This document shows positions 1 to 64,000 of a stretch of DNA of 64,000 nucleotides, piece after piece. The notes under the pieces are model-generated. The model saw only the letters and a list, made by a program, of their open reading frames with translations. It had not been told where the DNA came from and made no database searches. The DNA is taken from the NCBI RefSeq assembly GCF_002899455.1, contig NZ_PPFB01000001.1:2758501-2822500 (forward strand), given 5' to 3'. Made by a program: the position numbers and the translations under genes. Source of the DNA: Streptomyces sp. DH-12 (lineage in GTDB: Bacteria; Actinomycetota; Actinomycetes; Streptomycetales; Streptomycetaceae). Each line of letters opens with the position of its first letter. Position 1 is the stretch's first letter.

Positions 1-635
1 CGGTGGGCGTGGTGCGCGGCGAGGAACTCGCCGGACGGCCGCTCAATCCGTCGCTGGCGCGGTGCGCGGCCGACGGCATGCGGCTGCACTTCGTCCAGCG
101 GTCGGTGTACCGCCGCACGACCGAGCCGGACACCCTCGCGGCCGTGCTGCGCGCGGCGGACGCGGAGGACGCGTACGTCGTGCCCGAGGGCGGCAGCAAC
201 GCCGCCGCGGTGCGCGGGTGCGTGGATCTCGGCGGGGAGCTGACGGGGGCGGCGGACGTGGCCGCGGTGGCCTGCGGCACCGGCGGCACGCTCGCGGGGC
301 TGGCCGCCGGGCTCGCCGGCAGCGCGCGCGTCCTCGGCATACCGGTGCTCAAGGGCGGTTTCCTCGGCGCGCGGATACGGGCGCTGCAGACGGAGGCGTT
401 CGGCGGGCCGCGCGGGGACTGGAGCCTGGACGAGCGGTTCCACTGCGGCGGCTACGCGCGCGTCCCGGCGCACCTCGAGGCGTTCGCCGCGGACTTCGAA
501 CAGCGCCACGGCGTCCCCGTGGAACGTGTCTATGTCGCCAAGTTGCTTCATGCCCTTGTCATCCTGGCCGGAGAGGGCGCCTTCCCGCGCGGGAGCACGG
601 TCGCCGCGGTCGTCACCGGACGTCCGTTCCCGTGA
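1..635 (+). CDS. PLP-dependent ACC deaminase/D-cysteine desulfhydrase family enzyme, 3' part
   Basis: The reading frame is open from the left edge and ends at a TGA, so only the C-terminal 210 or so residues are present. The visible part carries a glycine-rich CGTGGTLAGLAAG loop, typical of the phosphate-binding segment of fold-type II (tryptophan synthase beta-like) PLP enzymes, preceded by PEGGSNAAAV, a motif typical of the ACC deaminase/D-cysteine desulfhydrase group. The Schiff-base lysine would lie in the missing N-terminal half and cannot be checked. Members split sulfur- or amine-containing small amino acids in the cytosol. Family membership is fairly secure; the substrate is not. The gene is separated from the next clear gene by about 600 bp and shows no operon partner inside the window. 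Confidence 0.8.
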   Translation, partial: VGVVRGEELAGRPLNPSLARCAADGMRLHFVQRSVYRRTTEPDTLAAVLRAADAEDAYVVPEGGSNAAAVRGCVDLGGELTGAADVAAVACGTGGTLAGLAAGLAGSARVLGIPVLKGGFLGARIRALQTEAFGGPRGDWSLDERFHCGGYARVPAHLEAFAADFEQRHGVPVERVYVAKLLHALVILAGEGAFPRGSTVAAVVTGRPFP

Positions 636-891
636 ACCGCTGAGCGCCCTGCCGCGTCTCCGGTGGGCCGCGGTCTCCCCGGGCCCACCGGCGCGGCAGC
701 GTCCGCAGCGTCTCGTCGTCGACGGGCGCCTGCGCCCGCGCGTCGGCCACGGCCCGCGCCCCGGCCCGCGGGTCCCGCCCGGGCCGCGGGTCCCGCCCGG
801 GCCGCCGCAGCAGCAGGGGCGTCACGTCCACGTCCGGCCCGCCCTCGTTTTTCCGCGCGGGCGTCCGCGCGCCCGTCGTAATCTGGCCATC

Positions 892-945
892 ATGAACCAG
901 TGCACGCACGTCGAGGCGTTGCCGTACCCGGAGCCGGCGCCGGCG
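892..945 (+). pseudogene. Possible remnant of a UBP-type zinc-finger protein gene
   Basis: An ATG is followed by codons for MNQCTHVEALPYPEPAPA, which resembles the N-terminus of small bacterial UBP-type zinc-finger proteins (Cys-x-His near the start, then a proline-rich stretch). After these roughly 18 codons the frame no longer shows the expected Cys/His pattern and has no family likeness up to its stop near 1068. TAATCT lies seven bases before the ATG, a leaderless-start arrangement. I infer a 5' fragment left after an internal deletion; chance similarity is possible. Confidence 0.3.
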
Positions 946-995
946 CTTCGTCGCCCGCGCACTGGTGTGACGTGGCGGGGCCCCCGGTGCCGGAC

Positions 996-1021
996 GGTTC
1001 GACGGTCCGGCGCCTGGGTAC
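996..1021 (+). promoter_or_regulatory. Candidate SigB/SigH-type promoter of ushX-sigH
   Basis: GGTTC and GGGTAC are separated by 15 bp, close to the GTTT-N14-GGGTAT pattern recognised by the SigB-like sigma factors of Streptomyces. It lies about 210 bp upstream of ushX. Osmotic-stress sigma operons are often autoregulated (known), so a SigH-family promoter here would fit. The -35 match is imperfect. Confidence 0.45.
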
Positions 1022-1229
1022 GTCAATGCGGCGCGCGCTCTTCCCATTTGGTCGCCGCAGACCCCTAGCCACGGAGCGTGTTCGGAGCTTTACTATGAGT
1101 GACGGCAGCGGGTCGGGGTCCCGGCGACAGGACCGCCGGGAGCGCGATAGCGTCACGGCTGAACCACGTAGCGCGTTGCCCGGGGGCGAACACAGGCCCT
1201 GAAACGCTTGTACCACCTTGGAGGTGAGG

Positions 1230-1643
1230 GTGTCCCAGATCGCAGGCGAGCCCGCGACCCAGGACTTCGTGGAAGTCCGGCTGCCGGCCGCGGGGGCCTA
1301 CCTGTCGGTGCTGCGTACGGCCACGGCCGGCCTCGCGGCCCGTTTGGACTTCACCCTCGACGAGATCGAGGACCTGCGCATCGCGGTCGACGAGGCCTGC
1401 GCGATCCTGCTGCAGCAGGCCGTGCCGGGGTCGGTGCTCAGTTGCATCTTCCGGCTCGTCGACGACTCGCTGGAGGTCACCGTCTCGGCGCCCACCACGG
1501 ACGGCCACGCCCCCTCGCGGGACACCTTCGCCTGGACCGTGCTGTCCGCGCTCGCGGGCAAGGTCTCCTCGGCCGTGGACGAGGACAAGACCGTGTCGAT
1601 CAGCCTCTACAAACAGCGCGGCGCGGGACCCGGGCCGGCGTGA
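1230..1643 (+). CDS. ushX: Anti-sigma factor UshX/PrsH (RsbW-type serine kinase fold)
   Basis: A 137-residue GHKL-fold protein of the RsbW/SpoIIAB type. The conserved block DEIEDLRIAVDEACAI (around residues 48-63) is the N-box helix. Such proteins hold their partner SigB-like sigma factor inactive and can phosphorylate an antagonist protein. The GTG at 1230 is preferred because GGAGG lies five bases upstream; a TTG at 1218 would bury that site. The stop codon overlaps the GTG of sigH in a GTGA quadruplet, so the pair is probably translationally coupled. From memory the sequence is close to S. coelicolor SCO5244. It should act in the cytosol on SigH during osmotic stress. Confidence 0.9.
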   Translation: MSQIAGEPATQDFVEVRLPAAGAYLSVLRTATAGLAARLDFTLDEIEDLRIAVDEACAILLQQAVPGSVLSCIFRLVDDSLEVTVSAPTTDGHAPSRDTFAWTVLSALAGKVSSAVDEDKTVSISLYKQRGAGPGPA

Positions 1644-2773
1644 GAAGCGAGGACGGGCCGGTGCGGGACGAAGAACGCGGCACACGGGAGCTGCCGGCCG
1701 AGCGCGTGCCGGACGGCATCGACGGCATCCCCGAGCAGGCCCGGCCGCATCCGGAGGACGACTCCGCCAGGGACGTCCGGCCGGGCGGCGGGCAGGCCGG
1801 CGGTGCCGTGCGGGGCACGTCCGCGGCCGGACCGGCCGCTCCCGGCGGGGACGCCCCCGCCCGGGCCGAGCCGGCGGCGGGGGACGAGGCGAGCGCTCGG
1901 GGAAGGGCGACGGGCGGGACGATGAGCGAGCACGAGCGAGAGGCCGAGGAGCGGGCGGCGCCTGCCTCCGGCGCACGGGGCGCACCGGGTGTGCCGGGCA
2001 CGCACGCGCACCACGACCCGCAGGACCGCAGCGGGGCGCGCGCCCTCTTCCTCGAGCTGCGCACGCTGGAGGACGGCACTCCGGAGTACGCGGAGCTGCG
2101 CAACCGTCTGGTGCGGATGCACCTGCCGCTCGTCGAGCACCTGGCGCGCCGCTTCCGCAACCGCGGCGAGCCGCTGGACGACCTCACCCAGGTCGCCACC
2201 ATCGGGCTGATCAAGTCCGTCGACCGCTTCGACCCGGACCGCGGCGTGGAGTTCTCCACGTACGCCACCCCGACGGTCGTCGGCGAGATCAAGCGGCACT
2301 TCCGCGACAAGGGCTGGGCGGTGCGCGTGCCGCGGCGGCTCCAGGAGCTGCGGCTGGCGCTCACCACGGCCACGGCGGAGCTGTCCCAGCTGCACGGCCG
2401 CTCCCCCACGGTGCACGAGCTGGCGCAGAAGCTGGCCATCTCCGAGGAGGAGGTCCTGGAGGGCCTGGAGTCGGCGAACGCCTACTCCACGCTGTCCCTG
2501 GACGTCCCCGACACCGACGACGAGTCCCCGGCGGTCGCCGACACCCTCGGCGCGGAGGACGAGGCGCTGGAGGGCGTGGAGTACCGGGAGTCGCTCAAGC
2601 CGCTGCTGGAGGGCCTCCCGCCGCGCGAGAAGCGGATCCTGCTGCTGCGCTTCTTCGGCAACATGACCCAGTCGCAGATCGCGCAGGAGGTCGGCATCTC
2701 GCAGATGCACGTCTCCCGGCTGCTGGCCCGCACCCTGGCCCAGCTGCGGGAGAAGCTGCTCGTCGAGGAGTGA
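1640..2773 (+). CDS. sigH: Stress sigma factor SigH (SigB/SigF family), long form
   Basis: An RNA polymerase sigma factor. The C-terminal 250 residues contain all regions: region 2 (LDDLTQVATIGLIKSVDRFD and FSTYATPTVVGEIKR), region 3 (VPRRLQELRLAL onward) and region 4 with a helix-turn-helix (MTQSQIAQEVGISQMHVSRLL). The GTG at 1640 overlaps the ushX stop and gives 377 residues with a low-complexity Ala/Arg/Glu N-terminus. An in-frame ATG at 1922 would give 283 residues and contains the whole sigma core. The frame is open even further upstream, through ushX. S. coelicolor sigH is reported to yield several isoforms from alternative starts and proteolysis, and this architecture agrees with that. 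Confidence 0.92.
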   Translation: MRSEDGPVRDEERGTRELPAERVPDGIDGIPEQARPHPEDDSARDVRPGGGQAGGAVRGTSAAGPAAPGGDAPARAEPAAGDEASARGRATGGTMSEHEREAEERAAPASGARGAPGVPGTHAHHDPQDRSGARALFLELRTLEDGTPEYAELRNRLVRMHLPLVEHLARRFRNRGEPLDDLTQVATIGLIKSVDRFDPDRGVEFSTYATPTVVGEIKRHFRDKGWAVRVPRRLQELRLALTTATAELSQLHGRSPTVHELAQKLAISEEEVLEGLESANAYSTLSLDVPDTDDESPAVADTLGAEDEALEGVEYRESLKPLLEGLPPREKRILLLRFFGNMTQSQIAQEVGISQMHVSRLLARTLAQLREKLLVEE

Positions 2774-2796
2774 CGCGCCGGCGCCGCCCCGGCGCG

Positions 2797-3249
2797 TCAC
2801 TTCGCGGCGTCGCCCGTGTTCCCGGGTCCGCGGATGCCGAGGGCTCGGGTGGTCTCCGCGTTGATCAGCAGCACCAGCGCGGTCACGGCGACGACGGCGA
2901 GCACGATCCCGGCGGGAATCGCCGCCCCGTCGGACAGCAGCATGTTGTAGGCCACCGGCAGCGCCATGATCTGCGTGATGACGGCGGGCCCGCGGCTCCA
3001 GCTCCGCCGGGCGAACAGACCGCGCGCGGCCAGCAGCGGCAGCAGCGCCAGCACGATCAGGGTGACCCCGCCGGTGACGGCCTGCGTCCGGCCGTCCGGC
3101 TCGCCCGCGAGACCGAGCACCAGCAGCCAGACGCCGCCCACGACCAGCGCCAGTCCCTCGAACGCGGCCAGGGCCGCGGCGTACGTCAGGCGGCGCGGAC
3201 GGACGCCGGTGTCGTCGGGGCTGGTGGCGGGGGTCTGCTCGCTGCTCAC
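2797..3249 (-). CDS. Small integral membrane protein, conserved hypothetical
   Basis: About 150 residues with four hydrophobic segments (roughly residues 25-47, 60-78, 90-105 and 113-133), a short polar N-terminus rich in Thr/Pro/Asp and a hydrophilic tail. No catalytic motif is visible and I do not recognise a named family. The GTG at 3249 was chosen because it starts just before the conserved-looking polar leader and the hydrophobic part; an upstream ATG at 3297 is possible. It is convergent with sigH, only 23 bp away, and divergent from the lipid-kinase-like gene. Function unknown; cytoplasmic membrane location is inferred from the hydrophobic segments. Confidence 0.75.
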   Translation of the reverse strand: MSSEQTPATSPDDTGVRPRRLTYAAALAAFEGLALVVGGVWLLVLGLAGEPDGRTQAVTGGVTLIVLALLPLLAARGLFARRSWSRGPAVITQIMALPVAYNMLLSDGAAIPAGIVLAVVAVTALVLLINAETTRALGIRGPGNTGDAAK

Positions 3250-3366
3250 CCCTGCAGGGTAGCCGCCGCCGGGGAGCCGTCCCGTGGCGAGGTTCACGCC
3301 CCGCGCCGTCCACGGTGCGGGACCTCGGTCTGGGCCGGGTACCGCTCAGTAGGTACCCTGCACGTC

Positions 3367-4335
3367 ATGCGTGCACTCCTCGTGGTCAACCCGGCGGCAA
3401 CCACCACCAGTGCGCGCACGCGCGACGTGCTGATCCACGCGCTCGCCAGCGAGATGAAGCTGGACGCGGTGACCACCGAGTACCGCGGACACGCGCGCGA
3501 CCTGGGCCGGCAGGCGGCGGAGAGCGGCGAGATCGACCTGGTGGTCGCCCTGGGCGGCGACGGCACGGTGAACGAGGTGGTCAACGGCCTGCTGCACGCG
3601 GGGCCCGACCCGGAGCGCCTGCCCGGTCTCGCCGTGGTCCCCGGCGGCTCCACCAACGTCTTCGCCCGCGCCCTGGGGCTGCCCAACCAGCCCGTGGAGG
3701 CGACCGGCGCGCTGCTGGACGCCCTGCGCGAGGGCCGGGAGCGGACCGTGGGCCTGGGGCTGACCTCGGGCACTCCCGGCACCGAGGACGAGGCGGTGCC
3801 GGCCCGCTGGTTCACCTTCAACGCGGGGCTGGGCTTCGACGCCGGCGTGGTCGGCCGGGTGGAGCAGCAGCGGGAGCGGGGCCGGAGGTCGACCCACGCG
3901 CTGTACATGCGCCAGGTGGTGCGTCAACTGCTGGGCGACCCGCACCGTCGGCACGGAATGATCACATTGGATCTCGTGGGCGAGGAGCCGGTCGAGGACC
4001 TGGTGCTGTCCATAGTCTCGAACACCTCGCCGTGGACGTTCCTCGGCAACCGCCCGATCTACGCGTCGCCCCGGGCGTCGTTCGACGCGGGACTCGATCT
4101 CTTCGGTCTCACGCGGATGTCCACCGCCGCGGTTGCCCGGTATGGCACGCAGTTGCTCACTTCGTCCCCGGAGCGCGGCCCCCGCGGCAAGCACGCGGTG
4201 TCGCGGCACGATCTGACACGCTTCACCTTGCATTCGAAGGTGCCACTGCCCCTTCAGATGGACGGTGACCACCTGGGGCTGCGTACGAGCGTGACGTTCA
4301 CAGGCGTACGCCGTGCACTGCGTGTGATTGTGTGA
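3367..4335 (+). CDS. Diacylglycerol/sphingosine-kinase-family lipid kinase
   Basis: A 322-residue protein of the DagK/YegS/LCB5 family. The N-terminus MRALLVVNPAA is the family's first beta strand. The nucleotide-binding motif GGDGTVNEVVNG lies near residues 61-72, and PGGSTNVFARALGLP near 96-110 is the conserved second block. The C-terminal half has the expected beta-sandwich with QMDGDH near the end. Members phosphorylate diacylglycerol or related lipids at the membrane using ATP; actinobacterial relatives also serve in phosphatidylinositol mannoside or lipid recycling pathways (uncertain here). It stands alone, followed by a 318-bp gap before wblE. Confidence 0.88.
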   Translation: MRALLVVNPAATTTSARTRDVLIHALASEMKLDAVTTEYRGHARDLGRQAAESGEIDLVVALGGDGTVNEVVNGLLHAGPDPERLPGLAVVPGGSTNVFARALGLPNQPVEATGALLDALREGRERTVGLGLTSGTPGTEDEAVPARWFTFNAGLGFDAGVVGRVEQQRERGRRSTHALYMRQVVRQLLGDPHRRHGMITLDLVGEEPVEDLVLSIVSNTSPWTFLGNRPIYASPRASFDAGLDLFGLTRMSTAAVARYGTQLLTSSPERGPRGKHAVSRHDLTRFTLHSKVPLPLQMDGDHLGLRTSVTFTGVRRALRVIV

Positions 4336-4653
4336 GCAGAAAGGCCCAAAGTCCTTTCAGTCGAACGTTTAGGCCAGGGTCCACCCCATGGAAGTACGGC
4401 TGTGACCTAGTCGACACCGAAGAATCAAAAAAAACTTTCCGGAAGGGGTTGTATCCGCCGCCGAGGTTTGCGAGTCTCTTCTTGGCGATCGGGACGGCCC
4501 GCAACACCGGCCTCCACAGATCACCGGAACCCCTCTTCAAACCCAAGGACCACGCCAGGAACCCTGGCAGTCGGCCCTTCACTTGTTGGGGGATTCGTGA
4601 AAGCGTTCACATTCACAAGCTAACCGCAGTAATACCAAGGAGAGGTAGCAGCC
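4336..4653 (+). promoter_or_regulatory. wblE upstream region with A-tract and Rex-like operator
   Basis: A gene-free stretch of 318 bp that is less GC-rich than its surroundings. It contains a run of eight A residues near 4427-4435, an unusual sequence for this genome, followed by a GGTTGTATCC element around 4448. Near its 3' end is a 16-bp Rex-like inverted repeat, and AAGGAGAGG lies directly before the wblE ATG. The length suggests a long wblE leader with more than one promoter (inference). I see no ORF with coding character. Confidence 0.6.
4597..4612. promoter_or_regulatory. Candidate Rex operator upstream of wblE
   Basis: The sequence CGTGAAAGCGTTCACA agrees with the Streptomyces Rex operator pattern TGTGAA-N4-TTCACA in 11 of 12 conserved positions. 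Rex is an NADH-sensing repressor. The site is about 40 bp before the wblE start codon, a suitable position for repression. No rex gene is in the window. The match was found by eye; binding is inferred. Confidence 0.55.
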
Positions 4654-4911
4654 ATGGACTGGCGTCACAACGCCGTTTGCCGCGAAGAAGACCCCGAGCT
4701 CTTCTTCCCCATCGGCAACACCGGTCCCGCGCTGCTGCAGATCGAGGAAGCCAAGGCCGTCTGCCGCCGCTGCCCGGTGATCGAGCAGTGCCTGCAGTGG
4801 GCGCTCGAGTCCGGTCAGGACTCCGGCGTCTGGGGTGGTCTCAGCGAGGACGAGCGTCGCGCGATGAAGCGCCGCGCTGCCCGCAACCGGGCGCGTCAGG
4901 CCTCCGCCTGA
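4654..4911 (+). CDS. wblE: WhiB-like transcription factor WblE
   Basis: An 85-residue WhiB-family iron-sulfur protein. The four cluster ligands are Cys9, Cys37, Cys40 and Cys46 in the arrangement C-xn-CxxCxxxxxC (VCRRCPVIEQCLQWA). The GVWGG turn follows, then an Arg/Lys-rich DNA-contact tail (RRAMKRRAARNRAR). WhiB proteins bind region 4 of the principal sigma factor and tune promoter choice in response to redox state. The ATG is preceded by AAGGAGAGG at good spacing. It is monocistronic: two hairpins follow it before the convergent histidine kinase gene. Identity as WblE rests on length, motif pattern and the neighbouring PdtaS-like kinase, the same order as in S. coelicolor (from memory). 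Confidence 0.93.
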   Translation: MDWRHNAVCREEDPELFFPIGNTGPALLQIEEAKAVCRRCPVIEQCLQWALESGQDSGVWGGLSEDERRAMKRRAARNRARQASA

Positions 4912-4947
4912 CGACCCCGCCCCCGCGAACAGCCTGAGCTTGGCGGC

Positions 4948-4990
4948 GCGTGTGCGCCCGTCCGGATGATTCCGTGGACGGCGCACACGC
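4948..4990 (+). terminator. Inverted repeat downstream of wblE
   Basis: GCGTGTGCGC followed by CCGTCC pairs with GGACG plus GCGCACACGC across a short loop, giving a stem of about 15 bp starting 37 bp after the wblE stop. It lacks a T-run, which is usual for Streptomyces terminators. Confidence 0.6.
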
Positions 4991-5070
4991 ATCTCCCGCC
5001 CCGAGCCGCAGCGCGACGTTCCCCCGGCGCCCGACCCGGTCGGGCAGGGGAAGCGAAGGAACGAGCATCA

Positions 5071-5096
5071 GCCCCGGACCGTGGTCCGGGGCCTTT
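5071..5096 (+). terminator. Rho-independent terminator between wblE and the kinase gene
   Basis: GCCCCGGACC pairs with GGTCCGGGGC across a two-base loop, and the + strand continues CTTTTG. The stem is perfect over 10 bp. It lies between two convergent genes, so it may stop transcription from both sides; the T-run favours the wblE direction. Confidence 0.8.
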
Positions 5097-5131
5097 TGCT
5101 GTCCGGCCCCGCATCGCGCCGGGCCCGGCGG

Positions 5132-6607
5132 CTACGCGTGGGACTGCACCGGGATGTCGAGGATCACCCGGGTCCCTCGCTCCGGCGCCGGCACCATGTC
5201 GAAGGCGCCGCCCAACTCCCCCTCCACCAGCGTCCGTACGATCTGCAGGCCGAGGTTGCCCGCGGTGTGCGGGTCGAACCCCTCGGGCAGCCCCACCCCG
5301 TCGTCCTGCACGGTGACCAGCAGACGCGCCTCCCGGGAGGTGCCGCCGCGCACCGCCGACACCTCGACGGTGCCGGTCTCGCCCTCGCGGAAGCCGTGCT
5401 CCAGGGCGTTCTGCAGCACCTCGGTCAGCACCATCGACAGCGGCGTGGCCACCTCGGCGTCGAGTATCCCGAAGCGGCCCGAACGCCGGCCGGTGACCTT
5501 GCCCGGGGAGATCTCGGCGACCATGGCGAGCACCCGGTCGGCGATCTCGTCGAACTCCACCCGCTCGTCCAGGTTCTGGGACAGCGTCTCGTGGACGATG
5601 GCGATGGACCCGACCCGCCGCACGGCCTCCTCCAGCGCCGCGCGCCCGCGTTCCGACCCGATCCGTCGGGCCTGGAGCCGCAGCAGCGCGGCCACCGTCT
5701 GGAGGTTGTTCTTCACCCGGTGGTGGATCTCCCGGATGGTGGCGTCCTTGGTGATCAACTCTCGTTCGCGGCGGCGCAGTTCGGTCACGTCCCGGAGCAG
5801 CACCAGCGAACCGATGCGGGTGCCCTTGGGCTTGAGCGGGATCGCGCGGAACTGGATCACGCCGTCGCCGGACTCGATCTCGAACTCGCGGGGCGCCCAG
5901 CCGCTCGCGACCTTGGCCAGCGCCTCGTCCACCGGCCCGCGCGAGGGCGCCAGTTCGGCGGTGGTCCGCCCGAGGTGATGGCCCACCAGGTCCGCGGCCA
6001 GGCCCAGCCGGTGGTAGGCGGACAGGGCGTTGGGCGACGCGTACTGGACCACGCCGTCGGCGTCGAGCCGGATCAGGCCGTCGCCGACCCGTGGCGAGGC
6101 GTCCATCTCCAGCTGCTGGTTCGCGAACGGGAAAGCGCCCGCCGCGATCATCTGCGCGAGGTCCGAGGCGCTCTGCAGATAGGTGAGCTCCAGCCGGCTC
6201 GGGGTGCGCACGGTGAGCAGGTTGGTGTTGCGCGCGATGACGCCGAGGACCCGCCCCTCGCGCCGTACCGGGATGGACTCGACGCGGACCGGAACCTCCT
6301 CCCGCCACTCCGGGTCGCCCTCACGCACGATGCGGCCCTCGTCCAGGGCCGCGTCCAGCATGGGCCGGCGGCCGCGCGGGACCAGGTGGCCGACCATGTC
6401 GTCCTGGTAGGAGGTCGGGCCGGTGTTGGGCCGCATCTGGGCGACGGAGACGTAGCGCGTGCCGTCGCGGGTGGGGACCCACAGCACCAGGTCGGCGAAG
6501 GAGAGGTCGGAGAGCAGCTGCCACTCCGAGACCAGCAGGTGGAGCCACTCGAGGTCGGTGTCGTCGAGGGCGGTGTGCTGGCGTACGAGTTCGTTCATGG
6601 AGGGCAC
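5132..6607 (-). CDS. PdtaS-like sensor histidine kinase (GAF-PAS-HisKA_2-HATPase)
   Basis: A soluble 491-residue histidine kinase with no membrane segment. Residues 1-150 form a GAF-like domain and about 175-265 a PAS domain (DGVVQYASPNALSAYHRLG). The phosphoacceptor block IREIHHRVKNNLQTVAALL near residue 290 has the HisKA_2 pattern HHRVKNNLQ. The C-terminus is an HATPase_c domain (EVLQNALEHG N-box and DDGVGLP G1 box). This is the PdtaS architecture; PdtaS normally partners an ANTAR response regulator encoded elsewhere. A GTG at 6607 has TACGCT exactly seven bases upstream, as expected for a leaderless mRNA; the ATG at 6598 is the alternative. It is transcribed away from the candidate sRNA region. 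Confidence 0.9.
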   Translation of the reverse strand: MPSMNELVRQHTALDDTDLEWLHLLVSEWQLLSDLSFADLVLWVPTRDGTRYVSVAQMRPNTGPTSYQDDMVGHLVPRGRRPMLDAALDEGRIVREGDPEWREEVPVRVESIPVRREGRVLGVIARNTNLLTVRTPSRLELTYLQSASDLAQMIAAGAFPFANQQLEMDASPRVGDGLIRLDADGVVQYASPNALSAYHRLGLAADLVGHHLGRTTAELAPSRGPVDEALAKVASGWAPREFEIESGDGVIQFRAIPLKPKGTRIGSLVLLRDVTELRRRERELITKDATIREIHHRVKNNLQTVAALLRLQARRIGSERGRAALEEAVRRVGSIAIVHETLSQNLDERVEFDEIADRVLAMVAEISPGKVTGRRSGRFGILDAEVATPLSMVLTEVLQNALEHGFREGETGTVEVSAVRGGTSREARLLVTVQDDGVGLPEGFDPHTAGNLGLQIVRTLVEGELGGAFDMVPAPERGTRVILDIPVQSHA

Positions 6608-6663
6608 GTCAGCGAGCGTACCCGCGGGATCGTCCGACCCTGGAACACCCGCGGGCCGCGGCG

Positions 6664-6832
6664 CCTGGGAGGGACCCTCAACCCTCCCGGCACCGCAGCC
6701 CGGAGCAATATCGGCCGGTGGGGTGTGCGGTCCCGGTCGGCCGAAGGATGAGGAGCCGGGGCAGTCAGGGCAGAGAGCCTCGGATCCTCGGTCCGCCTTC
6801 CTGTGCGGGGAAGGCAGGTCTGTGTGTCCTGC
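6664..6832 (-). ncRNA. Candidate small regulatory RNA of the scr5239 type
   Basis: The minus strand has TTTACA (6861-6866), a 17-bp spacer and CACAAT (6838-6843), placing a start near 6830-6833. About 160 nt further on is the hairpin GGGAGGG/CCCTCCC (6667-6688) with flanking CC/GG pairs, a plausible 3' end. Streptomyces scr5239 is about 159 nt, lies next to the orthologous kinase gene, is controlled by DasR and represses dagA and metE (known). The match in size, place and operator is strong; the RNA sequence itself was not compared. Confidence 0.6.
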
Positions 6833-6837
6833 TACGC

Positions 6838-6866
6838 ATTGTGGACTAGACCACTGCGCCTGTAAA
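6838..6866 (-). promoter_or_regulatory. Predicted promoter of the sRNA with internal DasR operator
   Basis: The -35 TTTACA matches TTGACA in five of six bases and the -10 is CACAAT, 17 bp apart. The 16-mer AGTGGTCTAGTCCACA (minus strand, 6840-6855) matches the dre consensus A(C/G)TGGTCTAGACCA(C/G)T in 14 of 16 positions. It overlaps the -10 and spacer, so DasR binding would block polymerase and GlcN-6-P would relieve it (inference). Confidence 0.65.
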
Positions 6867-7062
6867 TGCGTCGTACGGAGGTTCTTCGCCGTCCCTCCGC
6901 GTCCCTGCGGACGCGGACGGGTCCCGCATGCAGCCTAACCCGAGAGGTGTGCCGGCGGGGCCGGTCGGACGCGGGATTTCCGGGGCACCCGGGCCCGGGT
7001 GCCGATCCCGTCCCGGAGGCCGGTCTCACCTGGGCGGACGGGTGCCCCTCTGCTAGATTGAG

Positions 7063-7078
7063 ATTGGTCTACACCACA
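7063..7078 (+). promoter_or_regulatory. DasR operator (dre) upstream of nagB
   Basis: ATTGGTCTACACCACA matches the dre consensus in 13 of 16 positions. It lies immediately after a TAGATT candidate -10 (7054-7059) and about 60 bp before the nagB start, so it probably covers the transcription start. Control of nagB by DasR is established in S. coelicolor. Confidence 0.8.
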
Positions 7079-7138
7079 TGGTCCCGGTGTCCCGGGGCCC
7101 GTCCCAGTCGAGTCCACCGGAAGATCGGCAGGCCCATC

Positions 7139-8846
<1,708 letters not shown>

Positions 8847-9051
8847 GACCGGACGCCTCCGGGCGGCCCTCCGCCGTCCCGCACGAGACCCGGCGGACCG
8901 GGCGGCTGACAGGGATTTCCGCCGCTGTCGCCTCGCGGTCGCGCCGCTGCCGCACACCTCTCCTCTTACGGGGGGTTACGACCACCCCGGACCCTCATCT
9001 ACATTGCCGCGAGCCAACGTCGGCGATCACTGAGGGGACGGGAGCCGTCTG

Positions 9052-9318
9052 ATGTCACAAGCCCCGGAAACACCACGAGAGCCGGTGGTGACGCCCGTGC
9101 GCGTCGTCATCGGCCTCTGTCTTGTCGCACCGTTCGTGGCCATGCTGTGGGTCGGGTCCTACGCCAAGACCGACCCGGTGTTCATCGGCATCCCGTTCTT
9201 CTACTGGTACCAGATGGCCTGGGTGCTGATCTCGACCGCGCTGACGATGGTCGCGTACAAGCTGTGGCAGCGTGACCAGCGCGCCCGCTCGGCCGGGAAG
9301 GGGGGTGCGGAGCAGTGA
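9052..9318 (+). CDS. DUF3311 small membrane protein, symporter partner
   Basis: An 88-residue protein with two hydrophobic helices (about residues 17-37 and 45-68) and a positively charged C-terminus (KLWQRDQRARSAGKG). Small DUF3311 proteins are characteristically encoded immediately before an SSS-family symporter gene, as here, and are thought to be subunits or assembly partners. The stop overlaps the GTG of the symporter (GTGA), so translation is probably coupled. An upstream GGGACGGGAG lies before the ATG. The exact role in transport is not established by the sequence. Confidence 0.85.
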   Translation: MSQAPETPREPVVTPVRVVIGLCLVAPFVAMLWVGSYAKTDPVFIGIPFFYWYQMAWVLISTALTMVAYKLWQRDQRARSAGKGGAEQ

Positions 9319-10943
9319 ACGACGGCGTGAACGGCGTGGCACTCGCGGTCTTCGTCTTCTTCTTCGTGCTCGTCACCGTGATGGGCTTCCTGGCCGCGCG
9401 CTGGCGCAAGGCCGCGAACGAGCACACCCTCGACGAATGGGGCCTGGGCGGGCGCTCGTTCGGCACCTGGGTCACCTGGTTCCTGCTGGGCGGCGACCTG
9501 TACACCGCGTACACCTTCGTGGCCGTCCCGGCGGCGATCTACGCGGCGGGCGCGGCCGGCTTCTTCGCGGTGCCGTACACGATCCTGGTGTACCCGCTGA
9601 TCTTCACCTTCCTGCCCCGGCTGTGGTCGGTGTCGCACAAGCACGGCTATGTGACGACGTCCGACTTCGTGCGCGGGCGGTTCGGCTCGAAGGGGCTGTC
9701 GCTGGCCGTCGCGCTGACCGGCATCCTGGCGACGATGCCGTACATCGCGCTGCAACTGGTGGGCATCCAGGCCGTCCTGGACGTGATGGGCGTCGGCGGC
9801 GGCGAGCACACCAACTGGTTCGTCAAGGACCTGCCGCTGCTCATCGCGTTCGGTGTGCTCGCCGCGTACACCTACTCGTCCGGGCTGCGGGCGCCCGCGC
9901 TGATCGCGTTCGTCAAGGACACGCTGATCTATCTGGTCATCGCGGTGGCGATCATCTACATCCCGATCAAGCTGGGCGGGTTCGACGAGATCTTCGCCTC
10001 CGCGCAGGAGGCGTACAGCGAGACCAACCCGGCCACGGGCGCGCCGCGCGGCTCGCTGGTGCCGGGCGAGGCCGGCCAGTGGACGTACGCCACGCTGGCG
10101 CTGGGCTCGGCGCTCGCGCTGTTCATGTACCCGCACTCGATCACCGCGACGCTGTCCTCCAAGAGCCGTGAGGTGATCCGCCGCAACACCACGATCCTGC
10201 CGCTGTACTCGCTGATGCTGGGCCTGCTGGCGCTGCTCGGCTTCATGGCGATCGCGGCCGGGGTGAAGGTGCAGAACGGCCAGCTGGCCATCCCGCAGCT
10301 GTTCGAGACCATGTTCCCGGACTGGTTCGCCGGTGTGGCCTTCGCGGCGATCGGCATCGGTGCGCTGGTGCCGGCGGCGATCATGTCGATCGCGGCGGCG
10401 AACCTGTTCACCCGCAACATCTACAAGGACTTCATCAAGCCGGACGCGACGCCCAGGCAGGAGACCGCCGTCTCCAAGGTCGTGTCGCTGCTGGTGAAGG
10501 TGGGCGCGCTGGCCTTCGTGCTGACCATGGACAAGACGGTCGCCATCAACTTCCAGCTGCTGGGCGGGATCTGGATCCTGCAGACCTTCCCGGCGCTGGT
10601 GGGCGGCCTGTTCACCCGGTGGTTCCACCGCTGGGCGCTGATCGGCGGCTGGGCGGTCGGCATGATCTACGGCACGGTCGCCGCGTACGGGGTGGCGTCG
10701 CCGACGCAGAAGCACTTCGGCGGCTCCGCCGAGAAGATCCCGGGCATCGGCGAGATCGGCTACATCGGTCTCACCGCCTTCGTGATCAACGTGCTGGTCA
10801 CGGTCGTCCTGACCTTCGTCCTGAGGGCGGTCAAGGCGCCGGAGGGCGTCGACGAGACGAAGCCGCAGGACTACACGGCGGACGCCGGCGACCCGGGCGT
10901 GCAGGTCGAGCTCCCGCCGGCCACGGCGGGCAGCGCGCACTGA
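9315..10943 (+). CDS. Sodium:solute symporter, MctP-like monocarboxylate transporter
   Basis: A 542-residue SSS-family (SLC5-like) transporter with about 13 hydrophobic helices. Characteristic blocks are LGGRSFGTWVTWFLLGGDLYTAYTF near the N-terminus and PAAIMSIAAANLFTRNIYKDF around 352-372. Pairing with a DUF3311 protein fits the MctP subgroup, which takes up lactate, pyruvate or other monocarboxylates with a cation; the substrate is inferred. The C-terminal tail is acidic and proline-rich. Expression probably depends on coupling to the upstream small gene, and a perfect hairpin ends the unit 19 bp after the stop. Confidence 0.87.
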   Translation: MNDGVNGVALAVFVFFFVLVTVMGFLAARWRKAANEHTLDEWGLGGRSFGTWVTWFLLGGDLYTAYTFVAVPAAIYAAGAAGFFAVPYTILVYPLIFTFLPRLWSVSHKHGYVTTSDFVRGRFGSKGLSLAVALTGILATMPYIALQLVGIQAVLDVMGVGGGEHTNWFVKDLPLLIAFGVLAAYTYSSGLRAPALIAFVKDTLIYLVIAVAIIYIPIKLGGFDEIFASAQEAYSETNPATGAPRGSLVPGEAGQWTYATLALGSALALFMYPHSITATLSSKSREVIRRNTTILPLYSLMLGLLALLGFMAIAAGVKVQNGQLAIPQLFETMFPDWFAGVAFAAIGIGALVPAAIMSIAAANLFTRNIYKDFIKPDATPRQETAVSKVVSLLVKVGALAFVLTMDKTVAINFQLLGGIWILQTFPALVGGLFTRWFHRWALIGGWAVGMIYGTVAAYGVASPTQKHFGGSAEKIPGIGEIGYIGLTAFVINVLVTVVLTFVLRAVKAPEGVDETKPQDYTADAGDPGVQVELPPATAGSAH

Positions 10944-10961
10944 CGCGGCAGGGCACGGGGC

Positions 10962-10994
10962 AGCGGGCCGCCGGTGGAGAACCGGCGGCCCGCT
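10962..10994 (+). terminator. Terminator after the symporter operon
   Basis: AGCGGGCCGCCGGT pairs perfectly with ACCGGCGGCCCGCT over 14 bp across a GGAGA loop. There is no T-run. It separates the symporter pair from the acetyltransferase gene 28 bp further on. Confidence 0.8.
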
Positions 10995-11021
10995 GTCGTA
11001 CCCGTGCGGCAGACTCCCCGC

Positions 11022-11525
11022 ATGGACATCGTCATCCGGCCGGTGACGCCCGGCGAGCACACGGAACTCGGTGAGATCACCGCGCAGGCCTATCTCGGCG
11101 ACGGTCTGCTGGACTTCGGGGAGAGCGACGCCTACCTCGGCGAGCTGCGGGACGTGGCGAAGCGCGCGGCGGCCGCCGAGGTGCTGGTCGCCGTGGAGCA
11201 CGGCACGCTGCTGGGCGGGGTGACCTTCGTACCGGGCCCCGGACCGATGGCCGACATCGCGGAGCCCGGCGAGGCGGAGATACGGATGCTGGCGGTGTCC
11301 CGCGCCCACCGCGGCCGGGGCGCCGGCGAGGCCCTGGTGCGGGCCTGCGTCGACCGGGCGCGGGCGCTCGGGTGCGCGCGGACGGTGCTGTCCACCCAGC
11401 ACACCATGCACGCCGCGCACCGGGTGTACGAACGGCTGGGCTTCACGCACGCCCCCCGGCGGGACTGGAACCCGCTGCCGGAGCTGGACGACATCATGCT
11501 GCTCGTCTACGAGCTGACGCTCTGA
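11022..11525 (+). CDS. GNAT-family N-acetyltransferase
   Basis: A 167-residue GNAT protein. The acetyl-CoA binding motif A is visible as IRMLAVSRAHRGRGAGEALVRAC (about residues 86-108), with RGRGAGEAL as the pyrophosphate loop, and the motif B region follows with YERLGFTHAPRRDW near the C-terminus. The ATG at 11022 begins with the typical first strand MDIVIRPVT. It sits between the symporter terminator and the nrd control region and appears monocistronic. The substrate cannot be told from sequence. Confidence 0.85.
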   Translation: MDIVIRPVTPGEHTELGEITAQAYLGDGLLDFGESDAYLGELRDVAKRAAAAEVLVAVEHGTLLGGVTFVPGPGPMADIAEPGEAEIRMLAVSRAHRGRGAGEALVRACVDRARALGCARTVLSTQHTMHAAHRVYERLGFTHAPRRDWNPLPELDDIMLLVYELTL

Positions 11526-11572
11526 CGGCTCCGCCCGGCCCTTCCGCCCGGCACCACCATAACCCCTGCGCG

Positions 11573-11619
11573 ACACAACATATGGGTCCGTCGGCGACGC
11601 CCGGCACAAGATGTATGCT
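11573..11619 (+). promoter_or_regulatory. Tandem NrdR boxes in the nrdAB promoter
   Basis: Two 16-bp elements, ACACAACATATGGGTC (11573-11588) and GCACAAGATGTATGCT (11604-11619), resemble the NrdR box ACACWATATATWGTGT. Their centres are 31 bp apart, the three-turn spacing that is characteristic of NrdR operators. NrdR is the nucleotide-sensing repressor of ribonucleotide reductase genes; its gene is not in the window. Promoter elements are expected within or just before this pair. Confidence 0.75.
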
Positions 11620-11621
11620 CA

Positions 11622-11737
11622 TGCTCGCTGTCGCCGCAGGGGAATCCGGTGCGAATCCGGAACTGTCCCGCAACGGTGTACCCATGCCTGCCCACGGGCG
11701 CGCACGGGAGTCAAGTCCGAGGACCTGCCGACAGTGC
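11622..11737 (+). promoter_or_regulatory. Cobalamin (AdoCbl) riboswitch of the nrdAB operon
   Basis: Core features of the B12 aptamer are present: GGGGAATCCGGTGCGAATCCGGAACTGTCCCGCAACGG (split around 11638-11675) and the B12-box-like segment GGAGTCAAGTCCGAGGACC followed by TGCC. The flanking CTGTCG (11628-11633) pairs with CGACAG (11729-11734) to close the element. In S. coelicolor a B12 riboswitch turns off class Ia nrdABS when cobalamin is available, leaving the B12-dependent class II enzyme to act (known). The same logic is expected here. Confidence 0.93.
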
Positions 11738-11761
11738 GCCCGGCCCTTCCGGTCCGGGTGC
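11736..11761 (+). terminator. Candidate expression-platform hairpin of the B12 riboswitch
   Basis: GCGCCCGG can pair with CCGGGTGC (one G-U pair) across a ten-base loop directly after the aptamer. It overlaps the last aptamer bases by two, so aptamer folding could influence it. There is no T-run. About 110 nt of leader remain before the nrdA start. Confidence 0.5.
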
Positions 11762-11870
11762 CCTGACGTCCGGGCCTCGTGGAATGGGCCGGTGGACGCG
11801 ACGCCGCGTGCGCTCGTGTGCTGCCCCCTGCTCCTTTCGAGGCCCCGTGCCGAGCGAGGGAGAGCCCCAC

Positions 11871-14228
11871 GTGACCATCGCGCCAGCCGATCCGGCTTCA
11901 GCGACCGGCGTGACCGAGAAGAGCGACGGCCCCGGGGCCGCGCTGCTGCGGACCCTGACGGAGCTGACCGCCGACCTGCCCGACGCCGACCCCGGCCGGG
12001 TGGCCGCCGCCGCGCTGCGCGGCCGGTCCGCCGCCGCCGACGAGACGGAGCTGCGGGACCTGGCCACCGAGGCGGCGGCCGGACTGATCTCCGAGGACCC
12101 CGCCTACTCCCGGCTCGCCGCCCGGCTGCTGACCCTCGGCATCCGCGCCGAGGCCGCCTCGCAGGGCGTCACCTCGTTCACCGGGTCGGTGGCCGCCGGG
12201 CACCGGGAGGGCCTGATCGGCGACCGGACCGCCGCCTTCGTCCGGCTGCACGCGGCCCGTCTGGACGCGCTGATCGACGCCGGCGCCGACGACCGCTTCG
12301 GCTACTTCGGGCTGCGCACCCTGTACAGCCGCTACCTGCTGCGCCACCCGGTCACCCGCAAGGTCGTCGAGACGCCCCAGCACTTCCTGCTGCGGGTCGC
12401 CTGCGGTCTCGCCGAGGACGACGGCGTGCGGGCGCTGGAGGAGGTCGCCGCGCTGTACGGGCTGATGAGCCGGCTGGACTACCTGCCCTCCTCCCCCACG
12501 CTGTTCAACTCCGGCACCCGCCACCCGCAGATGTCGTCCTGCTACCTCCTCGACTCCCCCAAGGACGAGCTGGACTCGCTCTACGAGCGCTACCACCAGG
12601 TCGCCCGCCTCTCGAAGCACGCCGGCGGCATCGGCCTGTCCTTCTCCCGCGTCCGCGCCCGGGGTTCGCTGATCCGCGGCACCAACGGGCACTCCAACGG
12701 CATCGTGCCGTTCCTGAAGACGCTGGACGCCTCCGTCGCCGCCGTGAACCAGGGCGGCCGGCGCAAGGGCGCCGCCGCGGTCTACCTGGAGACCTGGCAC
12801 GCGGACATCGAGGAGTTCCTGGAGCTGCGCGACAACACCGGTGAGGACGCCCGCCGTACGCACAACCTGAACCTGGCGCACTGGGTGCCGGACGAGTTCA
12901 TGCGCCGGGTCGCCGACGACGCGGCGTGGTCGCTGTTCTCCCCGGCCGACGTGCCCGAGCTGGCCGACCTGTGGGGCGAGGAGTTCGACACAGCCTACCG
13001 CGCCGCCGAGGCCGAGGGCCTGGCCCGCAGGACGCTCCCGGCCCGCGAGCTGTACGGCCGGATGATGCGCACCCTCGCGCAGACCGGCAACGGCTGGATG
13101 ACCTTCAAGGACACCGCCAACCGCACCGCCAACCAGACCGCCGAGCCGGGCCACGTCGTCCACTCCTCGAACTTGTGCACGGAGATCCTGGAGGTCACCG
13201 ACGACGGGGAGACGGCGGTCTGCAACCTGGGCTCGGTCAACCTCGCGGCCTTCGCCGACGGGGACGGCATGGACTGGGAGCGCCTGGACGCCGCGGTCCG
13301 CACCGCCGTGACGTTCCTGGACCGGGTGGTCGACATCAACTTCTACCCGACCGAGCAGGCGTCCCGGTCCAACAGCCGCTGGCGCCCGGTGGGTCTGGGC
13401 GTGATGGGGCTGCAGGACGTGTTCTTCCGGCTGCGGATGCCCTTCGACTCCCCCGAGGCGAAGGCGCTCTCCACGAGGATCGCCGAGCGGATCATGCTCG
13501 CCGCGTACGAGACGTCCGCCGAGCTGGCCGAGCGGCACGGCCCGCTGCCCGCCTGGGAGAAGACCCGTACCGCCCGGGGCGTGCTGCACCCCGACCACTA
13601 CGACGTCGCACTGGCCTGGCCGGAGCGCTGGGAGGCGCTGCGGAGCCGGATCGCCACGACGGGCATGCGCAACGCGCTGCTGCTGGCGATCGCGCCCACC
13701 GCGACCATCGCGTCCATCGCCGGCGTGTACGAGTGCATCGAGCCGCAGGTGTCCAACCTGTTCAAGCGCGAGACGCTGTCCGGGGAGTTCCTCCAGGTCA
13801 ACTCGTACCTGGTGGAGGACCTCAAGCGGCTCGGCGTGTGGGACGCGCGCACCCGGGAGGCGCTGCGCGAGGCGAACGGCTCGGTGCAGGACTTCGCGTG
13901 GATCCCCGAGGACGTGCGGCGGCTGTACCGCACGGCGTGGGAGATCCCGCAGCGCGGCCTGATCGACATGGCCGCCGCCCGCACCCCGTTCCTCGACCAG
14001 GCGCAGTCGCTCAACCTGTTCCTGGAGACGCCGACCATCGGGAAGCTCTCCTCGATGTACGCCTACGCCTGGAAGCAGGGGCTGAAGACCACCTACTACC
14101 TGCGCTCCCGCCCGGCGACCCGGATCGCCCGCGCGGCCCGCGCCGCCGTCCCCGTCCAGCAGCCGGCCGGCCCCGAGGCCGTCGCCTGCTCCCTCGAGAA
14201 CCCCGAATCCTGCGAGGCCTGCCAGTGA
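11871..14228 (+). CDS. nrdA: Class Ia ribonucleoside-diphosphate reductase, alpha subunit
   Basis: A 785-residue NrdA that reduces ribonucleoside diphosphates to deoxy forms, with NrdB supplying the radical. Seen motifs are SSPTLFNSGTRHPQMSSCYL with the first active-site Cys, the catalytic loop NLCTEI (about residue 434), RPVGLGVMGLQDVF and the C-terminal redox pair in SCEACQ. The GTG at 11871 is preceded by GAGGGAGAG and comes after the B12 leader; an ATP-cone-like N-terminus is short or degenerate. The stop overlaps the nrdB GTG by four bases. Regulation by NrdR and B12 is indicated by the leader. Confidence 0.95.
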   Translation: MTIAPADPASATGVTEKSDGPGAALLRTLTELTADLPDADPGRVAAAALRGRSAAADETELRDLATEAAAGLISEDPAYSRLAARLLTLGIRAEAASQGVTSFTGSVAAGHREGLIGDRTAAFVRLHAARLDALIDAGADDRFGYFGLRTLYSRYLLRHPVTRKVVETPQHFLLRVACGLAEDDGVRALEEVAALYGLMSRLDYLPSSPTLFNSGTRHPQMSSCYLLDSPKDELDSLYERYHQVARLSKHAGGIGLSFSRVRARGSLIRGTNGHSNGIVPFLKTLDASVAAVNQGGRRKGAAAVYLETWHADIEEFLELRDNTGEDARRTHNLNLAHWVPDEFMRRVADDAAWSLFSPADVPELADLWGEEFDTAYRAAEAEGLARRTLPARELYGRMMRTLAQTGNGWMTFKDTANRTANQTAEPGHVVHSSNLCTEILEVTDDGETAVCNLGSVNLAAFADGDGMDWERLDAAVRTAVTFLDRVVDINFYPTEQASRSNSRWRPVGLGVMGLQDVFFRLRMPFDSPEAKALSTRIAERIMLAAYETSAELAERHGPLPAWEKTRTARGVLHPDHYDVALAWPERWEALRSRIATTGMRNALLLAIAPTATIASIAGVYECIEPQVSNLFKRETLSGEFLQVNSYLVEDLKRLGVWDARTREALREANGSVQDFAWIPEDVRRLYRTAWEIPQRGLIDMAAARTPFLDQAQSLNLFLETPTIGKLSSMYAYAWKQGLKTTYYLRSRPATRIARAARAAVPVQQPAGPEAVACSLENPESCEACQ

Positions 14229-15241
14229 CCACCAGCGCGACGAAGAACCTGCTCGACCCCGGTTTCGAGCTGACCCTGCGCCCCATGCGCTACCCCGACT
14301 TCTACGAGCGCTACCGGGACGCGATCAAGAACACCTGGCACGTCGAGGAGGTGGACCTGCACTCGGACGTCGCCGACCTGGCGAAGCTGACACCGGAGGA
14401 GCAGCACCTGATCGGCCGGCTCGTGGCGTTCTTCGCGACCGGCGACTCGATCGTGGCGAACAACCTGGTGCTGACGCTGTACAAGCACATCAACTCGCCC
14501 GAGGCGCGGCTGTACCTGTCGCGGCAGCTGTTCGAGGAGGCCGTGCACGTCCAGTTCTACCTGACGCTGCTGGACACCTACCTGCCCGATCCGGACGACC
14601 GGGCGGCGGCCTTCGCGGCCGTGGAGAACATCCCGTCCATCCGGGAGAAGGCCGAGTTCTGCTTCAGGTGGATGGACTCGGTGGAGGAGATCGACCGGCT
14701 GGAGACGCGGGCCGACCGGCGCCGCTTCCTGCTCAACCTGATCTGCTTCGCCGCGTGCATCGAGGGCCTGTTCTTCTACGGCGCCTTCGCCTACGTCTAC
14801 TGGTTCCGCAGCCGGGGTCTGCTGCACGGCCTGGCGACCGGCACCAACTGGGTGTTCCGCGACGAGACGATGCACATGTCGTTCGCGTTCGACGTGGTGG
14901 ACACCGTGCGCAAGGAGGAGCCGGAGCTGTTCGACGAGGAGCTCGGCCGGCAGGTCACCGACATGCTGCGCGAGGCGGTCGAGGCGGAACTGCAGTTCGC
15001 GCGGGACCTGTGCGGCGACGGCCTGCCCGGCATGAACACCGAGTCGATGCGGCAGTACCTGGAGTGCGTCGCCGACCAGCGGCTGGTGCGGCTGGGCTTC
15101 GCTCCGGTGTACGGCTCGGAGAACCCGTTCTCCTTCATGGAGCTGCAGGGCGTCCAGGAGCTGACCAACTTCTTCGAGCGCCGTCCGTCCGCGTACCAGG
15201 TCGCCGTGGAGGGCACGGTCGACCTGGACGAGGACTTCTAG
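14225..15241 (+). CDS. nrdB: Class Ia ribonucleoside-diphosphate reductase, beta subunit
   Basis: A 338-residue ferritin-like radical subunit. Metal ligands are recognisable in RQLFEEAVHVQFY (Glu and His), ACIEGLFF (Glu) and RDETMHMSFAF (Glu and His). The Tyr of VQFYLTLL is at the place expected for the radical tyrosine. It makes the tyrosyl radical passed to NrdA. The start codon GTG overlaps the end of nrdA (GTGA), so the two subunits are translationally coupled. GC-rich dyad symmetry follows the stop (around 15253-15280). Confidence 0.95.
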   Translation: MTTSATKNLLDPGFELTLRPMRYPDFYERYRDAIKNTWHVEEVDLHSDVADLAKLTPEEQHLIGRLVAFFATGDSIVANNLVLTLYKHINSPEARLYLSRQLFEEAVHVQFYLTLLDTYLPDPDDRAAAFAAVENIPSIREKAEFCFRWMDSVEEIDRLETRADRRRFLLNLICFAACIEGLFFYGAFAYVYWFRSRGLLHGLATGTNWVFRDETMHMSFAFDVVDTVRKEEPELFDEELGRQVTDMLREAVEAELQFARDLCGDGLPGMNTESMRQYLECVADQRLVRLGFAPVYGSENPFSFMELQGVQELTNFFERRPSAYQVAVEGTVDLDEDF

Positions 15242-15298
15242 GGCCCTGGCACCGGGCCCGGGGATTTCCGGGGCCCGGGGACCGGGCCGGGTGTCTCC

Positions 15299-15520
15299 TC
15301 ACGCCGCCCGAGCGGTGCGGCGGGGGGAGGTCCCGTGCGCCGGACGGGCGGCGGCCGGCGGGGCGGGGGGCTCGGCGGCCGCCGTGGCCGCGGCCCGGCG
15401 GATCTGCCGGTCCAGGCGGCGGTCGCGCAGGATGCCGATCACGGCGGGCGCGGTCATGAGGACGAACAGGCCGAGAACGGCCACCATCGAGATCAGTGCT
15501 TCCATCGGCGTCGTGTTCAT
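15299..15520 (-). CDS. Small single-span membrane protein, hypothetical
   Basis: A 73-residue protein with one hydrophobic helix (about residues 6-26, SMVAVLGLFVLMTAPAVIGIL) followed by a basic stretch RDRRLDRQIRRA and an Ala/Pro-rich tail. Third-codon-position GC is high in this frame, which supports coding. The ATG at 15520 was chosen; another ATG eight codons upstream is possible. It runs opposite to the nrd genes and lies between nrdB and nrdS. No family is recognised; an inner-membrane location is inferred. Confidence 0.6.
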   Translation of the reverse strand: MNTTPMEALISMVAVLGLFVLMTAPAVIGILRDRRLDRQIRRAAATAAAEPPAPPAAARPAHGTSPRRTARAA

Positions 15521-15613
15521 GGACACCACTGTCGCGCCGGACACTCCTGACCGGGAGTGGCAGGACTGCCGTACACCCTCGATTTACTGCCAGTCGTGCG
15601 GCACGCTGGAGGC

Positions 15614-16576
15614 ATGCTCCGGAATGTGGCGGCCGTCCTCCTCGACGGCGTGAACCCCTTCGAACTCGGCGTGGTCTGCGAGGTGTTCGGCATCGACCGC
15701 AGCGACGACGGGCTGCCGGTCTACGACTTCGCCGTCGCCTCGGCGGACGGGCCGTCGGTGCGCGCCAGTACGGGCTTCTCCCTCCAGGTCGAGCACGGTC
15801 TGGAACGCCTGGAGACGGCGGACCTGATCACCGTGCCGGCCGGTGCCTCCTACGTGACGCGGGAGTTCCCGCCCGAGCTGCTGGACGCCCTGCGCCGGGG
15901 CGTCGACCGGGGCGCGCGGGTGCTCAGCGTGTGCTCGGGGGTGTTCGTACTGGCCGCCGCCGGGCTGCTGGAGGGCCGCCGCGCCGCCGTGCACTGGAAG
16001 CACGCGGAGGAGCTGGGCCGCAGGCACCCCCATCTGACGGCGGAGCCCGACGTGCTCTACGTCGACGAGGACCCGGTGTTCACCTCGGCGGGCACCGCCG
16101 CGGGCATCGACGCCTGCCTGCACCTGGTGCGCAAGGAGCAGGGGCCCGAGGTGGCCAACCGGATCGCCCGGCGGATGGTGGTGCCCCCGCACCGCGACGG
16201 CGGGCAGGCCCAGTACATCGAGCGCCCGCTGCCGCAGTCCGGGGGCGACTCCGTCGCCGAGGTGCTGGTGTGGATGGAGCGGCACCTCGACGAGGAGGTC
16301 ACCGTCGAGCAGCTCGCCGCCCGCGCCCACATGTCCCCGCGCACCTTCGCCCGCCGCTTCCAGCAGGAGACCGGCACCACGCCCTACCGCTGGATCCTGG
16401 GCCAGCGGGTGCTGCTGGCCCAGCACCTGCTGGAGCGGACGGACGAGACGGTGGACGCGATCGCCGGCCGTACCGGCTTCGGCAACGCGGCCGCCCTGCG
16501 CCACCACTTCGTGCGCGTGGTGGGAACCACACCGCAGTCCTACCGGCGCGCGTTCAGGGGCCCGGAGGCCGCCTGA
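15614..16576 (+). CDS. nrdS: AraC-family regulator with DJ-1/PfpI domain (NrdS-like)
   Basis: A 320-residue GlxA-type regulator. The N-terminal half is a DJ-1/PfpI-like domain (VAAVLLDGVNPFELGVVCEVFG; nucleophile elbow SVCSGVFVLAAAG with Cys). The C-terminal half holds two AraC helix-turn-helix motifs (VEQLAARAHMSPRTFARRF and VDAIAGRTGFGNAAALRHHF). It corresponds by position and type to nrdS of the S. coelicolor nrdABS operon. Here it is 372 bp from nrdB with an opposite small gene between, so co-transcription is uncertain. The ATG has GGAGG only one base upstream, an unusually tight spacing, so initiation may use another mode. Targets unknown. Confidence 0.85.
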   Translation: MLRNVAAVLLDGVNPFELGVVCEVFGIDRSDDGLPVYDFAVASADGPSVRASTGFSLQVEHGLERLETADLITVPAGASYVTREFPPELLDALRRGVDRGARVLSVCSGVFVLAAAGLLEGRRAAVHWKHAEELGRRHPHLTAEPDVLYVDEDPVFTSAGTAAGIDACLHLVRKEQGPEVANRIARRMVVPPHRDGGQAQYIERPLPQSGGDSVAEVLVWMERHLDEEVTVEQLAARAHMSPRTFARRFQQETGTTPYRWILGQRVLLAQHLLERTDETVDAIAGRTGFGNAAALRHHFVRVVGTTPQSYRRAFRGPEAA

Positions 16577-16595
16577 ACGCGCGCCGCACGGCCGG

Positions 16596-17963
16596 TCAGC
16601 GGGGCAGTACCCGCAGCATCAGCCGGCGGGGCCGGAGCGTGATGCCGATGCGCGGCCGGGCGTCGGAGCCGGCGGCGTGCTCGAAGCGGCACGCGTCGGC
16701 GACCACGGCGGTGATGAGCGTGAGCTCCGCCATGGAGAAGTGGTCGCTGGGGCACTTGCGGTTGCCCACGCTGAACGGGCTCATCGCGTACTTGGGCACG
16801 TCCTTGGACCGCTCCGGGAGCCAGCGGTCCGGGTCGAAGTCCTCGTTCCGCTCGTACGACCGCCGGTCGCGCTGGATCGCGTACGGGCTGTAGATCAGGT
16901 CCGCGCCCTTCGGAATGCGGTAACCGCCGAGTTCCGTGTCGGCGACCGCACGGCGGGTCAATATCCATACGGCCGGATACAGCCGCAGGGTCTCCGTGAC
17001 GACATTCGCGGTGTACGTCAGCTTCCGCACGTCCTCGAATGCGACCGGCCGGTCGCCGACGACGGATTTCACCTCGTCGCGGATCTTGTCGCCGAGTTCC
17101 GGGTGCTCGGTGAGAACCAGGAGCAGCGACATGATCGTGGACCCGACGGTTTCGGCGCCGGCGGTCAGGATGGCGAGAACCTGATCGTGGATCTCCTGTT
17201 CCCCGATGGGGTCGCCATTGTCGTCCTCCGCCTCCAGCAAAGCCGTCAGCAAATCGTTCGGTTTTTGACTGCTCGCCCGCCGGTCGGCGATGATCTCGTC
17301 GACCAGGACGTGCAGATCGGCCAGCGCGCGGTTGAATTCCCGATTGGCCGGGAGCGGAACCTTGTAGAGCGGTCCGAGCGGCACCACCATGCGCTGGTAC
17401 ATTCCGGCGAACAGGGTGGTGAGGTCGGCGCATATGCGCTCGGCGCGGGCGTCCATGTAGCTGCCGCGCATGAGGCAGCGGGCGGCGATCCGCACGGCCA
17501 CGCGGAAGGACTCCGCCGTGGTGTCCAGCGCCCCGCCCGCGGTCCGCCAGCGCTCCACCAGCGCGTGGGCCTCCCCGGCCATGATCGGGCCGTAGGCGGG
17601 GATCGCGTCGAGCCGGAACGCCGGCTGGATGGTGCGCCGCTGGCGGCGGTGCAGCTTGCCGTTGGCGGTGGCCACGCCCTCCTTGCCGAGCAGGCTCTCC
17701 AGCGACTCCCACAGGGGTCCGGCGATGATGTAGTCCGGGCTGAGCGCCACCGCGCCGGTGAGGGCGGGGGTGGTGACGGCGTAGACGGTCTTGGGTCCCA
17801 GTTTGAGGCGCACCACGTCGCCGTGGTCGCGGAGCTGGCACAGGAAGGCCAGGGGGTCGCGCACCAGGCGCCAGCCGTGGCCGAGGAGCGGGACGGCGCC
17901 GCCCGCCACGGGCGGCTCGGCCGGTGCGGTGGCGCCCCTCGGGCGTACCGACTCGACGGTCAT
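16596..17963 (-). CDS. Cytochrome P450 CYP170A, epi-isozizaene/albaflavenone monooxygenase
   Basis: A 455-residue P450. Landmarks are the I-helix AGAETVGST (268-276), the K-helix ExxR at ETLR (325-328) and the heme loop [14 protein letters not shown] with Cys405 as iron ligand. In S. coelicolor CYP170A1 oxidises epi-isozizaene to albaflavenone via albaflavenols and also has a second, terpene-synthase active site using a DDxxD motif. The equivalent motif DDNGD is present here at 247-251. The start overlaps the end of the synthase gene, so the two are coupled. A ferredoxin and reductase must come from elsewhere in the genome. The product is a volatile-type sesquiterpenoid. Confidence 0.93.
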
Positions 17964-19045
17964 TTCTCACCTTCCGTTGCGCTGCTGACGTACGGGGGCG
18001 TGGACCGGTCGTCCCAGCTGTCGACCCGGTACCGGCCGGACTCGTGGTGGAACCAGTAGACGGAACTGAACCAGTTCCGCATGTTGCCGACGCAGGCGCG
18101 CACGGCAGCGCTCGTCTCCTTTCCGCCCACCGTCCCGTCGTCGATCCGGTCGGCGAACCGTAATGCCTCCTGTTCCGCGTCCAGGAATTCGCTGATGCAT
18201 TCCTCCACGCGGCGCCGTACCTCGGCGATCGCCTCTTCGAGGGTCATTCCCTCGTGGGTGACGAGACTGATGCCGAGATTGTGCACCTCGTTTCCGGCGA
18301 CTTCCTTCGGCAGCGAGCAGAGGTCGTTGTACCAGGCGGCGAATTCCTGGCTGAGCAGCGCCGCTTTCCGGTACGCCGGGTTCTTCCGCACCTCGTCCGG
18401 GAGTTCGAGACCCGCGCTCGGTTCCAGAAGGTCGGTCCAGATCCAGTGCGCGAAGGTGAGGCGGCGCAGTTCCAGATATTCCTCGACGGTCGGGACGATG
18501 CCCTCGGTGCGGTTGTGGAACTCCCGGTCGTACGCGTCGATCACGGTGTGGAAGTGGCGCGCGAAGCGGGCGTTCCAGCCGCCCGGCAGGAAGGCGTAGA
18601 GCCGCTGCACGCTGTCGGCGAGGCCCGCGACCACGGGGTCCTGGTGACCGAGGTGGTCGCCGGGGCGGTCGAGAGCGCTGTGCAGCAGGTCCTTCAGCCG
18701 GCGCCAGGCGGCGGGACGGCCGTGCACGATGTCGCGGTCGTGCCGGTCGTCCCAGACGAAGAACCAGGCGCTGTAGTCCGCTATCGCCTGGAGGACCTCG
18801 TCGGGAGCGCCGATGTAGTAGCCCGCCATGAGGTCCGTGTAGCACAGGCCGTCGGCATGCTCCTCCACCTTCTCCGGTGCCATGAGCCGCTTTTCGAGCA
18901 GCCATGCCCGGGTCTCCCTCTGGAGCTTCGGCCAATACGGGTGGAGTCGCCGGGGAAACGCCGTTTCGATCACCGGGAGAGACAGCGCCGGTGGAACCGC
19001 GATGGTGGTCGGTGTCGATGTGGTGCCGTGTGACAAAGCATGCAC
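17960..19045 (-). CDS. eizA: epi-Isozizaene synthase
   Basis: A 361-residue class I sesquiterpene cyclase, the same length as the S. coelicolor enzyme. The metal-binding DDRHD is at 99-103 and the NSE triad NDLCSLPKE at 240-248, both at the published positions. It cyclises farnesyl diphosphate to epi-isozizaene using Mg2+. The GTG at 19045 was chosen because GAGGGG lies about eight bases upstream and the length then agrees with the family; an upstream in-frame ATG at 19123 lacks support. Its last codons overlap the CYP170 start. The two genes form a complete albaflavenone locus. Confidence 0.95.
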
Positions 19046-19216
19046 GAACAATCCCCTCTCAGCCGCCAGTTGAGCGCCCGCCCCTGAGCCGGGCGTACGC
19101 CGTGCGTATCCCCGCACCTCCATTCAGCACCACAAGCGACCGTTCTGGGAACGGATTTGCTTCTTTCACTGCCTTCGAGCACGCACAGACGCGCACAGCG
19201 GGACGCGCACAGCGGA

Positions 19217-19253
19217 ACGGCGCCCGTCCGGGAGGTGCCGGACCGGGCGCCGT
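19217..19253 (-). terminator. Terminator downstream of def
   Basis: ACGGCGCCCG and CGGGCGCCGT form the outer stem, with CCGG/CCGG inside. It lies 32 bp beyond the def stop and separates def from the terpene promoter region. Confidence 0.65.
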
Positions 19254-19284
19254 GCGCGCGGGAGGAAGGGAGCCGTGACGGCGG

Positions 19285-19935
19285 TCAGTCGTTGGCGACC
19301 ACGGGGTAGCGCGGCTCGTTCTCGGCCATCTGCTTGAGCGCGGCCTTGCGCTCCCGCTTCGACAGCCGGTCGATGTAGAGGTAGCCGTACAGGTGGTCCG
19401 TCTCGTGCTGGAGGCAGCGCGCGAAGTAGCCCGTACCGCGTACCCGGATCGGGTTGCCCTTCTCGTCCTGGCCGGTCACCTCGGCGTAGTCGGGGCGGGC
19501 CAGCGGCGCGTACGCGGTGGGCACCGACAGGCAGCCCTCGTTGCTGTCGTCCAGCCGGCGCCGCTCGGCGGGCAGTTCGACGAGCTTGGGGTTGCAGACC
19601 ACGCCGACGTGACGCACGCCCTCGTCGTCCGGGCAGTCGTAGACGAAGACCTTCAGGTCGACACCGATCTGGTTGGCGGCCAGGCCCACGCCCTCGGCGG
19701 TGCGCTGGCTGGCGAACATGTCGGCGACCAGCTGCTGGAACTCCTCGCCGAAGTCCGTGACGTCCTTGCACTCCTTGTGCAGCACCGGGTTGCCGACCAC
19801 GGTGATCGGACGCGACGTGCCGCGCTCCCGCCAGGCCGCCTCGCGCTCCTCGCAGTCCTCCGTGTCGATGACGTACCCCTCGTCGTCGACGGGGAGCACG
19901 CCCGCGTGCTGCTGATCGGTGTCCTGCTGAGCCAT
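19285..19935 (-). CDS. def: Peptide deformylase
   Basis: A 216-residue peptide deformylase that removes the formyl group from nascent proteins. All three motifs are intact: [10 protein letters not shown] (82-91), EGCLSVP (133-139, Cys ligand 135) and QHETDHL (176-182, two His ligands and catalytic Glu). The N-terminus is extended by roughly 40 acidic and polar residues compared with the shortest enzymes, as is common in actinobacteria. The ATG at 19935 starts this extension. It appears monocistronic; the upstream TPR gene ends 78 bp before it. Confidence 0.94.
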
Positions 19936-20013
19936 GACCGACGTGTGCCTTCCTGGGTGGAACCGGAGTGTGCTGCTGATACAGGGTACGGCGAACGGTC
20001 CACGGCCCTGGTC

Positions 20014-20994
20014 CTAACAGACCTCTTCCAGATCACGCCAGTCCCGGGAGTCCGGGCTGTCCGCGACCCACCCGTCCAGCAGCCCCCGCACCAACGAAGC
20101 CGGCGCAGCGAGACCGCACTCGCGCTCCGGCACCCACAACTGTCCGTCGGTACGGTGCCCGAGCGGCCCGGGGTGTCCCGGCTCGCTGTGGTCGTGCGGG
20201 TCGAGGTGCTCCCCGTCGCCCTCGTCGGACGGCATCCGCGACTCCGAGCACATGCGGCACAGCAGCCGCACCGACGACGACCAGTCCTCGGCCGCGAACC
20301 CGGCGTCGGAGGCGAGCTGTTCCAGCGCGTCCCGGTCGGCCTCGGACGCTGCCTCCAGCAGCACCACCCAGGTCGGCACCGGCGAGGGCGCCCACAACTC
20401 GATCTCGTCGAACACCGGGTAGGTGTGCCCGGCGGCGGTGCTCCGCTCGCCGTGCGGCACCCCGTCGTGCAGCACGACCTCGCCCCAGCGCCGCCCGGAG
20501 GACGGCAGGGGGATGGACAGCACCTCGATGCGGGCGGGGTCGAGCCGCCGCCCCCACACCACTTCGGCCTCCCCCTCCGGGGACAGCCGTACGGCCGCGC
20601 TGCCCAGGTCCATGCCGAGGGGCTCGCCGGAGTCGGTCGCGGGGCCGGGCACCTTCAGCCCGTACGCCTGCCAGGCGCGGCGGGCCAGCGGCCAGTCCTG
20701 GAGGGCGGTGGCGGCGATGCCCACGTTCCACCAGTCCGGCGCCCCGGTGTCGCGGTCGAGCAGCGCGACGGCACGCAGTCCCGCCGCGCGCGCCTGCTCC
20801 CAGTCGTGCCGGAACTTGTGCAGCAGCGCGAGGTTGAACCAGGACTCCGACAGCCAGGGCTCCAGATCGGCGGCGCGTGTCAGCAGCGCGCCCGCGTCCT
20901 CGTACCGGCCGTCGCCGATGAGCGTGAACGCGCGGTCCGTGGCCTGCCGCCAGGAGGCGGAGGGCCGGTGACGTCCCTTGCCGAAGATCCTCAC
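20014..20994 (-). CDS. Tetratricopeptide-repeat protein, conserved hypothetical
   Basis: A 326-residue protein. The N-terminal 110 residues contain TPR-like helical pairs (ATDRAFTLIGDGRYEDAGALL and ESWFNLALLHKFRHDWEQARAAGL). The remainder is a beta-rich region with many Trp residues and CRMC (Cys-x-x-Cys) near residue 251. GTG at 20994 is preferred as it begins just before the first TPR; an earlier ATG at 21105 is possible. There is no signal peptide or membrane segment. The function is unknown; TPR suggests protein-protein contact. It is downstream of the HD-domain genes on the same strand. Confidence 0.8.
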   Translation of the reverse strand: MRIFGKGRHRPSASWRQATDRAFTLIGDGRYEDAGALLTRAADLEPWLSESWFNLALLHKFRHDWEQARAAGLRAVALLDRDTGAPDWWNVGIAATALQDWPLARRAWQAYGLKVPGPATDSGEPLGMDLGSAAVRLSPEGEAEVVWGRRLDPARIEVLSIPLPSSGRRWGEVVLHDGVPHGERSTAAGHTYPVFDEIELWAPSPVPTWVVLLEAASEADRDALEQLASDAGFAAEDWSSSVRLLCRMCSESRMPSDEGDGEHLDPHDHSEPGHPGPLGHRTDGQLWVPERECGLAAPASLVRGLLDGWVADSPDSRDWRDLEEVC

Positions 20995-21150
20995 GATTCC
21001 CGCCTGCCCGTTCCGTTCGGTGGGCCGGCCGCAGCGGTCGGCACCCCCGGACACCCTCTCCTTCGCATCCAACCACGTACGGCCGCGAGGGCGCTCATTA
21101 CCCATGGGTTACCCGGCACGGGCGGGGACCAGACCGCCTGCTGCGGCTTC

Positions 21151-22398
21151 TCACCACGACCGGTCCACCTGCTCACGCGTCCCCTCCGCGTCCCGGGACA
21201 GCACCCTGGCCAGGGCCTCGACGACCTCCGGCGCGTACTCCCCGGCGGTCCCGAGCCGCAGTTCCTCCAGCGCGGTCAGCGGCCCTGTGGGCCCTCCTTC
21301 CCGGGACTTCTCGTCGTACGCGTTCACCACCCGGACGATCCGGGCGGCCGGCGGCTGCTCGGTGTACGGGTCGGCCTGGCGTTCGACGATCCCGGCGACC
21401 CGGGGGTCCACCCCGGTCTGCCGCACCACCGCGCCGCCGAGGAGCGCGATCCGCCGCTGCTCGTCGGGCGGCAGCCCCGCCGTGGCGCCCGCGGGCACCG
21501 GGTCGACGAGGCTGAGCTGTCCGATGTCGTGCATCAGCGCCGCGTACTCCAGCACGGTCAGCTCCGGCTCGGTCAGACCGAGGTCACGGCCCACCGCCTG
21601 GCTGAGCGCGGCGACCCGGCGCGAGTGCCCGGGCGGGGTGCACCCGGCGATCTCGGTGGCCCGCGCGAGGGACGCGATGGTCTGCCGGTAGGTGGCGCGC
21701 ACCGCCGTGTACCGCCGGTGGGAGAGCTGCGCGAGCAGCAGCGGCACGGAGAACACCGGCAGCGCCCACAGGCCCACGACCGCCACGCCCAGCGCCATCA
21801 CGGCGCCGGTGGCGACGACGGCGGCCCCGATGCCGGGCACGGCCCGCAGCTCGTCGCGCAGCAGCGGCGGGAAGGGCCAGCCGGTGCGGGAGCGGGCCAG
21901 CGCGGCGGCGAGCACGGCGTCGCACAACGCGGTCAGGGTCAGCAGCACGAGCAGCAGCAGCGCGTGTCCCGGCCCGCCGAGGTCGTCGAACGTGCCCCGG
22001 GCGTGCAGCGGGTGGAAGCACACGGCGACGAAGCCGACGGTCAGCACCCGGCGGGTCACCGGGTCGAGGGCGGGACCGTCGCCGCGTCCGACGTGCGGGA
22101 CGCTGCCGAGCAGCGACGCGGCGAGCACCACGGTGACGACCTGGGCGGCGCCGTGGTGGGCGGGCCGTCCCGCGACCTCGCCGAGCAGCGCGTACGCCAG
22201 GGAGCCGGCCGCGGCGAGCGGCGCGGCCTCGCGGATCCCCCGGCCGCCCCTCCGGGTGAGTTCGCCGACCGCGACGAGCGTGCCGAAGGCCAGCGCGGTG
22301 GAGCGGTCCTCGACGCCGTGGTACAGCGTCGCGCCCAGCGCCCCGGCCGCGAGGACGGCGGCGCACAGATGCACGACGGTGTGCAACCGGGGCCTCAC
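21151..22398 (-). CDS. Membrane protein with C-terminal HD domain
   Basis: A 415-residue protein: the N-terminal 215 residues contain six or more hydrophobic helices, and the C-terminal 190 an HD phosphohydrolase-type domain (GHSRRVAALSQAVG, then ALMHDIGQLSLVDP). The HD pair is kept in MHDIG, but the GYP triplet and HHERxDGxGYP segment of true HD-GYP cyclic-di-GMP phosphodiesterases are absent. It may thus be a binding or structural partner. The GTG at 22398 overlaps the stop of the upstream HD-GYP gene, implying coupled translation of two related membrane proteins. Confidence 0.82.
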   Translation of the reverse strand: MRPRLHTVVHLCAAVLAAGALGATLYHGVEDRSTALAFGTLVAVGELTRRGGRGIREAAPLAAAGSLAYALLGEVAGRPAHHGAAQVVTVVLAASLLGSVPHVGRGDGPALDPVTRRVLTVGFVAVCFHPLHARGTFDDLGGPGHALLLLVLLTLTALCDAVLAAALARSRTGWPFPPLLRDELRAVPGIGAAVVATGAVMALGVAVVGLWALPVFSVPLLLAQLSHRRYTAVRATYRQTIASLARATEIAGCTPPGHSRRVAALSQAVGRDLGLTEPELTVLEYAALMHDIGQLSLVDPVPAGATAGLPPDEQRRIALLGGAVVRQTGVDPRVAGIVERQADPYTEQPPAARIVRVVNAYDEKSREGGPTGPLTALEELRLGTAGEYAPEVVEALARVLSRDAEGTREQVDRSW

Positions 22399-23774
22399 CG
22401 GCGCGCCCCGGGACGGCCGGTGACGGGCGCGGCGGGACCGGGGGCGGCTGCCTGCCGGGGCTCGTCGGCGGTCACCGCCGGGTGCCAGCCGGTGCGGCCG
22501 ATCGCACGGACCAGCGCCTTCACCATCCGCGGGTCGAAGTGCGTTCCCGCGCACCGCTGGAGCTCCTCCAGCGCCACGGGCACCGGGCGCGCCCTGCTGT
22601 AGCTGCGGGTGGAGGTCATCGCGTCGAAGGCGTCGGCGACCGCGACCACCCGCGCGGACTCCGGGATCTGGCCGCCCGTCAGTCCGTACGGGTAACCGGT
22701 GCCGTCGATCCGCTCGTGGTGGTGCAGCACGGCCGCGCGGGCCTCGCCGAGGAAGGAGATGCCGCGCACCATCTCGTGCCCGTACTCGGGGTGCAGTTCG
22801 ATGACCCGGCGCTCCTCGGGGGTGAGCGGGCCGTTCTTGGTGAGCAGCCGGGTGGGCACCCCGAGCTTGCCGACGTCGTGCAGGATGCCCGCGAACCGCA
22901 GCGTCTCGACCCGCTCGTCGTCCATGCCGAGTTCGCGCGCGATGAGCATGGAGGCGCGGCCGACGCGCTCGCTGTGCCCGCGCGTGTAGCCGTCCTTGAT
23001 GTCGACGGCCTGCACCAGCGCGCGGATCGTGGCCTGGTGGGCGGCGCGCTCCCGGTGGTACTGGGCGAACGCCCACCAGGAGACGCCCATCGGCAGCAGC
23101 ACCAGCAGCGCCGCCACCTGACCGTACGGGCTGCGCCACAGCAGGGCCATCATCAGTCCGGCGAGGCCGTGCACGGTGAGCGGCGCCAGGGAGCCGAGGA
23201 ACAGCCGCCACCAGACGGCCGCGGGACGGCTGCGCGGGAGGCCGCCGGGCGCGGGCGCCGGGACGCCGCCGTCGAGCAGGGTGAGGACGAGGCAGAACGC
23301 GAGCACCGCGGCGCCCGCCGTGGCGAGGGCGCCGGGCATGTCGCACCGCGCCACCGCGTCCCGGCCCCCGGTCCTCAGGTGGACCAGGCTCGCGGTCCAC
23401 ACGGCGACGACGAGCCGGCCGGTGCGCCACAGCCGGCGGGCGAGGCGGGGGCGGTGCTCGACGGGGAGCAGCAGCGCCCCGGGCAGCGCGACGAGGGCGG
23501 CGGCGGCGGGCGGCAGCAGGAAGGCCCCGGCGAGCAGCACCGGGTGGAAGGCGCCGCCGGGGTGCGGACCGGCGACGAGGCGGGACCGGGCGAGCCGCTC
23601 GCATCCCGCGTACAGGGCGGCGAGCAGGACGACCGGCCACCAGGGGAAGCGCGGGTCCGGCAGGGACGGCAGCACCCCCGGCCGGGACACGCCCGGCAGG
23701 GGGAGCAGACAGAGCAGGGCGAGCAGGGTGATGCCGACGAGATACACCCGGGCCCGCGCCGGTAACGCCTCCAT
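22395..23774 (-). CDS. Membrane-anchored HD-GYP-type phosphodiesterase
   Basis: A 459-residue protein with an N-terminal membrane domain (about seven hydrophobic segments to residue 240) and a C-terminal HD-GYP domain. Seen motifs are GHSERVGRAS, GILHDVGKLGVP (HD) and HHHERIDGTGYPYGL (the GYP block). HD-GYP enzymes hydrolyse cyclic di-GMP or related cyclic dinucleotides to mononucleotides; activity is inferred from intact motifs. Its C-terminal tail is Ala/Pro-rich and its stop overlaps the start of the second HD gene. The two proteins probably form a complex. It lies 144 bp downstream of the rsrA stop and is therefore unlikely to be in that operon. Confidence 0.85.
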   Translation of the reverse strand: MEALPARARVYLVGITLLALLCLLPLPGVSRPGVLPSLPDPRFPWWPVVLLAALYAGCERLARSRLVAGPHPGGAFHPVLLAGAFLLPPAAAALVALPGALLLPVEHRPRLARRLWRTGRLVVAVWTASLVHLRTGGRDAVARCDMPGALATAGAAVLAFCLVLTLLDGGVPAPAPGGLPRSRPAAVWWRLFLGSLAPLTVHGLAGLMMALLWRSPYGQVAALLVLLPMGVSWWAFAQYHRERAAHQATIRALVQAVDIKDGYTRGHSERVGRASMLIARELGMDDERVETLRFAGILHDVGKLGVPTRLLTKNGPLTPEERRVIELHPEYGHEMVRGISFLGEARAAVLHHHERIDGTGYPYGLTGGQIPESARVVAVADAFDAMTSTRSYSRARPVPVALEELQRCAGTHFDPRMVKALVRAIGRTGWHPAVTADEPRQAAAPGPAAPVTGRPGARR

Positions 23775-23917
23775 GAGCCCCTCCCCCGACCGTGCCGCGC
23801 GCGTCCTTCACGTCGCCCGCCGGCTTCTGGAGCCTAGGACGGGCCGGGGCGCCGCCGCGGGGGGACCGCCTGCGGATTAGCACCATCGGGTGACGCGGCC
23901 CTGGGGGAGGGAAGGGG

Positions 23918-24220
23918 TCAGGACTCCTGCGGAGCGGCCGTGACCTCCTGCTCGGGCACGTCCTGGCCGGAGCGGATCAGCTCGATCCGGCCCATGACCT
24001 TCGACCGCAGGTCGCCCGGCACGTCGTCCTGCCCGCAGCACCGCTTGACGAGCTTCTTGACCGCCTGTTCCAGCCCGTACTTCTCCAGGCAGGGCGAGCA
24101 CTCCTCGAAGTGGTGCTCGAACTTCCGGCAGTCGGCATCCGGCATCTCACGGTCGAGGAATTCGTAGAGATGATCGAGGATTTCGCTGCAATCCGTCTCG
24201 TGCGGCTCTCCGCAGCTCAT
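23918..24220 (-). CDS. rsrA: Zinc anti-sigma factor RsrA
   Basis: A 100-residue ZAS-family anti-sigma factor that binds SigR. The zinc/redox residues are at exactly the positions described for RsrA: Cys11, His37, Cys41 and Cys44 (HxxxCxxC). Other Cys residues are at 3, 31, 61 and 62. Under disulfide stress, Cys11 and Cys44 form a disulfide, zinc is lost and SigR is released (known). The ATG overlaps the last bases of sigR, so synthesis is coupled 1:1. Confidence 0.96.
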
Positions 24221-25068
24221 GACCCCGAGCCTTTCGCTTCGTTCGACTCTCCGGCACCGGCCGGGACCAGTCCGCGCTCACGCGCGTAGTCCTCGAGCAT
24301 GCCGCGCAGCTGACGACGTCCCCGGTGAAGACGGGACATCACCGTACCGATGGGTGTCCCCATGATGTCGGCGATCTCCTTGTAGGCAAAGCCCTCCACA
24401 TCGGCGAGATACACCGCGATGCGGAACTCCTCCGGGATCGCCTGCAGGGCTTCCTTCACGTCCGAGTCCGGCAGGTGGTCCAGCGCCTGCGACTCGGCGG
24501 AGCGCAGACCCGTGGACATGTGGGACTCGGCGCGCGCGAGCTGCCAGTCCTCGATCTCCTCGGCACCGCTGCGCTGGGGTTCGCGCTGCTTCTTGCGGTA
24601 CGAGTTGATGAAGGTGTTGGTGAGGATCCGGTAGAGCCATGCCTTGAGGTTGGTGCCCTCACGGAACTGGTGGAAGGACCCGTACGCCTTGGCGTACGTC
24701 TCCTGCACCAGGTCCTCGGCGTCGGCCGGGTTGCGCGTCATGCGCAGGGCGGCCGAGTACATCTGGTCGAGGAATTCGAGCGCGTCCCGTTCGAAGCGCG
24801 CGCTGCGCTCCGCGGCCGATTCCGCGCCCGTGCCGCCCCGGCCCTGGGGCTGCTCCGCCTGGCCGTGTTCGGTCCCTGCGTCGGTACCGGGAACCGGACC
24901 CACCTCCTCAAGTGTCGTCGTGAGACCGAGACCGGCCTCACCCGAATCGGAGGATAGACGACGATCCGGTCCGCCCGCCGCCCGGATCGGGACGGTCCTG
25001 GCCGCGTGCAGCACCGTCCAGTCGAGGTCGGCGCGGGCACTGCGGCTCGGGCAGAACGTGGAACCCAT
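24217..25068 (-). CDS. sigR: Thiol-stress ECF sigma factor SigR (long form SigR')
   Basis: An ECF sigma factor with region 2 ([23 protein letters not shown] and [20 protein letters not shown]) and region 4 ([40 protein letters not shown]). Two starts are visible. The ATG at 25068, with AGGAGAGG upstream, gives 283 residues. A GTG at 24903 gives 228 residues. The difference is exactly 55 codons, the length of the extension reported for the unstable SigR' isoform of S. coelicolor. The long form is read from the SigR-type promoter at 25128-25153, giving positive feedback. SigR activates thioredoxin, mycothiol and mycoredoxin genes, including mrx1 in this window. Confidence 0.96.
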
Positions 25069-25127
25069 GCGGTGGACTTCCTCTCCTACGACGGCGGTGC
25101 CGTGCGACCGGCACGTACGCACCCCAC

Positions 25128-25153
25128 AACAGTGGGGACGGTCCACGCATTCC
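25128..25153 (-). promoter_or_regulatory. SigR-dependent autoregulatory promoter of sigR
   Basis: On the minus strand GGAAT (25153-25149) is followed by exactly 18 bp and then GTT (25130-25128), the canonical SigR promoter. It lies 60 bp before the ATG of the long SigR form. This corresponds to the sigRp2 promoter described in S. coelicolor. Confidence 0.92.
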
Positions 25154-25162
25154 CGGCACTGC

Positions 25163-25813
25163 TCAGCCGAGGGCCGCGGTCCACCGCACGACCGCGTCCG
25201 TGATCACCCGCAACGCCTCCTCCTGGGTGAGGTCCGCCCGCCCGGGCACCGCGAAGCCGTGGTCGGCCCGCGCCACCTCGACCAGTTCGTGGTCGCCTTC
25301 GGGGAACTCGGCCGGTTTCCCGAAGGGGTCGTTGCCGCCCTGGACGACGAGCGTGGGGACGCCCGCGCCCAGCAGCTCCTCCGCGCGGGACTTCTCCGGC
25401 TTGCCCGGCGGGTGCAGCGGGAAGCTCAGCGCGAGCACGGCACGGGCGCCCAGGTCCGCCGCGGTGCGGCAGGCGACGCGGGCGCCGGCGCTGCGTCCGC
25501 CGGAGATCACCGGCAGGCCCGGCTCCGCCAGCGCGGGCCAGACGCCGCGCCAGCCGGTGTCCAGGGTCTTCGGCGCCGGGGCGACCTTCCTGCCGGCCAC
25601 CCGCCAGGGCTGTTCGACGAGGGCGACGGTGACACCGTGCGCGGGCAGGACGGCGGCGAGCGCCGCGAGGTCGCGGGCCTCGATGCCGCCGCCCGCGCCG
25701 TGGCCCGCCGCGAGGACGAGGCGGGCGCGGCCGGGGGCGTGGTGCCAGGTGATGCGGGCGGCGCCGGCGTCGGTGAGGACGTCCTCGGTGTGCGGGGTGG
25801 TGTCGGTGGTCAC
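25163..25813 (-). CDS. Alpha/beta-hydrolase family protein (dienelactone-hydrolase-like)
   Basis: A 216-residue alpha/beta-hydrolase-fold protein. The nucleophile elbow is [11 protein letters not shown] around residues 104-114, with the Ser of GRSAG as candidate nucleophile. [13 protein letters not shown] forms the oxyanion region, and [12 protein letters not shown] near the C-terminus supplies the His. This resembles the KANL3/TEX30-like small hydrolases of actinobacteria. Substrate unknown. The GTG start lies one base beyond the stop of the SRAP gene, so the two are co-transcribed. It ends ten bp before the SigR promoter of sigR. Confidence 0.83.
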
Positions 25814-25814
25814 G

Positions 25815-26630
25815 TCAGAAGAGTGTGCCCTCTTCCGGGGCGGCCAGCTCCTCCAGCAGCTCCGGGCCGTTGTTGCGGACGTTGCTGACGGCGGTGGCGA
25901 CCGGGTAGGCGCGCATCAGGCCGGGCGGCGGCGGGGCGAGCAGCGCGCGCAGCTCCTCGGGGTCGGTCCGGGACGGGTCCAGCCAGGCGTCCCAGCGGTC
26001 CGGGGTGAGCATCAGCGGCATGCGCGGGTGGATCTCGGCCAGGGAGCGCGGGCCCTCCGCCGGGGCCGCGGCCAGCGGGCTCGTCTCCGCCTCGGTGGTG
26101 ATCACGGTGCAGGTCGCCCACCAGGCCTGCGGGTGGTCGTCGGGCAGCGTGCGGTCGCGCCAGAACTCGTACAGTCCGGCCATCGCGAAGACCGAGCCGT
26201 CGGCCGGGGTCACGAAGTAGGGCTGCTTGCGGGGCCGCTTCTTCTTCCCCTCGACCTCCAGCTCGCGCTCCTGCTTGCCGGTGACCCACTCGTAGTAACC
26301 GTCGGCGGGGAGGATGCAGCGGCGGGAGGCGAAGGCGCGGCGGTAGGAGGGCTTCTCGTGGACGGTCTCCGCACGGGCGTTGATCATCCGGGCGCCGCCC
26401 TCGGGGGTCTTGGACCACGAGGGCACCAGTCCCCACTTGAGGGTACGGAGCTGGCGAACCGGGCGGGGGTCGTCCGCGTCCTTCAGAGGGCGGTCGAGGA
26501 CGGCGTGGACCTTCTTGGTCGGCGCCACGTTGTAATCGGGCTCCAGAGTCTCCTCGGGCTCCCACTTCTCGATCTCGAAGATCCCGGCGAGATCCTCGGG
26601 CCTGCGACTCGCTGCATACCGTCCGCACAT
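25815..26630 (-). CDS. SRAP/HMCES-family protein (YedK-like)
   Basis: A 271-residue SRAP domain protein. Its second residue is Cys (MCGRYA), which becomes the N-terminal catalytic Cys after Met removal; this fixes the start at 26630. Further conserved elements are PDYNVAPT (Asn), ADGYYEW (Glu) and EIHPRMPLML (His). Family members form a covalent thiazolidine crosslink with abasic sites in single-stranded DNA and protect replication forks (known). It is divergent from the M50-like gene, with 51 bp between them, and is followed closely by the hydrolase gene. Confidence 0.93.
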   Translation of the reverse strand: MCGRYAASRRPEDLAGIFEIEKWEPEETLEPDYNVAPTKKVHAVLDRPLKDADDPRPVRQLRTLKWGLVPSWSKTPEGGARMINARAETVHEKPSYRRAFASRRCILPADGYYEWVTGKQERELEVEGKKKRPRKQPYFVTPADGSVFAMAGLYEFWRDRTLPDDHPQAWWATCTVITTEAETSPLAAAPAEGPRSLAEIHPRMPLMLTPDRWDAWLDPSRTDPEELRALLAPPPPGLMRAYPVATAVSNVRNNGPELLEELAAPEEGTLF

Positions 26631-26681
26631 ACATGCAACACTGCCAGACTCCGCACGCGCACAGGGAGCGATCCGAAACAC

Positions 26682-27413
26682 ATGACGAGCATGGTCAGCA
26701 CCGCGTCCGCCTCCCTCGCCTCCCTCTGGGACGAGGTCTCGGGCACCCAGCCCGACCCCGACCTGTGGGTGGTCGTCGCGACGCTGGTGACGGCCGCCGC
26801 CGTGGTCGTGCCGCAGGCGCCCTGGCGGGTGGCGCGCAATGCCGTCACCATCGCCCACGAGGGCGGGCACGGCCTGGTGGCGCTGCTCACCGGCCGCACG
26901 CTGACGGGGATACGCCTGCACTCGGACACCAGCGGCCTGACCGTGAGCCGGGGCAAGCCGACCGGCATCGGCATGATCCTCACGGCCGCCGCCGGTTACA
27001 CCGCTCCCCCGCTGCTGGGCCTGGGCGGCGCCGCGCTGCTCGGCACCGGACGCATCACGCTGCTGCTGTGGCTGGCCACCGCGCTGCTGCTGGCGGTGCT
27101 GGTGATGATCCGCAACGCCTACGGGGCGGTGTCGGTGCTGGTCACCGGGAGCACGTTCGTGCTGGTGTCGTGGCTGACGGGCCCGCAGGTGCAGGCGGCG
27201 TTCGCGTACGCCGTGGTGTGGTTCCTGCTGCTGGGCGGGGTGCGCCCGGCGTTCGAGCTGCAGGCCAAGCGGCGCCGCGGGGGCGCCGGGGACTCGGACG
27301 CGGACCAGCTCTCCCGGCTGACGCAGGTGCCGGCGGGGCTGTGGCTGTTCCTGTTCCACGCGGTGTCGCTGTGCTCCCTGCTCGGCGGAGGGCGCTGGCT
27401 GCTGGGGCTGTGA
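26682..27413 (+). CDS. M50B-type membrane metalloprotease-like protein
   Basis: A 243-residue polytopic membrane protein with about six hydrophobic helices. HEGGH near residue 66 has the HExxH zinc motif form, placed at the end of a hydrophobic segment as in site-2-type peptidases. A second metal-binding motif (NxxPxxxxDG type) is not evident, which is typical of the M50B (DUF3267-like) group. The C-terminal cytosolic part is basic. Proteolytic activity is therefore uncertain. The ATG at 26682 follows GGGAGCG. It is divergent from the SRAP gene and followed by tandem repeats. Confidence 0.78.
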   Translation: MTSMVSTASASLASLWDEVSGTQPDPDLWVVVATLVTAAAVVVPQAPWRVARNAVTIAHEGGHGLVALLTGRTLTGIRLHSDTSGLTVSRGKPTGIGMILTAAAGYTAPPLLGLGGAALLGTGRITLLLWLATALLLAVLVMIRNAYGAVSVLVTGSTFVLVSWLTGPQVQAAFAYAVVWFLLLGGVRPAFELQAKRRRGGAGDSDADQLSRLTQVPAGLWLFLFHAVSLCSLLGGGRWLLGL

Positions 27414-27428
27414 CCGGACGGGCGGCGA

Positions 27429-27605
27429 GGCCCCCGGCCGGGCGGGGCACCCGACCCGACCGGCGACTGGAACCCTTCGCCGGGCCGGAAGCGCACGGAA
27501 GCCCGCGATCACGCCGGGCCCCGGCCGGGCAGAGCACCCGACCGCACCGCCGGCTGGAACCCTTCGCCGGGCCGGGGCGTGCTGAAGTCCCGTGATCGCG
27601 CCGGG
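27429..27605. repeat. Noncoding tandem direct repeat, two units of 87 bp
   Basis: Two imperfect copies of an 87-bp unit occupy the gap between the M50-like gene and aroA. The best conserved part is CTGGAACCCTTCGCCGGGCC, present at 27467 and again at 27554; CCGGCCGGGC near the front of each unit and GATC(A/G)CGCCGG near the end also recur at the same 87-bp offset. Neither strand shows a supported start or coding pattern here. The rest of the 285-bp gap (27606-27698) holds the aroA promoter. Origin and role unknown; slippage duplication or a repeat family is possible. Confidence 0.75.
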
Positions 27606-27698
27606 GCGCGTGGCCGGGCGGCGGGAGTCACCGGCCGGCGTGTTCCGCCTGGCGGGCACGGAGCGGCCTGTCCCCTCGCCTCCTTATAAAGTGGCCCC

Positions 27699-29015
27699 AT
27701 GGCCCCGAACCCCACGCACACCGCCCTCTGGCCCGCCCCGCACGCGAGCGGAGCCGTCGACGCGACGGTCCACGTGCCCGGGTCCAAATCGGTCACCAAC
27801 CGCGCCCTCGTGCTCGCCGCCCTCGCCTCCGAGCCGGGCTGGCTGCGCCGCCCGCTGCGCTCGCGCGACACGCTGCTGATGGCGGGCGCGCTGCGCGCCA
27901 TGGGCGTGGAGATCGAGGAGGGGATCGGTCCCGACGGGACGGGCGAGGCCTGGCGGGTGGTGCCGGCCGGTCTGCACGGCCCGGCCACCGTGGACGTGGG
28001 CAACGCGGGCACGGTGATGCGGTTCCTGCCGCCGGTGGCCACCCTCGCGGACGGCCCCGTGCGCTTCGACGGCGACCCGCGGTCCCACGAGCGTCCCCTG
28101 AACGGCGTCATCGACGCGCTCCGTCAGCTGGGCGCCCGGATCGACGACGACGACCGGGGCGCGCTGCCGATGACGGTGCACGGCGGGGGCGCGCTGGACG
28201 GCGGCACGGTCGAGGTGGACGCGTCGTCCTCGTCGCAGTTCGTCAGCGCGCTGCTGCTGTCGGCGCCGCGGTTCAACCAGGGCGTGGAGCTGCGGCACAC
28301 CGGCGCCACGCTGCCGTCGATGCCGCACATCCGGATGACCGTCGACATGCTCCGCGCGGTCGGGGCCCAGGTCGACACCCCCGAGTCGGGCGGCGAGCCG
28401 AACGTCTGGCGGGTCACCCCGGGCGCCCTGCTCGGCCGGGACTTGACGATCGAGCCCGACCTGTCCAACGCGCAGCCGTTCCTGGCGGCCGCGCTGGTCA
28501 CCGGCGGCAAGGTGGTGATCCCCGACTGGCCCGCGCGGACCACCCAGCCCGGCGACCGGCTGCGGGAGATCTTCACCGAGATGGGCGGTTCCTGCGAGCT
28601 GACCGAGTACGGGCTGGTCTTCACCGGCTCCGGCGCGGTGCACGGCATCGACGTGGACCTCGGCGAGGTGGGCGAGCTGACGCCGGGCGTCGCGGCCGTC
28701 GCGGCCCTCGCGGACTCCCCGTCGACGCTGCGGGGCGTGGCGCATCTGCGGCTGCACGAGACGGACCGGTTGGCCGCGCTCACCAAGGAGATCAACGAGC
28801 TGGGCGGCGACGTCACCGAGACCGCCGACGGCCTGCACATCCGCCCGCGGCGGCTGCACGGCGGGGTCTTCCACACCTACGAGGACCACCGCATGGCCAC
28901 GGCCGGTGCGATCATCGGTCTGGCGGTCGAGGGCGTGCAGATCGAGAACGTGGCGACCACGGCGAAGACCCTGCCGGACTTCCCCGAGCTGTGGACCGGG
29001 ATGCTCGGGGCGTAG
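27699..29015 (+). CDS. aroA: 5-enolpyruvylshikimate-3-phosphate synthase
   Basis: A 438-residue EPSP synthase, sixth enzyme of the shikimate pathway, joining PEP to shikimate-3-phosphate. Motifs are [16 protein letters not shown] (about 26-41), [14 protein letters not shown] (about 101-114) and [12 protein letters not shown] (about 349-360). TTATAA lies about nine bases upstream of the ATG, which suggests a leaderless or very short leader mRNA. The gene is followed after nine bp by rsgA, forming an operon. Confidence 0.96.
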
Positions 29016-29024
29016 GGGTTCACG

Positions 29025-30035
29025 ATGCGCCGCTACGGCAAGCACACCGACGAGGACGACATCCGCTCCCGCCCCAACCGCAGGGGCAACCGGCCGCGCA
29101 CCCACATCAGGCCCAAGCACGAGGACGCCGCCGAGGGCATGGTCCTCACGGTCGACCGGGGCCGGCTGACCTGCCTCGTCGAGGACCGCGTCGTGACCGC
29201 GATGAAGGCCCGCGAGCTGGGCCGCAAGGCCGCCGTGGTGGGCGACCGGGTGGCCCTGGTGGGCGACCTGTCCGGGAGGAAGGACACCCTCGCCCGGATC
29301 GTGCGGATCGGGGAGCGCTCGTCGGTGCTGCGCCGCACCGCCGACGACGACGACCCCTATGAGCGGGTGGTCGTCGCCAACGCCGACCGGCTCGCCGTGG
29401 TCACCGCCCTCGCCGACCCCGAGCCCCGGCCGCGGCTGATCGACCGCTGCCTGGTCGCCGCCTACGACGGCGGCCTGGAACCGCTGCTGGTGCTCACCAA
29501 GTCCGATCTCGCCCCGCCCGACAAGCTGCTGGAGCTCTACGGCGACCTGGACATCCCCTACGTCGTCACCAGCCGCGCGGAGCTGGAGAGCGGCGCGGCG
29601 GTGGAGCGGGTGCGCGAGCAGCTCGACGGCCGGATCACGGCGTTCGTGGGCCACTCGGGGGTCGGCAAGACGACCCTGGTGAACGCGCTGGTCCCGGAGG
29701 AGCGGCGGCGCTCCACCGGCCACGTCAACGCGGTGACCGGGCGGGGACGCCACACCACGACGTCCGCGCTGGCGCTGCCGCTCGCGGGCGCCGGGGGCTG
29801 GGTGATCGACACGCCGGGCGTGCGGTCGTTCGGGCTGGCCCACGTCGACCCGTCGCGGGTCATCCACGCCTTCCCCGACCTGGAGCCGGGCACGGAGGGC
29901 TGTCCGCGCGCGTGCAGCCACGACGAACCGGACTGCGCGCTGGACGCCTGGGTGGCGGAGGGCCACGCGGACCCGGCGCGGCTGTACTCGCTGCGGCGGC
30001 TGCTCGCCTCGCGGGAACGCACCGACGGGGACTGA
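29025..30035 (+). CDS. rsgA: Ribosome small subunit-dependent GTPase RsgA
   Basis: A 336-residue circularly permuted GTPase that aids late 30S subunit maturation. The G4 motif LTKSD (157-161) precedes the P-loop GHSGVGKTT (209-217), and DTPGV (G3) follows, which is the permuted order. An N-terminal OB-like domain covers about 35-110. The C-terminal zinc-binding region is CPRACSHDEPDC. The start ATG lies nine bp after aroA, so the two are cotranscribed. GC content and codon usage match its neighbours. Confidence 0.95.
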   Translation: MRRYGKHTDEDDIRSRPNRRGNRPRTHIRPKHEDAAEGMVLTVDRGRLTCLVEDRVVTAMKARELGRKAAVVGDRVALVGDLSGRKDTLARIVRIGERSSVLRRTADDDDPYERVVVANADRLAVVTALADPEPRPRLIDRCLVAAYDGGLEPLLVLTKSDLAPPDKLLELYGDLDIPYVVTSRAELESGAAVERVREQLDGRITAFVGHSGVGKTTLVNALVPEERRRSTGHVNAVTGRGRHTTTSALALPLAGAGGWVIDTPGVRSFGLAHVDPSRVIHAFPDLEPGTEGCPRACSHDEPDCALDAWVAEGHADPARLYSLRRLLASRERTDGD

Positions 30036-30144
30036 TCCGCGTCGTGTTCGCCCCGACCTGCGGCCGGTAAGTGCATAATCACACCGAGTCGGACACGAAC
30101 CGGACGAAGCGGTCACTGTACGCGGGGCATGCGGGAGGACACAC

Positions 30145-30468
30145 ATGGCGTGGCTGCTGGTCATCGTCGCCGGGTTGCTCGAGACCGGTTTCGCCGTGTG
30201 CCTGAAGCTGTCGCACGGGTTCACCCGGCTGTGGCCGACCATCGCCTTCTGCGCGTTCGCCCTCGGCAGCTTCGGCTTGCTGACGCTGGCGCTGAAGAAG
30301 CTGGACGTGGGGCCGGCGTACGCGGTGTGGACGGGCATCGGGGCGGCGGGGACGGCCATCTACGGGATGGTGTTCCTCGGGGACCTGGTGTCCACCCTGA
30401 AGATCGTCTCCATCACCCTGGTGATCCTCGGGGTGATCGGGCTCCAGCTCTCGGGCTCGGCCCACTGA
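30145..30468 (+). CDS. Small multidrug-resistance-family exporter, SugE/Gdx-like
   Basis: A 107-residue SMR protein with four hydrophobic helices. The essential Glu of helix 1 is in AGLLETGFAVCLKLS (Glu13). GPAYAVWTGIGAAGTAIYG in helix 3 is close to the SugE/Gdx group, whose members export guanidinium in exchange for protons, rather than to EmrE-type multidrug pumps. It works as an antiparallel or mixed dimer in the membrane (family knowledge). A single gene is present, consistent with a homodimer. It is convergent with the TetR regulator, only 27 bp apart. Confidence 0.87.
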   Translation: MAWLLVIVAGLLETGFAVCLKLSHGFTRLWPTIAFCAFALGSFGLLTLALKKLDVGPAYAVWTGIGAAGTAIYGMVFLGDLVSTLKIVSITLVILGVIGLQLSGSAH

Positions 30469-30495
30469 GCCGCTCCCTTTCCGTGCGGCTGCCCG

Positions 30496-31104
30496 CTACG
30501 GCACCGGTTGTCGGTGCAGGGCGCCCCTGACCAGTTCGGCCACGCCGTCGCCGGGCGGGGGCGCGACCACGCAGGACAGGGCGAGGCGGATCACCAGCTC
30601 GCAGGAGCGGGCCAGGTCGGCGGTGTCGCCCCGCGCGTGCCCCGGCCCGGCGAGCACGGCGACGGCCCGGTCGCGGACCAGGTGCACGAAGTCGGCGGGC
30701 GAGGGCAGCGGCCCGTCGGCGCGGCGCTGCGCGGGCACCGGGGAGCCGGACGGGACGGCCCCGGGGGCGGGCGCGGGCAGACGCTCGCTCCAGCAGCCGG
30801 TGAGCATGGCCCGCACCAGGGCGTTCTCGCGGGCGCTCAGCGTGGTCCACTCGGCGGTCGCGGTGAGGCGGTCGCGGGGGTCGGCGTGGGCGGTGAGGGC
30901 CCGGTCGACGCCGGCCAGGTAGCCGTCGGCCTCCCGGCGGACCAGGGCACGGGCGAGACCGTCCTTGCTGCCGAACTCGTTGTAGAGCGTCTGGCGGGAG
31001 ACCCCGGCCGCGGCGGCCACGTCCACCATGCGCACGGCGGACCACGGACGGCGGGCCAGGGCGGTGTAAGCGGCGTCCAGCAGGGATTCCCGCGCTGCAG
31101 GCAT
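30496..31104 (-). CDS. TetR-family transcriptional regulator
   Basis: A 202-residue TetR regulator. The N-terminal helix-turn-helix is VRMVDVAAAAGVSRQTLYNEFGSKDGLARAL (split, about residues 23-53). The C-terminal ligand domain is Ala/Arg/Pro-rich with no recognisable ligand signature. Of two adjacent ATGs, the one at 31104 is preferred because GGGAGG is then five bases upstream. It is divergent from hisN (127 bp apart) and convergent with the SMR gene. Its target may be itself or a neighbouring gene; no clear operator was found. Confidence 0.87.
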   Translation of the reverse strand: MPAARESLLDAAYTALARRPWSAVRMVDVAAAAGVSRQTLYNEFGSKDGLARALVRREADGYLAGVDRALTAHADPRDRLTATAEWTTLSARENALVRAMLTGCWSERLPAPAPGAVPSGSPVPAQRRADGPLPSPADFVHLVRDRAVAVLAGPGHARGDTADLARSCELVIRLALSCVVAPPPGDGVAELVRGALHRQPVP

Positions 31105-31231
31105 CATCGCCTCCCTCGGGGCGAGCGGCCGACCCTGCGGTCAGGTTTGACGGGCCTCCGGGCGCTGTCAAGGGGTCGCGGCACCGGCCCCCGGTGGCCG
31201 GGAACCGATCTCGGCCGATACCGTTCGTCGC

Positions 31232-32035
31232 ATGCCCGACTACCTCGACGACCTGCGTCTCGCCCATGTCCTCGCGGACGCCGCCGACGCCGCGACCATG
31301 GACCGGTTCAAGGCTCTCGACCTCAAGGTGGAGACCAAACCCGACATGACGCCGGTGAGCGAGGCGGACAAGGCCGCCGAGGAGCTCATCCGCGGCCATC
31401 TCCAGCGCGCCCGCCCGCGCGACGCCGTCCTGGGCGAGGAGTACGGCGTCGAGGGCACCGGCCCGCGCCGCTGGGTGATCGACCCGATCGACGGCACCAA
31501 GAACTACGTGCGCGGCGTGCCCGTCTGGGCCACGCTGATCGCGCTCATGGAGGCCGACGCCGGGGGAGGCTTCCAGCCGGTCGTCGGCGTGGTGTCCGCC
31601 CCCGCCCTGGGCCGCCGCTGGTGGGCGGCGCGGGGCCACGGCGCCTACGCCGGGCGCAGCCTGTCCTCGGCCACCCGGCTCCAGGTCTCCCGCGTCTCGC
31701 GGATCTCCGACGCCTCCTTCGCGTACTCCTCGCTCACCGGCTGGGAGGAGCAGGGGCGGCTGGACGGCTTCCTCGACCTCACCCGCGAGGTGTGGCGCAC
31801 GCGCGCGTACGGCGACTTCTGGCCGTACATGATGGTCGCCGAGGGGTCGGTCGACCTGTGCGCGGAGCCGGAGCTGTCGCTGTGGGACATGGCGGCCACG
31901 GCGATCGTGGTGACGGAGGCCGGCGGCGCCTTCACCGGGCTCGACGGCCGCCCGGGCCCGCACAGCGGCAACGCCGCCGCGTCGAACGGTCTGCTGCACG
32001 ACGAACTGCTGGGGTATCTCAACCAGCGCTACTGA
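31232..32035 (+). CDS. hisN: Histidinol-phosphatase (inositol-monophosphatase family)
   Basis: A 267-residue member of the IMPase superfamily. Metal-binding motifs are GEEYG (about 70-74), [15 protein letters not shown] (about 82-96) and [18 protein letters not shown] near residue 212. In actinobacteria this branch (HisN) removes phosphate from histidinol phosphate in histidine biosynthesis; the assignment is by similarity and by the S. coelicolor orthologue at this position (from memory). Other inositol-phosphate-type substrates are possible. It is divergent from the TetR gene. Confidence 0.87.
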
Positions 32036-32206
32036 ACCGGCCGCGGCCGGTCCTCGCGCCCCCCGCCGGCCGCGTGCGCCCCCTTGTTGACCCCCGCTTT
32101 GCCTGCCACTCTGAGAGCCTCCCCCACTTGTGAACTTGTGAAAGCGCGCACGAGCGGGCCCGCGCGCCCGTGACCTCGTGCTTTCCGGTAGGAGGTGGCT
32201 CCATCC

Positions 32207-32608
32207 ATGCTCGTCCGTGACGCCATGAGCACCGTGGTCCTCACCATCGGCCCCGCCCACACGCTCCGCCAGGCCGCCGCCCTGATGTCCGCGCGCCGGG
32301 TGGGCGCGGCCGTGGTCCTCGACCCCGACGGCACCGGCATCGGCATCCTCACCGAACGGGACGTCCTCAACTCCGTGGGTCTCGGCCAGGACCCTGACGC
32401 GGAGCGCGCCCACGCCCACACCACCACCGACGTCGTCTTCGCCACCCCCTCCTGGACCGTCGAGGAGGCGGCGGCCGCCATGGCCCACGGGGGCTTCCGG
32501 CATCTGATCGTCCTCGACCGGGACGAGCCCGCGGGCATCGTCTCGGTCCGCGACATCATCCGCTGCTGGGCGCCCACGCGGCAGTGCGCCCCGCAGGTGC
32601 CCGCCTGA
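32207..32608 (+). CDS. Two-CBS-domain protein
   Basis: A 133-residue protein made of a Bateman pair of CBS domains: the first with TLRQAAALMSARRVGAAVVLD and GILTERDV, the second with TVEEAAAAMAHGGFRHLIVLD and GIVSVRDI. Such stand-alone pairs bind adenine nucleotides and act as energy or redox sensors. The ATG at 32207 is favoured with GGAGG 11 bases before; a GTG at 32195 is a poorer choice because it overlaps that site. A direct repeat TTGTGAAC-TTGTGAAA lies at 32128-32143 in its promoter region. It is convergent with katA. Confidence 0.88.
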   Translation: MLVRDAMSTVVLTIGPAHTLRQAAALMSARRVGAAVVLDPDGTGIGILTERDVLNSVGLGQDPDAERAHAHTTTDVVFATPSWTVEEAAAAMAHGGFRHLIVLDRDEPAGIVSVRDIIRCWAPTRQCAPQVPA

Positions 32609-32618
32609 CGGCACGGGA

Positions 32619-32652
32619 ACGGGCCGGGCCCCCGTGAGGGAGTCCGGCCCGT
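32619..32652. terminator. Bidirectional terminator between the CBS gene and katA
   Basis: ACGGGCCGG pairs with CCGGCCCGT around a 16-base loop that itself contains CCCCCGTGAGGG. It lies between two convergent genes and 28 bp from the katA stop. Confidence 0.7.
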
Positions 32653-32679
32653 CGATCGACAAGCGGTCCAGCGCTGGAA

Positions 32680-34131
32680 TCAGCCGCGCAGGGCCTGCAC
32701 CGCGGCCTCCAGCCGCTTGCCGAAGTCCTCGTCGGCCTGGCGGAAGTTGTTGATCGCGCGCTCGGCGATGTCGTCGCGCGTCACACCCGAGATGGCGTTC
32801 GCCAGGTTCTTGACCAGGCGCTCCTTCTCGTCCTCCGACATCAGCCGGTAGAGGTTGCCCGCCTGGACGAAGTCGTTGTCCTCGGCGTGGACGGGCGTGA
32901 CCGACTCGCCGGTGACCCCGGTGACCGGGACGGGCTGCCACAGCGGGCGGTCCGTCTGGAAGGGGCCGCCGAAGCTGTTCGGCTCGTAGTTCTTCGCGCC
33001 CTTGTGGCGGCCGTCGTACAGGTAGCCGTCACGGGAGTGGGTGCGCGCCTCGGTGGCGTGCGGGCGGTTCACCGGCAGGTGGTCGGCGTTGATGCCGACG
33101 CGGTAGCGGTGGGCGTCGCCGTACGCGAAGAGACGGCCCTGGAGCATCTTGTCCGGGGAGGGACCGATGCCCGGCACGAAGTGGGCGGGACTGAAGATCG
33201 ACTGCTCGACCTCGGCGAAGATGTTCTCCGGGTTGCGGTTGAGCTCCAGCTTGCCGAACTCGATCAGCGGGTAGTCCGCGTGCGGCCAGACCTTGGTCAG
33301 GTCGAACGGGTTGAAGCGGTAGGTCGGCGCCTCGGCCGCCGGCATGATCTGGACGTAGACGGTCCAGGACGGGTACTCGCCGCGCTCGATGGCCTCGCGC
33401 AGGTCGCGCTGGTGCGAGTCGGGGTCCTTGCCCGCGAGGATCTCGGCCTCTTCGGCGGTCAGGTTCTTGATGCCCTGGTCCGTCTTGAAGTGGTACTTGA
33501 CCCAGAAGACCTCGCCGGCCTCGTTGTTCCACTGGTAGGTGTGGGAGCCGAAGCCGTCCATGTGGCGGTAGGACGCCGGGATGCCGCGGTCACCGAACAG
33601 CCAGGTCACCTGGTGCGTGGACTCGGGCGACAGACCCCAGAAGTCGAAGACGTTGTCCGCCTCCTGCGAACCGGTGTACGGGTCGCGCTTCTGGGTGTGG
33701 ATGAAGTCGGGGAACTTGATGGCGTCCCGGATGAAGAACACCGGGGTGTTGTTGCCGACGAGGTCGTAGTTGCCCTCCTCGGTGTAGAACTTCACCGCGA
33801 AACCGCGCGGGTCGCGCACCGCGTCGGCGGCGCCCAGGTTGCCCGCGACCGTGGAGAAGCGCAGGAAGACCTCGGTCTCCTTGCCGACCTCGGACAGGAA
33901 CTTCGCCCGGGTGTACTTCGTGACGTCGGCGGTCACCTTGAAGGTGCCGTACGCACCGGCGCCGCGGGCGTGCACCACGCGCTCCGGGATGCGCTCGCGG
34001 TTGAAGTGGGCCAGCTTCTCGAGCAGGAGCTGGTCCTGCACGAGGACCGGGCCGCCGACGCCCGCGGTCTCGCTGTTCTGGTTGTCGGCAACCGGGGCAC
34101 CGGCCTCCGTAGTAAGCGGTCCCTGCGTCAC
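32680..34131 (-). CDS. katA: Monofunctional heme catalase
   Basis: A 483-residue small-subunit catalase that breaks down hydrogen peroxide. The distal His region is [19 protein letters not shown] (about 45-63), [18 protein letters not shown] carries the conserved Asn/Phe region, and [14 protein letters not shown] (about 333-346) supplies the proximal Tyr ligand. The GTG at 34131 has AGGAGG five bases upstream. The promoter, TTGACT-16 bp-TAGGAT at 34215-34188, lies in the 147-bp divergent region shared with furA, so FurA/CatR-type repression is likely. It matches the vegetative peroxide-inducible catalase of S. coelicolor in type. Confidence 0.94.
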
Positions 34132-34187
34132 GTGCGCCTCCTGCGTCCATTACTGACCAACTGGTCTCTTGGCCAAAGCCGAGCTCG

Positions 34188-34215
34188 ATCCTACAATGGA
34201 CAATGTCTAAGTCAA
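34188..34215 (-). promoter_or_regulatory. Predicted katA promoter in the katA-furA divergent region
   Basis: On the minus strand TTGACT (34215-34210) and TAGGAT (34193-34188) are 16 bp apart. The spacer, with TAGACATTGTCC, is AT-richer than its surroundings and has partial dyad symmetry suitable for a Fur-family operator. The exact FurA site was not defined. Confidence 0.6.
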
Positions 34216-34278
34216 GTAAAGCTCCAAAATCGCATCCGTTCGGGGGCTCGACTCCCCCCTGCTGTTAGGCTGGTGCCT

Positions 34279-34695
34279 ATGAGTGACCTTCTGGAACGAC
34301 TTCGCGGACGCGGCTGGCGGATGACCGCGCAGCGCCGTGTGGTGGCCGAGGTCCTCGACGGCGAACACGTCCACCTGACGGCCGACGAGGTGCACGCCAG
34401 AGCTGTCGTCAAGCTGCCCGAGATCTCCCGGGCGACCGTCTACAACACCCTGGGCGAGCTGGTCTCGCTCGGTGAGGTGCTGGAGGTCGCGACGGACCAG
34501 CGGGCCAAGCGCTACGACCCGAACGCGCACCGCCCGCACCACCATCTGGTGTGCGCGCAGTGCGGGTCGATCCGCGACGTCCACCCGACCGGCAACCCGC
34601 TGGCCGACCTCCCCGACACGGAGCGGTTCGGTTTCACGGTGTCCGACGTCGAGGTGACATACCGCGGCCTGTGCCCCACCTGCGCGGCGGCGTAG
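34279..34695 (+). CDS. Fur-family peroxide-responsive repressor (FurA/CatR)
   Basis: A 138-residue Fur-family regulator. The helix-turn-helix segment RMTAQRRVVAEVL followed by PEISRATVYNTLGELV is typical. Metal sites are HRPHHHLVCAQCG (His cluster plus CxxC) and the C-terminal CPTCAAA (second CxxC). Divergence from katA marks it as the peroxide sensor of that gene. The ATG at 34279 has TAGGCT seven bases upstream and no ribosome site, so the mRNA is probably leaderless. A hairpin follows 22 bp after the stop. Confidence 0.92.
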   Translation: MSDLLERLRGRGWRMTAQRRVVAEVLDGEHVHLTADEVHARAVVKLPEISRATVYNTLGELVSLGEVLEVATDQRAKRYDPNAHRPHHHLVCAQCGSIRDVHPTGNPLADLPDTERFGFTVSDVEVTYRGLCPTCAAA

Positions 34696-34717
34696 CCGGC
34701 ACCCAGCGCTGTCACGA

Positions 34718-34747
34718 AGCCCCGGCCACTTCCGAGTGACCGGGGCT
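34718..34747 (+). terminator. Terminator of the Fur-family gene
   Basis: AGCCCCGG pairs with CCGGGGCT across a 14-base loop, followed by CTTCGTC. It lies 22 bp after the stop codon. Confidence 0.72.
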
Positions 34748-34791
34748 CTTCGTCATGCCTGAACGCTGGACGCCTCTGCCCAGGGAACGAC

Positions 34792-34825
34792 CGAGGGCCG
34801 GAACCCTTTCGGATTCCGGCCCTCG
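34792..34825 (-). terminator. Terminator of the left initiator tRNA gene
   Basis: CGAGGGCCGGAA pairs perfectly with TTCCGGCCCTCG over 12 bp. It lies eight bp beyond the tRNA 3' end in the direction of tRNA transcription. Confidence 0.8.
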
Positions 34826-34833
34826 GCCATCAG

Positions 34834-34907
34834 TAGCGGGGACAGGATTTGAACCTGCGACCTCTGGGTTATGAGCCCAGCGAGCTACCGAGCTGCTCCA
34901 CCCCGCG
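34834..34907 (-). tRNA. Initiator tRNA-fMet (CAT), copy 1
   Basis: A 74-nt tRNA without encoded CCA. The anticodon loop reads CTCATAA (anticodon CAT) and is closed by three consecutive G-C pairs (GGG/CCC), the initiator hallmark. Position 1 is C and faces U at 72, so the first acceptor pair is broken, which marks formyl-methionine initiators; C1:U72 is the actinobacterial form. The T arm has TTCAAAT. The mature region is identical to copy 2 at 37216-37289. Confidence 0.96.
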
Positions 34908-35175
34908 GCGATGTCCCCAACGCTACGTCAAGACGCCCGACGGAAGCAAATCCCTTCCCCCGGGCCTGCCCGAGCGGGGGGGCGTCCTCAAGGCACCGGG
35001 GCCGTTGCCACCCCTGGGGCGCGCCCCAGCGGGCGCCTGCCTCCGCCCCCTCCCCGGCTCCGCCCGAGCCCTCCCTCCGGGCTCACGTCAGCCGTCCGGC
35101 CCGGAGACACCGGGGCCCGCCTCGGCCCAGGGGTGCGTCTCAGCGGGTCCCGTCCCGGACCCCGGCCCGCCCGGG
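34908..35175. other. Gap between initiator tRNA copy 1 and the Sel1-repeat gene
   Basis: 268 bp with no gene. It contains the 5' flank of the leftward tRNA, where TTGACG occurs on the minus strand near 34929-34934 as a possible -35 box, and then GC-rich sequence with several short dyads (for example GGGGCGCGCCCC near 35017). Nothing else is supported. Confidence 0.5.
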
Positions 35176-36993
35176 CTACGCGGAGAGCTCCTCCCGGAGG
35201 GCGTCGCGGAGGCGGGTGGCCCGCTCCTTGACCGCCTGGGGGCCCAGTTCCGCCGCGCGGTCGGCCCAGCGCTGGCCCTCCGCGAGTTCGCCCCGGCGGG
35301 CGTGGACCAGGGCGAGGCGCAGGGCCGCGCGGCCGTGGCCGGCGTCGGCGGCGTGGGTCCACCACACCACCGCCTCCGGCTCGCTGCCCTCCCGCGCCAG
35401 CAGCAGCCCCAGATTGAACGCGCCGTTGCGCGAGCCGGCCTCCGCGGCCTCCCGGTACCACCGGGCGGCCTCCACCACGTCGCCGCGGGCGGCGGCCAGC
35501 ATGCCGACCCGCACCTGCGCCCGCCGGTGCCCCTGCGAGGCCGCCCGCTCGTACCACTCCTCGCACTCGCTGCGCCGGTGCACCGGCTCCCCCAGCTCGT
35601 GCGCGGGCTCCGGCGGGCGCCGGGCGTCCAGCACGGTCGCCAGCCGGTACGCCGCCTCCGCGCTGCCGCCGCCCGCCGCGCACCGCAGGAACCGCTCGGC
35701 CTCGCCCTCCTCGCCGTCCCGCAGCCGGGCCATGCCGACCTGGAGCGCCGCCTCGGTGTGCCCGGCGGCCGCCGCCCGCTCGTACCAGCGCAGCGCGGCC
35801 CGCTCCTCGCCCCGCCCGGCGTGCAGGATGCCCAGGTTGAAGGCGGCGTCCACGCTGCCCGCCTCCGCGGCCTTGGAGAACCACGGCTCCGCGCCGGTCT
35901 CGTCCCCCGCCCGCAGCAGCAGGATCGCCAGCGCGTTCGCGGCCTCGCGGTGTCCGGCGTAGGCGGCCCGGCGGTACCACTGCTCGGCCTGGGTGGTGCG
36001 CCCCTGGTCGGCGCAGAGCAGACCGAGGTTGTACGCGCCGTTGATGTCGCCGGCGTCCATGGCGGCCCGGTACCACCGCTCGGCGGTCTGCGTCTCGCCG
36101 CGCTCGGCGTGCAGGGCGCCCAGCGCGTTCGCGGCGTTGCCGTCGCCGTTCTGGGCGGCGCGCAGCCACCACACGGCGGCGTTCTCGGTGTCCCCGGCGT
36201 CGCGCAGCAGGAAGCCGAGCGCGCACGCGGCGCGCGGCTCGCCGTCCTTGGCGGAGGTCAGGTACCAGCGGCCCGCCTCCTTCAGCTCGCCGCGCTTCTC
36301 CAGGATCGTGCCCAGGTGCAGGGCGGCCCGGCGGTGTCCGCGCGCGGCGGCCTGCCGGTACCACTGCTCGGCCTCCTCGACGAGCGCCGCGCCGTCGTCG
36401 CCGGAGACCCGAGCGGCCTTGCGGTCCAGGGCGCGGGCGAGCCGGTAGGCGCCCTCGCGGTGTCCGCGTTCGGCGGCGGCCCGCATCCAGCGCTCGCTGC
36501 CCTCGGTGTCCCCCCGGTGCTCCAGGAGGTCGGCGAGGGCGTACGCGCCGAGGGTGTGGCCCTGTTCGGCGGACTGGCGCAGCCAGTACTCGGCGGCGGG
36601 TTCGTCGCCGCGCTCGCGGTGGTGGCGGCCGAGCGCGTGGGCCGCGGCCGTGGAACCGGCGACGGCCGCGATCCGCCACCATCCGGCGGCCTCGTCGGAG
36701 TAGCCCCGCTGGTGCAGCAGGACGCCCAGGTTGTTGGCGGCGGCGCGGTCGCCCGCGGCGGTGGCGGCGCGCAGATGGGGTTCGGCACCGTCGAGGTCAC
36801 CACGGCGCAGCAGCATGGCGCCGAGGACGCTCATCGCCTCGACGTCACCGGCCTCGGCGGCGAGCCGCCGGCGCAGTTCCTCCGCCGCCTCGTCGGCCGC
36901 CTCCCCCGCGTCGTGGGGGGGTTCCTCCCAGGGGGAGGACTGCACAAAACGCCCTGACCCGAACAGAGTTGCCTTGTCCCCCATAACATCCAT
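35176..36993 (-). CDS. Sel1-like/TPR repeat protein, very repetitive
   Basis: A 605-residue protein made almost entirely of about fourteen 36-residue Sel1-like repeats. The repeat core is A-A-x-x-G-x-x-x-A-A-x-x-L-G-x-L-x-x-x-R-G-x-x-x-x-A-E-x-W-Y-R, as seen in AANALGALHAERGETQTAERW and AAFNLGILHAGRGEERAALRW. No signal peptide or membrane helix is visible, so it should be a cytosolic scaffold. The ATG at 36993 is used, with AGGTGG about eight bases before. The gene lies between two identical initiator tRNA genes and has the same orientation. Function unknown. Confidence 0.85.
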   Translation of the reverse strand: MDVMGDKATLFGSGRFVQSSPWEEPPHDAGEAADEAAEELRRRLAAEAGDVEAMSVLGAMLLRRGDLDGAEPHLRAATAAGDRAAANNLGVLLHQRGYSDEAAGWWRIAAVAGSTAAAHALGRHHRERGDEPAAEYWLRQSAEQGHTLGAYALADLLEHRGDTEGSERWMRAAAERGHREGAYRLARALDRKAARVSGDDGAALVEEAEQWYRQAAARGHRRAALHLGTILEKRGELKEAGRWYLTSAKDGEPRAACALGFLLRDAGDTENAAVWWLRAAQNGDGNAANALGALHAERGETQTAERWYRAAMDAGDINGAYNLGLLCADQGRTTQAEQWYRRAAYAGHREAANALAILLLRAGDETGAEPWFSKAAEAGSVDAAFNLGILHAGRGEERAALRWYERAAAAGHTEAALQVGMARLRDGEEGEAERFLRCAAGGGSAEAAYRLATVLDARRPPEPAHELGEPVHRRSECEEWYERAASQGHRRAQVRVGMLAAARGDVVEAARWYREAAEAGSRNGAFNLGLLLAREGSEPEAVVWWTHAADAGHGRAALRLALVHARRGELAEGQRWADRAAELGPQAVKERATRLRDALREELSA

Positions 36994-37157
36994 CGTCGCA
37001 CCACCTGCAACCTGGGTACACCTGGTATACCGCAGTCAGTGAGGTCACTTCAGCGTTTTGTCGACATGCCCACAGAGAGACAAGTCAAACACAGACCGCC
37101 CAACTCCCGTCGGCGGCACGGCCGTCGGGAGAGCGGGCACATGCGTTCGCCCACCAC

Positions 37158-37191
37158 AAAGGCCCGGATTCCCTGGGGAATCCGGGCCTTT
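37158..37191 (-). terminator. Terminator of the right initiator tRNA gene
   Basis: AAAGGCCCGGATTCCC pairs perfectly with GGGAATCCGGGCCTTT over 16 bp with a two-base loop. Transcription from the tRNA gene enters it 25 nt after the tRNA end. A/T closing pairs give a short U-run. Confidence 0.85.
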
Positions 37192-37215
37192 GGTGTCGCT
37201 GTCGTGCGACGTCAG

Positions 37216-37289
37216 TAGCGGGGACAGGATTTGAACCTGCGACCTCTGGGTTATGAGCCCAGCGAGCTACCGAGCTGCTCCACCCCGCG
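37216..37289 (-). tRNA. Initiator tRNA-fMet (CAT), copy 2
   Basis: Identical to copy 1 over all 74 nt: CAT anticodon, GGG/CCC anticodon stem, C1 opposite U72 and no encoded CCA. The flanking sequences differ from those of copy 1, so only the tRNA itself is duplicated. TACGGT about 20 bp upstream may be part of its promoter. Confidence 0.96.
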
Positions 37290-37345
37290 CCGTTGTGCTG
37301 CAACCGTAGCACGGCGCGGGGTGGGCCTGTGACCAGGCCTCCTGG

Positions 37346-40312
37346 TCAGCTGTTCGAGCGCGGACTCGTGCTCGGGTCGGCGCTCGGACTGCTCCGCGCG
37401 CCGCCGGCCCCGCCGGACTGCGCCTCCTCGGCCCTGCGCAACGCGTCCTCGAGGTCCTCCTGCGCCCGGCCGTAGGCCTCCCAGTCGTTGTTCTTCAGGG
37501 CTTCCTGGCCGGCCTCGAAGGCCTCCTGCGCGTCGTTCAGGGCTTCCTGGGCCGTCGAGGGCCGCTCCGTGCTCGGCGGGGGCGTGGTGCCCTCGTCCTC
37601 GCCGGTGCCCTCGTCCTCGCCGGTTCCTTCGTCGGCCGGCGGTTCGACGGGGGTGCCCTCGCCGCCGAAGACCTTGTCGAGCGCCTGCTCCAACGTGTCC
37701 TCGAACGCCGTCTGGCCGCCGTAGGTCACCAGCACCTTGCGCAGCAGCGGGTACTTCAGTCCACCACCGCGTACGTAGACCGGCTCCACGTAGAGCAGTC
37801 CGCCGTCCAGCGGGACCGTCAGCAGGTTGCCGTACTCGACCTCGGAGTCGCCGCCCCGTAGCAGCCTGATCGTCTCGGCGATGTCCTGCTGGGAGTTGAA
37901 CTGGCTCTGCACCTGCTTGGGTCCGGAGACCGTGGTGCTGGTCGGCAGTTTCAGGATTCTGATCTTGCCGTAGTCCTTGGTGCCCGGATCGGCGTTGACC
38001 GCCATGAACGCGCTCAGGTTGTCACGGCCGTTCGGCGTGAACGTCGTGGTGAGCGAGAACACCTGCTCCTGCTGGTCCGGCATCCGCATGCTCAGGTAGT
38101 ACGGCGGGACCGTCTCGCCCGTCTTGTTCGTCGGGTCGTCCGGCACCTGCCAGACCTCGCTGCCCGAGAGGAACGTGTTGGCGTCCTTCACGTGGTAGCG
38201 GGTGAGCAGCTCGCGCTGGACCTTGAACAGGTCCTGCGGGTACCGCAGGTGGTCCATCAGATCCTCGGAGATCTCGCTCCGCGGCTCCACGGTGTCCGGG
38301 AACGCCTTCATCCACGTCTTCAGGACGGGGTCCTGGGTGTCCCACTGGTAGAGCTTGACCTCGCCGCTGTACGCGTCGACGGTCGCCTTCACCGAGTTGC
38401 GGATGTAGTTGACCTGGTTCTGCTGGGCCACCACCGCGCGCTGGTCGTTGGTGGCGGTCAGCGAGTCGGCCGTGGTGTCGCCGAGCGTCGTCCGGGACGC
38501 GTACGGGTAGCCGTTGGTCGTCGTGTAGGCGTCGACGATCCACTGGATCCGGCCCTCGACGACCGCCGGGTAGGCGTCGCCGTCGATGGTCAGCCAGGGC
38601 GCGATCGCCTCGACGCGCTCCTTGGGCGTGCGGTTGTACAGGATCCGCGAACCCTCGCCGATGGCGCCGGAGTACAGGATCTGCGGCTCGCCGAACGCGA
38701 CCGCGTAGGCGGCGCGGTTCACCGGGTTGTCCAGGTTGACGCCGCTGTCGCCCTTGTAGCTGTACGTCTTCTCACCGCTGTCGTCGGAGTAGTCGATCTC
38801 CTTCTGGGGACCGCCGACGATCGAGTACGTGGTCGTCCGCTCGCCGTAGTAGACGCGCTGCTCGTACGTGCCGAGGTCGCCCTTGGACGGCAGGTCGGAC
38901 TCGGTGAACGCCGGGCGGCCGCCGGCGTCGGCGCTGGTGCCCTCGGCGGCGACGACGCCGTACCCGTGGGTGTAGCGGAAGTGGTCGTTGATCCAGTTCC
39001 GCTTCGGGATGCCCGCGTAGTTCAGCTCGCGCAGGCCGATGACGGTGTCCTGCTCCTTGCCGTCCTTGGTGTACCGGTCGACGTCCAGGTTGGTCGGGAA
39101 GGCGTAGTAGTTCCTGATCTGCTGGAGCTGCTGGAACGTCGGGGAGACGACGTTCGGGTCCATGATCCGGATGCTGGCCGCGTCGGTGACGTCGTCCCGC
39201 AGCTTCGCCTGGTCCTTGGTCTGGGCGACGCCCGGGTAGTCGGTCACCTGCGAGTCGTCGATCCCGTAGGCCTGACGCGTGGCCTTGAGGTTCTTCTCGA
39301 CGTACGGCGCTTCCTTGGCCTGCTCGTTCGGCTGGACCTGGAACTTCTGCACGATCGCCGGGTAGAGGCCGCCGATCAGGATCGCCGACAGCACCATGAG
39401 GCCGAAGCCGATCACCGGAAGCTGCCAGGTGCGCCGCCACAGGGTGGCGAAGAACAGCAGCGCGCAGATCACGGCGATGCAGAACAGGATCGTCTTCGCG
39501 GGCAGGTAGGCGTTCGCGTCGACGTACCGCAGACCGGTCCAGCTGTCGGTGGCCTTGAAGTCGCTGGACTTCACGGCCAGTCCGTACCGGTCGAGCCAGT
39601 ACGCGACCGCCTTCAGGGCGACGAAGATGCCGAGCAGCACCGACAGGTGCCCGGTGGCGGCGGCCGTGGCGCGCGCGCCCGGGCTGGTGATGCGCAGCCC
39701 GCCGTACAGGTAGTGGGTGAGCGCGGCGGCGATCAGTCCCAGGACGGCGGCGGCGAAGCCGAAGCCCAGCAGGAACCGGTACCAGGGCAGGTCGAAGGCG
39801 TAGAAGGAGACGTCCAGGTTGAACTGGGGGTCCTTCTGGCCGAACGGCACGCCGTTGACCCACATCAGCCAGGTGCGCCACTGGCTGGACGCCGAGGCGC
39901 CCGCGATCAGGCCCACCAGCGCGGTGATGCCGAGCAGCAGCCACTTCTTGTAGGGCGCGATCCCCATCCGGTACCGGTCGAGGTTCTGCTGCTCCATCGA
40001 CATGGCGCTCAGCGGCGGCCGCAGGCGGTGGGCCAGCCAGACGTTGAAGCCGACCGAGACGGCCATGAGCAGGCCGAAGACGAAGAACAGCCCGATCTTG
40101 GTCCACAGGGTCGTCGTGAACACCGACGAGTAGTTGACCGATCGGTACCACAGCCAGTCGGTCCAGAACCCCGCGAACATGGTGAACACCATGCCGAGGA
40201 CGGCAAGGACGCCCAGTGTCATGAGCAGGGTCCGGACCCGTCGGGACGGCCGGCCCACTCTGATCCGTGGCCCCGTCGGGCCTCCGCCGCGGTCCGGCAT
40301 CTGGAAAGCCAA
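37346..40312 (-). CDS. UPF0182-family large membrane protein
   Basis: A roughly 988-residue protein of the UPF0182 family (COG1615). The N-terminal third has seven hydrophobic segments, including [17 protein letters not shown], a family signature. The middle is a large presumably extracytoplasmic domain ([31 protein letters not shown]). The C-terminus has three tandem GTGEDE-type acidic repeats, a Pro/Ser/Thr stretch and an alpha-helical Ala/Glu tail. A TTG at 40312 with GAGGT seven bases upstream is my preferred start; a GTG at 40321 and an ATG at 40300 are alternatives. The function is unknown, although the family is universal in actinobacteria. It is divergent from the next gene. Confidence 0.87.
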
Positions 40313-40463
40313 GGTAGGCACCTCGAAGTTCGCTGTCGATTCGTCGAGCCCGCGTCTTCACGGACCGTCGTGGTCCCCCGTGATCGCGGTCCCACACCTA
40401 TGCAACTTACTCACCCTTTACTCGGTTCCCGATTCGGGCCGGGAACGAGAGAGGATTGTGACC

Positions 40464-41006
40464 ATGTCCAACACACCCATGGCCGCGAACCCCCTCACCC
40501 GGGCCGTGCTCGAGATCGACGAGTACGTGTCCGGACTGGGCTGGGACCAGCCCGCCCGACTGTTCGCCCTCGTAGACACTGCCCGGCTTCGGGCGGAACA
40601 GCCCTCCCTCGCGGACCGCCTCGGCCTGGACGGCGGGGAGGAGTCCGCCGCCCTCACCCCGATCGAGCAGGAGGAGATCCCCGCCGGCAAGCCGCTCGAC
40701 GAGTTCCTCGGCACCATCGCCTGGCCCGACGCGGTCACCGGCTGCGCCCTCACCGTGGAGCGGCTGATGCTGCCGCCGTCCGCGGAGGCCGAGGTCCCGA
40801 AGGACCTGGACGAGGCCGCCCTCACCACGTGGGTGGCGGAGCACCCGGAGCGTCAGGAGGTCCGGATGACGGTCGCGGTGCTGCGCGACGGCTCCCGTGA
40901 GTCGGCGCTCCGGCTGCGGGAGAAGGACTCCCCGACCGAGGTGCTCACGGGCTCGGATCTGGTGCCGGGTCTGGCCCGGGCGCTGACCGCGACGTTCGAG
41001 GAGTAG
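40464..41006 (+). CDS. PPA1309-like conserved actinobacterial protein
   Basis: A 180-residue soluble protein with the conserved opening NPLTRAVLEIDEYVSGLGWDQPARLFALVDT and WPDAVTGCALTVERLMLP in the middle. It corresponds to the PPA1309 family, whose members are encoded next to UPF0182 and YlbL-like genes in actinobacteria; I know of no assigned function. The ATG has GAGAGG nine bases before it. It is convergent with the YlbL-like protease gene with only nine bp between stops. No catalytic motif is evident. Confidence 0.8.
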   Translation: MSNTPMAANPLTRAVLEIDEYVSGLGWDQPARLFALVDTARLRAEQPSLADRLGLDGGEESAALTPIEQEEIPAGKPLDEFLGTIAWPDAVTGCALTVERLMLPPSAEAEVPKDLDEAALTTWVAEHPERQEVRMTVAVLRDGSRESALRLREKDSPTEVLTGSDLVPGLARALTATFEE

Positions 41007-41015
41007 CCGCTCCGG

Positions 41016-42110
41016 TCAGGACGCGGTGCACGTCGGCAGGCCGGCGGTGTCGCCCGCGCGGATGTCCTTCAGGGCGTCCAGGGCGTCGTCCATGGTGCCG
41101 ACCTTGACCAGGGTGAGGCCGTCGGGGGCGTCCTTGGCGGCGGCGGCGCAGTTGTCGGCGGGCGTGAGGAAGTACTCGGCGCCCTTGTCGCGCGCGCCGA
41201 CCGTCTTCATCTCGATGCCGCCGATCGGCCCGACCTTGCCCTCGTCGTCGATGGTGCCGGTGCCCGCGACGAACGCGCCGCCGGTCAGAGCGCCCGGGGT
41301 GAGCTTGTCGTAGATGCCGAGGGCGAACATCAGTCCGGCGCTCGGGCCGCCCACGTCGGCGAGCTTGATGTCGATGGCGAACGGGAAGGTGTGGTCGGTC
41401 CCCGCCGAGATGCCGACGACGGCCCGCTCCTCCCCGGCGTCGTCGGAGGCCCGGGTGGTGACGGTGACCTGCTCGGTCCGCACCGCCGTCCGCTTCTCCT
41501 TCTCGGCGGCCGCCTGCTCCTTGGCGGGCACGACGGTGAAGACGACGTCCTCGCCCGGCGCGTGCTCGGTCACCAGCTCGGCGACGTCGGAGGGCTCCTT
41601 CACGGCCTTGCCGTCGACGGCCTTGATCACGTCTCCGGCGTGCAGCTTGCCCTCGGCGGGCGCGTCCTTGACGACCGTGGAGACGATCACCCAGGACTTC
41701 ACCGGGATGCCCAGCTCCTTCAGGGCCGCCACCTTGGCGCTCTCCTGGGACTGGCTGAACTCCTCGGCGTTCTCCTGGGTCGACTCCTCCTCCGTCTTCC
41801 CGTCCGGGTAGAGGGTGTCGTGCGGGACGACCTTGGTGTCGTGCGCGAGCCAGCCGTACACGGCCTCGACGAGGTTCATGCGGTAGTCGGCGCTGGTGAC
41901 CCGCACGGTGGTCATGTTGAGGTTGCCGTCCGCCGGATAGGTCTTGCGTCCGGCGATCTGGAGCACCGGCTCGCCCTCGTGCTCACCCAGCGTGTTCACC
42001 GTCGGCCCCGGCGACATCTCCGCGTAGGGCACGGGGATGAAGACTCCCGCGCACAGGAGCGCGATCAGCATCAGGGTGGAGGCGAGCATCGTCACCGTAC
42101 GGCGTGGCAT
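41016..42110 (-). CDS. YlbL-like membrane-anchored PDZ-Lon serine protease
   Basis: A 364-residue protein with one N-terminal signal anchor (about residues 7-26), a PDZ domain (about 140-210, with GKLHAGDVIKAVDGKAV) and a C-terminal Lon-type protease domain. The catalytic Ser is in GGPSAGLMFALG and the Lys in GGIEMKTVGA, giving the Ser-Lys dyad. It faces the outside of the membrane and is presumably involved in cell-envelope protein quality control. The acidic region TEEESTQENAEEFSQSQ lies between the anchor and PDZ. It is a monocistron or the head of a short unit. Confidence 0.9.
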   Translation of the reverse strand: MPRRTVTMLASTLMLIALLCAGVFIPVPYAEMSPGPTVNTLGEHEGEPVLQIAGRKTYPADGNLNMTTVRVTSADYRMNLVEAVYGWLAHDTKVVPHDTLYPDGKTEEESTQENAEEFSQSQESAKVAALKELGIPVKSWVIVSTVVKDAPAEGKLHAGDVIKAVDGKAVKEPSDVAELVTEHAPGEDVVFTVVPAKEQAAAEKEKRTAVRTEQVTVTTRASDDAGEERAVVGISAGTDHTFPFAIDIKLADVGGPSAGLMFALGIYDKLTPGALTGGAFVAGTGTIDDEGKVGPIGGIEMKTVGARDKGAEYFLTPADNCAAAAKDAPDGLTLVKVGTMDDALDALKDIRAGDTAGLPTCTAS

Positions 42111-42208
42111 GCAACGACAGTACGGGACGGACCTGTCAGCGCACCGTCAGGGCCGCCCGGTCGGGCGGCCCCGGCCCCGCTGCCCGTCCTGGCCTGCGCT
42201 TTCCGGGC

Positions 42209-42373
42209 TCAGCTGCCCGCCCGCTCCTTCTCCATCGCCTCACGGAAACGGGCGTAGCCGATGAGTTCGGGACCGTCGCTGCGCACCTTGCGGGTCCGGT
42301 TGGCCCAACTGCCCCACAGTCCCGCTCCGATCACGGCCATCAGCGGAATCAGCAACCAGGCAAGAGCCGCCAT
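42209..42373 (-). CDS. Very small membrane protein
   Basis: A 54-residue protein: a hydrophobic helix (residues 2-23, AALAWLLIPLMAVIGAGLWGSW) followed by a charged tail (NRTRKVRSDGPELIGYARFREAMEKER). GGGAGG five bases before the ATG supports translation from 42373 rather than an upstream in-frame ATG. It lies upstream of the YlbL-like protease gene on the same strand and may be cotranscribed. Function unknown; a single-span membrane protein is inferred. Confidence 0.72.
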   Translation of the reverse strand: MAALAWLLIPLMAVIGAGLWGSWANRTRKVRSDGPELIGYARFREAMEKERAGS

Positions 42374-42565
42374 GCCGACCTCCCAACCCCATGAGCGTCT
42401 GCCACACTGACTGATCAGCAGATTAACCGTCCGCAGTGACAACGCTCACCTCAGGGGTGCGGTTACGCAACCGCGCAGGACGGGCGCGCTCCGGCCTGTC
42501 CGGCGGATCCTGCCGGGGACGCGGGGCCGGGCACGCCCGTCTGCGGCGTTGCCGCCGGCCGGACC

Positions 42566-43024
42566 CTAGACGCCGACCCACTCCTGCGTGCCGTCGGAGA
42601 AGCGCTGGTGCTTCCAGATGGGCACCTCGTGCTTGATGTCGTCGATGAGCTTGCGGCAGGCCTCGAAGGCCTCGCCCCGGTGCGCGCACGACACGCCGAC
42701 GACCACGGCGAGGTCCCCGACCCGCAGGTCCCCCACCCGGTGGGCCGCGGCCAGCGCCCGGACGGGGAAGTCCGCGGCGACCTTCTCCGCGATCCGCCGC
42801 ATCTCGTCCTCGGCGCTCGGATGACAGGAGTAGCCCAGTTCGTCCACGTCGGCGCCCCCGTCGTGGTTGCGCACGGTCCCCACGAAGAGCGCCGTCCCGC
42901 CGGCCGCGTCGTCGCCGACCGCGCGCAGGATCTCGTCCACCGACAGCGGGGTGTCGCGGATCGCGATCAGCTTGATCGGGTCCTGGGCGGGCTGCTCACC
43001 GGGGTGGTCCGTCGTAGGTGCCAT
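42566..43024 (-). CDS. moaE: Molybdopterin synthase catalytic subunit
   Basis: A 152-residue MoaE. It joins MoaD-bound sulfur to cyclic pyranopterin monophosphate. Visible are GGTALFVGTVRNHDGG (substrate loop), AAHRVGDLRVGDLAVVVGVSCAHR and the C-terminal VPIWKHQRFSDGTQEWVG, with the catalytic Lys in WKHQ. The N-terminal 20 residues are a nonconserved polar extension. ATG at 43024 or 43033 is possible. No other molybdenum-cofactor gene is close. Confidence 0.93.
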   Translation of the reverse strand: MAPTTDHPGEQPAQDPIKLIAIRDTPLSVDEILRAVGDDAAGGTALFVGTVRNHDGGADVDELGYSCHPSAEDEMRRIAEKVAADFPVRALAAAHRVGDLRVGDLAVVVGVSCAHRGEAFEACRKLIDDIKHEVPIWKHQRFSDGTQEWVGV

Positions 43025-43125
43025 GGGCCCCATCGTGCCCCACCCCGCCGACCGGGCGGAACAGCGTCATCGCCCGGCACGCGCGCGTGATGCCGCGGAA
43101 GCCCCTCCAAAGGGGTCCGTCCGCG

Positions 43126-44238
43126 TCAGATCCGCCGGCGTGCCTTCCGGGCCCGGCGCACCACCGCCGCGGCGCCGAGCAGCGCCACCGTCGCGCCCGC
43201 CGCGCCGGCGGCCGTCGCGTCCTTGCGGCCCAGACGGCGGCCCGCGACCGTGTGCCGGCCGGACACCTCGTCCAGGAGCTGCTCGAGCACCTCCTCATTC
43301 GTGTACGCGGGACGCCACCCGGCGTCGTGCAGCCTGCTTCCGCTGACCACCCAGGGGTACATCGTGTACGCCAGGTCCCCGGCCGGGGACGGGGTGAGCC
43401 CGATCCGGTGCAGCCGGGCCGCCGCGCCGAGCGCCACCGCCGACGGCAGCTCCATCCGCCGGATGCCGCTGAGCTCCTCGATCTCCTCCTGCTCCAGCCA
43501 CCCGTCGCAGCCCACGGCCAGCTCGCCGTCGACCTTCTCCAGCACGGCGTACTCCAGCGCGCTGCACAGGTCGTCGACGTGGCAGAACTGCCACGCGGGC
43601 CGGGAACCGGCCACCACCAGCAGCCGGGGCGACTCGAAGTACCTGGTCAGCGCGGTGTCGGTGCCGCCGACCAGCACGGCGGGGCGCACCACGGTGACGT
43701 TGAGCCCGGGGTGCGCGCGGGGCGCCCGGCGGCCCAGCCGCTCGATCTCCAGCAGGTCGCCGACGCCCGTGGCCTCGGCGGTGGCGCGCAGCTCCGCGTC
43801 CTCGGCCAGCGGCAGCTCGTTGTCGGGCAGCGCCCCGTAGACCATGGTCGAGGTGCACAGCACCACCCGGCGCATCCCGGCGGCCGCGGCCGCGGTCAGC
43901 ACCGTCTGCGTGCCGCGGACGTTGTAGGCCGTCCGGGCGGCCGCGTCGGTCTCCAGGTCCAGGTCGAGGGCCAGGTGGACGACCACGTCGGCCCCGCGCA
44001 GCCGGTCCGCGATCGCGGGGTCCCGGACGTCCAGGATGTGCCACTCGGCCTCGGCGCACTCGCCGCGCCGCTCGTCGATGGCGACGACCTGCTTGACCTC
44101 CTCCGAGGCCGCGAGCCGCTCGGCCAGCAGGGCCCCGACGCCGGAGGCGGCACCGGTGACCGCCACGACGGGCCCGCGGGGCGGAGGACTGGTTGACTTG
44201 TTTCGCGCTGCGCGAACCTGCGGATCTGGGGAACTCAC
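43126..44238 (-). CDS. NAD-dependent epimerase/dehydratase (extended SDR)
   Basis: A 370-residue extended short-chain dehydrogenase-like protein. The Rossmann motif TGAASGVG (about 27-34) differs slightly from the usual TGxxGxxG. STMVYGALPDN contains the Tyr region but the YxxxK pair is not evident, so catalytic competence is uncertain. The C-terminus has an Ala-rich hydrophobic segment (AAGAAGATVALLGAAAVV) followed by RRARKARRR, suggesting a membrane-tethered tail. GTG at 44238 has GGAG about eight bases upstream. It is divergent from the DUF2342 gene. Substrate unknown. Confidence 0.82.
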   Translation of the reverse strand: MSSPDPQVRAARNKSTSPPPRGPVVAVTGAASGVGALLAERLAASEEVKQVVAIDERRGECAEAEWHILDVRDPAIADRLRGADVVVHLALDLDLETDAAARTAYNVRGTQTVLTAAAAAGMRRVVLCTSTMVYGALPDNELPLAEDAELRATAEATGVGDLLEIERLGRRAPRAHPGLNVTVVRPAVLVGGTDTALTRYFESPRLLVVAGSRPAWQFCHVDDLCSALEYAVLEKVDGELAVGCDGWLEQEEIEELSGIRRMELPSAVALGAAARLHRIGLTPSPAGDLAYTMYPWVVSGSRLHDAGWRPAYTNEEVLEQLLDEVSGRHTVAGRRLGRKDATAAGAAGATVALLGAAAVVRRARKARRRI

Positions 44239-44430
44239 CGGGCGTCTCCAGCGGTTGTCTTCAGTACGAGCGCGAGCGACGCGTGCGTACCAGGTGGCAT
44301 CCATCCTGCCGCAGGCTCCCTGTCGGCGAAGCACCGAGGCCCGAACCGTCTCAGGTGTCTACGCTGGGTGGTGTTGTCGGGCAGCCGTGCCGCCGGAAAG
44401 AACCGGTGGCCCTACAAGCCGAGGAAACCC

Positions 44431-45936
44431 GTGAGTGACACCCCATTCGGATTCGGCCTTCCGCCGGAGGAGCCGGACGACGGCGACGAAGGCAAGAAGA
44501 AGGACCCGCAGGGCGGCGGTGGTCAGGGCCCGGCCAACCCGTTCGGCTTCGGCATGCCCGGGGCGGGCGGATTTGGCGGACCCGGCGCGGACAATCCGTT
44601 CGCCGCGATGTTCGGGTCGATGAACCCGGGCGACCTGGGCGCCGCGTTCCAGCAGCTCGGCCAGATGCTCTCCTACGAGGGCGGGCCGGTGAACTGGGAC
44701 ATGGCCAAGCAGATCGCCCGCCAGACGGTCGCCCAGGGAACCGCGCAGGGTTCCAAGGACGCCAGTGTCGGCCCCGCCGAGCGCAGGGCCGTGGAGGAGG
44801 CCGTCCGGCTGGCCGACCTCTGGCTGGACGACGCCACTTCCCTGCCGTCCGGCTCGCACTCCGCGGTGGCCTGGAGCCGCGCGGAGTGGGTCGAGGCGAC
44901 CCTGCCCGCGTGGCGGGAGCTGGTCGACCCGGTGGCCGAGCGCGTCGGCAACGCGATGGGCGACGTCCTGCCGGAGGAGATGCAGGCCATGGCCGGCCCG
45001 CTGATCGGCATGATGCGCTCCATGGGCGGCGCCATGTTCGGCACGCAGATCGGCCAGGCCGTCGGCGTGCTGGCCGGCGAGGTCGTCGGTTCGTCCGACA
45101 TCGGCCTGCCGCTGGGCCCGGCCGGCAAGGCCGCGCTGCTGCCGCTGAACGTCGGGACCTTCGGCAAGGACCTGGGCGTCCCGCAGGAGGAGGTGCGGCT
45201 GTACCTCGCCCTGCGTGAGGCCGCCCACCAGCGGCTCTTCGCGCACGTGCCGTGGCTGCGGTCGCACCTGTTCGGCGCGGTCGACGGCTACGCCCGCGGC
45301 ATCAAGGTCGACACCGGCAAGCTGGAGGACGTGGTCGGCCAGTTCGACCCGCAGAACCCCGAGCAGCTGCAGGAGGCGCTTCAGCAGGGCATGTTCCAGC
45401 CGGAGGACACGCCCGAGCAGAAGGCGGCCCTGGCCCGGCTGGAGACGGCGCTGGCGCTCGTCGAGGGCTGGGTGGACGCGGTCGTGCACGCGGCGGCCAA
45501 GCCGCGGCTGTCGTCGGCCGACGCCCTGCGGGAGACGCTGCGGCGCCGCCGCGCCTCGGGCGGCCCGGCCGAGCAGACGTTCGCCACGCTGATCGGCCTG
45601 GAGCTGCGTCCGCGCCGGTTGCGTGACGCCTCGCGTCTGTGGGCCTCGCTCACCGACGCGCGCGGGGTCGACGGCCGGGACGCCCTGTGGCACCACCCGG
45701 ACATGCTGCCGACGGCGACCGACCTGGACGACCCGGACGGCTTCGTGCACCGGGAACAGATCGACTTCTCGGAGCTGGACAAGATGCTCGGCGAGGCCGC
45801 CGACAAGCCCGACCTGCGCAAGAAGGACACCCAGGACACCCAGGACACCCAGGACGCCAAGGACACGGACGCCGCCGACCAGGGCGACGGCGAAGACGGC
45901 AAGGGCGACGAGCGCAAGGGCGACGGCGCCGAGTGA
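44431..45936 (+). CDS. Zincin-like metallopeptidase family protein (DUF2342)
   Basis: A 501-residue protein of the DUF2342/zinc-dependent metalloprotease family found in actinobacteria. REAAHQRLFAHVPWL is the conserved core with candidate zinc His residues, and ALVEGWVDAVV follows. The N-terminus is Gly/Pro/Phe-rich (NPFGFGMPGAGG) and probably disordered. The C-terminus carries three tandem copies of a nine-bp unit (45826-45852) coding DTQ and an acidic/Lys tail. GTG at 44431 has GAGGAAA upstream. The stop overlaps the Nudix gene start (GTGA), so they are coupled. Substrate unknown. Confidence 0.85.
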   Translation: MSDTPFGFGLPPEEPDDGDEGKKKDPQGGGGQGPANPFGFGMPGAGGFGGPGADNPFAAMFGSMNPGDLGAAFQQLGQMLSYEGGPVNWDMAKQIARQTVAQGTAQGSKDASVGPAERRAVEEAVRLADLWLDDATSLPSGSHSAVAWSRAEWVEATLPAWRELVDPVAERVGNAMGDVLPEEMQAMAGPLIGMMRSMGGAMFGTQIGQAVGVLAGEVVGSSDIGLPLGPAGKAALLPLNVGTFGKDLGVPQEEVRLYLALREAAHQRLFAHVPWLRSHLFGAVDGYARGIKVDTGKLEDVVGQFDPQNPEQLQEALQQGMFQPEDTPEQKAALARLETALALVEGWVDAVVHAAAKPRLSSADALRETLRRRRASGGPAEQTFATLIGLELRPRRLRDASRLWASLTDARGVDGRDALWHHPDMLPTATDLDDPDGFVHREQIDFSELDKMLGEAADKPDLRKKDTQDTQDTQDAKDTDAADQGDGEDGKGDERKGDGAE

Positions 45937-46460
45937 GCCTGCACGACGACGCGGTGCTGGTCCTCAAGGCGTACCAGGACCAGCCCGGGCTGAGGGACGC
46001 CTATCTGGAGCACCTGGCCGCGCATCAGGACGGCCTGTGGAAGGCCTGCGGGGCCGGCCACCTCACGGCGAGCGCGCTGGTGGTCGACCCCGAGCATGGC
46101 CGGGTGCTGCTGACGCTGCACCGGAAGCTGCGGATGTGGCTCCAGACGGGCGGCCACTGCGAGCCCGGTGACGCCACGCTCGCCGCGGCGGCGCTGCGGG
46201 AGGCGACCGAGGAGTCCGGTGTCGCGGGTCTGACGCTCCTCCCGGGCGGTCCCGTGCGGCTGGACCGGCATCCCGTCCCGCCGCCCTGCCACTGCCACTT
46301 CGACGTGCAGTACGCGGCCCTGGCCGCGCCGGACGCCGTCCACGCGGTCAGCGACGAGTCCCTGGACGTGCGCTGGTTCCCGTACGACGAGGTGCCGGAC
46401 GTGGCGGACGACTCCGTCGTACGGCTGCTCGACGCGACGCGCGCGAGGCTCGGGACCTGA
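45933..46460 (+). CDS. Nudix hydrolase
   Basis: A 175-residue Nudix protein. The Nudix box is GHCEPGDATLAAAALREATEESG, carrying the catalytic REATEESG core. It hydrolyses a nucleoside diphosphate linked to another moiety; the exact substrate is not given by the sequence. PPPCHCHFDVQY is a His/Cys-rich strand. The GTG overlaps the stop of the DUF2342 gene, so it is translated in step with it. A 16-bp hairpin follows immediately. Confidence 0.88.
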   Translation: MSLHDDAVLVLKAYQDQPGLRDAYLEHLAAHQDGLWKACGAGHLTASALVVDPEHGRVLLTLHRKLRMWLQTGGHCEPGDATLAAAALREATEESGVAGLTLLPGGPVRLDRHPVPPPCHCHFDVQYAALAAPDAVHAVSDESLDVRWFPYDEVPDVADDSVVRLLDATRARLGT

Positions 46461-46465
46461 GAAGT

Positions 46466-46501
46466 ACGCCGGGGCCGCATCCTCGGGAGGATGCGGCCCC
46501 G
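46466..46501. terminator. Bidirectional terminator between Nudix and AIM24 genes
   Basis: GCCGGGGCCGCATCCT pairs perfectly with AGGATGCGGCCCCGGC over 16 bp with a four-base loop. It starts six bp after the Nudix stop and lies 17 bp from the AIM24 stop on the other strand. Confidence 0.88.
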
Positions 46502-46517
46502 GCGCATCGGTACGCGC

Positions 46518-47273
46518 TCAGCTCCAGACGTTGCCCTGGTTCTGGCCGCGGGCGCCCTGCTGGCCCATGCCGTACTGCGCGGCGAGGCCGGAGCCGGTCC
46601 GGGCGTTCTGCGGCGGCAGCAGTTCACTCGGCTGGACCAGCGCGAAGCCGTTGCCCATGAAGCTGAGCTCCCAGCCCTCGCCGGTGTTGCCGCGGCGCCG
46701 CCACACCCCCGAGGAGTGCGTCTGGGCCTGCATCTGCACGCGCAGCGAGGTGGACCAGGCGACGATCGCGTCGGCGTCGCAGTTGACGTACTTGTCCGGC
46801 GTCACCTGGAGCAGCAGCGGCATGCCCGAGGTCATCAGCGCGACCTTGCCCCGGCCGGTGATGTTGAGCTGGTACTTCCCCGAGCCGGAGATGCCGTAGA
46901 GGCTGTCCACGGCGATGACCTCGTGGTGCAGCGAGGAGTCCATCGCGAGGACGTAGCTGCTGTCGACCGTCAGGCCGTCCGGCTCCACGTCCATGATGTG
47001 GATGCGCTGGGCGAGGTTGGCGAGGTAGACGGTGCCCTGCCCGTGGCAGCGCATCAGGTCGAGGCCTTCGCCGGTGTGCGCCCGCGCGCGTGCCCCGCTG
47101 TTGCTCTGGTACTCGGCGTCGAACTCGACGAGTCCCTGGTAGGCGACCATGGCGCCCTTGCGGGCGAGGACGTCCTCGTAGCCGTCGAGGGCCACCCGGA
47201 GCATCTGCTGGTTCTGCAGGCTCCAGCGGTCCTGGGTCTGCTGCTCGTTGTACGCGAAAAGCGGACTCTGCAT
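46518..47273 (-). CDS. AIM24-family protein, third of three
   Basis: A 251-residue AIM24/TraT-associated beta-solenoid protein. The central region has repeated Gly-rich strands (CHGQGTVYLANLAQRIHIMDV, ISGSGKYQLNITGRGKVAL). It ends with a Gly/Gln-rich tail. AIM24 proteins are named after a mitochondrial protein of the inner membrane; bacterial roles are unknown. It follows the second AIM24 gene after 17 bp, in a three-gene operon. There is no signal peptide. Confidence 0.85.
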   Translation of the reverse strand: MQSPLFAYNEQQTQDRWSLQNQQMLRVALDGYEDVLARKGAMVAYQGLVEFDAEYQSNSGARARAHTGEGLDLMRCHGQGTVYLANLAQRIHIMDVEPDGLTVDSSYVLAMDSSLHHEVIAVDSLYGISGSGKYQLNITGRGKVALMTSGMPLLLQVTPDKYVNCDADAIVAWSTSLRVQMQAQTHSSGVWRRRGNTGEGWELSFMGNGFALVQPSELLPPQNARTGSGLAAQYGMGQQGARGQNQGNVWS

Positions 47274-47290
47274 GGTGTGCTCGCTCCCCC

Positions 47291-47971
47291 TCAGCCCCGG
47301 ATCCGGAGACGGTCGGTGCTGTCCTCACTGGGCTGGACGACGACGATGCCCTGACCGGAGAAGGCCATCTGGTAGGCCTCGCCGCTGCCCCGGCCGATCA
47401 GCGACTGGGCGCGGAAGCTGCGCTTGCCCTTCACCTTGAGGTTCGGGGACCAGGCGACCAGCGCGTCGGGGTCGACGTACGTCTCGTCCTCACCGCCTCC
47501 GCAGTCGACGACGATCGGCTTGCCGCGCGAGGTGAGCGCGACCCAGCCCTGCCCGGAGATCTTGGTGTTCCACAGGCCCTGCCCGGCGAACTTCGCCAGG
47601 CCCTTGACCCGCTCCACGCCCCAGGTGAGGTGCGCGTCGAAGGCGAGCAGGTTGGTGGCGTTGACGGAGATGCCCTCGCCGTTGAGGTTGATCACGACGA
47701 CGTTGGCCCCGTAGTCGGCCAGGTAGAGCAGACCGTCGCCGGAGCACTTCATCAGGGGCGCGCCTTCACCGGTGAGCCAGTCCTTGGCGATCTGGCGGAC
47801 GGCCGGCGGGTTGGGCTCGTACTGGACGAAGCCCTCGTAGGCGACCATCGAGCCGACGCGCGCGAAGAGGTCGTGCCCGGTCTGCATGGCGACCTTCAGC
47901 ATGTGGTTGCCGTGGTTCTCCATGCGGGCGGTGACGGGGGCGGGGGCGTAGCCCGCGAGTGGCTGGTTCAT
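47291..47971 (-). CDS. AIM24-family protein, second of three
   Basis: A 226-residue AIM24-domain protein with the same strand pattern as its neighbours (CSGDGLLYLADYGANVVVINL, FAGQGLWNTKISGQGWVALTS, FSGQGIVVVQPSE). ATG at 47971 was selected because the conserved part begins soon after and the gene then starts 11 bp downstream of the TerD-AIM24 stop. The protein may form hetero-oligomers with its paralogues (inference). Confidence 0.85.
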   Translation of the reverse strand: MNQPLAGYAPAPVTARMENHGNHMLKVAMQTGHDLFARVGSMVAYEGFVQYEPNPPAVRQIAKDWLTGEGAPLMKCSGDGLLYLADYGANVVVINLNGEGISVNATNLLAFDAHLTWGVERVKGLAKFAGQGLWNTKISGQGWVALTSRGKPIVVDCGGGEDETYVDPDALVAWSPNLKVKGKRSFRAQSLIGRGSGEAYQMAFSGQGIVVVQPSEDSTDRLRIRG

Positions 47972-47982
47972 GACGGGCTCCC

Positions 47983-49764
47983 TCAGATCTCGTACGGCTG
48001 GACGACGATGAAGTTGCCGGGCGCTCCCCGGAACTGCAGGTTGACGCTCTCCCCCGTGGCGCCGGGGTAGGAGTTGCGGCGCATCCGGACCTGACTGGAG
48101 ACGACCACCTGGGCGGCGGCCGACCACGCGACGACGGCGTTGGCGTCGGCGAACGTGGTGGGCGTGACCGGCAGCACCACGGGCGTGCCGTGCGTCTTGA
48201 CGACGATCGTGCCGGTGCCCTGGAACTGCATCGTGAACAGTGCTCCGCCGGGGATGCCGTGCCCCTCGATGCGGCGGACCTCGTACTGGAGGCCCTCGTC
48301 GAAGGCGAGGACGTTCTCCGCGGAGACGCACACGGCGTCGCCCTGGAGCTCGATCGGGTGCAGCATCGTGGAGTTCTCGGCGAAGAACACCTGTCCCTGG
48401 CCGGTGCAGCGCATCAGCTGCATCTCCTGGCCGGTGGCGTTGCCGACGATGCGGCCGGTGAATCCGGCGCCCTTGTAGCTGAAGTCGACCTTGCCCTGGT
48501 AGAGCACCATGCTGCCCTGCCGGGCCAGCACGGCCGTACCGCCGATGCCCAGGTCGGCGCGGACCAGCTTCTTGTTCTGCTGGGTCCAGCGCTGTCCGGT
48601 GGGCGTCTCCTTGAACTGCTGGAGCGCACCGAGGACGCCGGCCCCCTGCGGGGCGCCCTGCGGCATCCCCTGCGGCACGCCGTAGGGGGCCTGCTGGTGG
48701 GGGGCCTGCTGGTGGGGCGCCTGACCGGGCGGCACCTGTCCGGACGGCGGCTGCTGGCCGTAGCCGGGCGGCGGGGCAGGCGCCTGGGGCGCGGCGGGCG
48801 GCTGCCCGTAGCCGGGCGGCGGGGCAGGTGCCTGGGGCGCGGCAGGCGGCTGCCCGTAGCCGGGCGGCGGGGCGGGGGCCTGCGACGGGGCGGGCGGCTG
48901 CCCGTAGCCCGGAGGCGGCGGGGGTGTCTGGCCGCCGTAGGGGGCGGGCGCGGGCGCAGGGGGCGGCACCGGCGAGCCGCCGGGCGGCGTCTGCAGAGGC
49001 GCCACGATGGTCGGCGCGGCGTGCACCGGCGGCGGGGCGGGCGCGGGAGGCGGCGGGGGCGCGAACCCCTGGGCGGCGGGCTGCGGCGCGGGGGCAGGGG
49101 CGGGTACGGGAGCGGGGGTGGGCGCGCCGCCTGCGGGGACGCCGAACGCGGGCGGAGCGGCGGCCTGCGCGGGCGGCGCGAAACCGGGCGCGGCCTGCGG
49201 GACTTGCGGCTGCTGCGGTTCGGCCGTGGGCTCGTCCTCGGCCACCTCGCCGCCGAAGTTCCGCAGCAGCGCGTCCAGCCCGCCGTCGAAGCCCTGTCCG
49301 ACGGCGGCGAACCGCCACACGTCCTTGAAGTAGAAGTCGCCGAGCATCACGGCCCGCTCGGTGGAGAACTCCGAGCCGCTGAACGGGTACCGCGCCACTT
49401 CCTCACCGCCGGCGACGATACGGATGTACCCGGGACCGATCTGCGACATCTGCCCGGCGCCGTCGATGGTCGCCGTGAAGGACAGCTTCTTGATCTGCTG
49501 CGGGATCCGGTCCAGCGTCACGCGGAAGGACTCCGTGTCGCCGGCCTGGGCGCCCAGCAGCTGGATGGACCCCTCGGGGGACTTCGGCTGGTTGTAGAAG
49601 ACGAAGTACCGGTCGTCGGAGAGCCGCTCGTCGGCGTCGAGTCCGAAGCAGCTGATGTCGAAGCCGAGCCCCGGGCCGGAGATCTGTACCCCTACGTACA
49701 GGTCCGTGCCCGCGGTGAGGTCACTGATCCTGGCCTTGTGGCCGCGTTGGAATTCCCTGGCCAT
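47983..49764 (-). CDS. TerD-AIM24 fusion protein with proline-rich linker
   Basis: A 593-residue protein in three parts. Residues 1-170 form a TerD domain (DISCFGLDADERLSDDRYFVFYNQ carries the calcium-binding acidic cluster, and AVMLGDFYFKDVWRFAAVGQGFDGGLDALLRNFGG the end). Residues 175-370 are Pro/Ala/Gln-rich, with a 16-residue unit GYGQPPAAPQAPAPPP repeated three times. The C-terminal 215 residues are an AIM24 domain. TerD proteins belong to tellurite-resistance and chemical-stress systems. The gene heads an operon of three AIM24 genes. The C-terminal parts of the three proteins resemble one another, which points to tandem duplication. Confidence 0.88.
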   Translation of the reverse strand: MAREFQRGHKARISDLTAGTDLYVGVQISGPGLGFDISCFGLDADERLSDDRYFVFYNQPKSPEGSIQLLGAQAGDTESFRVTLDRIPQQIKKLSFTATIDGAGQMSQIGPGYIRIVAGGEEVARYPFSGSEFSTERAVMLGDFYFKDVWRFAAVGQGFDGGLDALLRNFGGEVAEDEPTAEPQQPQVPQAAPGFAPPAQAAAPPAFGVPAGGAPTPAPVPAPAPAPQPAAQGFAPPPPPAPAPPPVHAAPTIVAPLQTPPGGSPVPPPAPAPAPYGGQTPPPPPGYGQPPAPSQAPAPPPGYGQPPAAPQAPAPPPGYGQPPAAPQAPAPPPGYGQQPPSGQVPPGQAPHQQAPHQQAPYGVPQGMPQGAPQGAGVLGALQQFKETPTGQRWTQQNKKLVRADLGIGGTAVLARQGSMVLYQGKVDFSYKGAGFTGRIVGNATGQEMQLMRCTGQGQVFFAENSTMLHPIELQGDAVCVSAENVLAFDEGLQYEVRRIEGHGIPGGALFTMQFQGTGTIVVKTHGTPVVLPVTPTTFADANAVVAWSAAAQVVVSSQVRMRRNSYPGATGESVNLQFRGAPGNFIVVQPYEI

Positions 49765-49910
49765 GCGTACGACCGTCCCCCATCCCGTATGCGAGTGCGT
49801 CGCGCCAGGCTAACCGCAATCCCCGACACCGGAAGAAGTCGGTACAGACCCGGTACACAGCGCGCAGGCGCCCTCGCTCCGCGTTCGCTCCGGGCGGCTC
49901 GGGGCGGCGG

Positions 49911-50507
49911 TCACTCGTCCCGGGCGCCGGGGACGTGCGGCAGCCGGTCGGCCGCGACCACGCCCTCGAGGTACCCGCGGGCCCGTTCGGTCCGCGGGTA
50001 CGCCTCGAGCAGCCGCCAGAACCGGGGTCCGTGACCGGGCACCAGGAGATGGGCCAGCTCGTGGCAGAGCACGTAGTCGACCACGTACTCCGGCATGCCC
50101 TGGAGCCGGTGGGACAACCGGATGCTGCCGTCGGACGGGGTGCACGAACCCCAGCGGGTGTTCTGGTTCGTCACCCAGCGCACCGAGCGGGGGCGGGCCC
50201 GTCCGCCGAAGTACTGCTCCGACAGCCGCTGGGCGCGCTCGGCCAGCTCGGCGTCCCCGAGGGTCCGTCTGCTCTCCTGCGCGGCGAGCTTGTCGAGCAT
50301 GACGCGCACCCAGCGCTGCTCCTCCGCCTCGGACATCCGGGCGGGGATGAGCACGACGGTGCGATCGCCCTCGCGGTACGCGGAGACCGTCCGGCGTCGG
50401 CGGGCACTCCTGCGGACCTCGATCGCGCTCGCCCGTGAGCCGTCCGTCGGCTGGCTCTTCGCGCTGCGCTGAGACGTTCCGGCGCGGTGCAGTGGGTCGG
50501 CGGGCAC
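49911..50507 (-). CDS. YgjP-type (SprT/DUF45) zinc metallopeptidase
   Basis: A protein of about 198 residues. The zinc motif HELAHLLVPGHGPRFW (HExxH plus downstream His) is intact, and NTRWGSCTPSDGSIRLSHRL is the preceding DUF45 signature. The basic linker RRSARRRRTVSAYREGDR precedes the domain. The start is uncertain: GTG at 50507 is favoured for length, but an upstream in-frame ATG at 50618 exists. The family resembles WssA/YgjP peptidases of unknown substrate. It is divergent from the E1-like gene. Confidence 0.8.
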   Translation of the reverse strand: MPADPLHRAGTSQRSAKSQPTDGSRASAIEVRRSARRRRTVSAYREGDRTVVLIPARMSEAEEQRWVRVMLDKLAAQESRRTLGDAELAERAQRLSEQYFGGRARPRSVRWVTNQNTRWGSCTPSDGSIRLSHRLQGMPEYVVDYVLCHELAHLLVPGHGPRFWRLLEAYPRTERARGYLEGVVAADRLPHVPGARDE

Positions 50508-50725
50508 GCCCCGACGGTACCCGGTGGACCGGGGGAAGTCCCGGCTCCGGGACGCTTCTCCGGCGATCCCGCCACCTGCCGCCGGATTTGTACGATGAAT
50601 TCGGGCGCCTGTGGACAATTCTCGACGGCCCCTCGGCGGTTCCGGGCATGCTGGCAGCGCCGGCCGGGACCCGCGACGGACCCGGCCCGGCCATCGGCAC
50701 GTATCAGAACAGACGGGGGTCAGTC

Positions 50726-51967
50726 ATGCATCCGATGCTCAAACCCGCCCTCAGGCGCGGCTGGCGCGACCGCGACACCGTGCAGTTCGGGATGACGCCG
50801 GCCCAGGCGCTGACCCTGGGTCCGGTGGACACCGCCACGGGCAGCCTGCTGGAGCTGCTCGACGGCACCCGGGGACTGGAACTGCTGCGCGAGGAGGGCC
50901 GGCGCATGGAACTGCCCGACGGTCACGTCGACCGGCTGGTGCGGCGGCTGTCACGGGCAGGACTGCTGGACGACTCCCGGGGCGGCGGGCCGGCCGCCGA
51001 CGCCCTGCGCGGGAGTCCCGGTGTGCTGGACCGGCTGCGCCCGGACTGGGCCTCGCTCGGCCTGACCACCGCCGGGCCGGGCGGCCCGCTCCAGGCGCTG
51101 GCGGCGCGGCAGAGCATGCGGGTGCAGGTCAGAGGCGCGGGCCGGGTGGGGGCGGCGGTGGCGGCGCTGCTGTCGGGGGCGGGCGTCGGCGAGGTCGAGG
51201 TGCGGGACGTGGGGCGGGTGGAGCCGTGGGACGTGGCGCCGGGCGGGCTGCCCGCCGAGGCGGTCGGCGAGCGCAGGGAGGAGGCGGCCCGCCGCGTCGT
51301 GCGCCGGTGCGCTCCGGACCCCCCGTCGCGCCGTACGGCCCGCTCGCCCCTCGCCGAGGACACCGGCCGCTCCCTGGTGGTGCTCGCCCCGCGCGACGAC
51401 GTCGCGGTGCACGCTCCGGATCCGGTGTCCGCCGAGCCCCTCATGGCGTCGGGCACTCCTCATCTCCACGCCGGGGTCGTCGAAGGCACCGGCGTGGTCG
51501 GCCCTCTCGTCCTGCCCGGCGAGACCGGGTGTGCCGGCTGTCTCCAGGAGGACCGGATCGACCGTGACCCGGTGTGGCCCCGGCTGGTGGCCCAGTGGCG
51601 CTCCGGCCGGCAGCGCAGGGTGGGGGCCTGCGATCTGGCGCTGGCCTCGACCGTGGCGGGGTTGGCCGCCGCGCACGCGCTGGCCTTCCTGGACGGGCGC
51701 CTCCCGTCCAGCGCGGGCGTCCGCTGGGAGGTGTCCCTGCCTCAGGTGCACTGGCAGCCGCGGCCGGTCGTACCGCACCGCCGCTGTCCGTGCGGGGCCG
51801 CCGGCGGTCCGGATCCGGGTGTCAGCGGCCCGGGCGAAGGTAAGGGAGAACACACCTCCGCCGACGGGGGGTCGCACGAGACAATGGCTGGGCACGGGCC
51901 GTCGAAGGAGTCGCGCCGTCAGGCGGACGCGGAGCGGCCGGCAGGTACCTGGAGGGCGCATGTCTGA
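50726..51967 (+). CDS. ThiF/E1-like protein with possible RRE-type N-terminus
   Basis: A 413-residue protein. The first 85 residues (LKPALRRGWRDRDTVQFGMTPAQ, then LLELLDGTRGLELL) look like the winged-helix segment found in Ocin-ThiF cyclodehydratase partners, which binds leader peptides. The E1-like Rossmann core follows with GAGRVGAAVAALLSGAGVG and the acidic strand VRDVGRVEPWD. CAGC and CPCG supply a possible zinc tetrad. Strong ATP-catalytic Arg/Asn residues are not obvious. No YcaO gene is in the window. The stop overlaps the ABC1 kinase start region (8 bp), so the two are coupled. Peptide substrate unknown; RRE identity is inferred. Confidence 0.72.
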   Translation: MHPMLKPALRRGWRDRDTVQFGMTPAQALTLGPVDTATGSLLELLDGTRGLELLREEGRRMELPDGHVDRLVRRLSRAGLLDDSRGGGPAADALRGSPGVLDRLRPDWASLGLTTAGPGGPLQALAARQSMRVQVRGAGRVGAAVAALLSGAGVGEVEVRDVGRVEPWDVAPGGLPAEAVGERREEAARRVVRRCAPDPPSRRTARSPLAEDTGRSLVVLAPRDDVAVHAPDPVSAEPLMASGTPHLHAGVVEGTGVVGPLVLPGETGCAGCLQEDRIDRDPVWPRLVAQWRSGRQRRVGACDLALASTVAGLAAAHALAFLDGRLPSSAGVRWEVSLPQVHWQPRPVVPHRRCPCGAAGGPDPGVSGPGEGKGEHTSADGGSHETMAGHGPSKESRRQADAERPAGTWRAHV

Positions 51968-53327
51968 TCTTCCCCGCAAGGCGGTCACCCGCACCGCCAA
52001 GCTGGCCGCGCTCCCGCTCGGCTTCGCCGGGCGGGCCACCTGGGGACTCGGCAAGCGGATCGTGGGCGAGTCCGCGGAGCTGGTCGGCCGGGAACTCCAG
52101 CAGCGCACCGCCGAGCAGTTGTTCAAGGTGCTCGGCGAGCTCAAGGGCGGCGCCATGAAGTTCGGCCAGGCCCTGTCGGTCTTCGAGTCGGCCCTGCCCG
52201 AGGAGGTCGCCGGTCCCTACCGCGCCGCCCTCACCAAGCTTCAGGAGGCCGCCCCGCCCATGCCGACCCGCGCGGTGCACGGGGTGCTGGAGGAGCGGCT
52301 GGGCGAGGACTGGCAGGAGCTGTTCCAGGAGTTCGACGACAAGCCGGCCGCGGCCGCCTCCATCGGCCAGGTCCACCGGGCGGTGTGGCACGACGGCCGT
52401 GAGGTCGCGGTCAAGGTGCAGTACCCCGGCGCCGGCGAGGCGTTGCTGTCCGACCTCAACCAGCTGAGCCGTTTCGCCCGGCTGCTGGGTCCGCTGGTCC
52501 CCGGCATGGACGTCAAGCCCCTGATCACGGAGCTCAAGGACCGGGTCTCCGAGGAACTGGACTACGGTCTGGAGGCGCAGGCGCAGCGGGCGCACGCCGA
52601 GGAGTTCGCCGGCGACCCCGACGTGGTGGTGCCGGACGTGGTGCACCAGTGCGAGCAGGTGCTGGTCACCGAATGGCTCGACGGCACACCGCTGTCGGAG
52701 ATCATCGCGGACGGCACCGAGCAGCAGCGCGACCGGGCCGGACAGCTCCTGGCCCGCTTCCTGTTCTCCGGTCCCGCCCGGACCGGCCTGCTGCACGCCG
52801 ACCCGCACCCGGGCAACTTCCGTCTGCTGCCCGGAGGTCCTGGTGGCGAGGACGACTGGCGTCTGGGGGTTCTGGACTTCGGCACCGTCGACCGGCTCCC
52901 CGGCGGGCTGCCCGCCCCCATCGGCGAGGCGCTGCGGATGACCCTGGACGGCGAGGCGGAGGCCGTCTACGACATGCTCTGCGCGGAGGGCTTCGTCAAG
53001 GAATCCGTCGAGCTGGACCCCGACGCGGTCCTCGACTATCTCTCGCCGATCATCGAGCCGGCGCGGGTCGAGGCGTTCACCTTCACCCGTGGCTGGATGC
53101 GCGGTCAGGCGGCCCGGATAGCGGACGTCCGGTCCCCGGCCTACCAGTTGGCCAAGCAGCTCAACCTCCCGCCGGCCTATCTGCTGATCCACCGGGTCAC
53201 GTTGAGCACGATCGGTGTGCTGTGCCAGCTCGGGGCGACGGTGCGGCTGCGGGAGGAACTGGAGGACTGGCTGCCGGAGTTCGTCCCCGGGCAGCCGGGC
53301 GAGGAGGAGGAAGCGGCACAGGCCTGA
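51960..53327 (+). CDS. ABC1/UbiB-family atypical kinase
   Basis: A 455-residue ABC1 (ADCK/UbiB) protein. The family N-terminal signature is LGELKGGAMKFGQALS (KxGQ), followed by ASIGQVHRAVWHDGREVAVKVQYPG (Ala-rich loop and ATP Lys), LLHADPHPGNF (catalytic loop) and LGVLDFGTV (DFG). Eukaryotic and E. coli members support isoprenoid quinone biosynthesis; in Streptomyces a lipid or quinone role is likely but unproven. The start overlaps the end of the E1-like gene by eight bp. Confidence 0.9.
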   Translation: MSDLPRKAVTRTAKLAALPLGFAGRATWGLGKRIVGESAELVGRELQQRTAEQLFKVLGELKGGAMKFGQALSVFESALPEEVAGPYRAALTKLQEAAPPMPTRAVHGVLEERLGEDWQELFQEFDDKPAAAASIGQVHRAVWHDGREVAVKVQYPGAGEALLSDLNQLSRFARLLGPLVPGMDVKPLITELKDRVSEELDYGLEAQAQRAHAEEFAGDPDVVVPDVVHQCEQVLVTEWLDGTPLSEIIADGTEQQRDRAGQLLARFLFSGPARTGLLHADPHPGNFRLLPGGPGGEDDWRLGVLDFGTVDRLPGGLPAPIGEALRMTLDGEAEAVYDMLCAEGFVKESVELDPDAVLDYLSPIIEPARVEAFTFTRGWMRGQAARIADVRSPAYQLAKQLNLPPAYLLIHRVTLSTIGVLCQLGATVRLREELEDWLPEFVPGQPGEEEEAAQA

Positions 53328-53375
53328 CCGCGCGCGGGGCCGTCGGGCGCGCGTGAGGCACGGCGGATCTCACCA

Positions 53376-53579
53376 TCACTGGCTGCCGAGGCGTCCCTCG
53401 ATCGCGCGCAGGTCCTCGCGGGAGCAGCGCTCGCAGCATTGCAGGCGGACGCCGTTCTCCACGGAATGGGTCCAGGCCGGCCGGGACCCGTCGGCGCGGA
53501 CGCCGCAGCGGGCGCGCACCGGTGACTCCGGCTCCCCGGCGGAGCCCTCGTCGCCGTCGCCGTCGTGAGGACTGGTCAC
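53376..53579 (-). CDS. Small cysteine-containing hypothetical protein
   Basis: A 67-residue protein with four Cys: one at about 25 (RARCGVRADG) and CCERC at about 48-52. The pattern suggests a small zinc-binding or redox-active protein. It has a charged, acidic N-terminus and an RxxEDLRAIEGRLG tail, and conserved short homologues are remembered in Streptomyces. The GTG at 53579 starts it. It is separated from the wblC operon by a hairpin at 53630-53659 and is convergent with the ABC1 kinase gene. Confidence 0.7.
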   Translation of the reverse strand: MTSPHDGDGDEGSAGEPESPVRARCGVRADGSRPAWTHSVENGVRLQCCERCSREDLRAIEGRLGSQ

Positions 53580-53629
53580 GCGGTGACGACGACCCCGCGC
53601 CGAGCGCGCCGCTCCCTCAACGCACCGCG

Positions 53630-53659
53630 GGGGCCGGTCCGTTCACACGGACCGGCCCC
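53630..53659 (-). terminator. Terminator of the wblC operon
   Basis: GGGGCCGGTCCGT pairs perfectly with ACGGACCGGCCCC over 13 bp with a TCAC loop, 55 bp beyond the end of the small gene that follows wblC. Confidence 0.82.
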
Positions 53660-53713
53660 TGCGGGGAGATCGGGGCCTCCGGCTGGGGAGGCCGTCGCCT
53701 CAGGCGGCGTGCC

Positions 53714-54037
53714 CTACTGCATGACCGCCATGGCGAGCGCCCGGCGGGCGCGCCGCGAGGCGCGCTCGGCCCGGCGCTGCATCCGGCGCGCGGTGAGCAG
53801 ACCGTTGGCCTGCCGCTCCCGGTGCGCCTCCTGCAGTCGGTCGTGCATATGCGCACGAGCCAGGGCTTCTGGGATGAGTTGCATCTCTCGGGTCCTGTTC
53901 TGGCGCGAGTCGTTCGCACCGCTGGTGGTGAAGTCTTCGGTCGCGGAGCCTGCGGGCTCGTGGGTGGACGGCGTCATCGGGGCCTGCTTCTGGGGGTCGT
54001 GCGTGAGGGGGCGGTCGATCGTTCCGAGGGTGTTCAT
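53714..54037 (-). CDS. Small basic hypothetical protein coupled to wblC
   Basis: A 107-residue protein. Its C-terminal half is Arg/Ala-rich and helical (QEAHRERQANGLLTARRMQRR, then RASRRARRALAMAVMQ), and the N-terminal half is polar and Pro/Thr-rich. It could be nucleic-acid-binding or coiled; no family is recognised. The ATG at 54037 overlaps the stop of wblC as ATGA, which supports the full-length start; internal ATGs at 53977 and 53884 are alternatives. It is the second gene of the wblC transcript. Confidence 0.72.
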   Translation of the reverse strand: MNTLGTIDRPLTHDPQKQAPMTPSTHEPAGSATEDFTTSGANDSRQNRTREMQLIPEALARAHMHDRLQEAHRERQANGLLTARRMQRRAERASRRARRALAMAVMQ

Positions 54038-54402
54038 GCCGAGACCGGGTTCTTGCGCGGGCGGCCGCGCGGCCGCTTCCGGGCGACGACAACTCCCTGG
54101 ACGAACAGCTCGCCACCCCAGACGCCCCAGGGCTCACGCCGCTCCTTGGCGCCGGCGAGGCAGGCCTCGACCAGCGGGCAGGTGCGGCAGAGGGACTTGG
54201 CGTACTCGACGTCCGCGGGCGACTCGGCGAAGAAGACCTCCGGGTCGTAGGAGCGGCACGGGACGGGTACGCCGAGGTTCTCGATGGCGTCGTCGAGCGC
54301 GGTGAGCGCGGTGAGCGGAGTCAAGGTCGGGTCCTCCGTGGAGCCGGGCTTGGGGATCGTGTCGGAAGGCGGTACGGACGGGGCGTGCGCTTCGAGTTGC
54401 AC
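54034..54402 (-). CDS. wblC: WhiB7-type antibiotic-resistance regulator WblC
   Basis: A 122-residue WhiB protein. Iron-sulfur ligands are Cys49 (VPCRS), and CRTCPLVEAC supplies three more (CxxCxxxxxC). GVWGG and the C-terminal AT-hook RGRPRKNP identify the WhiB7/WblC subgroup. It is the master activator of intrinsic resistance to ribosome-targeting antibiotics. The GTG at 54402 has GAGGA about nine bases upstream. The stop overlaps the next small gene. A leader of about 590 nt with an ORF and an intrinsic terminator precedes it. Confidence 0.95.
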   Translation of the reverse strand: MQLEAHAPSVPPSDTIPKPGSTEDPTLTPLTALTALDDAIENLGVPVPCRSYDPEVFFAESPADVEYAKSLCRTCPLVEACLAGAKERREPWGVWGGELFVQGVVVARKRPRGRPRKNPVSA

Positions 54403-54491
54403 GGCTGGTCTTCCTCGTCTGGTCGTTTCCGGCCGGTCGGCCGGATGTGCGGCTGGTACCGGGTTCTTTTCTTGTCCCGAGGCGCCTTGTC

Positions 54492-54515
54492 CTGTTTTCC
54501 CGTTCGGGCAAACAG
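54492..54515 (-). promoter_or_regulatory. Second hairpin in the wblC leader
   Basis: On the minus strand CTGTTT with CCCG pairs with CGGG and AAACAG around an AA loop. It immediately follows the main terminator stem and shares its T-rich 3' flank. It may compete with that stem during antitermination (inference). Confidence 0.55.
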
Positions 54516-54516
54516 A

Positions 54517-54551
54517 AGGGCCGCGGATCCCGGATGGGGTTCCGCGGCCCT
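54517..54551 (-). terminator. Intrinsic terminator/attenuator in the wblC leader
   Basis: On the minus strand AGGGCCGCGGA pairs perfectly with TCCGCGGCCCT over 11 bp, followed by TCTGTTT. It lies 115 bp before the wblC start and 21 bp after the leader ORF stop. A strong hairpin in this place, together with an upstream ORF, is the architecture of antibiotic-controlled attenuation described for whiB7-type genes. Confidence 0.8.
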
Positions 54552-54572
54552 GAAGGCGCCGGCCTGAGCGAA

Positions 54573-54890
54573 TCAGGCTGGATCACTCCAGGGTTCTGGC
54601 CCACGGAAGGCCCACATCAGGTGGTGCTGCGTCGTCTGCTTCCGGAATCCGGCACCGGTCGCCGCAAAGGCATAGGCCTGCGCCTGTGCCACTACTGCTG
54701 CTTCCAGTGCCTCGGTCGGTCGCTCATCGCGCTCACGGACGACAAGGCCCGCGGGAGCGACGGAGGACGCCGGACGCACGGCACGGATGCCGGACAGACC
54801 GGTGCCCTGGTTCGAGGCGCCGAGCATGCACAGGGAGACGGCCGAGCGATCGGTCAGTTTGACGCTGGTGCTGATGTTGATGCTGATCAC
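54573..54890 (-). CDS. Leader ORF upstream of wblC (candidate regulatory uORF)
   Basis: A 105-codon frame beginning GTG with AGGAGG eight bases upstream, a very strong ribosome site. Third-position GC is high over the first 65 codons, which supports real translation. The N-terminus is VISINISTSVKLTDRSAVSL; the last codons are WSDPA. An internal ATG at 54617 would encode only 14 residues (MWAFRGPEPWSDPA) but lacks a ribosome site. The stop lies just before the terminator hairpin. Stalling on this ORF by antibiotics could let wblC be transcribed (inference from whiB7 knowledge). No homologous function is recognised. Confidence 0.7.
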   Translation of the reverse strand: MISINISTSVKLTDRSAVSLCMLGASNQGTGLSGIRAVRPASSVAPAGLVVRERDERPTEALEAAVVAQAQAYAFAATGAGFRKQTTQHHLMWAFRGPEPWSDPA

Positions 54891-54999
54891 TGGACTCGCC
54901 TCCTCTCGGCGTCTCAGGGACCGGGCGAACCGGTCCGCGGATATGCAAGTACAACACGGAATCAGGGCCTCCGAGAAGGCCGCTGTCCCCGTGGCTAAG

Positions 55000-55038
55000 A
55001 ACCTATGGGGATTCCCGGGGCATGCGCAAACTATTTTT
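55000..55038 (-). promoter_or_regulatory. Predicted wblC promoter with WblC-type AT-rich element
   Basis: On the minus strand GGAAAAATAG (AT-rich, 55030-55038 core) stands directly before TTGCGC (55029-55024) and, after 18 bp, TAGGTT (55005-55000). A short AT-rich block touching the -35 box is the mark of WhiB7-dependent promoters, so wblC is probably autoactivated. It starts just after the end of uvrD2. Predicted transcription start is about 54993. Confidence 0.68.
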
Positions 55039-55052
55039 CCGACGAGTTCGCG

Positions 55053-57260
55053 TCAGTCCTGATCTTGTCTCTCGGCGGGGTCCCGGCCCGCGCAGAGGGC
55101 CAGCACATCGGCGCCGTAACGGCGCAGCTTGCGCATGCCCACCCCGGGGATGCGGGCCAGTCCGTGCTCGTCCTCGGGGACCGCCTCCGCGATGGCGATC
55201 AGCGTCTTGTCGGTGAAGACGCAGAAGGCCGGCTGGCCGCTGCGCCGCGCCTGCTCGCCGCGCCACTCGCGCAGCCGCTCGTACAGGCCCTCGTCCATGT
55301 CGGAGGGGCAGTCCTCGCAGCGCATCAGTTTCATCTCACCGCCGTCGGTCAGCGTGCGGCCGCAGACCCGGCAGCGGGCGGGGGTGCGCTGCCGGCGGCG
55401 CGGGGCCTGCTCGGGAAGGGCGGCGGCGGCCGTGTAGGAGCCGCGCTCCACTCCTCCCGCGCCTGCCGCGCCCGCACGGCCCGCGACGGCGTGCGAGCCG
55501 GGGCGCAGTCCGGTGAGGAATCGGCTGGGTCGCCGGTTCGGGCGGCCGCCCGGTGAGCGGGAGAGCGCCCAGGAGAGGTGGAGATGCTCGCGGGCGCGGG
55601 TGACGCCCACATAGAGGAGGCGGCGCTCCTCCTCGATCTGCTCGTCGGTCTTCGCGTAGGTGATCGGCATCATGCCCTCGGCGACGCCGACCAGGAAGAC
55701 GACGTCCCACTCCAGGCCCTTGGCCGCGTGCAGCGAGGCGAGGGTGACGCCCTGGACCGTGGGGGCGTGCTGGGCGCCGGCCCGTTCGTCCAGTTCGACG
55801 ACGAGGTCGGCGAGCGTGGCGCCGGCCCGGGCGGCGGCGAAGTCCTGGGCCAGGTGGACCAGGGCGGCCAGGGACTCCCAGCTCTCCCGGACCGCACCCG
55901 AACCGGCGGGCGGCTGGGGCGTCCAGCCCTTGCCCGAGAGCACGGCACGCACCTGGGAGGGCAGGTCGGGTGCGTCGTCGAGCAGCGCGTCGTTGCCGCC
56001 GAAGCGGGCCGCGGCGCGCAGGGCGGTGATCGCGTTGCGCACCTCGGGACGGTCGAAGAACCGATCGGCCCCGCGCAGCTGGTAGGGCACGCCCGCGTCG
56101 GCGAGGGCCTGCTCGTAGGTCTCGGACTGGGAGTTCGTGCGGAACAGGACGGCGATCTCGCTCGCCGGGACGCCCGAGTCGATCAGTTCGCGGATGCGCC
56201 GGGCGGCGCCCTCGGCCTCGGCGGGCTCGTCGGTGTACTCGGTGAAGACCGGGTCGGGTCCCGCGGGGCGCTGGGAGACCAGCTCCAGCCGGTGGTCGGC
56301 GGCGCGGCCCTTCGCCTGGGCGAGCAGCCCGTTGGCCAGGCGGACCACCTGGGGGGTCGAGCGGTAGTCGCGGACGAGTTTGACGACGGTGGCGCCCGGG
56401 TGGCGGACGCGGAAGTCGAGCAGGTGGTCCGGGGTCGCGCCCGTGAAGGAGTAGATGGTCTGGCTGGCGTCGCCGACCACGCACAGGTTCTCCCGGTCGC
56501 CGAGCCACAGCTCCAGCAGGCGCTGCTGGAGAGGGCTGACGTCCTGGTACTCGTCGACGACGAAGTGCTGGTACTGCGCCCTCACCTGCTCGGCGATGTC
56601 GTGCCGGTCCTGGAGGACGGCGACGGTCAGCAGGAGCACGTCCTCGAAGTCGATGACGGAGCGCTCGCGCTTGAGGTCCTCGTAGGCGGCGTAGAGCTGG
56701 GCGATCTCGGCGGGGTCGCGGGGCGCGTCCCGGCCGGCCTTGTCGGCCGCGGCCGTGTAGTCGGCGGGGACGGTCTGGGTGACCTTGGACCACTCGATCT
56801 CGGCGGTGACGTCCCGCAGCTCGCCCCGGTCGAGGCGGATCCGGCAGGCGGCGGCCGCGTCGGCGACCAGCTGGATCTTGCGGTCGACGAGCCGGGGCAG
56901 GGGCCCGCCGACCGCCTTCGGCCAGAAGTACTGGAGCTGGCGCAGGGCCGCGGAGTGGAACGTGCGCGCCTGGACGCCCACGGCGCCGAGCTGGCGCAGC
57001 CGTCCGCGCATCTCCCCCGCCGCGCGGTTGGTGAAGGTGACGGCGAGGACGCTGGAGGGCTGGAGGATCCCGGCGCGCACCCCGTAGGCGATGCGGTGGG
57101 TGATCGCCCTGGTCTTGCCGGTGCCGGCGCCCGCCAGCACGCACACCGGCCCGTGCAGCGCGGTCGCCACGGCGCGCTGCTCGGGGTCGAGGCCTTCGAG
57201 CACCGCGTCGGCCGAGTCCGGTACCCGCGGGAAGAGGGTGGAGTGCGTTGCTGCTGTCAC
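55053..57260 (-). CDS. uvrD2: ATP-dependent DNA helicase UvrD2
   Basis: A 735-residue superfamily 1A helicase. Walker A is AGAGTGKTR (43-51), followed by TFTNRAAGEM (Ia), DEYQDVSPLQQ (II), GDASQTIYSFTGA (III), RDYRSTPQVV (IV), VQGVTLASLHAAKGLEWD (V) and LYVGVTRAREHLHLSWA (VI). A zinc-like tetracysteine region CRVCG and CEDC follows, and the C-terminus is an HRDC domain (PVCxxx-free helical ARIPGVGMRKLRRYG). This is the mycobacterial UvrD2 architecture. The GTG at 57260 was chosen over an upstream ATG for agreement with the helicase core. Its 3' end abuts the wblC promoter. Confidence 0.93.
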   Translation of the reverse strand: MTAATHSTLFPRVPDSADAVLEGLDPEQRAVATALHGPVCVLAGAGTGKTRAITHRIAYGVRAGILQPSSVLAVTFTNRAAGEMRGRLRQLGAVGVQARTFHSAALRQLQYFWPKAVGGPLPRLVDRKIQLVADAAAACRIRLDRGELRDVTAEIEWSKVTQTVPADYTAAADKAGRDAPRDPAEIAQLYAAYEDLKRERSVIDFEDVLLLTVAVLQDRHDIAEQVRAQYQHFVVDEYQDVSPLQQRLLELWLGDRENLCVVGDASQTIYSFTGATPDHLLDFRVRHPGATVVKLVRDYRSTPQVVRLANGLLAQAKGRAADHRLELVSQRPAGPDPVFTEYTDEPAEAEGAARRIRELIDSGVPASEIAVLFRTNSQSETYEQALADAGVPYQLRGADRFFDRPEVRNAITALRAAARFGGNDALLDDAPDLPSQVRAVLSGKGWTPQPPAGSGAVRESWESLAALVHLAQDFAAARAGATLADLVVELDERAGAQHAPTVQGVTLASLHAAKGLEWDVVFLVGVAEGMMPITYAKTDEQIEEERRLLYVGVTRAREHLHLSWALSRSPGGRPNRRPSRFLTGLRPGSHAVAGRAGAAGAGGVERGSYTAAAALPEQAPRRRQRTPARCRVCGRTLTDGGEMKLMRCEDCPSDMDEGLYERLREWRGEQARRSGQPAFCVFTDKTLIAIAEAVPEDEHGLARIPGVGMRKLRRYGADVLALCAGRDPAERQDQD

Positions 57261-57384
57261 ACCGCCATGCTGCCAGGTCGCCCGGGACAGGTGAGCCGGT
57301 TGTCCACAGGGGAGGCCTCGCAGTCGTACGAATGCGACAGGCGTCACGTCACCGGCTGCGGGAGCGGGATGGGGCGGGGTGGCG

Positions 57385-57410
57385 GGAATGCCTGCGCTTT
57401 CCCGTACGTT
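57385..57410 (+). promoter_or_regulatory. SigR-dependent promoter of mrx1
   Basis: GGAAT (57385-57389), exactly 18 bp, then GTT (57408-57410) is a perfect SigR promoter. It is about 50 bp before the mycoredoxin start. SigR is encoded elsewhere in the same window. Confidence 0.9.
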
Positions 57411-57458
57411 TCCCCCGAGACCGAGAACTTCCCGAGCCGCCGAAGGAGCGCGAGAGGC

Positions 57459-57701
57459 ATGCAGGGCACTGTGACGATGTACAGCACCACGTGGTGCGGC
57501 TACTGCCGCCGGCTGAAGAGCCAGATGGACCGCGAGGGCATCGCGTACACCGAGATCAACATCGAGCAGGACCCCGAGTCGGCGGCCTTCGTGGAGAAGG
57601 CGAACGGCGGCAACCAGACGGTGCCCACCGTGCTGTTCCCCGACGGTTCGACGCTTACCAACCCCTCGCTCGCGCAGGTGAAGCAGAAGATCGGCGCCTG
57701 A
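57459..57701 (+). CDS. mrx1: Mycoredoxin 1
   Basis: An 80-residue glutaredoxin-like protein. The active site is TTWCGYCRRLK with Cys13 and Cys16, and CGYC is the form conserved in mycoredoxins. QTVPTVLFPDGS supplies the cis-Pro. It reduces mycothiol mixed disulfides on proteins in actinobacteria. The ATG is preceded by CGAGAGG. The SigR-type promoter upstream agrees with membership of the thiol-stress regulon. A strong terminator follows. Confidence 0.94.
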   Translation: MQGTVTMYSTTWCGYCRRLKSQMDREGIAYTEINIEQDPESAAFVEKANGGNQTVPTVLFPDGSTLTNPSLAQVKQKIGA

Positions 57702-57717
57702 GCGGCCCGCGCGTCAC

Positions 57718-57760
57718 GAAGCGGGGCGGCCGTCCCTCACGGGACCGGCCGCCCCGCTTC
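57718..57760. terminator. Bidirectional terminator between mrx1 and nudC
   Basis: GAAGCGGGGCGGCCG pairs perfectly with CGGCCGCCCCGCTTC over 15 bp; flanking CAC and GTG extend the symmetry. It serves two convergent genes. Confidence 0.88.
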
Positions 57761-57778
57761 GTCGTGTGATGCCCCGGG

Positions 57779-58723
57779 TCAGAAGGCGCTGCGGGTCGGC
57801 AGGTCCTCGCCGTACCAGCGCTCGATCAGCCGGGCCGCGATCGAGATGCCGTAGGGCGGGAGCACCTCGCCGGACTCGAAGGCGGCGCGGAGTTCGTCGC
57901 GGGAGAACCAGCGGGCCTCGTGGATCTCGTCGCCGTCCACGGTGATCTCGGAGGAGGTGGCGCGGGCGAAGAAGCCGAGCATGAGGCTGGAGGGGAACGG
58001 CCAGGGCTGGCTGGCGACGTACTCGACCTCGCCGATGGTGATGCCGGCCTCCTCGTGCACCTCGCGGCGCACCGACTGCTCGATGGCCTCTCCCGGCTCG
58101 ACGAACCCGGCGAGGGTGGAGAAGCGGCCCTCGGGCCAGTGGACCTGGCGGCCGAGGAGGATGCGGTCCCGGTCGTCGATCACCGCCATGATCACCGCGG
58201 GGTCGGTGCGCGGGTAGTGCTCGGCTCCGCAGGCGGGGCAGCGGCGGATGTGGCCGGCGGCGGCGATGACGGTGCGCTCGCCGCAGCGGGAGCAGAAGCG
58301 GTGCAGCCGCTGCCAGTTCTCCAGGGCGACGGCGTGCACCATCAGGCCCGCCTCGCGGGGTGACAGCAGCAGCCCGGCCTCGCGCAGGCCCGCGGGGCGG
58401 GCGGAGTCGTCCATGCGGCCGGGCAGGGAGTCCTTCTGCAGCGCGAAGTAGCTGACGCCGTTCTCGTCGATGCCGAGGAAGTAGCGGTGGGCCTCGGTGA
58501 GCGGGGCCTCGAAGGACGGGGTCATGACGAGTTCGGTGCGCCCGTCGGGGGTCTCGTCGATGAGGACCTGGCCGCCGGAGACCACGAAGCAGCGGGTCGA
58601 GGGGTGGCTCCACGCCGCCGCGAGCCATGCCTCGTCGAGCCGGTGGTGGGCGGCGCGGTCGATGCCGCTCGGGGCGGTGAGCGAGATGGGCCGGTCGGCG
58701 GTGTGGTCGGTCCTGGTGGTCAC
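57779..58723 (-). CDS. nudC: NAD+ diphosphatase (NudC, Nudix)
   Basis: A 314-residue NudC. It hydrolyses NADH/NAD+ to NMN(H) and AMP and can decap NAD-capped RNA. Zinc ligands are in FCSRCGE and RRCPACGAEHYPR. The Nudix box is GFVEPGEAIEQSVRREVHEEAGI and the NADH-specific SQPWPFPSSLMLGF motif follows it by about 17 residues. The GTG at 58723 with GGAAG upstream is preferred. It is convergent with mrx1. Confidence 0.93.
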   Translation of the reverse strand: MTTRTDHTADRPISLTAPSGIDRAAHHRLDEAWLAAAWSHPSTRCFVVSGGQVLIDETPDGRTELVMTPSFEAPLTEAHRYFLGIDENGVSYFALQKDSLPGRMDDSARPAGLREAGLLLSPREAGLMVHAVALENWQRLHRFCSRCGERTVIAAAGHIRRCPACGAEHYPRTDPAVIMAVIDDRDRILLGRQVHWPEGRFSTLAGFVEPGEAIEQSVRREVHEEAGITIGEVEYVASQPWPFPSSLMLGFFARATSSEITVDGDEIHEARWFSRDELRAAFESGEVLPPYGISIAARLIERWYGEDLPTRSAF

Positions 58724-58870
58724 GGGTGCTTCCAACTCCCCCGGGGGAACGGATCGGGTCGCGGGCGGTCTGGCGGACGAGAACGGGAGGGACCGGGTCC
58801 GCGGACGCGGCGACGGCGCGGCTCTTCCAGTGTGCCGCGCGCGGGCGCCCGCTTCGGACGGCGTGGGTGG

Positions 58871-60283
58871 TCAGGGGGCGTGCCGCCAGTGCTCGGCGAG
58901 GTCGCCCCAGAGGTGGGCGCTGGTCTCGGCGCCCTTGAGCAGCAGGTCCAGCTCGACCTTCTCGTCGGGGGCGTGCCAGCCGTCGGACGGGACGGAGATG
59001 CCGAGGAAGAGCACCGGCGCGCCGAGGACGTCCTGGAGGTCGGCGGCCGGGCCGGATCCGCCCTCGCGCGTGAACAGCACGGGCTTGTCGAAGGCGCGGC
59101 CCATGGCGCGGACCACCGACTGCAGGGCGGGGTGGTCGAGCGGGGTGAGGCAGGGGCGGGTGGCGGGGCTGAAGGTGATCTCGTGCCGGACGCCCTCGGG
59201 CAGCCGGGTGGGCACCCAGGCGCCGACCGCGTCCCGGATGTGTGCGGGGTCCTGGCCGGCGACCAGCCGGAAGGAAAGCTTCACCATCGCGGAGGACGGG
59301 ATGATCGTCTTGCTGCCGGGGCCCTGGTAGCCGCCGCCGATGCCGTTGACCTCGGCGGTGGGACGTGCCCAGACGCGCTCCAGGGTGCTGTAGCCGGCCT
59401 CGCCACCCGTGCCGTGCGACTTGGCGGTGCGCAGCCACCGCTCCTCGTCGAAGGGCAGCCGGGCGAAGAGGTCGCGCTCACGGTCGGTGAGCGCGACGAC
59501 GCCGTCGTAGAAGCCGGGGATCGCCACCCGGCCCTGCTCGTCGTGCAGGGCGGCGACCAGCCGGGCTGCGGCGGTGGCCGGGTTGGGCACGGCGCCGCCG
59601 AAGGAGCCGGAGTGGATGTCCTGGTCGGGTCCGTACAGGCGGATCTCGCACTCGGCGAGGCCGCGCATGCCGGTGCACACGGTCGGGGTGTCCTCGGACC
59701 ACATGCCGGTGTCGGAGACGATCACGGCGTCGGCGGCGAGCCGGTCCGCGTGCTGTTCGACGAGTGCCCGGAAGTGCGGCGAGCCGGACTCCTCCTCGCC
59801 CTCGATCAGCAGCTTGAGGTGGACGGCGGGGCTGGTGCGGCCGGTGGCGGCGAGGTGGGCGCGCACGCCCAGGGTGTGGAAGAAGACCTGGCCCTTGTCG
59901 TCGGCCGCACCGCGCGCGTAGAGGCGGTCGCCGCGGACGACGGGCTCGAACGGGTCGCTGGTCCAGCCGTCCTCGCGCGCGGCGGGCTGCACGTCGTGGT
60001 GGCCGTACACCAGGACGGTCGGCGCTCCGGGGTCGTCGCTGGGCCACTCGGCGTAGACCGCCGGGGCGCCGGGGGTGTCCCAGACCTCGGCGGTGGGGAA
60101 ACCGGTGTCCTTCAGGGCGGCGACGAGCCAGTCGGCGCTGCGGCGCACGTCGGGGGCATGATCGGGCTGGGCCGAGACGGACGGGATGCGCAGCCACGCG
60201 GTGAGGTCGTCGAGGAACGCCGTGCGGTGGTCTGCGATGTACGTACGGACGGCGTCGACGGCACTGTCAACGGGCTGGCTCAT
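58871..60283 (-). CDS. M20-family dipeptidase
   Basis: A 470-residue M20/CNDP-type metallopeptidase. Metal ligands are visible in VLVYGHHDVQPA (His, Asp), YARGAADDKGQV (Asp), LLIEGEEESGS (catalytic and metal Glu) and DTGMWSEDTP (Asp). It should hydrolyse dipeptides in the cytosol using two zinc or manganese ions. The ATG at 60283 has TAGGCT seven bases upstream and no ribosome site, so the mRNA may be leaderless. It starts ten bp before the stop of adnB in the other direction of reading, so promoter sequence lies inside the adnB 3' end. Confidence 0.92.
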   Translation of the reverse strand: MSQPVDSAVDAVRTYIADHRTAFLDDLTAWLRIPSVSAQPDHAPDVRRSADWLVAALKDTGFPTAEVWDTPGAPAVYAEWPSDDPGAPTVLVYGHHDVQPAAREDGWTSDPFEPVVRGDRLYARGAADDKGQVFFHTLGVRAHLAATGRTSPAVHLKLLIEGEEESGSPHFRALVEQHADRLAADAVIVSDTGMWSEDTPTVCTGMRGLAECEIRLYGPDQDIHSGSFGGAVPNPATAAARLVAALHDEQGRVAIPGFYDGVVALTDRERDLFARLPFDEERWLRTAKSHGTGGEAGYSTLERVWARPTAEVNGIGGGYQGPGSKTIIPSSAMVKLSFRLVAGQDPAHIRDAVGAWVPTRLPEGVRHEITFSPATRPCLTPLDHPALQSVVRAMGRAFDKPVLFTREGGSGPAADLQDVLGAPVLFLGISVPSDGWHAPDEKVELDLLLKGAETSAHLWGDLAEHWRHAP

Positions 60284-60293
60284 GCCTACGAGC

Positions 60294-63200
60294 CTATCGG
60301 CCCGCGGAGGTGTCCTCGGAGTGCGGTATCTCACCGTGCGGCTCGTCGAGCAGCAGTCGCTCCAGTTCGGCGCGGCCGGGGAGGCGCTCGGGGCGGACCA
60401 CCTCGCCGGTGCGCACGTACAGGAACGCGGCGGTGACGGATTCCGGCGGGACGCCCTGCTGCTCGGCCCAGGCGAGCCGGTAGACGGCGAGCTGCAGCGG
60501 GTCGGCGGTGCGCCCCCGGCCGGTCTTCCAGTCGACGATCTCGTACGTGGTCACGTCGCCGTCCTCGTGCCGGTACACGGCGTCGATGCGGCCCCGGACG
60601 ACACGGCCGGCGATCGACAGCTGGAAGGGCGCCTCCACGCGGTAGGGCGTGCGGTGGGCGTACTCGGTGCGCTCGAAGGCCTCCTTGAGCTCCTCCAGGT
60701 CACGCTCGTCGGCGATCTCGGCGTCGCCGCCGGGCAGCTCGTCGGGATCGAGCATGGGCAGGGTCAGCTCTTCGAAGCGCGCCTCGACCCACGCGTGGAA
60801 GCGGGTGCCCCGGCGCGCGGCGGGCTGCGGCGGGCGCGGCATGGGGCGGGCCAGCTCCCGGGCGAAACCGTCGGGGTCGGCGGCGAGCCGGAGGAGCTGG
60901 GACGCGGTGAGGGAGGCGGGCAGCCGGACCTCGGTGACGGTCTCGCGGGCGCGCAGCAGCTCCCCGGTGAGGGCGTCCAGGTCGCGGTCCCAGGAGGCGA
61001 CGGTGCGTGCCTCCTCAGGGGCGAGGCGGGACTCCGCGGGCACGAAAGCAGAGGCGGGCGCGGGCAGGTCCGGGCCGCCGCCGGGCACGCGCGGCGGCTG
61101 CGCGCGGGGCGCGTCCGGGGCGGTCGCCTGGTGCGGGACGACCGGGCGTTCGGTGGCCCAGGAGTCCCAGTCGCCGGGGCCGGCGTCCACCGCGCCGGGC
61201 TCGTCGGGATACGGCTCCTCCGGGTACGGCTCTTCCGGGTACGGGTCGTCGAGGAGGTCCTCCGGGAACGGCTCCTCGTCGTCCGGCGGGGGCGGCCACT
61301 CCGGGTCGTCGTGGGCGTCCGGGTCGTGGACGGCCGCCGTGCCGTGCGGGTGGGCGGCGAGGCGGTCGAGGTGGGCGAGGACGATCGCGGCGGCGGCGCG
61401 GCGCCGGGCGAGGGCGGCGTCGTCCAGGGGCAGCGGCCACGCCTGGACGTCTCCGGCCTGCCGCAGCGCCGGGTTCTCCTCGTCCTCGGCGGGCTCGTCC
61501 GCCCACACCTCGGTCTCGCCGTGTCCGGCGGCGCAGTGGTCGTGGAGGGCGAGCAGGAACTCGGAGGGGCCGCGCGGCTTCTTCTGGCTCGGCCCCCACC
61601 AGTGGCCGGAGCCGAGCAGCAGGGAGCGGGGCCGGGTGAAGGTGACGTAGCCGAGGCGCAGCTCCTCGGTGTGCTGGTGCTCCTTCATGGCCTCGTGGAA
61701 GGCCTTCAGGCCACGGGAGTCCCAGGACGGCACGTCGGGGAGGGTGTCGGCGTCGCCGCGCAGCCGGTGCGGCAGCACCTTGCCCTGGGCCGTCCACTTG
61801 TCGCGGCCCCGGTCGCTGGGGAAGGCGCCGGTGACCAGGCCGGGGACGGCGACGACGTCCCACTCCAGGCCCTTGGACTTGTGGGCGGTGAGCACCTTGA
61901 CGGTGTTCTCGCCTCCCGGGAGCGCGTTGTCCAGGCCCTTCTCGTACTGGGCGGCGGTGCGCAGGAAGCCGAGGAAGGCGAGCAGGGTGGCCTCGTTGTC
62001 GCCGGCGGCGAAGGAGGCGGCGATGTCGAGGAAGTTGGACAGGGTCTCCCGGCGCCGGGCGGCCAGCGCGTGCGGGGACGCGGACAGCTCGACCTCGAGT
62101 CCGGTGACGGCGAGCACCCGGTGCAGTACGTCCATCAGCGGGTCGGCGAGGGAGCGGCGCAGGTCGCGCAGTTCGGCGGCGAGTCGGGCGAAGCGCACGC
62201 GCGCGTCCGGCGAGAAGGGCAGCCCGTCGTCGTCCCCGCCGCCCTCCAGCGGGGTCTCCAGGAATGTGTCGAGGGCGTCGGCGAGCGAGACGACCTCGGC
62301 GGGGTCGACGCCCTCGACGGCCTCGGCGAGCCGCCGGTCGGGGTCGTCGTCGCCGGCCACGCGCGCGTGGGACACCAGCAGGCGCGCACGGCGGCCGAGC
62401 AGGGCGAGGTCGCGGGGGCCGATCCGCCAGCGCGGGCCGGTCAGCAGCCGGACGAGGGAGGCGTTGGCGCCGGGGTCCTGGAGGACTTCGCAGACGGCGA
62501 CGAGGTCGGCGATCTCCGGCAGGTGCAGCAGCCCGGACAGGCCGACGACCTCGACGGGCACGTCACGGGCGACCAGGGCGGCCTGGATCTCGGCGAAGTC
62601 CGTGGCCGTGCGGCACAGGACGGCGATCTCGCCCGGGGCCTTCCCGGTGTTCACCAGGTGCGCGATCGAGTCGGCGATCCAGTCGATCTCCTCGGTGTGG
62701 GTGCGCAGCAGGGCACAGCGGACGAGGCCGTCACGCTCGGCGCCCGGGGCCGGGCGGAGGGCCTCCACGCCCGCGTGCATGGCGCGCAGCGGCTCGGCGA
62801 GGCCGTTGGCGAGGTCGAGCAGCCGGCCGCCGCTGCGGCGGTTCTCGCTGAGCGACTGGCGGGTGGCGGGGCGGCCGTCGGCGTGCGGGAAGTGCTCGGG
62901 GAAGTCGTCGAGGTTGGCGACGGAGGCGCCGCGCCAGCCGTAGATGGCCTGGCAGGGGTCGCCGACGGCGGTCACCGGGTGGCCGGTGCCGCCGCCGAAG
63001 AGGCCGGCCAGGAGGACGCGCTGGGCGACGGAGGTGTCCTGGTACTCGTCGAGGAGGACCACCCGGAACTCGTCGCGCAGCAGGCGGCCCACTTCGGGCA
63101 GGGTGGCGAGCCGGGCGGACAGCGCGATCTGGTCGCCGAAGTCGAGCAGGTCGCGCTCGCGCTTGGCGGCCCGGTAGCGCAGCACCAGCTCGGCCAGTTC

Positions 63201-63857
63201 CCGGCGGGCGGCGGCGGCCTCGGGGACCTTGCGCAGGTCGGCGTTGCTGAGCTTGGCGTTCTCCAGGGCGCGCAGCAGTTCGGCGTCGTGGGCGCGCAGG
63301 TCCTCGGGGCGCACCAGGTGCTCGGAGAGCTCCGCGTCGAGGGCGAGGAGGTCGCCCACCAGGTCGGGGAAGGAGCGGGTGAGGGCCGGGTAGAGGCCGG
63401 GCGCCTCGCGCAGCACGCGTGCGGCGAGCTGGTAGCGGGTGGCGTCGGCGAGCAGCCGGGAGGTCGGTTCGAGGCCGATGCGCAGCCCGTGGTCGGTGAG
63501 CAGACGGCCGGCGAAGGCGTGGTACGTGGAGATCACCGGCTCGCCCGGGGGGTCGTCCGGGTCGATGGCGTCCGGGTCGGTGACGCCGGCCTTGATCAGG
63601 GCCGTGCGGACGCGCTCGGCGAGTTCGCCGGCGGCCTTGTTGGTGAAGGTGAGGCCGAGGACCTGCTCGGGGGCGACCTGACCGGTGCCGACGAGCCAGA
63701 CCACGCGGGCCGCCATCACCGTCGTCTTGCCGGAGCCCGCTCCGGCCACGATCACCTGCGGGGCGGGCGGCGCGGTGATGCAGGCCGTCTGCTCCGGGGT
63801 GAACGGGATCCCGAGCAGTTCCTTGAGCTGTTCGGGATCGGTGATACGGGCGGGCAC
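60294..63857 (-). CDS. adnB: AdnB-like helicase-nuclease for double-strand-break resection
   Basis: A 1187-residue protein: UvrD-type helicase and C-terminal RecB-like nuclease. Helicase motifs are AGAGSGKTT (38-46), TFTNKAAGEL, DEYQDTSVAQR, GDPCQAIYGWRGA, TAHKSKGLEWD and GYVTFTRPRSLLL. The nuclease motif is YEIVDWKTGRG near residue 1110 with Asp and Lys. Mycobacterial AdnAB, of two such subunits, resects DSB ends. An insertion between helicase and nuclease is Pro/Asp/Glu-rich with tandem PYPEE units coded by a 15-bp repeat (61205-61245). It is transcribed from the right; a second subunit gene is expected upstream of the window end. Confidence 0.9.
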   Translation of the reverse strand: MPARITDPEQLKELLGIPFTPEQTACITAPPAPQVIVAGAGSGKTTVMAARVVWLVGTGQVAPEQVLGLTFTNKAAGELAERVRTALIKAGVTDPDAIDPDDPPGEPVISTYHAFAGRLLTDHGLRIGLEPTSRLLADATRYQLAARVLREAPGLYPALTRSFPDLVGDLLALDAELSEHLVRPEDLRAHDAELLRALENAKLSNADLRKVPEAAAARRELAELVLRYRAAKRERDLLDFGDQIALSARLATLPEVGRLLRDEFRVVLLDEYQDTSVAQRVLLAGLFGGGTGHPVTAVGDPCQAIYGWRGASVANLDDFPEHFPHADGRPATRQSLSENRRSGGRLLDLANGLAEPLRAMHAGVEALRPAPGAERDGLVRCALLRTHTEEIDWIADSIAHLVNTGKAPGEIAVLCRTATDFAEIQAALVARDVPVEVVGLSGLLHLPEIADLVAVCEVLQDPGANASLVRLLTGPRWRIGPRDLALLGRRARLLVSHARVAGDDDPDRRLAEAVEGVDPAEVVSLADALDTFLETPLEGGGDDDGLPFSPDARVRFARLAAELRDLRRSLADPLMDVLHRVLAVTGLEVELSASPHALAARRRETLSNFLDIAASFAAGDNEATLLAFLGFLRTAAQYEKGLDNALPGGENTVKVLTAHKSKGLEWDVVAVPGLVTGAFPSDRGRDKWTAQGKVLPHRLRGDADTLPDVPSWDSRGLKAFHEAMKEHQHTEELRLGYVTFTRPRSLLLGSGHWWGPSQKKPRGPSEFLLALHDHCAAGHGETEVWADEPAEDEENPALRQAGDVQAWPLPLDDAALARRRAAAAIVLAHLDRLAAHPHGTAAVHDPDAHDDPEWPPPPDDEEPFPEDLLDDPYPEEPYPEEPYPDEPGAVDAGPGDWDSWATERPVVPHQATAPDAPRAQPPRVPGGGPDLPAPASAFVPAESRLAPEEARTVASWDRDLDALTGELLRARETVTEVRLPASLTASQLLRLAADPDGFARELARPMPRPPQPAARRGTRFHAWVEARFEELTLPMLDPDELPGGDAEIADERDLEELKEAFERTEYAHRTPYRVEAPFQLSIAGRVVRGRIDAVYRHEDGDVTTYEIVDWKTGRGRTADPLQLAVYRLAWAEQQGVPPESVTAAFLYVRTGEVVRPERLPGRAELERLLLDEPHGEIPHSEDTSAGR

Positions 63858-63970
63858 ACCGAGAATCTAGCCGCGGCCACTGACAGCGCGGGCCCTCCGA
63901 GCCCGCCGGGAGGGAGGAACCGCAGGTCGGCAAGGGTGGTGCGATACGTCACGCGTGCCGTTCACGCGCT

Positions 63971-64000
63971 TCACTCGACGACGTGGCGGCCCTCGGGGCG
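63971..64000 (-). CDS. Possible C-terminal end of a gene running off the right edge
   Basis: Nine codons ending RPEGRHVVE and a TGA are open to the window edge on the same strand as adnB, 113 bp before its start. The expected neighbour is the second AdnAB-type helicase. Too short for any assignment. Confidence 0.3.
   Translation of the reverse strand, partial: RPEGRHVVE

Follow-up and report, generated by a model that had tools for sequence, protein, structure and literature searches.

On the minus strand of the window, by which we mean the whole 64,000-nucleotide stretch of Streptomyces sp. DH-12 DNA that was analysed, three consecutive genes, here called A, B and C, lie within positions 46518-49764 (Table 1). 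Each of them encodes an AIM24 domain (PF01987), which in A is preceded by a TerD domain (PF02342) and a linker: the Pfam E-values were 9.4e-37 for TerD and 3.7e-24 for AIM24 in A, 2.8e-38 for AIM24 in B and 2.1e-31 for AIM24 in C. The AIM24 scores of A, B and C (86, 132 and 110 bits against a curated cut-off of 25.7) and the TerD score of A (126.7 bits against 25.3) are so far above the cut-offs that chance matches are excluded; the scores for the NCBIfam model TIGR00266 (27-47 bits) stay under its cut-off of 96.6 bits. The AIM24 domains show pairwise identities of 31-37%, which indicates ancient paralogues and makes recent copying unlikely, and the intergenic gaps of 11 nt (A-B) and 17 nt (B-C) make a single operon likely. 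Thus, the original prediction of three consecutive AIM24 paralogues, probably in one operon, with a lead gene that joins TerD to AIM24 via a repetitive proline-rich linker was borne out by the profile matches, the spacing on a common strand and the composition of the linker, in which 75 of 218 residues are proline and a 48-bp repeat is present. None of the three proteins contains a 19-residue window that reaches a mean hydropathy of 1.3, so that a membrane helix is not indicated in A, B or C. The three adjacent genes scanned by profile encode a YgjP-like protein (upstream of A on the same strand, at a distance of 146 nt), a NUDIX protein (convergent, beyond C) and a Zincin_2 protein.

Table 1. 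Features of the three-gene AIM24 locus and of the second AIM24 trio of the same genome. Positions refer to the window unless a locus handle is given.
Feature	Position	Strand	Evidence or remark
Gene A, 593 aa, TerD fused to AIM24 via a Pro-rich linker	47983..49764	-	Pfam
TerD domain of A, residues 1-170, lacking GDNxTGxGxGDDE	49255..49764	-	Pfam
Linker of A, Pro/Ala/Gln/Gly-rich, residues 171-396	48577..49254	-	translation
48-bp tandem repeat in linker of A, 3.6 copies	48745..48918	.	repeat search
AIM24 domain of A, residues 397-590	47995..48576	-	Pfam
Gene B, AIM24, 226 aa, conserved C-terminal ...RG tail	47291..47971	-	Pfam
Gene C, AIM24, 251 aa, tail rich in Gly/Gln/Asn	46518..47273	-	Pfam
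Strong hairpin 3' of C, ahead of the convergent NUDIX gene	46468..46506	.	-46.6 kcal/mol, z -5.6
Leader GGATGGGGGACGGTCG directly 5' of A	49770..49785	-	identical in 6/6 same-genus sequences aligned
GTACCGG direct repeat 5' of A	49840..49857	-	similar in 5/6 sequences aligned
Second AIM24 trio T2a-T2b-T2c, same genome, outside the window	L025 8285-10465

Scans for sigma-70 promoters and for T-run terminators at the locus found nothing, and the hairpin downstream of C, which has no T run, is the probable terminator of the trio. A regulon sharing an operator was considered for the GTACCGG direct repeat 5' of A, but none was found: the site at A is the only exact match in the genome, and at one mismatch there were five more sites as compared to one in the control.

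The TerD domain of A is a full-length Pfam match, and its sequence also matches the solved TerD structures 2kxt/2kxv and 3ibz, from which A differs by its fusion to AIM24 and by the lack of the acidic stretch GDNxTGxGxGDDE. This stretch is linked with calcium binding, and some members of the TerD family do not possess it. The genome encodes 17 TerD domains, seven of which have the stretch, and its absence from A makes the label 'calcium-binding', which the original prediction had attached to this domain, doubtful; many other Asp residues of the domain are invariant in an alignment of 16 A sequences. TerD was joined to the AIM24 domain of A wherever the region is visible, with the exception of four frame-split loci and of genome L215, while some loci end before TerD. 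In the frame-split loci (L140, L204, L219, and L222), TerD is encoded in another frame than AIM24 and the break falls within the repetitive linker, which may be due to assembly errors or slippage in the repeat or, alternatively, to real frameshifts. In L215, which is a long contig, A keeps its linker and AIM24 domain and the trio is present; TerD was not found upstream, and the reading frame in its place (L215 1-1500) is presumably WhiB-like. A TerD-AIM24 fusion without the trio occurs in family f4 (L096, L098, and L105).

The distribution of the three genes was analyzed in several genome sets. A sample of 150 Streptomycetaceae genomes was searched for orthologues of A, B and C (E <= 1e-40). 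Each gene was detected in 91 of them, and the lists, matched by eye, named the identical 91 genomes every time, so that no partial loss of the trio was observed among the 150. Moreover, of 127 different genomes with a known B gene that were mapped, 126 carry A, B and C complete, on the same strand and in the same order; in the exception (L113), the contig ends after B. The full trio was likewise found at 31 of 33 named loci, the rest being one contig end and one lone AIM24 gene in Mycolicibacterium. Among 148 sampled genomes of the class, B-like genes with at least 53% identity were confined to two families: they were present in all 13 genomes of the genus of the window and in 11 of the 12 genomes of family f16 that had any match. 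Among named records, the close relatives of the f16 B protein belong to Frankia, Parafrankia, Pseudofrankia, Protofrankia, Dactylosporangium, Virgisporangium and Fodinicola, and f16 is probably the Frankiaceae. The genes flanking the trio in the window are not those found at the two f16 loci examined, which indicates that the inherited unit is the trio itself. Single AIM24 genes are common elsewhere. The trio is of ancient origin and is inherited as a unit.

This distribution bears on one explanation of the locus, namely that A, B and C result from plain tandem duplication and are retained by dosage or drift with little functional coupling. Their tandem arrangement on a common strand would be expected in that case, but the paralogues share only 31-37% identity and yet every type is conserved over families, and the co-presence without partial loss in 150 genomes speaks against it as well; we regard this explanation as very improbable. 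It has to be noted, however, that partners of one pathway that make no physical contact would likewise be inherited together when encoded in a tight operon.

Phylogenetic analysis of 102 AIM24 domains, which agrees with an earlier tree, recovered an A clade (100/100), a B clade (100/100) and a clade of C with its extra copies (100/99). A, B and C are separate clades of old standing, each of which shows the same internal split by family. The extra copies of C are lone genes found in seven genomes of the genera g73 and g76 (L258-L265); they are recent, in eight contexts no other AIM24 and no TerD gene was found nearby, and their existence implies that C is able to stand outside a trio.

The genome of the window contains seven AIM24 genes in total: the A/B/C trio, a second trio named T2, and a single gene. 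This lone gene lies directly downstream of a gene for a TerD-CAP fusion (L026 8786-10852). The T2 trio is located between two genes that we take to be MarR-like. Of 196 genomes searched within the class, 29, representing five families, contain T2c, and T2a, T2b and T2c were complete and in tandem at all 29 T2c loci. Like the A/B/C trio, T2 consists of three tandem AIM24 genes, but it is separate in the tree and lacks a TerD fusion; a TerD gene was found within 1.5 kb of T2 at only one of the 29 loci (L253, a canonical TerD gene after T2). The members of T2 each form one clade (99/98, 100/98, and 100/100). T2a is sister to T2b (100/91), and the pair falls outside the A/B/C part of the tree. This placement indicates that the two trios arose separately, in other words that the number three evolved twice, and does not support one ancestral trio behind both A/B/C and T2, which had been considered. 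The position of T2c itself is unsure due to its very long branch.

In order to obtain a structural model, the AIM24 domain of A, B and C of locus L052 were joined to one chain of 680 residues with three domains of ~200 residues each, in which the stop codons between the genes were read as serine; the alignment rows were only those loci in which A, B and C all lie in one frame, parted by stops. The AlphaFold2 model based on 7 rows had a pTM of 0.59, obtained with tethered parts, and that based on 10 related rows had a pTM of 0.65 and a modest mean pLDDT of 66.9, again for tethered parts and without PAE or a control chain. By our estimate, a single placed domain out of three could not yield a pTM above 0.6, and such a value points to at least two domains with a defined mutual position. 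The model thus hints at an A-B-C assembly but does not prove it, and the tether may force the contact. Structure comparison of the B part with 1pg6 (Z 12.7, rmsd 3.4, 197 residues aligned) and of the C part with 1yox_D (Z 12.4, rmsd 2.9, 187 residues aligned), together with a Foldseek match of the model to AIM24 structures (E 1.9e-8), shows that these parts of the model have the AIM24 fold of 1YOX and 1PG6. A 1yox match spanning A into B, seen in the 7-row model, was dropped because the matches of the 10-row model are confined to B and to C, and matches to Vicilin-type structures (Z 2.0-2.4) were too weak to be considered.

The trio shares domain and fold with the AIM24 family (PF01987), which includes PA3696 (1YOX), SpyM3_0169 (1PG6), yeast Aim24, plant PAWH1/2 and EOP-1. 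According to PMC6677890, the AIM24 monomer is built from three repeats that resemble TRAP, and PAWH has been modelled on 1YOX/1PG6 as a homotrimer whose ring surface is flat. Yeast Aim24 runs at ~400 kDa, a size that the authors connect with TRAP-like oligomers (PMC3975624), and the fungal protein Neurospora EOP-1 has a disordered N-terminus rich in Pro and Gln and binds itself in yeast two-hybrid (PMC13075794). This N-terminus, located before AIM24, resembles the proline-rich stretch of A. These family members are single AIM24 proteins modelled as or shown to be self-associating, whereas here three diverged paralogues occur together, one of them fused to TerD.

We propose that A, B and C combine in one AIM24 ring with the composition A1B1C1, likely an asymmetric adapter or scaffold, a reading for which we see the balance just on the favourable side of even. 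The three places of the ancestral AIM24 homotrimer would have been taken by the specialised paralogues A, B and C. The ring would bear one TerD, as TerD is found in A alone, on a flexible arm of ~220 residues, and C would add its low-complexity tail. Two separate trios that are incomplete only at contig ends fit with a ring of three places with one paralogue per place, and if every ring is made up of the three members of its trio, the product of the A/B/C operon would be a heterotrimer from which one TerD arm extends. That the set forms an assembly, as already put forward in the original prediction, gains from the strict co-inheritance, the published trimer model (PMC6677890) and the pTM of 0.65 of the joined chain. 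The self-binding of EOP-1, the ~400 kDa of yeast Aim24, the fold of the B and C parts and the distinct tails of the subunits are also in line with the ring. On the other side stand the lone copies of C, the frequent single AIM24 genes, the f4 fusion without a trio, the rarity of TerD near T2 and the trio of L215, upstream of which no TerD was found. We infer the heterotrimer, its 1:1:1 stoichiometry and its scaffold role, and the heterotrimer, at about an even chance, is the firmer part of the proposal. As an asymmetric adapter, the ring would bring a ligand or partner bound by TerD to a client that the remaining subunits hold. This role is a guess by analogy to eukaryotic AIM24 proteins, which are described in PMC3975624 and PMC6677890 as stabilising membrane complexes, and any identity of the client or ligand would likewise be a guess.

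Alternatively, A, B and C might each form their own homotrimeric ring with a different client and be united only by a common pathway or by co-regulation. This would be in line with the known AIM24 structures 1yox and 1pg6, which are single-protein crystals, and with the homotrimeric PAWH model (PMC6677890), as well as with the conserved tail that each of the three proteins possesses and with the lone C copies. Three separate homotrimers, however, leave unexplained why two separate trios both count three genes and why the presence sets of A, B and C are identical, and we consider this possibility unlikely, albeit the most serious competitor of the A-B-C heterotrimer.

In the widest reading of the proposed heterotrimer, a homotrimeric AIM24 ring would twice, and separately, have been made into an obligate three-gene heterotrimer, here with one TerD sensor on a long flexible arm per nine-repeat ring; for this wider claim, our confidence falls somewhat short of even. 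It would mean that filamentous actinomycetes broke the symmetry of the AIM24 ring so that exactly one place carries TerD.

A further possibility, along the lines of the original prediction, is that the locus is a membrane-associated module of the Ter type for stress or for tellurite and metals, in which TerD binds calcium and AIM24 is membrane-seated. TerD often adjoins AIM24 genes (Anantharaman 2012, as cited in PMC5822837), yeast Aim24 is firmly located on the inner membrane (PMC3975624), and a TerD gene accompanies AIM24 genes in L253, where it follows T2, and at the lone AIM24 gene of this genome, which is preceded by the TerD-CAP gene. Contrarily, none of the three adjacent genes scanned by profile (YgjP-like, NUDIX, Zincin_2) is a ter gene, A does not have the acidic TerD stretch, and no membrane helix is indicated, which renders a Ter module improbable. 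The group I ter clusters with an AIM24/TIGR00266 neighbour (Anantharaman 2012, as cited in PMC5822837) share the co-occurrence of TerD and AIM24 with the trio but differ from it: here TerD is fused, the three AIM24 genes score below the TIGR00266 cut-off and the three adjacent genes include no ter gene. The TerD-AIM24 neighbourhood is already published, whereas no paper on the trio was found in an open-access collection, outside which most subscription papers lie.

AIM24 proteins are found in all domains of life, and the physiological function of every bacterial AIM24 protein was stated to be unknown as of 2019 in PMC6677890, which agrees with what the original prediction had said of the family. 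A trio in the genetically tractable Streptomyces offers a direct route to the function of the ring, and its built-in TerD arm a view of the TerD-AIM24 link and of whether ring geometry is behind the recurring three. As regards the ends of the proteins, B terminates in RG at 159 of 167 loci (some genomes were counted twice), and in the two f16 genomes L077 (5934-7070) and L079 (4985-6121), C has a Gly/Tyr/Pro repeat arm N-terminal to its AIM24 domain.

Follow-up and report, generated by a model that had tools for sequence, protein, structure and literature searches.

Genes of the whiB7/wblC type are preceded by a long leader that carries an upstream open reading frame (uORF) and a terminator (PMC10727445, PMC11550727, PMC12421871), and ribosome stalling within such leaders leads to an antiterminator that is formed from uORF and terminator sequence, a mechanism for which the same papers cite Lee, Lee & Roe 2022 and Burian & Thompson 2018. 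In Streptomyces coelicolor, read-through into wblC is reported to be induced by ribosome-targeting antibiotics (PMC11550727, PMC12421871). The corresponding attenuator (Lee, Lee & Roe 2022, doi 10.1111/mmi.14834) belongs to the same gene and the same genus as the locus described here; as described in papers that cite it, translation of the uORF favours the terminator and stalling favours the antiterminator, so that the core is the same and no difference is known. The mycobacterial whiB7 leader (Dinan 2014, PMC4128351; Burian & Thompson 2018) likewise places a Shine-Dalgarno (SD) sequence and a uORF ahead of an intrinsic terminator, but it is shorter (approximately 350 nt) and its uORF peptide is unrelated. 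Amino-acid attenuators of the trp and ilvB1 type (PMC13236596) also allow the position of a ribosome to choose between terminator and antiterminator; their uORFs, however, are short and contain a run of regulatory codons, whereas the wblC uORF is long, contains no run of codons for a regulated amino acid anywhere in its 105 codons, and precedes a gene that encodes a transcription factor.

Because the same mechanism has been stated in print, the core of whiB7/wblC attenuation is already known, and the covarying antiterminator, the class-wide RNA model, the RNA-level constraint on codons and the ‘CGA-CCG/H1’ module described below are refinements of it. Neither that module nor class-wide covariation nor an RNA-level codon constraint is mentioned in the papers named above that cite Lee, Lee & Roe 2022; the module, a pause-like element of the Streptomycetaceae, is possibly new.

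The window analysed is a stretch of 64,000 nt from Streptomyces sp. DH-12, in which wblC and its leader occupy the minus strand (Table 1). The WhiB gene, the long leader with its SD sequence and uORF, and the terminator lying directly 3' of that uORF are all present, with the AT-hook match of the encoded protein (15.6 bits in the Pfam search) falling just under the cut-off of 17.4. A sequence-only reading had described a 105-codon uORF with AGGAGG at eight bases, a gap of 21 nt and a perfect 11-bp terminator, and this layout is exact to the base: the gap between AGGAGG and the GTG start is exactly 8 nt, that between the uORF stop (which ends at 54573) and the terminator stem (which starts at 54551) is 21 nt, and the stem AGGGCCGCGGA/TCCGCGGCCCT is paired at 11 of 11 positions. 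The second hairpin and the U-rich tail of that description are likewise present, as is its leader of about 590 nt, a length that follows from a transcription start predicted near 54993 on the strength of the promoter motif (55038-55000), which is similar to a WblC site described in PMC7157823. A tiny hairpin around the uORF SD (CGCC-GAGAGGA-GGCG, 54911-54897, minus strand) is nearly invariant across the family. At the other end of the locus lies an open reading frame of 107 amino acids (54037-53714, minus strand), which has no Pfam match; its ATG and the stop codon of wblC overlap (ATGA), an arrangement that suggests translational coupling.

Table 1. Features of the wblC leader and gene (coordinates within the window; MFE in kcal/mol)
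Feature	Position	Strand	Remarks
WblC-type promoter	55038-55000	-	AAAAATAG box plus TTTGCGC-N18-TAGGTT; near-invariant in Streptomyces leaders
Promoter -35, TTGCGC	55029-55024	-	Spacer 18 nt
Promoter -10, TAGGTT	55005-55000	-	
SD sequence AGGAGG	54904-54899	-	From sequence; inside small conserved hairpin 54911-54897 (fold z -3.5); kept in the family
uORF	54890-54573	-	GTG start, 105 codons, TGA stop; read as elongation sensor
CGA-CCG codon pair (codons 57-58)	54722-54717	-	Candidate slow site
Hairpin H1 inside uORF	54711-54651	-	Base GGCACUGG/CCGGUGCC; MFE -36.6, z -4.1
Antiterminator arm 1, UUCCGUGG (codons 95-97)	54608-54601	-	Pairs with CCGCGGAA, 54547-54540
Antiterminator arm 2, CCCUGGAG (codons 100-102)	54593-54586	-	Pairs with CUUCAGGG, 54555-54548; family-invariant core; class covariation p = 2e-5
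Stop-codon hairpin GCCUGA/UCAGGC	54578-54562	-	9 same-branch compensatory events in the family; class covariation p = 2e-5
Shared segment CUUCAGGG-CCGCGGAA	54555-54540	-	Antiterminator 3' strand and terminator 5' arm
Intrinsic terminator stem-loop	54551-54517	-	MFE -30.2, z -5.5; stem invariant across the family
Terminator tail UUCUGUUU	54517-54510	-	U-rich, follows the stem-loop
Second hairpin after terminator	54515-54492	-	z -3.7; some covariation in Streptomyces
wblC (whiB7 orthologue), regulated gene	54402-54034	-	Pfam Whib, 1.8e-14

Conservation of this arrangement was followed in 81 leaders, consisting of the window and the 80 top-ranking wblC relatives from the species collection (all of them Streptomyces). 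Every one of the 81 carries a uORF of 94-119 codons that starts with GTG or ATG. A protein profile of the uORF matches 276 of 298 Streptomycetaceae genomes (12 of 17 genera), almost invariably with a single match per genome, as in the window’s own, and finds essentially no matches beyond that family. At the level of sequence comparison, the combination of uORF and terminator is confirmed as a real, conserved riboregulator rather than a chance arrangement.

The terminator together with the second hairpin folds with an MFE of -39.8 (z -6.3), and none of 200 shuffled sequences is as stable. The second hairpin is found in most Streptomyces, where it might shield the attenuated RNA at its 3' end or provide a back-up for termination. 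The competing structure consists of two antiterminator helices that are contiguous on their 3' strand and enclose the stop-codon hairpin, with the whole fold reaching -37.2 kcal/mol; by folding, terminator and antiterminator are both strong and mutually exclusive. Across 44 distinct family sequences the antiterminator pairs are formed in 98.6% of cells, as against at most 46% when the pairing partner is slid. An antiterminator drawn from both uORF and terminator sequence is therefore indicated by computation and by covariation alike, with the qualification that the terminator and arm 1 are nearly invariant in the Streptomycetaceae and hence show no covariation at that level, so that the family covariation rests on the stop-codon hairpin. 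The helix tests preserved the clade size of each change; a global scan in which substitutions were randomly re-placed lacked power, its null being wider than the data. Other pairings considered in the leader include one of 54806-54798 with 54659-54651 and one of 54656-54649 with 54562-54555, both of which are possible and either lack compensatory changes or fall within the null, and one of the SD region with 54558-54552, which does not exceed the null.

For comparison across the class, a covariance model of the 3' part of the leader was built in which only the terminator and the stop-codon hairpin were set as paired. It matches 144 of 247 genomes, representing 68 of 103 genera, and a gene of the WhiB7/WblC type lies downstream of 39 of the 40 hits examined outside the family (the remaining hit, L214, is not followed by a WhiB gene and was set aside). 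All 39 loci carry a uORF of 59-147 codons with a good SD sequence, and in all 52 leaders compared (39 from the class and 13 from the family) a gap of 21-33 nt separates the end of the uORF from the terminator arm. When uORF ends and terminator heads were permuted among the 39 loci, the native combinations paired more strongly (mean -13.1 versus -11.4 kcal/mol, p = 2e-5), and the stop-codon hairpin gave the same value in the same test (p = 2e-5). The permutation ignores the relatedness of the loci, but a neighbouring control stretch yielded p = 0.44, which argues against relatedness as the cause of the signal. Individual pairings include CCUUUGAG/CUCAAAGG (L189), CCUCGAGG/CCUCGAGG (L205) and CCUGGAGAG/CUCUCCGGG (L208). 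In the class loci L178-L217, outside the Streptomycetaceae, the last residues of the uORF are very often Trp-Ser-Pro-Pro-Val, and a TAG or TGA then lies within the stop-codon hairpin, an ending that appears to follow from the sequences of the antiterminator and of that hairpin. Positions 53000-56500 gave no match to any Rfam covariance model, even with permissive filters and an E-value limit of 1.

The position at which a ribosome would throw this switch was estimated by masked folding, with the ribosome edge set 15 nt past the first P-site nucleotide and the nascent RNA extended to 54530. With the P site at or before codon 90, the pairing probability of arm 1 is 0.82 or higher (0.95 when no ribosome is present); from codon 91 onwards it is at most 0.05, giving a sharp switch at codons 90/91. 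Once the full terminator has been made, equilibrium folding favours it at every ribosome position and no switch is seen; the choice must therefore be kinetic, made during transcription. The choice in the classical trp attenuator is likewise kinetic. Since the antiterminator forms when the ribosome is at or before codon 90, or is absent, any block of elongation should give read-through.

The locus is thus very probably a wblC/whiB7 transcription attenuator that is operated by the position of the ribosome on the uORF. Ribosome-mediated attenuation, which the sequence-only reading had proposed, is supported by the covarying antiterminator, by the modelled switch at codons 90/91 and by the published statements in PMC11550727, PMC12421871 and PMC10727445. 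In the model that follows, in which the co-transcriptional kinetics and the drug response are the inferred parts, polymerase would start at the WblC-type promoter and transcribe the leader while a ribosome translates the uORF. A ribosome that reaches the last 15 codons would cover both antiterminator arms, permitting the terminator to form and transcription to stop near 54510; a stall no later than about codon 90, or a failure to initiate, would allow the antiterminator to form first and polymerase to read through into wblC, whose product probably also activates its own promoter. Roughly the first 90 codons would then sense any block of elongation, and the last 15 would act as the switch.

The possibility that the uORF encodes a small protein with a function of its own, made whenever the leader is transcribed, had also been raised in the sequence-only reading. 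An open frame of some 100 codons and a strong SD sequence are indeed kept throughout the family, and insertions and deletions within it preserve the reading frame. The proposed check of dN/dS across Streptomyces, however, gave 0.86 for the uORF, with wblC at 0.19 and the neighbouring helicase at 0.31 (79 aligned Streptomyces, with a codon alignment for wblC), a value near 1 that speaks against protein-type selection. Constraint as such has not disappeared: rare codons, judged by the usage of 29 open reading frames in the window, account for 25% of the uORF and 5% of those window frames, and at sites where the residue is unchanged they are retained in 90% of cases in the uORF, 67% in wblC and 18% in the helicase. 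The earlier observation that coding bias is present for only about 65 codons is real, and is explained by the rise in rare codons from 16% in the first half to 34% in codons 53-105, where they are themselves conserved. The conserved residues (Glu-Arg-Pro, Gly-Ala-Gly, Ala-Phe-Arg-Gly and Pro-Trp) coincide with RNA elements. The peptide is predicted by AlphaFold2 to be disordered (pLDDT 55.5, pTM 0.12), has no match in Pfam or NCBIfam, and outside the Streptomycetaceae is almost wholly changed or unrecognisable where the RNA module persists. Taken together, the dN/dS value, the frozen synonymous codons, the placement of conserved residues on RNA elements and the lack of a predicted fold make a role for the protein unlikely (indeed very improbable), and argue for a uORF that is constrained as RNA. 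The rare-codon retention in wblC (54402-54034, minus strand) hints at a further RNA-level constraint within that gene.

Attenuators based on drug-specific arrest peptides of the ErmCL type, in which a defined nascent sequence stalls the ribosome in the presence of a given antibiotic, control erm and other resistance genes, and some residues of the wblC uORF are near-invariant, as might be expected of such a peptide. Those residues, however, lie mostly at the end of the uORF, where a stall would mask the antiterminator; the N-terminal and middle portions of the peptide are not conserved across the class, so that no class-wide stalling peptide is found where the RNA switch is conserved, and a response to many classes of drug and to amino-acid starvation is described in the review literature (PMC11550727). 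A drug-specific arrest peptide is accordingly a quite remote explanation, and because a stall anywhere up to about codon 90 would open the switch, the long uORF is read here as a general elongation sensor. Least probable of all is a constitutive terminator that insulates wblC or generates a small RNA with no ribosome-controlled switch: a very stable terminator does lie approximately 115 nt upstream of wblC, but it is downstream of that gene’s own promoter, at a constant distance from the uORF stop, and faces a covarying antiterminator that uses uORF codons.

Within the family, the sensor portion of the uORF contains one further conserved element. Codon 57 is CGA in all 155 Streptomycetaceae uORFs compared and is followed by CCG in 154 of them; the pair also occurs in 8 of the 9 uORFs that were resolved in genomes missed by the protein profile. 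CGA makes up 2% of arginine codons in the open reading frames of the window. Among the tRNA genes, for which 63 of 65 matches were resolved, the arginine anticodons are ACG, CCG, CCU and UCU; no tRNA-Arg(UCG) was found among them, so that CGA should be read by inosine wobble and appears to be decoded only by tRNA-Arg(ACG). Hairpin H1 begins exactly 11 nt downstream of the CGA codon, a geometry that is kept in 154 of the 155 uORFs, and its pairing is preserved beyond expectation (38 unpaired cells, as compared to 94.5 +/- 19.6 in a tree-based null, with 6 same-branch compensatory events). Some divergent genera (L224-L227) retain CGA-CCG without H1 being evident in this form; in the rest of the class, a conserved CGA is absent.

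Ribosome-pausing stem-loops such as those of dnaX and HIV lie 11-12 nt downstream of the first P-site nucleotide; in vitro, on E. coli ribosomes, stem-loops hinder A-site binding only when the P-site codon is that far away (PMC7282821). In yeast, CGA-CCG ranks with the most strongly inhibitory codon pairs (PMC6379720). The spacing of H1 is comparable, but the wblC element differs in that no slippery sequence was identified there, the stem-loop is combined with a candidate slow codon pair within an attenuator, and the pausing is putative. By analogy with these systems, it is tentatively suggested that the Streptomycetaceae uORF might carry a programmed pause, with CGA-CCG in the P site and H1 at the mRNA entry channel. 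Such a pause would determine how the ribosome fares in its race with polymerase, rendering the attenuator responsive to small losses of elongation speed.

The same region also contains a nested reading frame in the +1 register (54726-54694, minus strand), which opens with an ATG (in AATGAGCGACC) followed by AGC GAC CGA, ends at TAG and encodes MSDRPRHWKQQ. It spans 9-12 codons in 93 of the 155 uORFs, mostly in Streptomyces, and it arises through rare codons (AAT for Asn, GTA for Val) whose conservation within that genus is odd. Its reading as a hidden short leader peptide was rejected, since many relatives lack either the ATG or the early stop. A ribosome that slipped into the +1 register at the CGA codon would terminate at the TAG of this frame.

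The regulator WhiB7/WblC governs the intrinsic resistance of actinobacteria, including mycobacteria, to drugs that target the ribosome. The covarying antiterminator and the class-wide model show precisely which bases could be mutated and make it possible to annotate the element. A 105-codon frame that is kept for its RNA and its rare codons, and not for its peptide, can be mistaken for a small-protein gene and serves as a warning for annotation. If the proposed pause is true, the Streptomycetaceae leader would show that in bacteria, too, a conserved pair of slow codons can act as a timing element in gene regulation.
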